IMG/VR virus record: IMGVR_UViG_3300028392_000238
Location: 1-28,400 of that record
Source of the DNA: a virus
Direction: 5' to 3' (one strand)
DNA: 28,400 bases
The notes beneath the pieces are model-generated. The model was not told the DNA's origin, made no database searches, and saw only the letters and a program-made list of their open reading frames with translations. Position 1 is the first letter of the stretch. Every line of letters starts with the position of its first letter. This document shows, piece by piece, positions 1 to 28,400 of the stretch. The translations under genes were made by a program, and so were the position numbers.

Positions 1-27
1 GGTTACGCGACATTTTACTAAGTCACC

Positions 28-531
28 ATGAGGACCAAAAATAATCCCAAAACGCGCACGTACGACGGCATAGCAGCCGCGGCGGGGGCGCTCGGCATCG
101 ACTCGGCAATCATCCGATGGGCGAAGAAGCAAGGGGCGCCAGGCTTCCGCAACGGGCGCGTGGACGCGGCCAAACTGATTCCTTGGCTGGACACGCATCA
201 GCCGACTACGGACGGCCCTGCGGTCACCAAGGAGCAGGCCATCCTGCACCGCGTCCTGGAGCAGGTCCGCGACCTGCGCCGGAAGAACGATGAGAAAGAG
301 GGCAAGCTCGTCCCGGTCGCGTGGATCGCGGAGCGCATGGGAGCCGCGTGCTCGGAGTTCATCCGCCTCCGGCAGCTGGAAAAGGACGGATGGAGCGGGA
401 AGCTCGCGGCCGTCCACGGTGTCACGGTCGCGGCTGCGCGCACCCTGCACGACGAGGCGACCGAGGACATCGGGAAGATCCTTCGCTCCCTTTCCTCGGT
501 GTTCGTGGACTCGAATCAACCCAACAAATGA
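28..531 (+). CDS. Nu1-like terminase small subunit candidate
   Basis: This 167-residue protein probably recognises phage DNA for packaging and recruits the large terminase. Residues 13-54 look like a Nu1-type winged helix-turn-helix, with a helix ending in IIRWAKKQG and a following GFRNGRVDAAKLIPWL segment. A charged helical stretch at 68-92 precedes the GKLVPVAWIAERM segment, an arrangement I associate with Nu1-family small terminases. The start has no clear Shine-Dalgarno sequence. Its stop overlaps the next start as ATGA. The large terminase lies downstream on the opposite strand, which is unusual. The C-terminal VDSNQP and its DNA recur at the end of the gene at 1033-1200. A different DNA-binding protein cannot be excluded. 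Confidence 0.6.
   Translation: MRTKNNPKTRTYDGIAAAAGALGIDSAIIRWAKKQGAPGFRNGRVDAAKLIPWLDTHQPTTDGPAVTKEQAILHRVLEQVRDLRRKNDEKEGKLVPVAWIAERMGAACSEFIRLRQLEKDGWSGKLAAVHGVTVAAARTLHDEATEDIGKILRSLSSVFVDSNQPNK
505..524 (+). repeat. 20-bp direct repeat, left copy
   Basis: The sequence GTGGACTCGAATCAACCCAA, encoding VDSNQP, matches 1174-1193 at 19 of 20 positions. Each copy sits in the last codons of a gene and in the same reading frame. The two copies bracket the small genes at 528-1200. Confidence 0.8.
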
Positions 532-749
532 ACCTACCACAAGCCAACATCATTGATCAGATAGCCGACGAGCGGGATGAACTGCGTGATGAAAACGTCA
601 GGTTGAAAGCCCGCATCAAGCGTTTGGAGGGCATCATCGAACGCGCTACAAAAGCGTTCTTTGTTGATGGTTCCTACAAGTCAACATCCGTTGCCATGCT
701 GATCTTGCTTTCGCTCCCAAAACCGTCCAAAAAAGATTTCTGCAAATAG
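528..749 (+). CDS. Small coiled-coil protein, function unknown
   Basis: This 73-residue protein starts inside the stop of the upstream gene (ATGA overlap). Residues 8-42 form a strongly charged heptad-like helix with isoleucine and leucine at regular spacing, for example in RDENVRLKARIKRLEG, so it probably oligomerises. A short hydrophobic stretch, SVAMLILLSL, lies at 54-63. It is too short and too late to be a convincing membrane anchor. I do not recognise a family. The translational coupling suggests it is made together with the Nu1-like protein, but no role follows from that. Confidence 0.5.
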   Translation: MNLPQANIIDQIADERDELRDENVRLKARIKRLEGIIERATKAFFVDGSYKSTSVAMLILLSLPKPSKKDFCK

Positions 750-757
750 CTGTTGCA

Positions 758-776
758 ATGCGAAGCCGCTTCGCAT
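758..776. repeat. Perfect inverted repeat upstream of a small gene
   Basis: ATGCGAAG and CTTCGCAT form an 8-bp perfect inverted repeat around a CCG loop. It lies 12 bp before the preferred start at 788. No T-run follows, so it is a weak candidate for a terminator. It could be an operator or an mRNA hairpin. Confidence 0.5.
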
Positions 777-787
777 ATTGTGAACGC

Positions 788-1036
788 ATGAAAGTAAACA
801 ACATGACCGCCGAAGAAGCAGCCCGCATGACGCCGAGAACGCGCAAGGGCTACACGTCAATTCAAATGCTCTGCGCCATCGGAGACATCCGCCACGACAA
901 CGAGGCGCTGGTCAACTACCTGACACACCCGGAAATCATCATTGGACTCTGCGAAGGCCGATTTGGTCCGAACGGGCTCAAGCGCCGCCTGATTGAAATG
1001 GAAGCGGCAGACTCTGGGGAAGGATTTGAGGAATGA
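788..1036 (+). CDS. Hypothetical protein, 82 aa
   Basis: This 82-residue soluble, mostly helical protein matches no family I know. I prefer the ATG at 788 (MKVNNMTAEEAARM) over the in-frame ATG at 758. The latter lies inside a perfect inverted repeat and would add ten atypical residues. Neither start has a clear Shine-Dalgarno sequence. The stop overlaps the next start as ATGA, so the gene is part of the short rightward unit that ends at 1200. Confidence 0.5.
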   Translation: MKVNNMTAEEAARMTPRTRKGYTSIQMLCAIGDIRHDNEALVNYLTHPEIIIGLCEGRFGPNGLKRRLIEMEAADSGEGFEE

Positions 1037-1200
1037 GCGCCGTCTCCAAATACCTCGCCGCAATCGGGCGGCGGGGCGGCGAGGCCGGTAAAGGCTCGGC
1101 ATCTAAAGCCGCCAGCGCAAAGAAGGCCAACGCCGCCCGATGGGAAAAGCATCGAGCGGCGAAGCAAGCAAGCGTGGACTCAAATCAACCCAAGCCGTGA
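1033..1200 (+). CDS. Small basic Gly/Ala/Lys-rich protein, 55 aa
   Basis: This gene encodes 55 residues and starts in an ATGA overlap with the gene before it. The core, AIGRRGGEAGKGSASKAASA followed by KKANAARWEKH, resembles small basic phage proteins with GGKA...AARW motifs, whose role I do not know. The strong positive charge would fit nucleic-acid binding. The C-terminus VDSNQPKP echoes the VDSNQPNK end of the Nu1-like protein. The last 21 bases overlap the 3' end of the convergent large terminase gene. Confidence 0.5.
   Translation: MSAVSKYLAAIGRRGGEAGKGSASKAASAKKANAARWEKHRAAKQASVDSNQPKP
1174..1193 (+). repeat. 20-bp direct repeat, right copy
   Basis: This copy differs from 505-524 by a single base (A for G at the ninth position). 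It also covers the last codons of the large terminase on the opposite strand. Confidence 0.8.
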
Positions 1201-2997
1201 CGCCACGAGCGTCTGTTGCTTCGCGCAATCCCAGCCGTGGTTCGGCCGTCCCGCTATCTGTTGCCAGCGGCGAACCATGCGTTGGGTGGCTGGCTCCTTC
1301 ACCATCCTTCGGCGCTCTGAACTCATCTGGCGTTTGAGCTCGTTCTCGTTCTCGTCCCCGGTGTCGATGGGTTCAATCCAACTCCCTGCATCAATCAGGC
1401 GCTGCATGATGTCGCACACCGGGTCCGATGCGAAGCGGATCAGGTGGCAGGCAACCGCGGACGACGAAATCCCCTGCATGGATTGGCCGAAGGTTCTCGG
1501 TGCCCAGACCTTTTCGACGCGCTGGCCTTCGCCGAGGTCGTGGGTGAAGCCTTCGGTCGCACCGACGCCTCGGGTGGCAACCCATCCGTTTTGAGCACAG
1601 GCCGCGTAAACGCCATAGTCTCCCTTTGCCTCGAACCCGGAATCCACCGCGACAAGGCGCGCGTTGAATGCCGGGTCATGTTTGGTTCCGCGAAACTGGA
1701 CGGTCTTGATGTTCCACAACTCCGCCTTGGCTTTGACCTCTCCCCAAGAGTAGAGCGGCCCCCACCAGACTCGATGTGAGACGCCGCTCTTGTCTGTCTT
1801 CCAATCTCGAATCATGCACCAGAACAATCCCTCGCCCTGCTTGTCCACGGTCATGATGCGCCACGATCCTTCGGAGGCTTCGGGCAACACCGCGTAGTCA
1901 GACCGTGCCAACGGCTGCGTGTTCTCGATGGCGGTCCGCTCCGACTTGGGTTCGGCGAGCCGCTTCTGGAAGAAGATGATCGTGGGTTCGTAGTTGCCTT
2001 TGCTTGCCTCGGTCCGCGCTGACAACCAGCGGAGGAGGTTCGTCTCCCACGGTCCGTCGATCAGGCAGTTCCAGTGCGCTGACATCCGGCTCCCGCTTCC
2101 GGGCTGCGCGCAGTGGTAGCGTCCCGTTGCGTTCCAGGCGCCCCGTGTAGCCTCCGTGTCGCGATGTTGATGCCGGCAGACCTCGCACTCGAAGCGCAGC
2201 GTCTCGATGGCTTGCTGCTCGTTGTAGAAGCCGCGGGTGCTCTTCTCGGCGTCATAGCAGATTCCCCAGCGCGAACCGTCCGCGCGGAAGCCTGACCATC
2301 GAGGCTCTTGATAATGCCCGCAGGCCGCGCATTGGACCTGCCATTCGTGGGTAGCTCCGCTGTTGTATTGGGTTTCCCAATCGTCGCCGTCCACGCCGCC
2401 TTGTGAGATGGCAAGGAGCTTGGAGTTCCCAATCTTCTCGAAGTCGCCGAGACGCCCCTTGGCTTCCTCGATGATGCCTGAATCGTAGAGCCAAGGCTCG
2501 TCAAGGATGACATAGCGGAAGCCTCGGGACTGGAGGCCGCCGACGGCTGGTCCGATGAGTGTGATGAGAAGCCCGTCCGGGAAGAGGACGTTGTTCGTCC
2601 GTTGCTTGTGCCTCGCGATGCCGGTCGGGAGGATGTCCCGAATCGCGGCTACGCTCTTGAGCGCCGGCATGGCTCGCATTTCTGCGTGGCTCTTGGCAAT
2701 GGCCTCGTCCTGAAACACCCACAGCACGGAGCCAGGGTCGTTCGCGCGCGTCCACGGCATCCACAGGTCGGCCAGCAGCGTCTTCCCCGACCGCACTGGC
2801 GCGCGGATGTTGACCTCGCGGACGCGCTCATCCTTAAGCCATTCAAATGGCTCCATGAAGTGCCGGCTCCCGGAGAGGTCGAACCGACCGCGGCGGGCCA
2901 GCGCGTTCGGCAGCGTGATGTTGTCGCGAGCCCAATCCCAGACCGGCCGGCGATCGGGAACCCACGGGAAGGAGGCCCATGATTCAGAGAGTGTCAT
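1180..2997 (-). CDS. Terminase large subunit, GpA family
   Basis: This 605-residue packaging motor and nuclease translocates DNA into the prohead and cuts it. The Walker A motif APVRSGKT lies at residues 66-73. Walker B, VILDEP, is at 163-168, and a SQG coupling motif is at 198-200. Two CxxC pairs at 223-226 and 271-274 suggest a zinc ribbon between the ATPase and nuclease parts. Candidate nuclease acidic residues are D385 in IMTVD, D452 in LVAVDSGF and D590 in the C-terminal NHGWD. Length and layout fit lambda gpA-type terminases. The gene runs leftward, against the structural genes, and overlaps the upstream HTH gene by 4 bases. Confidence 0.93.
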   Translation of the reverse strand: MTLSESWASFPWVPDRRPVWDWARDNITLPNALARRGRFDLSGSRHFMEPFEWLKDERVREVNIRAPVRSGKTLLADLWMPWTRANDPGSVLWVFQDEAIAKSHAEMRAMPALKSVAAIRDILPTGIARHKQRTNNVLFPDGLLITLIGPAVGGLQSRGFRYVILDEPWLYDSGIIEEAKGRLGDFEKIGNSKLLAISQGGVDGDDWETQYNSGATHEWQVQCAACGHYQEPRWSGFRADGSRWGICYDAEKSTRGFYNEQQAIETLRFECEVCRHQHRDTEATRGAWNATGRYHCAQPGSGSRMSAHWNCLIDGPWETNLLRWLSARTEASKGNYEPTIIFFQKRLAEPKSERTAIENTQPLARSDYAVLPEASEGSWRIMTVDKQGEGLFWCMIRDWKTDKSGVSHRVWWGPLYSWGEVKAKAELWNIKTVQFRGTKHDPAFNARLVAVDSGFEAKGDYGVYAACAQNGWVATRGVGATEGFTHDLGEGQRVEKVWAPRTFGQSMQGISSSAVACHLIRFASDPVCDIMQRLIDAGSWIEPIDTGDENENELKRQMSSERRRMVKEPATQRMVRRWQQIAGRPNHGWDCAKQQTLVASRLGLI

Positions 2998-3380
2998 CGG
3001 CGTTCAACGAGATCCCGGAACGACTTCGCGGCCATACGGAACAGCCTCGGCGTGACCTTCATCATCTCGGCCACTTGCGCCTGCGTTCGGCCTCCGAGCA
3101 GGTCCGGTCTCGTTGCGTGGACGGCGGCGAGGGCGCGCAAGGCGGTCTGTTGAGGGCGAAGCCGAGGCTGGTCCACAAGCCATCGGAAGAATACCTCGAG
3201 GGCGTCTGCGCTCTTTGATGTCTCTGGCTTCACAGTGTCAGCCGTTTTGCCATCGGTCCATCCGTTGCGTTGATCGATTTCATCAGCCATCGCATAGCCT
3301 TGGTCGTGGTCTGGTAATTCCGATGTGCGTCGGTCCGCAGGCGTGGACGAGAAGTCTCCGCCGCTGAATGTGCGAGCCAT
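2994..3380 (-). CDS. Helix-turn-helix protein coupled to terminase
   Basis: The gene ends in a 4-base overlap with the large terminase start, so the two are translated together. From the ATG at 3380 it encodes 128 residues. The N-terminal third is Ser/Thr/Asp-rich and looks disordered. The C-terminal third contains a probable HTH, GGRTQAQVAEMMKVTPRLF, followed by a basic helix. A GTG at 3410 would add ten residues. The ATG at 3290 has AAGG seven bases upstream and may be the true start. It could be a second small-terminase-like protein or a regulator of the terminase gene. I recognise no named family. Confidence 0.55.
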   Translation of the reverse strand: MARTFSGGDFSSTPADRRTSELPDHDQGYAMADEIDQRNGWTDGKTADTVKPETSKSADALEVFFRWLVDQPRLRPQQTALRALAAVHATRPDLLGGRTQAQVAEMMKVTPRLFRMAAKSFRDLVERR

Positions 3381-3473
3381 CGAAGAGCCGTTCACGTGGG
3401 AATTACACACCTATATTCCGCCAAGAGAAAGGGGAGGTTGACATCGTAATTTCCTATCGGCCGCAAGGGTGCG
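3381..3473. promoter_or_regulatory. Divergent intergenic region
   Basis: This gap separates the leftward HTH/terminase pair from the rightward morphogenesis genes, so promoters for both directions are expected here. A consensus-like TTGACA occurs on the plus strand at 3438-3443, but I see no convincing -10 box at 16-18 bases. AAGGG at 3465-3469 is a plausible ribosome binding site for the gene at 3474. The promoter assignment rests mainly on gene orientation. Confidence 0.35.
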
Positions 3474-3743
3474 ATGGCACGACGACACTTCCCAGGCATG
3501 ACTCAAGACTGGCTTGAGAAGAAGCTGCGCGTCGCGATGGAGGCCGAGGGAAGCGGGCAGCGCACGGTGTCAGGCGGTGCCGGTGACCTGACATCTTCTG
3601 TTCTAATCACAGAGAGCGCGCCCGCTTTGAAACGAAAACTTCTGTATGACTTAAACATCGTCGCGCCAGCTACTTACCCAGCGGCTGACGTGTTGATTCC
3701 AACGCGGACAGTTGCTCACTTCGGCTCCAACACGCAGCTATGA
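3474..3743 (+). CDS. Small protein in the gpW (head joining) position
   Basis: This 89-residue protein is the first gene of the rightward morphogenesis block. AAGGG four bases upstream supports the ATG at 3474, and a second ATG is at 3498. The segment DWLEKKLRVAMEAEGSGQRT, followed by a glycine turn, loosely resembles the start of gpW-type head-tail joining proteins. The C-terminal half does not fit that family. The stop overlaps the protease start by 4 bases. The position between terminase and protease is where lambda-like phages place gpW, so the suggestion is mainly from context. The sequence is less GC-rich than its neighbours. Confidence 0.5.
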   Translation: MARRHFPGMTQDWLEKKLRVAMEAEGSGQRTVSGGAGDLTSSVLITESAPALKRKLLYDLNIVAPATYPAADVLIPTRTVAHFGSNTQL

Positions 3744-4558
3744 CGCACACCCATCTTCTCGGTCTGATCGGTCAGCCGGCGCTCATCACCGCGACCGCTT
3801 ACACCGCGGCCAAGCAGTTGATTCTTGCGCGCATCGCGGGCCAGCCGCAGGCCGTCCGAGAGGGTTACGGCCCGTGCGGTGAAGAGGTCGAGATGCCCCA
3901 GATGGTAATCGAGAACGGCATCGCTGTCATCCCGGTCGCCGGCATCCTTGGGTGGAAGCTGTCCGGCATGGAGAAGGGGTCGGGCTGCACCGACTATTCC
4001 GACATCATCGATGACATCGAGGTCGCCTCGGCTGATCCGACGGTGACTACCATCGTCTTCGACATCGACTCGCCGGGCGGGATGGTTTCGGGAGTCTCGG
4101 AATGCGCCGACGCCATCGCGATGTCAGGCAAGCGAACCATCGCCTACGGGTCTGGTCTCGTCTGCTCCGCGGCCTACTGGCTGGCCTGCGCGTGTGATGA
4201 GATTTGGGCCACGCCGTCCGCGACTATCGGGTCGATTGGCGTCTATGTGCCTCACCACGACGTGACCGAGATGCTGGCGAAGGAAGGCATCAAGGTCCGG
4301 CTCTTCGCGAGCGGAACGCTCAAAGGTGCCGGCTACCCTGGCGTCCCTCTCACCGAGGCCCAAGCCACCGACATCCAATCCGCGGTGGATGCCATCAACG
4401 TGGATTTCCAAGCGTTCGTCACGTCGGCCCGCGGAGCCATTGATGGCGGCGACATGCAGGGCCAGACGTTCCGAGCCGTTGAGGCCCAAAACAGGGGCTT
4501 GATTGATGTCATCACCGCCGATTGGCAGTACACCTTGGGCGAACCCGAGGCAGACTGA
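3740..4558 (+). CDS. Head maturation protease, S49 family
   Basis: This 272-residue serine protease resembles SppA and lambda gpC and probably processes scaffold or coat during prohead maturation. Key elements are VFDIDSPGGMVSG around 107-118, the nucleophile S143 in GLVCSAAYWLA, the IGSIGVYV strand at 163-170, and the candidate general base K195 in FASGTLKGAGYP. The length fits an S49 domain alone, without the C-terminal scaffold extension of lambda gpC. A separate coiled-coil gene follows at 4586. The first 50 residues show no signal peptide, consistent with a cytoplasmic assembly protease. Confidence 0.9.
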   Translation: MTHTHLLGLIGQPALITATAYTAAKQLILARIAGQPQAVREGYGPCGEEVEMPQMVIENGIAVIPVAGILGWKLSGMEKGSGCTDYSDIIDDIEVASADPTVTTIVFDIDSPGGMVSGVSECADAIAMSGKRTIAYGSGLVCSAAYWLACACDEIWATPSATIGSIGVYVPHHDVTEMLAKEGIKVRLFASGTLKGAGYPGVPLTEAQATDIQSAVDAINVDFQAFVTSARGAIDGGDMQGQTFRAVEAQNRGLIDVITADWQYTLGEPEAD

Positions 4559-4585
4559 TTTCCTATTTTTAAGCTAAGGAGTAAG

Positions 4586-5053
4586 ATGCAACTTCCAAAT
4601 TTCATTTCCCGCTCTCTCGCTTTTTTCAAAACTGCGGAGGCGCATCAAGCGAAGGTCGAGGCCGCGCTCGGGGATGCTAGCGCCGCTCAGGCCGAGGTCG
4701 TCCGTCTCACCGGCGAACTCGCCGCTCGGGATGTGACGATTGCCGCCAACGCATCCGCGCTCGCCGACTTCGAGGGTCGCGTCTCTGCCGCCGTCCTGAA
4801 TGCCAATGCCACCGCCAAGGCGTCGCAAGATGCCGCCGAGGCCGTTGCGACCAAGGCCTCGGCCGACCTCGCTGCGCTCATCGCTGACCCGTCCGAGCAA
4901 GCTCGGCTCATCTTGGCAAAGGCTGGCACTGCGCCGGCCCCGAAGGCGAAGACCGAAGCCTCCTCCGAGGTTGTCACGGTGGCCGAGTATCGGGCGATGA
5001 GTCCGCACCAAGCCAAGGCGTTCTTCGCGGCTGGCGGAAAGCTCGCCGAATAA
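4586..5053 (+). CDS. Probable scaffolding protein
   Basis: This 155-residue Ala/Glu/Lys-rich protein lies between the protease and the coat gene, the usual place for a scaffold. Residues 15-100 are predicted helix with coiled-coil character, including QAEVVRLTGELAARDVTIAA. A flexible Ala-Pro-Lys linker follows near 112-122. A short C-terminal domain, VAEYRAMSPHQAKAFFAAGG, could contact coat protein. AAGGAG at 4576-4581, four bases before the ATG, is among the strongest ribosome binding sites in the window and fits high expression. The function is inferred from position and composition. Confidence 0.65.
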   Translation: MQLPNFISRSLAFFKTAEAHQAKVEAALGDASAAQAEVVRLTGELAARDVTIAANASALADFEGRVSAAVLNANATAKASQDAAEAVATKASADLAALIADPSEQARLILAKAGTAPAPKAKTEASSEVVTVAEYRAMSPHQAKAFFAAGGKLAE

Positions 5054-5095
5054 ACTGCCGAACAATCTCAACCCTCTCGAAACACATAGCACAAA

Positions 5096-6265
5096 ATGGC
5101 AAACACTATCACCAACCTCATTCCTGATGCGTACGCGGCGAACGATGTCGTCTCGCGTGAGCTTGTCGGGTTCATCCCCTCTGTCACCCGTGACACCCGC
5201 GCTGACAGGGTCGCCATCGGGCAGAGCCTTCGCATCCCTATCGTCGCCTCCAACTCGGCCGGCCTCGATATCACCCCGGCGATGGCTTTCCCGACGCGAG
5301 CGGATCAGACCGTCTCTAATGTCGCGCTGACTATCACGAAGCAGCGGGCCTATCCGTTCTCCTGGACCAACGAGGAGCGGTACGCTATCAATCAGGGTCC
5401 TGGCATCCTGACCATCAATCAGGGGCAGATCCTCCAAGCGATGCGCGGCCTTGTGAACGAGATGGAGTCCGACATCGCTGTCGCGGCCAACCTCGGCAGT
5501 TCGCGAGCCTTTGGCACTGCCGGCACTACTCCGTTCGGAACCAACCTCGGCGAGAGCGCGCAGATCCGAAAGATTCTTGATGACAACGGCGCTCCTGGTT
5601 CGGACCGGTCGCTTGTGGTCGGGACCGCTTCCGGTGCCGCACTCCGAACCCTGCTGAACAACCCGCTGAATGCGAACAACTCGCTAAACGGTGACATGAC
5701 CAAGCAGGGTGTCATTCTCGACCTGAATGGGTTCAAGTTCCGCGAGAGTGCCCAGATTGTCTCTGCTACTGCCGGAGCGATGGCGAGCGCGACTTCTACC
5801 AGCGCCGCGTTCACGGTCGGGCAGACTGTCATCCCGCTGGCTACTGCCGGCACTGGTGTCGTGGCCGCTGGCGACATCGTCACGTTTGTGAACGACGCCA
5901 ACAAATACGTCGTCACCTCGGTCTCGTTTGCAGGTGCGAACCCGGCCTCTGGCGATACCATCACGCTGGCCGCTCCCGGCCTTCGAGTCGCCCAGGGTGT
6001 CGCCACCCGTGCCATCACCGTCATCGCCTCCGGCAGCCGTAACATCGGTATGAGCCGCAACGCGATTCTGTTCGCTACTCGACTTCCCGAGTCCGTCGAG
6101 AAGGACTTGGCGTTCGTGAAGGAGATCATCACCGATCCTGTCTCTGGTATCTCCTTCGAGATCGCCGGCTATCCCGGGATTGACATGGCGACCTATCACG
6201 TCCGCGCCTGCTGGGGCGTCAAGGTCGTCAAGCCTGAGCATATCGCCACCCTGCTCGGAGCTTGA
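5096..6265 (+). CDS. Major capsid protein, P22 coat family
   Basis: This 389-residue HK97-fold coat protein belongs to the P22 gp5-like family. The N-terminus MANTITNLIPDAYAANDVVS and the following RELVGFIPSV are characteristic of that family. Other shared segments are the ITKQRAYPFSWTNEE strand and the PGIDMATYHVRACWGVKVVK ending. Residues roughly 223-310, rich in Ala, Gly, Thr and Val, look like an inserted beta domain comparable to the P22 I-domain. The gene is followed by an intrinsic terminator, so it ends the first structural block. The pairing with an S49 protease differs from P22 itself, which does not proteolyse its coat. Confidence 0.9.
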   Translation: MANTITNLIPDAYAANDVVSRELVGFIPSVTRDTRADRVAIGQSLRIPIVASNSAGLDITPAMAFPTRADQTVSNVALTITKQRAYPFSWTNEERYAINQGPGILTINQGQILQAMRGLVNEMESDIAVAANLGSSRAFGTAGTTPFGTNLGESAQIRKILDDNGAPGSDRSLVVGTASGAALRTLLNNPLNANNSLNGDMTKQGVILDLNGFKFRESAQIVSATAGAMASATSTSAAFTVGQTVIPLATAGTGVVAAGDIVTFVNDANKYVVTSVSFAGANPASGDTITLAAPGLRVAQGVATRAITVIASGSRNIGMSRNAILFATRLPESVEKDLAFVKEIITDPVSGISFEIAGYPGIDMATYHVRACWGVKVVKPEHIATLLGA

Positions 6266-6307
6266 TCCGATTCATCGAGCGCCGCGTTCATCTTCGCTCG
6301 ATCCTAA

Positions 6308-6347
6308 GCGGCGGCAGGACTTATCAACCTGCCGCCGCCTTTTCTTT
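6308..6347 (+). terminator. Rho-independent terminator after coat gene
   Basis: A perfect 11-bp stem pairs GCGGCGGCAGG at 6308-6318 with CCTGCCGCCGC at 6328-6338 around a 9-base loop. It is followed by a T-rich tract (TTTTCTTT). It sits 42 bases after the coat stop and is the clearest terminator in the window. Confidence 0.9.
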
Positions 6348-6372
6348 AACCGGTAAATGAAACTGACTTTCG

Positions 6373-6894
6373 ATGGCACTTATCACCGTCACGGGAATCG
6401 CGAAACGTCCGACCGGGGAACCGTCTGAGCTGGTGCGTTTTGATAGGCGAGTTGCACCGGATCAGATTGGAGACACCACCGTCACGGGGCATCGCGCGCG
6501 AGTGGTTCCGAATGCGACCACAGGAGCCTTTTCTGTGGGGCTTTATCAGGGCAGCTACTTCTACTATCCGTGGAATGATTGCAAGAGCCCGTTGATTGTC
6601 AACGTCGCGGCGACGCCATCAACGCAAACCATCGACAGCATCGTTGAGGCTGCGACGATTACCACGACCGACCTTCCGGTCTTCTTCTACACGCTCGCCA
6701 CTCTGCGCGCCAGGACGCGCCACGCCGAGCTTCACGGCGTGATGATGGGCTACGGCGTCACGGTCGGAGACGGCAAGGCGGGCCTGTTCTATTTCTCATC
6801 CGCAAGCACCACCACGGACGACGACGCTCTGAGCTGCGTCAAGCCGACCGACATCGCAACCGCAAACCCCGGCCGCTGGCTTCGACTCTCATGA
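6373..6894 (+). CDS. Fibre-associated or adaptor protein
   Basis: This 173-residue protein precedes the large fibre and overlaps it by 4 bases. The first 100 residues are beta-rich and look like an Ig or carboxypeptidase-regulatory-like domain. The end, GDGKAGLFYFSSASTTTDD followed by VKPTDI and GRWLRL, is a motif common in tail fibres and tailspikes. The neighbouring fibre has a related GDG...FWYD...DDA segment near residue 195. It may be a separate receptor-binding or attachment subunit of the same appendage. No signal peptide is seen. The start is not supported by a strong ribosome binding site. Confidence 0.5.
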   Translation: MALITVTGIAKRPTGEPSELVRFDRRVAPDQIGDTTVTGHRARVVPNATTGAFSVGLYQGSYFYYPWNDCKSPLIVNVAATPSTQTIDSIVEAATITTTDLPVFFYTLATLRARTRHAELHGVMMGYGVTVGDGKAGLFYFSSASTTTDDDALSCVKPTDIATANPGRWLRLS

Positions 6895-9800
6895 TCCGCT
6901 TCATTTCCGTTCTACTCTTCGCGCTGACGCTTTGCACCGCGGAGGCTCAGACCACCGTTGCATGGCTGACCAATGCCACGGGTCTGTCATCCCTTCCACC
7001 CACAAGTTCTCGGCAAGCTGTCTCCGTCGGAAACGAATCATCCGGTTGGAGTCAATGGAACTGGAGCGCAACCAGCACGGCATCGACAAACTCAACCATC
7101 GTGGCTTACACCGGCCTCGCAACTGGTCGGTGGATTCAATCCCCTATCACTGGAAGCGCCTCCGGTCTTCTCACAACCGGAAACTCAACGGCCGCTCTTG
7201 GTATCGCAAACAAGCAGATGGTTGATGCGGTCGGGACGATTGTAACCAACAACGCAGCGGCTGGATTGGCGGCGACCAACGGAGTCGCCGTGGGCCTCAC
7301 CACGCCCACCGTCCCGGCGACAGGAAACAGCGTGGTCAACAAGACCGCGCTTGATGCTGCGGCCGCTGGAAGCATTTCCACAAACGCGCCCATCCAGCTA
7401 GCCACGGTCTCCGCGCTCAAGGCGTCGTCCATTGTCACCAACTCCGGTCAGCTCGTCGCGCTAGGGGGCTACACTACGACCGGTGACGGAGGCGGCGGCA
7501 CATTCTGGTACGACGCATTTGATAGCACCACACCTGATGATGCGTTTAAGACGCTTGTCTCCACTTCGGGCGGCCGTCGGTACAAGCGACTGCTCAGTCA
7601 TCAAGTCACACCGTTGATGTTCGGGGCCAAAGGCGACGGTACGGGCGATGACTCGTCCGCGCTGCTCCGGGCGATTCTATGGTGCAAGACCAATGCGTAT
7701 ACCCTCGATGGCCTCGGTCGCACCTACCGACTGACCAACTCCGTCGGTGCGCGCAGCTCCCTGTCCAACCTCGCAACGGACGGATACGGCTCCGGGATGA
7801 CGATGAGGAACATCAACTTCCTCCAAGCCGCGACCAATACACCGATCTTGGTTTGGGATCTCTCGACATCGACCAACCTTGTGGCCGGCGATGGCGGCTG
7901 GGGATTCCAGAACTTGTCTTTCAACTGGGTGACCAAGCCGGCCGCTGGCGACACGGAGTCGGCCGCGTTCTACCTGTCAGCTCCCGCCATCGTGTCGGGA
8001 TCTCGCGACTACTCGTTCATCTGCAACTCCTACCTTCGTGACATTGTGTTTGGGCAAGGGCATACTGGGTTTCTCATAAAAGGCAAAGGCAACTTCTGGG
8101 GAAATAAGTGCCACAACCTGAGTTGGTATCAGGGATGGAGCGGTCCGGGAATCGATTTCTCGGCGATGGGAACGTATCAGGCGGGGGCTCCCGGAAATAC
8201 GTTCGACGGCCTTTATGCGAATGTGAGCGGGTTCACGAGCACATCGCAGAACACTTTCCTGGACCTCGGCATCCAACAGGAGGGTTCGATCCGCAACGTC
8301 GAGTTCAACAGCGGCGTCAACGCCATCAAGCAGTACATCACCGCAAGCCAAGCCAGGAACACGACCATCCGCACAATCCGGCTAGAAGGTGGCATTTGGA
8401 GCCCTGCCTACTCAGGTTTTATCTCGCTTCCAAATCCGCAGTCCGGAGTCGTCGTCGATGGCTTGTCGCTGAACAACTTGGACATCAGCGGGAACGGGTA
8501 TTTCGTCCGACTTCCGGCCGTCGGCCCGGCTACCGACACCAGATTGCATGGGTTCGTCTTCGACACTTGCCGGCTGACATCGGCTAATCTCTACGGGGTG
8601 GGTGGTTCCGGCAACACTGGCGAAATTGCTCCCGTGCAGGCATTGAACCCTACTTTAACCGGCTCGACTTGGGGCCACATCACCCCAGACGGGACGGCTC
8701 TCACGTTCGGCATCATCCGGTCCAGCCGGCTCTGGACATCGGCAAACCGTGGAGATGCCGATGTCACCTTGGTTTCTGGCACGGATGCCGGAATCCAGAT
8801 GTTCAACACCACGCTCACCACGAACCGCACGGTGACGCTGTCCACAACCGGAGTGGCCAATGGGGACGAGTTCAGCATCGTCCGCACCGGTGGCGGCCTG
8901 TATCCGCTCAATGTGGGCGGTCTTTTCTCCTTTGCGCCGAGCCAGACCGGAGCCGTGCGCGTGAGGTACGTCGAGACTGGGTCCTATGCGGGCAGTTGGG
9001 TGATGGTGAATGATGCCCGGAATCCCGCTCCGGCAATCTCATTGGCCACGACCTCGAAAGCCGAGGACTACACGCTCCAGTTCGATGGCACGACCGCGAA
9101 CAGTCGTGCGTGGTGGCCCTTGGGGACCAGCACCAGCATGGCGTCGTCTCCGCTCACCGTGCTCGCAGAGGTCGGCAGCACCGGGACCGCCGCAGACGCT
9201 GCTAATCGGGGAATCTGGACGTTTAGCAGCGGGAACAACGCCTACTCCGCGTCTTCGCTTTCGATGTACCGCGCGACCAATGCGCTGTGCATCGAATTGA
9301 CTGGAGCGACTCCTGGGACCGACTTCCGGCGAATCTACGTGCAGGGCCTGTTCATTAACATGCCGTCGCGCGAGCTGCCCATCGCGGTGACATGGGACAG
9401 GACGAATGCGCCGGTCGTGTACGTGGACGGCAATGTTGTGGCCACAACCGAGACCACTGGAGGAACCGCGCCCGCTTGGACGAACACCATCGCGACCGCC
9501 TATTTCAACTTGGGCGTTCTGGCGGCCACTGACCTGTGGAACAACCGCCTTCAAGCTCGTGTTATCAACACCGTGATGTCGCCGACCGAGATCGCGGCGT
9601 GGGCCAGCACGGGCCGTTCCCCACTCGCAGCGGCCCGACCGGCAAATGTTTCGATCTACGCATCCAATTTCTCATCGGGAGTTGACGGATGGGTCGCTCC
9701 CAATGGGACGGATACGTTGACCGGAGCTGTCACAACGTCTCCCTACACGACCTCGACGATGCGTTTTGTGGCGGGCGCTTTCTCGGGAAGCCACCAAGCG

Positions 9801-11147
9801 GCGAGATACTCCGTGTTCACGCCGGGCCGCCGCTATCGTGTCTCGGGGAGAATCCAAATGGCGTCTGGAAATGTGACGATGGTGGGGTTTGTTGTGAAGA
9901 CGGAAGCCAATTACGCACAGCTGGCCACCATCCCGCCACTGTCTGCGTGGTACGACTTCTCTCTGGATTTCGTTTCGAGCGGAGCTTCCCTCTACATCGG
10001 TGGGGCTAATGCTGCCGGTTCTGAGACGTTCACCGGTAACGGGACCGACAACTTCGTCCTTTATGGACTTCGCATCGCAGAAGTGGGCAGCCTGTTCTCG
10101 CCGACCATCATGGCCGGAACATCAGTACCCGACAAATCGGGCAACGGGATCACCGGCACGCTGGTCGGCGGCGTGCTCCCGTTCACGGGCAGCGGCTATG
10201 ACGGGTCATCTGCTATCCCGGCGACGGCGATCCCTGCGTTCACTGGCGGGCAGGTGACCAATGCGGCAGGCTCGGCTGTGCTGTCGCTGAACACGACCAA
10301 CGCGAATGTCGGCACCTTTGGAAGCGCCACGCAATCGGGTCAGTTCGTGGTCAACACCAACGGCCTCATCACGGCGGCGACGAACATCACAGTCACTCCG
10401 GCAATCACCAACGTTACCGGGCTCGGGGGCGGTGTTGGGACACTCCTTGCCGGAACAGCCAGTGGAACGGGCGGTCCTGCTGGGACAACATCGCCATCGT
10501 TGACGACTCCGACGTTCCTCTCCGGCGCGACCCTTGGGAACGGCGGAGGAAACCCGATTCTGCTAATCAACGGCGCTGCGGCCGGTGTGAAGGGATTCGA
10601 TATACAGAGCGGCGGAGTTTACCGCTGGCGGATAGCCACGTCAGGTTCTGAGACCGGCGCGAACGCTGGTTCGTACCTGCAATTCGCGGGATACAGTGAT
10701 GCTGGAGCTGTGCTCAGCACACCGATGGCTATCACTCGCGATGGCACGATTTACATGAAGGCAGGAGCTGCCGCATCGGCCGCTACCTACTTCCCTGTTT
10801 TTCTCGGGAACCCGGCAATCGGGCAAACACTGATCGAGTCCCGAACCGCCGCGCAGGTACGGTCTGATATTGGGGCTGTGTCCAGCACGTCGGCTGTCAT
10901 TGGAGCAAATGGTGTCGCCGTCACTCGTCTTCGCCACGGTCGCACTTCCGCAATGGTCGCTGGCACGACTACTGTTGCTGACTCGTATGTCACCGCCAGC
11001 ACTCGCATCATCCTCACTGTGTACACACCTGGAGGCATACGCGGTTTCTTGGATACTGGCACTCGCACAGCATCCACATCATTCACAATCACTTCATCTT
11101 CCGCTCTGGAAACTTCTGTAGTTGATTGGGTAGCTTTTGAGCCTTAA
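6891..11147 (+). CDS. Large tailspike/tail fibre with signal peptide
   Basis: This 1418-residue multidomain fibre probably binds or degrades host surface glycans. Residues 1-19 look like a Sec signal peptide: a basic start, a hydrophobic core SVLLFALTL, and AEA before Q20. A GDGGGGTFWYD segment is near 195. FGAKGDGTGDDSSALLRAI near 245-262 is the typical entry motif of pectate-lyase-like beta helices, and a long beta-rich region follows. Residues 721-915 resemble a LamG-like domain with AVTWDRTNAPVVYVDG. Residues 925-1070 resemble a carbohydrate-binding module. The last 30 residues, ending VVDWVAFEP, match a common fibre tip. Fibre identity is well supported; enzymatic activity is not shown. 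Confidence 0.85.
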   Translation: MIRFISVLLFALTLCTAEAQTTVAWLTNATGLSSLPPTSSRQAVSVGNESSGWSQWNWSATSTASTNSTIVAYTGLATGRWIQSPITGSASGLLTTGNSTAALGIANKQMVDAVGTIVTNNAAAGLAATNGVAVGLTTPTVPATGNSVVNKTALDAAAAGSISTNAPIQLATVSALKASSIVTNSGQLVALGGYTTTGDGGGGTFWYDAFDSTTPDDAFKTLVSTSGGRRYKRLLSHQVTPLMFGAKGDGTGDDSSALLRAILWCKTNAYTLDGLGRTYRLTNSVGARSSLSNLATDGYGSGMTMRNINFLQAATNTPILVWDLSTSTNLVAGDGGWGFQNLSFNWVTKPAAGDTESAAFYLSAPAIVSGSRDYSFICNSYLRDIVFGQGHTGFLIKGKGNFWGNKCHNLSWYQGWSGPGIDFSAMGTYQAGAPGNTFDGLYANVSGFTSTSQNTFLDLGIQQEGSIRNVEFNSGVNAIKQYITASQARNTTIRTIRLEGGIWSPAYSGFISLPNPQSGVVVDGLSLNNLDISGNGYFVRLPAVGPATDTRLHGFVFDTCRLTSANLYGVGGSGNTGEIAPVQALNPTLTGSTWGHITPDGTALTFGIIRSSRLWTSANRGDADVTLVSGTDAGIQMFNTTLTTNRTVTLSTTGVANGDEFSIVRTGGGLYPLNVGGLFSFAPSQTGAVRVRYVETGSYAGSWVMVNDARNPAPAISLATTSKAEDYTLQFDGTTANSRAWWPLGTSTSMASSPLTVLAEVGSTGTAADAANRGIWTFSSGNNAYSASSLSMYRATNALCIELTGATPGTDFRRIYVQGLFINMPSRELPIAVTWDRTNAPVVYVDGNVVATTETTGGTAPAWTNTIATAYFNLGVLAATDLWNNRLQARVINTVMSPTEIAAWASTGRSPLAAARPANVSIYASNFSSGVDGWVAPNGTDTLTGAVTTSPYTTSTMRFVAGAFSGSHQAARYSVFTPGRRYRVSGRIQMASGNVTMVGFVVKTEANYAQLATIPPLSAWYDFSLDFVSSGASLYIGGANAAGSETFTGNGTDNFVLYGLRIAEVGSLFSPTIMAGTSVPDKSGNGITGTLVGGVLPFTGSGYDGSSAIPATAIPAFTGGQVTNAAGSAVLSLNTTNANVGTFGSATQSGQFVVNTNGLITAATNITVTPAITNVTGLGGGVGTLLAGTASGTGGPAGTTSPSLTTPTFLSGATLGNGGGNPILLINGAAAGVKGFDIQSGGVYRWRIATSGSETGANAGSYLQFAGYSDAGAVLSTPMAITRDGTIYMKAGAAASAATYFPVFLGNPAIGQTLIESRTAAQVRSDIGAVSSTSAVIGANGVAVTRLRHGRTSAMVAGTTTVADSYVTASTRIILTVYTPGGIRGFLDTGTRTASTSFTITSSSALETSVVDWVAFEP

Positions 11148-11149
11148 TA

Positions 11150-11266
11150 AATATAGATACACCTATTGCAGAAATTCCACTCGACGCAATCGTCGTCTCC
11201 ACCACCACCAAAACAGTCGTTGAGACCGAAACAGACGTTGTCGCGTGGATGATGATCGAACCCTAA
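11150..11266 (+). pseudogene. Remnant of a second fibre tip
   Basis: Directly after the fibre stop there are 38 open codons with no start codon, in a different frame. They end TETDVVAWMMIEP and then TAA. The fibre itself ends LETSVVDWVAFEP, with 7 of these 13 positions identical. A TGA in the remnant frame at 11138-11140 and the absence of a slippery site make translation by frameshifting unlikely. It is best read as the decayed end of a duplicated or replaced fibre tip. Confidence 0.6.
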
Positions 11267-11272
11267 TCCAGC

Positions 11273-11395
11273 ATGAACACCCACCGCTACACCACGCGCG
11301 CAACCGGCCGCCGCGAGAAGGTCCCGGCCGGCGATGTCGGAACGATTGCCCTGATGGTCATCATCGCCGCGATGGTCGCGGTCTGCGCGCTCTGA
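11273..11395 (+). CDS. Small single-pass membrane protein, 40 aa
   Basis: This 40-residue protein starts 6 bases after the fibre-tip remnant and ends one base before the next gene. A basic N-terminal half (RATGRREKVPAG) is followed by a hydrophobic helix, VGTIALMVIIAAMVAVCAL, reaching the C-terminus. It opens a run of small membrane proteins, so a holin or pinholin-like or accessory lysis role is possible. It has no family that I recognise and is short enough to be doubted. Confidence 0.45.
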   Translation: MNTHRYTTRATGRREKVPAGDVGTIALMVIIAAMVAVCAL

Positions 11396-11396
11396 T

Positions 11397-11642
11397 ATGG
11401 ATTCAACCGAACAGATAGCCGAAACCACCAATCGCTCCGGGGCTTTCATTGCGGACACAATCAAAGCCGCGCTACCGGTCTGTGGAGGGAGCGCGCTGGC
11501 CACGCTCCACAGCGCGGACGTAGTGGTGACATTTGCGACCCATATCATCGGCCTGTGCGCCGCGGCCGTCGGGCTCGCGTGGTACATCGTCCGCCTGCGA
11601 AAAGACATTCGGAACCGGAACAAGGCCTCCAACAAAAACTAA
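11397..11642 (+). CDS. Holin-like small membrane protein
   Basis: This 81-residue protein has a hydrophobic segment, VVVTFATHIIGLCAAAVGLAW, around residues 42-62. It is followed by the basic tail YIVRLRKDIRNRNKASNKN. A weaker hydrophobic stretch lies around 24-36. Size, topology and position just before a second small holin and the spanin genes suggest a holin or antiholin that times inner-membrane permeabilisation. I cannot place it in a named holin family. Confidence 0.55.
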   Translation: MDSTEQIAETTNRSGAFIADTIKAALPVCGGSALATLHSADVVVTFATHIIGLCAAAVGLAWYIVRLRKDIRNRNKASNKN

Positions 11643-11644
11643 AC

Positions 11645-11824
11645 ATGAACGAAACCTATCAATCCATTCTCCGCTCCATCCTCAAAGTCGGGGCCGGCGT
11701 ACTTGTCACGAAGGGACTCACCGACTCCGCGGGAGCCGAGACCATCGTCGGCTCGCTCATCGGACTCATCTCGGTTGTGTGGGGCATCATCGCCGCGCGC
11801 TCCGCCACGGCGAACAAACCGTGA
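11645..11824 (+). CDS. Putative holin, Pam3-gp28-like
   Basis: This 59-residue protein has an amphipathic N-terminal helix, a KGLTDSAGAETIVGSL middle, and a hydrophobic helix, IGLISVVWGIIAAR. The pattern is typical of the very small holins annotated as Pam3 gp28-like. It would sit in the cytoplasmic membrane and open it at lysis. I chose the ATG at 11645, two bases after the previous stop. A longer in-frame extension would run inside the neighbouring gene. The stop overlaps the GTG start of the i-spanin candidate. Confidence 0.65.
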   Translation: MNETYQSILRSILKVGAGVLVTKGLTDSAGAETIVGSLIGLISVVWGIIAARSATANKP

Positions 11825-12072
11825 CCATCGCCATCATCGGCGCGCTGCTGGCGCTCCTGGCGGCTCTGGCTCCTGCGCTCGCGCGCTGGATTACCAGCCG
11901 CCAGGACCGCGCTGCCGACCCCGAGACCGCCCGCAACCGCCGCATCGACACCGCTGCCCATGACATTGCCACGACCCCGCCAGGACTTGCGCCAGAGGCT
12001 TCTGCTCACGGCCTTGCTGACCTCGATGCTCTGGAGCGGCTGCGCCCACCGGATCGTCATCGTCCCCAGTGA
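11821..12072 (+). CDS. i-spanin-like membrane protein (Rz-like)
   Basis: The reading frame starts with GTG in a GTGA overlap with the holin and encodes 83 residues. Residues 1-22 form a membrane anchor (IAIIGALLALLAALAPALA). A charged, Arg/Asp-rich periplasmic part and a Pro-rich end follow. The lipoprotein gene at 11960 begins inside it in another frame and shares 113 bases, as in Rz/Rz1 pairs. In such pairs the inner-membrane spanin binds the outer-membrane lipoprotein to disrupt the outer membrane. The periplasmic part is short, so the call depends on the pairing. Confidence 0.5.
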   Translation: MTIAIIGALLALLAALAPALARWITSRQDRAADPETARNRRIDTAAHDIATTPPGLAPEASAHGLADLDALERLRPPDRHRPQ

Positions 12073-12208
12073 CGACGCCGTGGTGAGGCTCAAGGCCGGC
12101 ACCGCCTACACTCCCGCCGCCGATGGCTGGTACATGACCGACAGCCTCTACCTCCGATACCGCCGCGCGGTGGCGGACAAGATTGCCGAGAACACGACTT
12201 CAAAATGA
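11960..12208 (+). CDS. o-spanin-like lipoprotein (Rz1-like)
   Basis: This 82-residue protein starts inside the i-spanin candidate. A basic N-terminus and the hydrophobic LLLTALLTSMLWSGC give a lipoprotein signal with C28 as the likely lipidated residue. The -3 position is Trp, which is not ideal for a lipobox. The mature part carries VVRLKAGTAYTPAADGWYMT followed by a short helix, a pattern I associate with small phage lipoproteins of lysis cassettes. It would sit in the outer membrane and partner the upstream protein. It implies a Gram-negative host. Confidence 0.6.
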   Translation: MTLPRPRQDLRQRLLLTALLTSMLWSGCAHRIVIVPSDDAVVRLKAGTAYTPAADGWYMTDSLYLRYRRAVADKIAENTTSK

Positions 12209-12411
12209 TCGCTCTGAACAGTCGGTGGAAATGCAAGTTCCTGTCTGGCAACGGACCTTCAAAAAGTCCGCAGGCACCGAACGAGTTTTTCGTCAAAGAG
12301 CTTCGAGATACCCGCGGCCTGTTAATGATTGGCGTCGTTCAAGCGACATCTTGCGCGCCGCCGACAACGTGGAACGCATTCGACTTCTTGAAGAACTTCG
12401 CCGAGATCTGA
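12205..12411 (+). CDS. Hypothetical protein, 68 aa
   Basis: This frame starts in an ATGA overlap with the o-spanin gene and ends four bases before the next gene, so it fills the gap exactly. It encodes 68 residues with no membrane segment, signal or recognisable motif. A competing frame covers the same bases with an Arg-rich product containing ERIRLLEELRRDL, and that frame runs on into the next gene. I prefer this frame because of its boundaries. The evidence is modest. Confidence 0.35.
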   Translation: MIALNSRWKCKFLSGNGPSKSPQAPNEFFVKELRDTRGLLMIGVVQATSCAPPTTWNAFDFLKNFAEI

Positions 12412-12415
12412 ACTT

Positions 12416-12790
12416 ATGGCACTCCGCTCAATTCTCACCGGCGCACTCGAATTCCTATCATCGGAGTTCGACAAGCCGCCCGTCTTCGTCTGGCGCGAAG
12501 CGGAGGTCCAATGCGTGCCGACCTCGGAATCGCGAGGCAACACGCTTGAGATTGGCGGGTTCGTCGAGCTTGTCACACTGAGCCTCTACGTGGACCGCGC
12601 TGCCTTCATCGCGTCCGACCCCACGCTGGTCGTCGTGGATGATGAGATCTTCACAGCCGAGGCAAGTCAGGTTGTCCCGGTCGCCGGAAAGAAGCTCACG
12701 TTTAAGGGGCGCTCTTATCGCATCCTGACCGCGCGCGAGTCCGCGGTCGGGTCTCACATCTTGCTCAACCTAGGAGACCCGAACCGATGA
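12416..12790 (+). CDS. Putative head-tail connector protein
   Basis: This 124-residue, beta-rich protein stands first in a coupled set leading to the portal. The end, KLTFKGRSYRILTARESAVG followed by SHILLNLGDP, looks like the strand-rich fold of phage head-closure or neck proteins of the lambda FII type. Its size fits that group. It overlaps the next gene by 4 bases. The assignment rests on size, predicted fold and position before two other neck-like genes. I do not see a diagnostic motif. Confidence 0.45.
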   Translation: MALRSILTGALEFLSSEFDKPPVFVWREAEVQCVPTSESRGNTLEIGGFVELVTLSLYVDRAAFIASDPTLVVVDDEIFTAEASQVVPVAGKKLTFKGRSYRILTARESAVGSHILLNLGDPNR

Positions 12791-13497
12791 GCGTGCAATT
12801 TGACAAATCACAGTTTGACAAGGCGCTGGTCGAGATTGCCCGCGAGAGCAAGTCTACGCTCTCGGAGATCTTGAACCGGAAGCTATTCTTCGTGATGGTC
12901 AAAGCATTCCGGCACATGGACCCCGTGGACCCTGCCGCGGCTCGCGCCAACAACCGCGCCTATCTTAACCAAGTCCTTGCGGTCAAGATCAAGATTGCGA
13001 CCACCGGCCGGCGCGCAGGCAAGTTCGTCTCGACCGGCGCGAGGCATTCACTGAGACGCATCAACCTCATCGTCCAGCGCCAGCGGCTCGATGCCGGGCT
13101 TCCTGCGCTGAACCCGCGCGCTCTTGGAGCCGACAAGTTTCGGTCGGAGATGAAGGCGCACAGCAAAGACATTCGACGCTCTGCAATCTCCGGCGTCGGC
13201 TACCTCAAGAGCGCCATCGCGCAGGTCGCCGAGTCATTGTCGCGCGCCAACGGTTACGTCTGGAAACGTGAGAAGAGGCACCGCAACGCCAAGGGCGGGT
13301 CCGTGTCCGCCAAACCGGCCAACTGGAATCCGGTCGCTGAGGCTTGGCTCCGCGTTGGCGTGACTGAAAAGGGCGCTCCTGGCGCGGACGCCCGCTACAC
13401 GTCCGCCATCAATCGGGCAATGTCCGAGGAGCTTAAGGACATGCAGGACTACATCGCGCGGAAACTCCAACCGGTTGCAGACAAGCACAATCCATGA
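12787..13497 (+). CDS. Putative neck or tail-completion protein (gp10/gpZ-like)
   Basis: This 236-residue basic protein has many Arg and Lys residues and a long helical N-terminal half. The C-terminal part includes WNPVAEAWLRVGVTEKGAPG and a final helix, as seen in HK97 gp10-like or minor tail proteins at the head-tail junction. It overlaps both neighbours by 4 bases and lies between a connector-like and a tail-terminator-like gene. Its role is inferred from this order, which matches connector, completion and terminator genes in other siphophages. Confidence 0.4.
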   Translation: MSVQFDKSQFDKALVEIARESKSTLSEILNRKLFFVMVKAFRHMDPVDPAAARANNRAYLNQVLAVKIKIATTGRRAGKFVSTGARHSLRRINLIVQRQRLDAGLPALNPRALGADKFRSEMKAHSKDIRRSAISGVGYLKSAIAQVAESLSRANGYVWKREKRHRNAKGGSVSAKPANWNPVAEAWLRVGVTEKGAPGADARYTSAINRAMSEELKDMQDYIARKLQPVADKHNP

Positions 13498-13973
13498 GCC
13501 ACCTCGCCACCATCCACACCGCCCGCGGGATTGCGGCCTACCTCCGCACGATTGACCCCGTGCTCGTTCCTGCGCTCCAGGTCGTGTCCGGTATCTCGCG
13601 AGGTTATCAGGTATCTCCATCCAGCGAGGAGCAAGACGCCTCCGTCCCACTGCCCCGCATCGTGGTCCACTCCGCGAGCGCCCCGCAGCTCGCGCACCTC
13701 ACCGGATCTTGGCGTCCGTCCGTCACGGTGGAGCTTCACGAATCCGCCGATGACACCAGCGAGGCCGACCATCTTGTCAGGGCCGACGCGATGCTCGACG
13801 CTTTGATGCAATCAGACCTAGCATCTTTGATCACCGCCGCGTCTACTTCCGCCGTGATACCGCTCACCGTCCAACTTGCAGTTGTGGAGAGCGTGGCATC
13901 CGAGGTCCGCGAGCGTCGCTTTATCTTCACGGTCAACCTCACCCTCGACGTGGTGTGCATCACCCTCGCTTGA
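13494..13973 (+). CDS. Putative tail terminator protein
   Basis: This 159-residue alpha/beta protein has the layout typical of gpU-like tail terminators. An N-terminal helix comes first, then strands such as LPRIVVHSASA and RPSVTVELHESADD. A helix with DHLVRADAMLDALMQS follows, and the end is the strand FIFTVNLTLDVVCITLA. Tail terminators cap the tail tube and join it to the head. The gene is coupled to the previous one by a 4-base overlap and ends one base before the portal start. The family assignment is from pattern and context only. Confidence 0.5.
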   Translation: MSHLATIHTARGIAAYLRTIDPVLVPALQVVSGISRGYQVSPSSEEQDASVPLPRIVVHSASAPQLAHLTGSWRPSVTVELHESADDTSEADHLVRADAMLDALMQSDLASLITAASTSAVIPLTVQLAVVESVASEVRERRFIFTVNLTLDVVCITLA

Positions 13974-13974
13974 T

Positions 13975-15471
13975 ATGTCCGAAGCTCCCTACAAGGTCCG
14001 CGACCGGCGAGGATTCAGCCAAGGCTGGGGCCGCACCGATTTCTTCGATGCTTCTGCACAGCGAAACGCAGAGCGCATCGCCCGCGTCCCGTTCTACCTG
14101 GAGCGCGACGGAACCACTCTCAGCGGCTATCAGACGCGCACGGTATTGATGCGCGTGGCGCGCTACCTCTGCGCTAATTTCCCACAGGTCCGCAACGCTG
14201 TCGCGGAGATGGCAACCTACACGACCTCCAGTTTTCTTCCGCAGTTCGAGGGAGAAGACAAGGCGTGGGGCGAGAAAGCAGAGGCCCTTCTCCGCGAGCA
14301 CGATCGCATCATCGACATCCGCGGCACCCAATGGAACCGGGACCTGTGGCTTCGCGGCATGGTAGCCAGCGCCATCCGTGACGGAGACTCCGCTACGCTG
14401 CTCGTAGACCGCGGCGACGGCTATCCTCAGATTCAGTGCATCGGGGCGCATCGGCTTGGATGCCGAGGCGTGAACGAAGTCACTGCTGGCAAGTTCGCCG
14501 GAAGCGTCATCACCGACGGCGTAATCACCGACGACTTCGGGACGGTGATTGGGCATCGAATCCTGGGCGATACTCAAGATCTTGACCGCGACGTTTCCGC
14601 GTCCGACATCATCCCGCATTGGATTCCCGATGTCGCTCTGTCCGACCAGGTGCGCGGGATCTCGTGGATTGGCTCGGTGCTCATCCAGAGCCAAGATGTG
14701 AAGGAGCGGCGCAGGCTTGAGTTGGCCGCGATGAAGCTCGCCGCGTCCGAGGGCTTCCTTGTGGAGAACGAGGACGGTCAACCCGAGCTTTCGCGCATCA
14801 TCCCGGACACATCGGTTTTGCCGGATGCAGCCGCGACTCCTATCGCACCGGTGTTCGAGATGGTGGACGGCCCCGGCTACCGGTACGCCAAAGCAAACAC
14901 GGGGCAGAAGATCACACCCATCACCAGCGACCGGCCGACTGCGAATCAACAGGTCTTCGAGGACGGTATCATCCGCGAGATCCTCGCCAGCATGGGATGG
15001 AGTTCGGACTTCTCCTTTGACCCCACCAAGGTCGCGTCGCGCCAGATGTTCATTGTCATCGCGAAGATCAACGCGAACATGAATGCCATCCGCCGCTTGA
15101 TGGTGGAGCCCGCGTGCCGGCGATTGGATGGATGGCGCATCTCCAAGTTCATCAACCGCGGCGACCTTCCACCAAATCCCGAGTGGTACAAGTGGGGCTA
15201 TCAAAACCCCGCGAATCTCACGGCTGACGAGAAGTATTCGTCCGACACCGACCTCCAAGAATGGCGCGGAGGCGGCGCAACGATGGCCGACTTCTGCGGT
15301 AAACGGGGCAAGGACTGGCGCGAGACCATCGACCAGAGCGTGCGCGAGGAGAAGTACCGCATGGACGCCTGCGCTGCCGCTGGCGTGCCCTACGATCGCG
15401 TCCGATTGCTCACCCCGAACGGTTCACCCGTGGATGCGGTGGACGCAACTGACCCGACCGAGCCCGTTTAA
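13975..15471 (+). CDS. Portal protein, lambda-type
   Basis: This 498-residue protein would form the dodecameric portal at the head vertex. Family-like segments include RVARYLCANFPQVRNAVAEM near the N-terminus and WLRGMVASAIRDGDSATLLV. HWIPDVALSDQVRGISWIGS and a helix with LELAAMKLAASEGF follow, matching the lambda portal pattern of a gatekeeper loop before a long helix. I chose the ATG at 13975, just after the previous stop. The upstream extension would read the tail-terminator gene out of frame. The portal lies about 9 kb after the protease, whereas lambda-like phages place it just before the protease. Confidence 0.85.
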   Translation: MSEAPYKVRDRRGFSQGWGRTDFFDASAQRNAERIARVPFYLERDGTTLSGYQTRTVLMRVARYLCANFPQVRNAVAEMATYTTSSFLPQFEGEDKAWGEKAEALLREHDRIIDIRGTQWNRDLWLRGMVASAIRDGDSATLLVDRGDGYPQIQCIGAHRLGCRGVNEVTAGKFAGSVITDGVITDDFGTVIGHRILGDTQDLDRDVSASDIIPHWIPDVALSDQVRGISWIGSVLIQSQDVKERRRLELAAMKLAASEGFLVENEDGQPELSRIIPDTSVLPDAAATPIAPVFEMVDGPGYRYAKANTGQKITPITSDRPTANQQVFEDGIIREILASMGWSSDFSFDPTKVASRQMFIVIAKINANMNAIRRLMVEPACRRLDGWRISKFINRGDLPPNPEWYKWGYQNPANLTADEKYSSDTDLQEWRGGGATMADFCGKRGKDWRETIDQSVREEKYRMDACAAAGVPYDRVRLLTPNGSPVDAVDATDPTEPV

Positions 15472-15512
15472 TTAATCAACCCCACAATACAACCAAGTAA
15501 GGAAAACAAACC

Positions 15513-16001
15513 ATGCCAACCCAACAGGGCACAGCCCATCTTTTCGGAGTCCCGGCCGTCATGACTTTTTTCGACCCCGACAACACCGCGATGGCGACGG
15601 TCTACGTCACCCCGAACATCCAAGGAATCAAGATCAACCACAGCGGAGAAGTGCAGAAGATCAAGAGCACTGCTGGAGAAATCACCGGCCTCATTGGCTC
15701 TGGCGATTACATCACATGCTCGTTCGATTACATCTTCGAGGGAACGAGCATCGCGAACGCCAAGGCTTCCGCGCAGATTCCGCAGCTTCTCTCCACCTGC
15801 ACCGTCACAGGTCTTCCAGTCATTGCTTGCGGACCGTTCACTGACGGCTTCAACACCGACGTAGGTAATACGCAGCGTTGGATCTACGAAGGTGGTGGTT
15901 CCGGCGATTACAAGAACGCGGCAGCTGGAACCGGCACGGTTACGCTAAACCGCTACATCGGCATACCTGCAACTACCACCGCGATTCTCGTCGGTCAGTA
16001 A
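15513..16001 (+). CDS. Putative major tail (tube) protein
   Basis: This 162-residue beta-rich protein has its own ribosome binding site, TAAGGAAA at 15498-15505, seven bases before the ATG. That fits a highly expressed structural protein. Segments such as VYVTPNIQGIKINHSGEVQK and DYITCSFDYIFEGTS suit a tail-tube beta sandwich. It lies after the portal and before the chaperone-like and tape-measure genes, the standard place for the tube protein. I do not see a motif that names the family. Confidence 0.55.
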   Translation: MPTQQGTAHLFGVPAVMTFFDPDNTAMATVYVTPNIQGIKINHSGEVQKIKSTAGEITGLIGSGDYITCSFDYIFEGTSIANAKASAQIPQLLSTCTVTGLPVIACGPFTDGFNTDVGNTQRWIYEGGGSGDYKNAAAGTGTVTLNRYIGIPATTTAILVGQ

Positions 16002-16006
16002 TACTG

Positions 16007-16672
16007 ATGCTCGACCACTGGCAACCTGCCGAGAGCGGCGCGAAGGTGCTCGGTCTGCGCCTTGTGCCGCTCACCATCGGCCACGTTTACCTGCTCGCCG
16101 AGCTGCGGTCACACATCGTCACCGGCGAGGATGGCGCGGACCCGCTCGGCGAGATGGGGCTGGCGTGTATCGCGTGCGCGTCGGATGTCATCACGGCCCG
16201 GCAGGACATCGAGAGATTGCTAGGCGCGCAGGGATGGCGTGCAAGACGCGCCTCCCGCAAATGGGCAACCCATTGCGCCAAGATGGACTTCCCGGCCGAG
16301 GCCGAGAAGTTCCGCGAGTGGTTCACTCATCAGGTGGACGGACCCCGGCATAAGCGTGACATGTCAAAGGATGGCGGCAACACCCTGTCCGCTCCGTGGT
16401 GGTTCAACCTCGTAGCCAACATCGGCGGAGAGTTCGGATGGGAGCCCGACATCATCAAGGGGCTGACCGTGCGCGAGGCGAAGCAGCTACTATCCGCGAG
16501 GCTAGAATCCAGCGGCAGCGCCGAGTTCACATCACAGGCCGACGAGGAGTTCCGAACCTCCGTTGATTATTGGAAGTCCGAGGTCAAGCGCCGCGGGCTG
16601 AATAGCATCACCGAACTGCGGCCCATCTTGGAAGCCGAAGCCAAAGCCGCCGAAGAGGCCGCAATGAACTGA
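16007..16672 (+). CDS. Probable tail assembly chaperone
   Basis: This 221-residue, mostly helical protein lies between the tube protein and the tape measure, where siphophages encode tail assembly chaperones. Features are TIGHVYLLAELRSHIV near the N-terminus, a basic middle, and the helical acidic end LRPILEAEAKAAEEAAMN. Chaperone genes usually yield a second product by -1 frameshifting. I find no slippery heptamer near the 3' end and no open frame to extend into before the tape measure. The function is from position. The start is the ATG 5 bases after the previous stop. Confidence 0.45.
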   Translation: MLDHWQPAESGAKVLGLRLVPLTIGHVYLLAELRSHIVTGEDGADPLGEMGLACIACASDVITARQDIERLLGAQGWRARRASRKWATHCAKMDFPAEAEKFREWFTHQVDGPRHKRDMSKDGGNTLSAPWWFNLVANIGGEFGWEPDIIKGLTVREAKQLLSARLESSGSAEFTSQADEEFRTSVDYWKSEVKRRGLNSITELRPILEAEAKAAEEAAMN

Positions 16673-16673
16673 T

Positions 16674-17798
16674 ATGGCCTTACTCTCATTCATGGCTCGC
16701 CTAGGTCTCGACGCCACGGGCTTCGAGAAGAACATGGCCAAGGCGGATTCGCAGGTTTCACGATTCGGGACTCAGACACTCGGTGCGTTAAAGGGGCAGC
16801 TCGCCGCCGCGTTCTCTTTCGCGGCCATCAGCGCCGGCATCCATTCCGCGGTCGAGAACGCGAGCAAGCTGAACGATCAGACCGCTAGGCTAGGTGTCGG
16901 GACGAAGTTCTTCCAGGAGTGGGCCTTTGGCGCGAAGCAAGCTGGAGCATCATCCGAAGACCTTACCTCGTTCCTTGAGAAATTGGCCGTTGCGCGCGTC
17001 AATGCGTTGCGTGGAAGTGAGAGTGAAATCAAGGCCTTCGCTCAGTTCGGCGTGGGTTTGCAAGAGCTTAAATCCGGATCTCTGGAAGGAATTGCAGGTA
17101 AGGTAGCAAAGGTCTTCGAGGGCGGGAATCCGCAGCAGTTCATCGAATCACTCAAAGCAATAGGTGGCCGCGGTGCTGGAGGTCTCATCTCTGCGTTCTC
17201 GGACGGCATGGATGATTCCGCGTTGGCAGCGCATGAGCTAGGACTGGTTCTCACAGACGAAACCATCCAATCACTCGACGCGCTTGGTGACCGGATGGAC
17301 GTTAACAAGGAGCGGTTCAACGTCGGCTTTTCTCAGATTGCAGCGTGGGGGATCAAGGCGTGGGACTCCATGTTCAATGCCTCGGAGAAGTACTTTCAAG
17401 CAGCAATACAATTCGGCGTCGGGTTTCGTCAAGGAAACGGAATCAAGGACAGCATCAACCGCGCTGTTGACGCTTCTATTACAGCAGTGGAAGAAACCGG
17501 AATTGCTCAAACATCAGAAGCGGAAGCGGTAAAAGCTGCAAATGACAAAAAGCGGAAAGCGCGTCTTGCTCCGCCCGACTTAACTGGAATCAAACCGGAT
17601 GCAGGAAGGACTGAATCCTTCAAATCCTCAGCATCTGGAAGCATCGCAGCGGCAGGCGGATACTTCCTTGGGTCTGGCCAGACCGCAGCGATGGACCTTG
17701 CAAAGCAAGCCCTGGACATCGCGAAGAAAACGGAGATGAACACCGCAAGGATTGCTAACCAAGGCGTCACCATAAAGCAGGACCAGAACGATATATGA
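16674..17798 (+). CDS. Tail tape measure protein (short)
   Basis: This 374-residue protein probably sets tail length and sits inside the tube. The start, LLSFMARLGLDATGFEKNMA followed by helical SQVSRFGTQTL, is typical of tape measure proteins. A hydrophobic stretch, LAAAFSFAAISAGIHSAV, is near 44-61. Later regions are helical with Gly/Ala-rich loops such as GGRGAGGLISAF. At about 1.5 angstrom per residue, 374 residues would give a tail of roughly 55 nm, short for a siphophage. The stop overlaps the next start by 4 bases. GC content drops here compared with the head genes. Confidence 0.7.
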   Translation: MALLSFMARLGLDATGFEKNMAKADSQVSRFGTQTLGALKGQLAAAFSFAAISAGIHSAVENASKLNDQTARLGVGTKFFQEWAFGAKQAGASSEDLTSFLEKLAVARVNALRGSESEIKAFAQFGVGLQELKSGSLEGIAGKVAKVFEGGNPQQFIESLKAIGGRGAGGLISAFSDGMDDSALAAHELGLVLTDETIQSLDALGDRMDVNKERFNVGFSQIAAWGIKAWDSMFNASEKYFQAAIQFGVGFRQGNGIKDSINRAVDASITAVEETGIAQTSEAEAVKAANDKKRKARLAPPDLTGIKPDAGRTESFKSSASGSIAAAGGYFLGSGQTAAMDLAKQALDIAKKTEMNTARIANQGVTIKQDQNDI

Positions 17799-18646
17799 GC
17801 AAAGTAGCGCATCTTTCCGCAGCGATGGCGACCGGCCAGGTCGCGCTGGTCAGCTACTCCCCGACTGTCGGTCCAGACAGGCGCGCATCATACGTCTATA
17901 CGTATGAAGGAACAGATGCAGGTGTCTCGGTTCTATCAAATCTTTTACGTTCCCTCGGTGCTGCAATCAAAAGCGATTACGCGGACGGAGTTGCCCGCGT
18001 GTCGGCGACGTTCACGTTTGATCCCGGAGCAGACCCAGCAAACGCGGCTATCACTCCTCCGGCCGAGGTTCCGGTTGAGACATATCGCATCGCTATGGGT
18101 GCGCAGGGCATCAGCTTGTTTGCTCTGCCAAAGGCTACGAGAGAAGCAAAGCTCTACGCTGGCGTGTATTCGGACACGCTTAACGTTGTGGCCTACAAGG
18201 TCAAAATCCAAGAAGCTATCGACAAGGGAACTTCTCTCAGCGTTTCCCTCAACTCCACGGACTACCCATTCGCCCAAGCCATCTATCGGTCTTTGTCACG
18301 CGGAGTCACAGAGGAGCAAGTGTTGCATCCAACGTTGATACGCACGAAAACCTTTTCGTACAAATACAATGTTAGGCTGCGAGTTTCATACACTCAGGAC
18401 GTTTGGACGACTTCTGCCCTGTCTCGTATCTTTGAGATTCCATCAGACGTTGCTGACAGTCTTCCGTTCGCGCCGGAAGCAGCTCCGGTGGACGGTAACT
18501 GGGGAACACCTGACAATGCCACTTGGGGATGGAAGCTGATAGACCAAGGGCTTGACTACGATGTCGCAAGACGTGAGTGGAAAGAATCTGTCACGTGGCT
18601 CTTCGGGTCATGGGACAATGACATCTACAAAATCACATCAGCATGA
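17795..18646 (+). CDS. Unrecognised tail protein, 283 aa
   Basis: This 283-residue soluble protein follows the tape measure with a 4-base overlap, the usual place of distal tail or tip proteins. It is beta-rich with aromatic strands such as RRASYVYTYEGTDAG and TFSYKYNVRLRVSYTQ. The end, SVTWLFGSWDNDIYK, is rich in Trp and Tyr. No signal peptide or membrane segment is present. I do not recognise a family. A role in the distal tail or baseplate is inferred from position only. Like the tape measure, it uses more A/T-ending codons than the genes that follow. Confidence 0.5.
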   Translation: MSKVAHLSAAMATGQVALVSYSPTVGPDRRASYVYTYEGTDAGVSVLSNLLRSLGAAIKSDYADGVARVSATFTFDPGADPANAAITPPAEVPVETYRIAMGAQGISLFALPKATREAKLYAGVYSDTLNVVAYKVKIQEAIDKGTSLSVSLNSTDYPFAQAIYRSLSRGVTEEQVLHPTLIRTKTFSYKYNVRLRVSYTQDVWTTSALSRIFEIPSDVADSLPFAPEAAPVDGNWGTPDNATWGWKLIDQGLDYDVARREWKESVTWLFGSWDNDIYKITSA

Positions 18647-18849
18647 ACATCCCTGAAAAACTTCCAGAGACCGGCCTTCACGGGAAGACCAACCGGAAGG
18701 TGAATGCTATCCTTGATTGGATGAAGGCAAACCAAATCCGCGACACAGAAACCATGTCCCACGACCGCACGACAAACGGCATCTTCCCTCGCGCTCGCGC
18801 CGGCACCGGAGGATCTAGCACGACCCAGCAAGACGCCGTGTGGAGCTGA
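18643..18849 (+). CDS. Small hypothetical protein, 68 aa
   Basis: This 68-residue hydrophilic protein is coupled to the gene before it by a 4-base overlap. Its N-terminal half has a short basic helix (KTNRKVNAILDWMKANQIRD). The C-terminal half is Gly/Ser/Thr-rich, includes ARAGTGGSSTT, and is probably flexible. It resembles small linker proteins found near tail-tip or fibre genes, but I cannot name a function. Confidence 0.45.
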   Translation: MNIPEKLPETGLHGKTNRKVNAILDWMKANQIRDTETMSHDRTTNGIFPRARAGTGGSSTTQQDAVWS

Positions 18850-18882
18850 CAATTTCGACAGAAACCAAAACAAAGGAATACT

Positions 18883-19263
18883 ATGGCCAGCGAAATCTCT
18901 TGGACTGCAAAAATCACCGCAAGCAAAGGCGGCTCGACCGTCACCAACGCAACAAGCACGAAGTCGTCTGACATGACGACCGGGACCAACATGGTCGGCG
19001 ATGTCACCACGTTTGCGGCCGGCACCAAGACCGCCATCCCGGTCGGGTCCGTGGACCCTGCCAACCAGTTCGTCGTCCTCTTGCGGAATCAGAACACCAC
19101 CGACTACGTGGAGGTCACGTCAGACGATGGAACAAGCTACCCGTATCGCATCTATCCAGGCGAGTTCTTTGGGCCGGTGCGTGTGGCCGCTAACATCGTC
19201 ATCAAGGTCCGCGCCAACACCACAGCCGCCGATGTGAACGTAATCGTCTGCGAAGCGTTCTGA
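18883..19263 (+). CDS. Putative small structural protein, 126 aa
   Basis: This 126-residue beta-rich protein has a good ribosome binding site, AAAGGA at 18872-18877, five bases before the ATG. That suggests substantial expression. It contains a Thr/Ser-rich N-terminal part and the strand pattern PANQFVVLLRNQNTTDYVEV followed by YPYRIYPGEFFGPVRV. A final strand set ends VNVIVCEAF. This looks like a small jelly-roll or decoration-type fold. I cannot tell whether it decorates the tail or another part of the virion. Confidence 0.5.
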   Translation: MASEISWTAKITASKGGSTVTNATSTKSSDMTTGTNMVGDVTTFAAGTKTAIPVGSVDPANQFVVLLRNQNTTDYVEVTSDDGTSYPYRIYPGEFFGPVRVAANIVIKVRANTTAADVNVIVCEAF

Positions 19264-19270
19264 CGCGCTC

Positions 19271-22200
19271 ATGGCCGTATCCTTCCCCCGCGTCTCGCAG
19301 GTAGCGCCCGGCCAGCCGTTCTCCAGCTCAAATCTGGTGAGCCTTGCCAATGGCATCAACGAGCGGCTGGTCAGCGGTCTGGCGGAGCCGTGGCGCATCG
19401 CTTTCTACTTCTACTCTGCACTTTTGCAGATACGGAACCCGAGCGGCTACCTGTTCCCGGCGCGTGGGGAGTTCTTGGAGTTCTACCAGTCCGTACTGCC
19501 GACCGAGGCCGAGTGGCCGCTGAGTCCGCCCGGCACCGAGGAAGGCGCGAACATCGCCTCGTTCATGCCGGCCTTCGTCTTCGGGGCCGAGGCGCTGGAC
19601 CTGAACAACGAGGCCGTCCGCCTCTCCGACCCTCTGGCCGGCGGCGTTCCGCTGTCTATCAGCAGCGGCTACACGCAAGGCTCCGCGCGCTACAACTGGG
19701 AGCTGGGCAAATATCAGCGCGGAGCCTACGACCGCACCACCGGCCTGATATTCTCGCCGACGTTCACAGCGGCCAGGTCGCACTTCGCTATTGTCTCGGC
19801 CGGCGTGAGCGAGCACGGCAAATCCTACGGCGGGTACGCGCCCACCCCCGAGTACCTCGGCGAGTGCGCCGGCAGCGGCTCAACCACCACCTCGCCGTTG
19901 CTCAACTACGAGTTGTTTTTCTCGGTCACCGCCACGGGCGCGGCCCTCGGTCTCACCACCAAGACGTATGCCGGAACCTGCCCTACGGCCTACGGCGGGC
20001 TTTCGACCGATGTCTCCTTTATCTACCGCTTCCCCTGGGCCTTCGTGGTCGTGCTTAACTCAGGCGCGACCGAGTACCTCGACACCCGATTCTACATCGA
20101 GGGGCCTTACTCTGGCGGCAATCGGCTGGTGAAGCAGGATGGCGAGTTCCCCTCGCGCGTCCTGAATCATTTCGCATCGCAGTTCCGCGGCACCGATGCC
20201 CAGCGCCGGGCGCAATCGGTCCGCAACGTGGGCTTCGACACCCAGCGCTTCTTCACGCGCCAGTACGCGCTCGCGCCCGCGCACGGCCTCCAGACCGATG
20301 CCGAGACCGTCGTCGCTGACTACCAGACCTACGAGAGCACCGGCGCGCGCAACATCCCGGTCGGCACCCTGCTGACCAACCGCATCACCGGAGCCACGGC
20401 GCACGGCGTCGCCGAAGGCTTCTGCATCCACTCCATCCTCGCCGGCGCGGAGAAGCTGAGCGGGTCCGCCACCGTGCAGGTGCTCGACGATGGCGTGGTC
20501 ATCGGCACCGTGACGCTGACGCCCGATGCCACGGGCCACGCCGAGGACGTGCTGGTGCTCGACGCGCCCGCCGTCGGCTCCGTGACATTCAAGGTCTCCA
20601 GCGGCGCCGCACTTACCGATGCGGCCGGCGGCATCCTCATCGAGCCCGCCGAGCTGCTGAGCTACCTACCGCAGCACCACGACTGGTGTCTCGTCCTGCG
20701 CCTCGCCGGCGCGACACTCGTCCCGAACAACGGCACCGACGGCAGCGGCCTAGACGAAGAGCGCGCCAAGGAAATCGGCACCGACTACTGGCGCTGGGGC
20801 GCGGTCATCAACCAGCACGCCACGCCCGACCTCATATCATCCGAGGCCGCCATCAATGGCAACGCGGTGATGGAATCCACCCGGCTCCTGAGCAAGCGGG
20901 TCCGCCTGCTCAACCGCCACCAGCTCCGCGCCTACGCGGTTGAGAACGGCAAGTCCGTCCTCTGGTTCACCCGCTACTCCTACGGCTACGGCCTCGGTGC
21001 GTATCAGCCCAACGACGGCCCGCCGCCGACCAACGCCGTGCCCACCGGCGAGATCTCACCCTATGTGACCTACGTCGTCGGCGGCACCGCAGGCGGCACG
21101 GTGGACTATCAGGCCGTCACTTACGCCATAGGCGACACCTTCGTCGGCGTCACCGGGGACGATTCCTACACCACCGCGGGAGGCGGCGCCGTGTTCCTCG
21201 CCTCGTCCATCGTCGCTCCGCCCCCCGTGACCCGCCCGGTCAATGGCGACATGTTCGACGGCATCGGTCCGGCGACGGCACCCATCGCCAGCGGGTCGCT
21301 CCTGCCCGGCCGGCTCTACCGCGTGGCCGGCGCGACCATCGGCTACGACACCGCCGCCTACAACGCGGGCGCGACCTTCACCGCGACCGCCGTCCGCGAG
21401 TTTACCGGCAGCGGCCTGGTCTACGAGGCCAACGGCATCAAGACTTTCGCCGAGCCCAACAGCTACAGCAACGAGTGGGTTCTGGGCCTCCAGCTCAAAG
21501 GGTTCCGCGACAACGAGTCCAGCCTGTGGAAACCCGGCGCCTACTCCGACTATTTCGGCTTGTCCGAACGCTGCCAATTCTACCCGGTTTTTGCCGCCGC
21601 ACCGCTCCCCCGCGCGCTCAACTACCACTTCGCATACGGTCAAAAAATCTGGCTGGCCCCAGAGCTTCCCACCTCCTACCGCTACGCCGAGGGCACCAAC
21701 TCGACCGCCACCCTCGACTTCTACAAATCGTGCCGCATCTACGAGCCATGCCTTGAAATCTTGCGGACCGAGAACGTGACCGGCGAAGGCAACGAAGACC
21801 TCGTCAAAGTCACACTGAACGGCCGGCTCCACGCCCACGAAGACGCCATCGCCGCGGGTGACATCTCATCCACGTTCTTCAACAGCCCGTCGTTCATCAC
21901 CGCGCTCATCGCGCAGACCTATCGCACCGACGAGAGTGGCATCCTCTACTATCTCGCCCACCTCAACGGCAAGATTCCCCACCTCCCGACCTCGTGGAAA
22001 ACCGGTGACGCCGCGGCGGATTCGCTCATCCAGACCTATCCCGACCACCCCACCGCGACCTGCTTCCCGCACTTCTACCTGGTGAAGCTCATCGAGAAGC
22101 CGTGGATGGATGATAACACCACTGCCGGCCCAAGCGACACCAAGCTAGAGCACGACCCGATGAGCACCGCGGAGCTGTATCTCCGCCTGATGTGCGAGGG

Positions 22201-23179
22201 GTTTGTGGACGGCCGCACCTCCGAGACCTACGGCTGCGCCGTCGGCATCAATGCCGTCTATGACTACACCTGGGCCAACGTCTGTTTCGACGCCAACGGC
22301 CTCCCCTGGGTGCCCACGTTGGCCGCGACCGAGACCGCCAGACTCGACTCCACCAAGGTTCGCGCCGACGCGCCCAAGGGTTTCGGCGTAGCGCCGTTGA
22401 CCATCGCCGCCTCCGAGCAATTCAACTGGCTGGCGAACATCTGTAACCGACTCGACAAGGTGCGGGTGATGCTCCCGTATCAATTCGAGAGTCGTGAGCG
22501 GTCCGGGTTCGATAGCAACGCCGTTCCCATCTACAACAACGACGGCACGACCGGAGGACCGACCGGAGGGCAAGGATATTACATCGGCTCACCGACCGTC
22601 CCCGCGCTGTCGTTCACCGGCGCTTGGGCAGGCGGTCCAGCCAATCTCGCGGTCCACAATGCCGCGCTCACATCCCCGAGCACGCTGGAGACGACCCGCG
22701 GCGACATCGACTGGCGCTACGAGCCGACCGACCCCGACGCCATCTACGCCATCCCTGAGTCGTGGCGCGACATGATCGCCACCGATGCCGCCGCGCTGCT
22801 GGTCAAGACCACCGTCATCCAGAGCACATCGAGGACCGAGCTGCCGACCACCGCGGGCGCCACGATGTGCGGCGCGCGCTACTGGCCGACCGGCACCGGT
22901 TACCTCGATTTCGAACTCGTCAGCGTCTCCATCGAGACCTGTGTCGTGGCCAAGAGCGGCACCATCGTGGCACCCCCGCTCGGCGCGCAGGTGTTCCACT
23001 ACGACTCGACCGCGCCGACCTGCTACGGCAGCGCCGGCAACGCCGTCGGAATCGTGCCCGTGGTCACCGACTCGCTCATCCTCCAGGTCCCAATCGTGTC
23101 CGACTACATCAGATACACCCCGCCGTCCGGCGACTTCGATGCTGCGGATTTCAGCAACGCCGACTTCAAAACCGCATGA
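19271..23179 (+). CDS. Very large unrecognised tail-tip protein, 1302 aa
   Basis: This 1302-residue protein is the second largest in the window and lies where siphophages encode hub or tip proteins. It has no signal peptide. Residues about 380-470 look Ig-like (SATVQVLDDGVVIGTVTLT). Residues about 594-645 and 670-720 are two related beta modules. The first has YVVGGTAGGTVDYQAVTYAI and the second YRVAGATIGYDTAAYNAGA, each ending in a TG/Gly-rich turn. Many Trp, Tyr and Pro residues and scattered Cys are present. Codon use is more GC-rich than in the tape measure. I recognise no catalytic motif. A role in the tail tip or host recognition is inferred from place and size. Confidence 0.6.
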   Translation: MAVSFPRVSQVAPGQPFSSSNLVSLANGINERLVSGLAEPWRIAFYFYSALLQIRNPSGYLFPARGEFLEFYQSVLPTEAEWPLSPPGTEEGANIASFMPAFVFGAEALDLNNEAVRLSDPLAGGVPLSISSGYTQGSARYNWELGKYQRGAYDRTTGLIFSPTFTAARSHFAIVSAGVSEHGKSYGGYAPTPEYLGECAGSGSTTTSPLLNYELFFSVTATGAALGLTTKTYAGTCPTAYGGLSTDVSFIYRFPWAFVVVLNSGATEYLDTRFYIEGPYSGGNRLVKQDGEFPSRVLNHFASQFRGTDAQRRAQSVRNVGFDTQRFFTRQYALAPAHGLQTDAETVVADYQTYESTGARNIPVGTLLTNRITGATAHGVAEGFCIHSILAGAEKLSGSATVQVLDDGVVIGTVTLTPDATGHAEDVLVLDAPAVGSVTFKVSSGAALTDAAGGILIEPAELLSYLPQHHDWCLVLRLAGATLVPNNGTDGSGLDEERAKEIGTDYWRWGAVINQHATPDLISSEAAINGNAVMESTRLLSKRVRLLNRHQLRAYAVENGKSVLWFTRYSYGYGLGAYQPNDGPPPTNAVPTGEISPYVTYVVGGTAGGTVDYQAVTYAIGDTFVGVTGDDSYTTAGGGAVFLASSIVAPPPVTRPVNGDMFDGIGPATAPIASGSLLPGRLYRVAGATIGYDTAAYNAGATFTATAVREFTGSGLVYEANGIKTFAEPNSYSNEWVLGLQLKGFRDNESSLWKPGAYSDYFGLSERCQFYPVFAAAPLPRALNYHFAYGQKIWLAPELPTSYRYAEGTNSTATLDFYKSCRIYEPCLEILRTENVTGEGNEDLVKVTLNGRLHAHEDAIAAGDISSTFFNSPSFITALIAQTYRTDESGILYYLAHLNGKIPHLPTSWKTGDAAADSLIQTYPDHPTATCFPHFYLVKLIEKPWMDDNTTAGPSDTKLEHDPMSTAELYLRLMCEGFVDGRTSETYGCAVGINAVYDYTWANVCFDANGLPWVPTLAATETARLDSTKVRADAPKGFGVAPLTIAASEQFNWLANICNRLDKVRVMLPYQFESRERSGFDSNAVPIYNNDGTTGGPTGGQGYYIGSPTVPALSFTGAWAGGPANLAVHNAALTSPSTLETTRGDIDWRYEPTDPDAIYAIPESWRDMIATDAAALLVKTTVIQSTSRTELPTTAGATMCGARYWPTGTGYLDFELVSVSIETCVVAKSGTIVAPPLGAQVFHYDSTAPTCYGSAGNAVGIVPVVTDSLILQVPIVSDYIRYTPPSGDFDAADFSNADFKTA

Positions 23180-24639
23180 AAAGACTCGTCCTATCGCTCA
23201 TCCTCGCCACCTCGGCGCTCGGCCAGCTCTGGTCGCCGGCGCAGTTGAAAAACCACATCGCAACAAACCTCCCGAGCGGTGGGAGTATCACTGCGCTTAA
23301 GCTGCGCGAGACGTTGACGAACCTCGTGACCAGCACGCTGTTTGCGACCAACAACCTGAGCGACCTCAACTCCGCCTCCGCCGCGAGGTCGAACCTCGGA
23401 CTTGCCATCGGGATCCAGGTCCAGAGCTACGATTCGCAGCTCGACGAATTGGCGTCGGGTTCGCTGACTGGTTATGTCAAAGCAGCTGGTGCTGGCTCTT
23501 ACACCGCGGCGAGCACCATCCCAGCCACCGACTTGTCAGGAAACCTCGCCATCGCGCGCCTCAACAGCGGAACCTCCGCCAGCAGCTCGACGTACTGGCG
23601 AGGCGACGGGACGTGGGCGACACCGCCAAGCAGCAGCAGCACCAACGGCGGCACGGTGACCAGCGTGGCGGCTTCGGTCCCGGCGTTCCTATCCATCACA
23701 GGCTCGCCCATCACCACCTCAGGCACGCTGGCAATCTCCTATTCGGGCACCGCTCTCCCGGTAGCCAACGGCGGCACGGGCTCGACCACATCGACCGGGA
23801 CAGGCTCGGTCGTGCTCGCCGCCGGGGCAACCTTGACAACACCGACGCTTGGGGATGCCTCAGCCACCACCATCGCGGTCGCTAGCACGGCCAGCGCCGG
23901 CTCCGTGGTCTCGTTCGGCAACATCACGGCCGGTGGCAACATCACCGGATCAAACCTCTCCGGCAGCAACACTGGCGACCAGACAAGCGTGAGCGGCAAC
24001 GCAGGTACAGCCACCACGCTGGCCACCGGCCGCACCATCGGCATAACCGGCGACCTGACTTGGACCAGCCCGAGTTTCAATGGCTCGGGTAACGTCACGG
24101 CCGTCGGCACGCTGGCCACCGTGACTGTCCCCAAGGGCGGCAGCGGAGCCACCACGCTGACCGGCTACCTCTACGGCAACGGCGCCGCGCCGTTCACCGC
24201 ATCGAGCACTATCCCGGCCACGGACTTGTCCGGGACGATTGCAAACGCACGGCTTGATTCCACCGTGGTTATTACGACCTACGGTCAGACGTTGACTAGC
24301 AAGCGCGTCACTCCTCGCAGCGGTGTGACCACTGGATCGTCCGCGACGCTTGTTTTTTCTACCGACTCTAATGATGTGATCGAGGTCGGTACACTCACGT
24401 CGAACGTGACGCTAATCACTATCTCCGGAACTCCAACAAACGGACAGGTGCTACAGTTGTCATTCACACAAGACGGAACTGGTGGGCGCACCATCACTTG
24501 GCCATCAGGCGTGGCCTTCGGCACAGACTACACCTCGGCGATGGTTCCAACTACTGCAAACGCCAAGTGGCAGATGACACTGACCTACAACTCCGCTGGC
24601 TCTGTTTGGCGCGTCACGGGCATGGCGCGAGGCTTTTGA
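23176..24639 (+). CDS. Second tail fibre with signal peptide
   Basis: This 487-residue fibre starts at the ATG overlapping the stop of the 1302-residue gene. The frame is open further upstream, but only inside that gene. Residues 1-16 look like a Sec signal peptide (KRLVLSLILATSALG before Q17). The shaft has fibre-type repeats: TIPATDLSGNLAIARLNSG and TIPATDLSGTIANARLDST are clear copies. It is very rich in Thr, Ser, Gly and Ala, and STYWRGDGTWATP is a typical fibre motif. The C-terminal domain with ITISGTPTNGQVLQLSFTQD and RTITWPSGVAF resembles known fibre tips. Receptor binding is the likely role. Confidence 0.8.
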   Translation: MKRLVLSLILATSALGQLWSPAQLKNHIATNLPSGGSITALKLRETLTNLVTSTLFATNNLSDLNSASAARSNLGLAIGIQVQSYDSQLDELASGSLTGYVKAAGAGSYTAASTIPATDLSGNLAIARLNSGTSASSSTYWRGDGTWATPPSSSSTNGGTVTSVAASVPAFLSITGSPITTSGTLAISYSGTALPVANGGTGSTTSTGTGSVVLAAGATLTTPTLGDASATTIAVASTASAGSVVSFGNITAGGNITGSNLSGSNTGDQTSVSGNAGTATTLATGRTIGITGDLTWTSPSFNGSGNVTAVGTLATVTVPKGGSGATTLTGYLYGNGAAPFTASSTIPATDLSGTIANARLDSTVVITTYGQTLTSKRVTPRSGVTTGSSATLVFSTDSNDVIEVGTLTSNVTLITISGTPTNGQVLQLSFTQDGTGGRTITWPSGVAFGTDYTSAMVPTTANAKWQMTLTYNSAGSVWRVTGMARGF

Positions 24640-24640
24640 C

Positions 24641-24838
24641 ATGATCGCCTTTCGCGCCAGCCAGCGGGTCCAGAGCCATCCGCGGGCCGATGCCGCGCGG
24701 CACGCCGCCTGCACCGCCTGCGAGTGGCTGGTGGAGTCCACATGCCGCCACCCATCGCGCGCCTGCGGATGCCCGCTCAACGCCATCCGCATCCAGCCCT
24801 GGACCAAGCTCCGCCGATGCCCCGCCGGCGCGTGGTGA
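24641..24838 (+). CDS. Cys-rich miniprotein, probable zinc binder
   Basis: This 65-residue protein starts one base after the fibre stop. Its cysteines are at 24, 27, 35, 42, 44 and 60, with the pattern CTAC, then CRHPSRACGCP, and RRCPAGAW at the end. This spacing resembles small phage proteins with a zinc-binding fold and a CPxGxW ending. I know of no proven function for them. A TGA stop ends it in a GTGA context, but the next gene probably starts further on at 24916. Confidence 0.6.
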   Translation: MIAFRASQRVQSHPRADAARHAACTACEWLVESTCRHPSRACGCPLNAIRIQPWTKLRRCPAGAW

Positions 24839-24915
24839 TTTTTGCCAGCAAACAGCCCTATCATTTCCAATCCCCTCCGCGGACAGTTCAAACGCTGAAA
24901 ACCCAAATCCATCAG

Positions 24916-25119
24916 ATGAAGTCCCAGCCGGTCAGACCGGGAACCCTATGGAGAAAGAACCAAAGCAACGTCTCGGTGCATGTGACAAGCCTCGGGTTTC
25001 TCCGAGTCGGCCTCGGTCGATCCACAAAGACGCCCGCGGTCATCTACCAGAGCCAGCACGACGGCGAGCTGACAGCCCGATCCGCCGCGGAGTTCCTGCG
25101 CCTGTTTTCTCCGTCGTAA
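24916..25119 (+). CDS. DUF1653-like small protein
   Basis: This 67-residue protein reads in a different frame from the phosphoesterase frame that also stays open here. Its third codon positions are strongly G/C, as in neighbouring genes, and those of the other frame are not. The order PVRPGTLWRK, then NVSVHVTSLG, then AVIYQSQHDGELTARSAAEF resembles DUF1653-type domains, which have a WR start, a central VVY strand and a RPLxxF end. An in-frame GTG at 24835 would overlap the previous gene as GTGA and add 27 residues. The ATG at 24916 fits the domain start better. The function is unknown. Confidence 0.6.
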   Translation: MKSQPVRPGTLWRKNQSNVSVHVTSLGFLRVGLGRSTKTPAVIYQSQHDGELTARSAAEFLRLFSPS

Positions 25120-25133
25120 AACGATGGGAGCGC

Positions 25134-25841
25134 GTGCTTTCGGTCGGCTGTTCACACGGCACATTCGCCAATCCGGACGCGCTACGGGCCGTCCTGCGCT
25201 TCCGCGACGAGTGGAAGCCCAAGCATAGAATCCACCTCGGTGATGCGTATGATTCGACCGCGTTCCGCACCGGGGCAATCGGAGGGAAGGACTCGGACTG
25301 CACCGAGTCAATCCACGACGACATCACGAACGGGGCTCGGTTCCTGAGCGATTTTGCGCCAACGGTTTTTTGCCTTGGCAACCACGAGCATCGGCTGGTG
25401 AAGCTCTCTGAGCATTTCAACGAAATCATAGCGATGGCCGCGCAGGCGACATTGGAGCGCATGATGGACGCCATCGGCGACGCGCCAATCGTGCCGTACA
25501 CCGTCCACGAAAAAGGATGGTTCACACTCGGCGGATACAAGTTCGGCCACGGCCACCTCTTCGGCGAGAACTACCTGCGCGACACCGCCGAGACCTGGGG
25601 CAACACCGTGGTCGCGCACGCGCATCGAGCTGGCTCGGCCAAGGGCCGGCGCTCCGACAACCCGACCGCGTTCGGGGTCGGCACCCTGGCTGACATCCCC
25701 GCAATGGGCTACGCCAGCGGCCGGCGCTCGACCCTAGCATGGAGCCACGGGCTCGTCTGGGGCGAGGTCTGCGGAGACAAGGCATCGCTCCACTGCCATG
25801 AGTGGCAGCAGGGCGAAACCGAGTGGAGGCTCCCGATATGA
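25134..25841 (+). CDS. Calcineurin-like metallophosphoesterase
   Basis: This 235-residue phosphoesterase has the two-metal motifs HLGD (G36-D37), LGNHEHR (N83, H84, E85), GHGH (138-141) and VAHAHR (H162, H164). The first motif reads VGCSHG, with Cys where the family normally has Asp two residues before the His. That may alter metal binding. The frame is open upstream to 24690, but those bases encode other genes in other frames. GTG at 25134, with GGGAG three bases before it, is therefore the preferred start. Related phage enzymes act on nucleic acids or nucleotides; the substrate here is unknown. Confidence 0.8.
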   Translation: MLSVGCSHGTFANPDALRAVLRFRDEWKPKHRIHLGDAYDSTAFRTGAIGGKDSDCTESIHDDITNGARFLSDFAPTVFCLGNHEHRLVKLSEHFNEIIAMAAQATLERMMDAIGDAPIVPYTVHEKGWFTLGGYKFGHGHLFGENYLRDTAETWGNTVVAHAHRAGSAKGRRSDNPTAFGVGTLADIPAMGYASGRRSTLAWSHGLVWGEVCGDKASLHCHEWQQGETEWRLPI

Positions 25842-26065
25842 GTGCGGACCTTGACCGCCTCCTGCGTGCGATGGCAGCGCAGGAGGAGCCGATTCCGAAG
25901 GGGTTCGCAGTTGCCAACGACTACGCGGAAAGGTGGGGCAAGAGCCTACAGCAGACCGCCGCGCTGCTGCGCCGAGCGGAGGAAAAGAAGCTCGCGGAAC
26001 GACGCCAGGTCTTGCGCCGATGCGGGAATAAGACGATGCGGATCTGGGTCTACCGGCTCACTTGA
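25838..26065 (+). CDS. Small winged-helix DNA-binding protein
   Basis: This 75-residue protein starts in an ATGA overlap with the phosphoesterase. It has a helical HTH-like part, AVANDYAERWGKSLQQTAAL followed by LRRAEEKKLAERR, and then a beta wing, VLRRCGNKTMRIWVYRL. This resembles the MarR-like mini winged helix of small phage regulators. It may regulate late or neighbouring genes. The last eight bases overlap the 3' end of the convergent gene at 26058. Confidence 0.6.
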   Translation: MSADLDRLLRAMAAQEEPIPKGFAVANDYAERWGKSLQQTAALLRRAEEKKLAERRQVLRRCGNKTMRIWVYRLT

Positions 26066-26210
26066 TCTTGAGCAGCGCCCGCACCGCCTCCGACTGAGTC
26101 TTCCCGTACCTCGCAAGCTTCGGCACGTCGGCCGCGTAGGCTCGGATGCCTTGCGTTGGCTCCTTTGCCGGCTGGCCTCGGCCGCGCTTCTTTGGGGTGG
26201 GTGGCTTCAT
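26058..26210 (-). CDS. Small basic ribbon-helix-helix-like protein
   Basis: This 50-residue protein starts at the ATG that overlaps the stop of the gene before it as ATGA. A Lys/Arg/Pro-rich head (KPPTPKKRGRGQPAKEP) precedes GIRAYAADVPKLARYGKTQS and a final helix, EAVRALLKIK. This fits a short RHH (CopG/Arc-like) layout of one strand and two helices, with SEAVR as the second-helix start. It ends the leftward cluster and meets the winged-helix gene tail-to-tail. Confidence 0.5.
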   Translation of the reverse strand: MKPPTPKKRGRGQPAKEPTQGIRAYAADVPKLARYGKTQSEAVRALLKIK

Positions 26211-26434
26211 GCTTTTTCCCATTTGTTGCGCGCGGTCTCGATGTATCCGCAAGTGTGTTCAATCCCGCAGCCCGCACCGGTGGCGGAGCATCGCCCGATG
26301 ACGAAGCGAGGAAACGAGCCGAACGTCGTCTCAATTAGGTAGCGCCAGTCCTCGGTGCCGGCGATGGGTTCCAGTTTCAGCACCGCCCGCACGTCGGGCT
26401 CGGCGGCGATGAGGTCGCGGAGTGGGGTGTTCAT
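26207..26434 (-). CDS. Hypothetical protein, 75 aa
   Basis: This 75-residue protein has ATGA overlaps at both ends, so it is coupled to both neighbours in the leftward cluster. An acidic helical start, LRDLIAAEPDVRAVLKLEPI, is followed by strand-like DWRYLIETTF. A Cys-containing region, CSATGAGCGIEHTCGY, holds three cysteines within 15 residues. I recognise no family. The Cys spacing does not form a standard zinc finger. Confidence 0.5.
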   Translation of the reverse strand: MNTPLRDLIAAEPDVRAVLKLEPIAGTEDWRYLIETTFGSFPRFVIGRCSATGAGCGIEHTCGYIETARNKWEKA

Positions 26435-26643
26435 GAGTTTTTCCCAAAGCGTTCGATGTCGGCGCGGATTTGCGCCGCTGTGTAGCCGCGAACCTTCCGT
26501 CCGGTCTTTTCAGCCTGCGCGAGGTCTTCACGCAGGCTAGCCACGTTGCGGGCGAATTGCCGGCGCACGTTTGCTTCGGGAACACCGAAGGCACGGGCGA
26601 TGTCGGATGGGGTGGGTTTCATCGCGCAAAGCGAGGTGTTCAT
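26431..26643 (-). CDS. Small helix-turn-helix protein, 70 aa
   Basis: This 70-residue protein has an HTH-like segment, PSDIARAFGVPEANVRRQFA, in its first third. A charged helix and the second motif, GYTAAQIRADIERFG, follow. It may bind DNA as a small regulator. The ATG at 26643 lies three bases after the previous stop. An internal ATG at 26622 would still keep the HTH. It overlaps the next gene by 4 bases. Confidence 0.55.
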   Translation of the reverse strand: MNTSLCAMKPTPSDIARAFGVPEANVRRQFARNVASLREDLAQAEKTGRKVRGYTAAQIRADIERFGKNS

Positions 26644-26646
26644 GGA

Positions 26647-26841
26647 TCAGAATTCGATGGTGTAGCCGTTGCCCATGTTGATGGCGGTCACAATGTCGAC
26701 CACCGCGAACCCGCCATCCGGGCCTTCGCAGACCGCGAACTTCTCTTTCGTGTTGCCGGCGAGGCGGCAGGCTTGGTTGCGCATCCGCATCCAGCCGGTG
26801 GCTTCGGTTTCGGTGGCGAAGGTCTTCAAGTAACTTTTCAT
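26647..26841 (-). CDS. Small conserved phage-type protein, 64 aa
   Basis: This 64-residue protein heads the leftward four-gene cluster. TEATGWMRMRNQACRLAGN followed by GPDGGFAVVDIVTAINMG resembles a type of small accessory protein common in phages, with a WMRxRN...RLAGN motif and a DGPxxxFAVVD core. Its function is not known to me. The ATG at 26841 is preferred over an in-frame GTG at 26859. A promoter-like sequence at 26848-26875 would put the transcript start almost at this ATG. Confidence 0.55.
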   Translation of the reverse strand: MKSYLKTFATETEATGWMRMRNQACRLAGNTKEKFAVCEGPDGGFAVVDIVTAINMGNGYTIEF

Positions 26842-26847
26842 GGGTGC

Positions 26848-26875
26848 AACATACCTCACGGAGATTACTCGTCAA
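26848..26875 (-). promoter_or_regulatory. Sigma-70-like promoter for leftward small genes
   Basis: On the minus strand TTGACG (26875-26870) is followed after 16 bases by TATGTT (26853-26848). Both hexamers are near consensus. The predicted start point falls at about 26841, the first base of the downstream ATG. The messenger would then be leaderless or nearly so. Confidence 0.5.
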
Positions 26876-26902
26876 CAAGTATTTGAGCGGTGGCCGTTGT
26901 TT

Positions 26903-26922
26903 AGCGGTCGATAGCGGTCGAT
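26903..26922. repeat. Tandem decamer, possible operator
   Basis: AGCGGTCGAT occurs twice in direct tandem. A related GAGCGGTGG occurs at 26885-26893. The repeats lie just upstream of the promoter-like sequence at 26848-26875 and could bind a regulator or an excisionase. Confidence 0.55.
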
Positions 26923-27009
26923 AAACCCGGGTGATAAACACGCGATTCCCTAGTGTTTTCGCCTTTTTGGCATCGACCGCGGACCATTTTGCTGAGCCCG
27001 ACAAAAAGG
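26923..27009. other. Short intergenic spacer downstream of integrase
   Basis: This spacer separates the integrase stop from the tandem decamer. It holds the T-run side of the putative integrase terminator. AAACAC and GTGTTT form a small inverted repeat around 26937-26960. I see no gene in it. An attachment core could lie here, but nothing in the window pairs with it. Confidence 0.35.
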
Positions 27010-27044
27010 TCACCGGGCCAATCTTTTCTCCGCGCCGGCCCGGT
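27003..27044 (-). terminator. Possible intrinsic terminator of integrase
   Basis: On the minus strand ACCGGGCC (27044-27037) pairs with GGCCCGGT (27019-27012) over 8 bp around a 17-base loop. A run of five T follows four bases later. The hairpin overlaps the integrase stop codon. The long loop and short T-run make it a weaker call than the terminator after the coat gene. Confidence 0.45.
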
Positions 27045-28140
27045 AATCCACCCCATCGCTCGGTCGGACCTCGAAGATTGCCGCGGCCTCGGCCTTGGTC
27101 ATCAGCTCGCGGTAGCTGGCGTGCAGCTCCTGCGCTGAGTGTCCGGCCTGCGCGGCTGTCGCGACCTCGCCATGGAGCACGTAGTGCGCGCTGACGTAGG
27201 TGTGGCGCATCACGTCCTGCTCCCGGTCGAGGAAGCCAGCGGCTCGGCGGATCTTCGTCCAGCGTTTTGCGGCCCCATCCGGGGCCAACTCAACGCCAAG
27301 AGGCATCCATCGGGCCAGCCATGCGGCGAGCGCCGGGCAGATTGACACGTCCCGACGCCGGCGCGTCTTGTTCCATTCCTCGATCCGGAGGATGTCGGCG
27401 CGGATGTTCCCCCGCTTGATTCTGCCCATCTCGGACTCCGGTCGGAGGCCGGCCAGATAGCCGACCGCACCGTAACCCATCATCTCCGGGTCCATGCGCT
27501 CGGCCGTCCGCAGGATCCGTTCAATCTGGTCTGCTCGGTGGACGCACTTCGCCGAGACCTCGACGACCGGACGCGGGACGGTCACACACGGGTTTTTGAG
27601 CAAGTACTCCATCTTGACGCCCCACGCGAAAAACGTCGCGAGGTTGACGAGGACACTCTCCCTCGTCCGGCCTGCCCAGTTCGGCCTGTCCAGGTGCGCG
27701 GCGATGTCCGTCGGGGTGATGCTCGCAGCCGCGACCTCCTCGCGACCGCGGACGAACGTCGAGACCGAGTGCGCGAGCTGGACAACAGACCGCTCCCGGA
27801 GCCCCTGCGCTCGTTTCGATTCGATGAACAACCCCTGGAGCGCGGAGAGCGTCACAGAGGACGCCGTTGCCTGCCGCGATGTCTCGAACGCCCGGCACGC
27901 ATCCGAGAGCGTGTAGCCGCCATCCCGAGCGCGCACGATGGCATCCGTTGCTTCCCTCCGCGTCGCAGCAGTCGCGGCGAGCCAGACGGCCCCGTAATCT
28001 CGCTGCTGAGTCTCTCGATCCGTGGCAAACGCCTCCGCCGCCTGTCGCGTCTCGAAGAACCTCCGCCGCTCCCGACCGATTTCGACGAACGCGACCCGCC
28101 ACCTCGTATTCCCGTGCTTGATCTCCTTCTTGATCTTCAT
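27010..28140 (-). CDS. int: Tyrosine-family phage integrase
   Basis: This 376-residue site-specific recombinase would integrate and excise the phage genome. The N-terminal part has an arm-binding-like strand set (HGNTRWRVAFVEIGRERRRF). The core-binding domain lies at about 95-190. Catalytic candidates are R233 in AGLRPESE, K258 in WNKTR, R312 in DVMRHTY, H334 in AGHS and the nucleophile Y343 in LHASYREL. The first His of the HxxR motif is replaced by D309, a variation seen in some integrases. The start has no clear ribosome binding site and is preceded by two GGTGCGATT repeats. Confidence 0.9.
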   Translation of the reverse strand: MKIKKEIKHGNTRWRVAFVEIGRERRRFFETRQAAEAFATDRETQQRDYGAVWLAATAATRREATDAIVRARDGGYTLSDACRAFETSRQATASSVTLSALQGLFIESKRAQGLRERSVVQLAHSVSTFVRGREEVAAASITPTDIAAHLDRPNWAGRTRESVLVNLATFFAWGVKMEYLLKNPCVTVPRPVVEVSAKCVHRADQIERILRTAERMDPEMMGYGAVGYLAGLRPESEMGRIKRGNIRADILRIEEWNKTRRRRDVSICPALAAWLARWMPLGVELAPDGAAKRWTKIRRAAGFLDREQDVMRHTYVSAHYVLHGEVATAAQAGHSAQELHASYRELMTKAEAAAIFEVRPSDGVDYRAGAEKRLAR

Positions 28141-28400
28141 TGGTGCGATTGGTGCGATTTTCTTGGGTGAATTTCGACCTAAACAGGTATCTGAACGACG
28201 CTTTTAAGCAACCTCGGTTTCTCAGGAAGTGCCTGTTTTGCTAGGAAACTGAGGGTTTATTGAGTGAAATCGACAAAATCGAAAGGGTGCTAGCTTCAGG
28301 TGCAGGGCGTGCGGGCAAATGCCACTTTCATTGGCTTTTCTGCGTTTCCTGAAATCTGGTGCGATTTCGGGGCGATATTCTCAGGAGATTTTGACCCCCG
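28141..28400. promoter_or_regulatory. Repeat-rich region upstream of integrase
   Basis: This 260-base stretch holds no convincing gene. GGTGCGATT occurs at 28142-28150, 28151-28159 and 28358-28366. AAACAGG (28181-28187) pairs with CCTGTTT (28232-28238). CCTCGGTTTC (28212-28221) pairs with GAAACTGAGG (28245-28254) with one mismatch. Such clustering beside an integrase suits integrase or excisionase arm sites, an attachment region, or operators of the integrase promoter. I could not identify an att core or the prophage boundary. Confidence 0.45.
28142..28159. repeat. Tandem GGTGCGATT repeat
   Basis: Two adjacent copies of GGTGCGATT lie immediately before the integrase start codon. A third copy, extended to TGGTGCGATTT like the second, is about 200 bases further on at 28357-28367. 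Confidence 0.8.

Follow-up and report, generated by a model that had tools for sequence, protein, structure and literature searches.

The fibres of tailed phages are normally assembled in the cytoplasm, and neither the P22 tailspike nor the EPS depolymerase tailspikes of phages are known to be made with a leader peptide; tailless particles can also acquire P22 tailspikes in vitro. In the filamentous phage M13, the coat proteins pIII and pVIII are synthesized with a signal sequence and are inserted or exported ahead of virion assembly (PMC8310372). A survey of P. gingivalis phages found coat proteins with signal peptides, plus proteins that follow the Q-rule (PMC10367356). Under that rule, glutamine occupies the +1 position in >48% of signal peptidase I (SPase I) substrates in nearly all Bacteroidetes species (PMC5837995).

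Here, we analyzed a 28.4 kb stretch of viral DNA, hereafter the window (28,400 nt; IMG/VR record IMGVR_UViG_3300028392_000238), which encodes a GpA-type terminase, a lambda-type portal, an S49 protease, a P22-like coat, a short tape measure, and a probable lysis cassette, together with two fibre-like proteins, F1 and F2. The features discussed below are as follows.

1180-2997, strand opposite to most structural genes: terminase large subunit
3740..4558, + strand: phage S49-family protease (PF01343, 2.8e-25), at most a candidate processor of the leaders
5096..6265, + strand: P22-like coat protein, starting MANTITN and without the leader that some of its homologues in other phages carry
6891..11147, + strand: F1, a 1418-aa tailspike/depolymerase-like fibre with PHROG EPS depolymerase and tail-fibre matches, and Pfam K1-lyase_C above cut-off
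6891..6947, + strand: predicted F1 signal peptide, MIRFISVLLFALTLCTAEA↓Q; L087 has this leader too, ending AQA↓Q
11397..12208, + strand: probable lysis cassette, two small membrane proteins and then an 82-aa probable lipoprotein, assigned by inspection only
19271..23179, + strand: 1302-aa tail gene, without a leader, its stop overlapping the F2 start (ATGA)
23102..24641, + strand: F2 cassette, comprising the end of the 1302-aa gene and F2, missing from L082
23176..24639, + strand: F2, a 487-aa tail-fibre-like protein with leader, ~40-aa linker, shaft modules and C-terminal head domain
23176..23223, + strand: predicted F2 signal peptide, MKRLVLSLILATSALG, cut before Q17, or alternatively at A14↓L15

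F1 resembles P22 and EPS depolymerase tailspikes in its matches to EPS depolymerase and tail-fibre PHROGs and, unlike them, has a leader. The leaders reported here are similar to those of diderm Sec/SPase I substrates in their n/h/c layout, A-X-A type site, length (16-24 residues) and fast drift with conserved properties, but differ from the usual ones in standing on tailed-phage fibre and tailspike bodies. M13 is assembled in the inner membrane and extruded, whereas the present phage is tailed, has a dsDNA genome and carries terminase, portal and probable lysis genes. The P. gingivalis phages likewise have host-type signal peptides on phage proteins, including a structural one, with Gln after cleavage in some; there, however, the proteins are coat proteins, spanins and products of unknown genes, not tail fibres, and the host belongs to the Bacteroidetes (PMC10367356). 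Within the limited set of papers searched, none described tail fibres with signal peptides, an empty search being no proof of absence.

The leader of F2 and its start codon

F2 is an intact gene of 487 codons starting MKRLVLSLILATSALGQLWSPAQLK, and its first 17 residues (window 23176-23226; MKRLVLSLILATSALGQ) comprise a basic n-region (KR), a hydrophobic, uncharged core, and a c-region of small residues. The start is firm because the ATG and the stop of the upstream 1302-aa gene overlap by four bases (ATGA); the F1 start at 6891 also overlaps the stop of its upstream gene as ATGA. The next in-frame start seen in F2, a TTG at 23248, lies 72 nt downstream and would leave an untranslated gap of ~70 nt. 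Leaders were scored with a rule of our own, which calls for a basic n-region, 7-15 uncharged hydrophobic residues, and small residues at -3/-1, all of them Sec/SPase I features that the F2 leader was found to possess. F1 scored 38.4 and F2 28.9. Together, the intact reading frame, n/h/c layout, score and well-placed start confirmed the claim, made in a preliminary description of this DNA, that the 487-residue fibre opens with a signal-like segment. That description also held that both mature proteins begin with Gln, which is clear for F1 (AEA↓Q) and less clear for F2, where ALG↓Q (G16↓Q17) and TSA↓L (A14↓L15) are both possible, and where the c-region (ALG) is weaker than that of F1. A second copy of the F2 leader was not found, a search with the F2 N-terminus giving shaft matches only.

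Scores of at least 28 were reached by 6 of the 333 window ATGs with at least 45 open codons, those on the + strand being exactly the two fibre starts, and by F1 and F2 only among the ~25 gene starts of the window. Under the same rule, none of the 34 annotated genes of the Verrucomicrobia phage P8625 scored 24 or more. When residues 2-40 were shuffled, 1.7% of trials matched the protein's own score for F2 and 0.15% for F1. Taken alone, the F2 leader is only moderate evidence and its strength rests on the phage group, the evidence from which led us to reject a chance origin of the leaders.

Leaders across the phage group

The kin considered here are the window and three related records (L087, L082 and L083), four related records in all. 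L087, with a terminase 99% identical to that of the window, keeps the F1 leader (MIRFISVLLFALTLCTAQA↓Q), and its gene adjoining F1 starts MKTLVLAIALCLPACA↓QFNFFH. The L082 homologue of the latter, a LamG lectin by Pfam, starts MKTKLAILLALCLPACA↓QFRFFH, both leaders having the pattern MKT..LCLPACA↓QF. The lysis cassettes of L082 and L083 have 92-95% DNA identity to that of the window, and the 1302-aa tail gene, for which Pfam, PHROGs and the phage collection all gave no match, is 94-95% identical in these otherwise quite different phages. The lysis cassette is directly downstream of F1 and is adjoined by leader-bearing adhesin genes in the window, L087, L082 and L083. A search for relatives via the 283-aa gene of the window returned none.

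The main fibres of L082 and L083 were 5′-truncated in the loci first examined, and the missing DNA was then examined as a blind test. These fibres start MRRLRLLLSLLLAVAVAVAVPARA↓QGTRIK and MRCLRPLFFLLLAVAVAVPARA↓QGTRIK, with leader scores of 52.0 and 44.8, respectively. A leader was present on 7/7 large adhesin genes for which the 5′ end could be read (F1 twice, F2, the LamG-type gene twice, and the L082/L083 fibre twice), representing four leader families, or five if the L082 and L083 fibres, which differ in body, are counted apart. The base rate came from 83 fibre ORFs of IMG/VR chosen for their similarity to the F2 shaft, whatever their N-terminus, one of which, in L060, had a leader. L060, a phage not evidently kin of the window, has two adjacent fibre-like genes (8474-11254 and 11254-12351) with signal-peptide-like starts and an ATGA overlap, the first carrying a Phage Tail Collar domain. 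For the families found after the two fibres of the preliminary description, the comparison was 2/2 vs 1/83 (p = 0.0008), with families treated as independent and the records few and related.

That two leader-bearing fibres in one phage reflect a system and not chance is supported by the leader on every readable large adhesin gene of the kin, including the two blind checks, and the possibility that related phages show no enrichment is contradicted (7/7 adhesin genes in the kin vs 1/83 fibres). Homologues starting without the segment, which the preliminary description had counted against its proposal, do exist among the fibres of other phages and show only a group trait. On the sequences compared, possession of a leader goes with the phage group and not with the type of fibre body.

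Divergence of leader sequences

Between L087 and L082, 7 of 16 leader codons differ non-synonymously, as do 8 of 18 between the fibre leaders of L103 and L197, with the leader property kept in both cases; for both pairs, 0.2-0.3% of random mutants with an equal number of base changes hold an equal score. The L371/L372 leaders are identical at 58 of 72 bases, with several substitutions and a two-residue indel, and the mature part at 370 of 378, such that 8 of the 126 codons following the leader differ, one non-synonymously. Hence charge, hydrophobic core and cleavage motif are kept while leader sequences diverge. Such drift with kept properties is how signal peptides evolve, a pattern that the predicted leaders appear to follow.

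Fibre bodies and the F2 cassette

F2 as a whole had no family match of its own. Its shaft modules include NLSDLNSASAARSNLGL, YWRGDGTWATP and PVANGGTG, and the shaft (residues 25-77) has weak matches (best E 0.003) to annotated tail fibres from phages of Roseobacter, Puniceispirillum, Lentibacter and Pseudomonas. The shaft module starts at residue ~58 in F2 vs 255-664 in five annotated fibres, and F2 has ~40 residues between leader and shaft, without a long conventional N-terminal region. Shaft and head modules are common to F2 and annotated tail fibres, and the same holds for F1 by its tail-fibre and EPS depolymerase matches. In L371/L372, the mature protein would begin with RIKDLPLTTTIPTNG...SIAQLA, which is similar to the module that opens a leaderless fibre (L046), and the leader of this pair appears to have been added ahead of an otherwise normal fibre. 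Two regex searches for N-terminal modules were uninformative, one being without any match and the other having too narrow a pattern. In place of the F2 cassette, L082 has six unaligned bases, after which it resumes (13831-13838) at window position 24642; the cassette, being absent from L082, is therefore an exchangeable unit.

Acquisition of the fibres whole from host secreted proteins, as had been suggested, is unsupported: we rejected a host-captured secreted fibre for the bodies, which are ordinary phage shaft and tailspike modules with leaderless relatives elsewhere. The leader alone could be host-derived, and our search for DNA evidence of such an origin found none. A decoration-like gene in L209 has a leader (MKRFLLSLFLAVSALSQA) similar to that of F2 (DNA identity 37/54), and the phage fibre leader of L103 resembles that of a host S74 protein in the same genome (33/63). 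Copying of the leader from a host gene or its passage between phages was rejected at DNA identities of only this size, for which convergence suffices.

Predicted N-terminal glutamine and the probable host

The predicted +1 residue is Gln in 4/4 leader families of the kin (the F2 site being ambiguous, with A14↓L15 possible). In Verrucomicrobiota, 11 of 41 proteins predicted to be secreted had Gln at +1 in one sample and 4 of 43 in one genome, proportions that fall short of the Bacteroidetes Q-rule values (PMC5837995). Of the six best genome hits among the nearest coat homologues, four were Verrucomicrobiaceae/Opitutaceae MAGs (59-62% identity), while the top hit and one other were labelled Gammaproteobacteria-type MAGs, and the window-type coat was present in only 2 of 387 Verrucomicrobiota genomes. 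By these affiliations, the host is probably verrucomicrobial. A co-occurrence of leader and host phylum was not established, and neither the fibre nor the lectin gene of P8625, an isolated phage of Verrucomicrobia, carries a leader.

The S74 (phage-fibre chaperone) domain was found in 48 of the 387 Verrucomicrobiota genomes. We discarded this search as a survey of phage fibres, its matches having turned out to be chromosomal host proteins. Secreted chromosomal proteins of Verrucomicrobiota with a C-terminal S74 have the recurrent start ...(A)QVPxLINYQGRL (L343, L344, L346, L350, L352, L357, L359). Like F1 and F2, they place a fibre-type protein behind a signal peptide, with Gln commonly at +1; unlike F1 and F2, they lie outside a phage context, and no homology to F1/F2 was seen.

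Leaders on coat and decoration proteins

Most of the 165 coat homologues start MANTLT, while ~15 have no Met there and a hydrophobic leader instead. These leaders, mostly 20-60 residues long and some with two hydrophobic stretches, end beside (A)NTLT, and the annotated coat gene of Rhizobium phage P106B includes one. Leader-bearing coat homologues include L091:135-1352, L094:126-1364, L101:9842, L200, L201, L205, L218, L234 and L251. Signal-peptide-like starts also occur on small decoration-like proteins (158-162 aa) encoded close to the coat gene (L097:9082-9567, L198:7490-7963, L209:8421-8906); these were picked by eye and checked singly, from a candidate list that was mostly antisense noise. 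A leader need not mean export, because coat proteins with similar leaders cannot plausibly be exported.

Discussion

The leader, its start placement, its group-wide presence and its kept properties come directly from the analysis, and from them we infer export, cleavage and later attachment to the virion. The group's leaders suggest that its fibres are sent out of the cell, and not mounted on the virus inside as usual. With cytoplasmic assembly being the usual route, export poses a delivery problem that only attachment after lysis would solve. Our main reading, to which we assign a probability of roughly 0.55, is that a genuine Sec signal peptide fronts the receptor-binding and depolymerase proteins of the group, which would be exported, cleaved, and attached at or after lysis. 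Late in the cycle, F2 and F1 would each be made by translational coupling to the upstream gene and threaded through SecYEG, and host SPase I would cut the leader, exposing an N-terminal Gln on F1 and probably on F2. The mature fibre would then have a normal phage-type N-terminus or shaft, and exported fibres may wait in the periplasm and join finished particles at or after lysis. Of the three meanings first suggested for the leaders, export is best supported, while anchoring is unsupported for fibres because the leaders end in signal-peptidase-type sites. Possible, though a more tentative proposal, is the general form of this reading, in which a group of tailed dsDNA phages would build its fibres and depolymerases via host Sec and add them from outside the cytoplasm at lysis, the leader being a group-wide front end on unrelated bodies.

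A less likely account accepts the signal peptide and takes the proteins to be non-virion products of the phage, either secreted or on the surface, whose adhesin and depolymerase activities would coat or modify the producing cell, for example by blocking superinfection or loosening the capsule before release. The early shaft of F2 (~58 vs 255-664), lacking the long N-terminal region that precedes it in true tail fibres, fits this account, as do the depolymerase and carbohydrate-lyase type domains of F1, the position of leader genes, one of them a LamG lectin, just upstream of the lysis cassette, and the many chromosomal secreted Verrucomicrobiota proteins that end in a phage-type S74 domain. 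However, tail-fibre modules make up the composite body of F2, whose gene follows the tail genes in the place of a tail fibre, the sequence after the L371/L372 leader resembles a canonical fibre N-terminus, and the phage would be left with few obvious receptor-binding fibres.

It is unlikely that the leader instead directs the protein to the inner membrane, where assembly would take place and either signal peptidase or a phage protease would cut the leader off, with export left incomplete. Coat homologues of other phages with similar leaders ending at (A)NTLT, with no Met there, would agree with such a role, as would the coat proteins with signal peptides mentioned in the P. gingivalis phage survey (PMC10367356) and the S49 protease of the window; yet the window's own coat has no leader, and the fibre leaders end in SPase I type sites followed by Gln, for which the S49 protease is at most a candidate. 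An artefact, be it a wrong start codon with the real F2 start downstream or a chance hydrophobic stretch, is highly improbable: the in-frame TTG at 23248, the 1.7% of F2 shuffles that reach the score, and the leaderless homologues of the F2 body are set against the ATGA overlap, leader properties kept despite sequence change, and recurrence in four to five gene families.

The textbook view is that the fibres of tailed phages are made in the cytoplasm and mounted on the tail before lysis. A consistent export leader on all readable large fibre genes of a phage group would imply either a second, extracytoplasmic way of adding fibres or a class of phage fibres whose target is the producing cell. 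For annotators, it would also be a warning that a hydrophobic N-terminus on a phage structural gene is often genuine, and that a signal peptide alone does not make a fibre-like gene a host gene.
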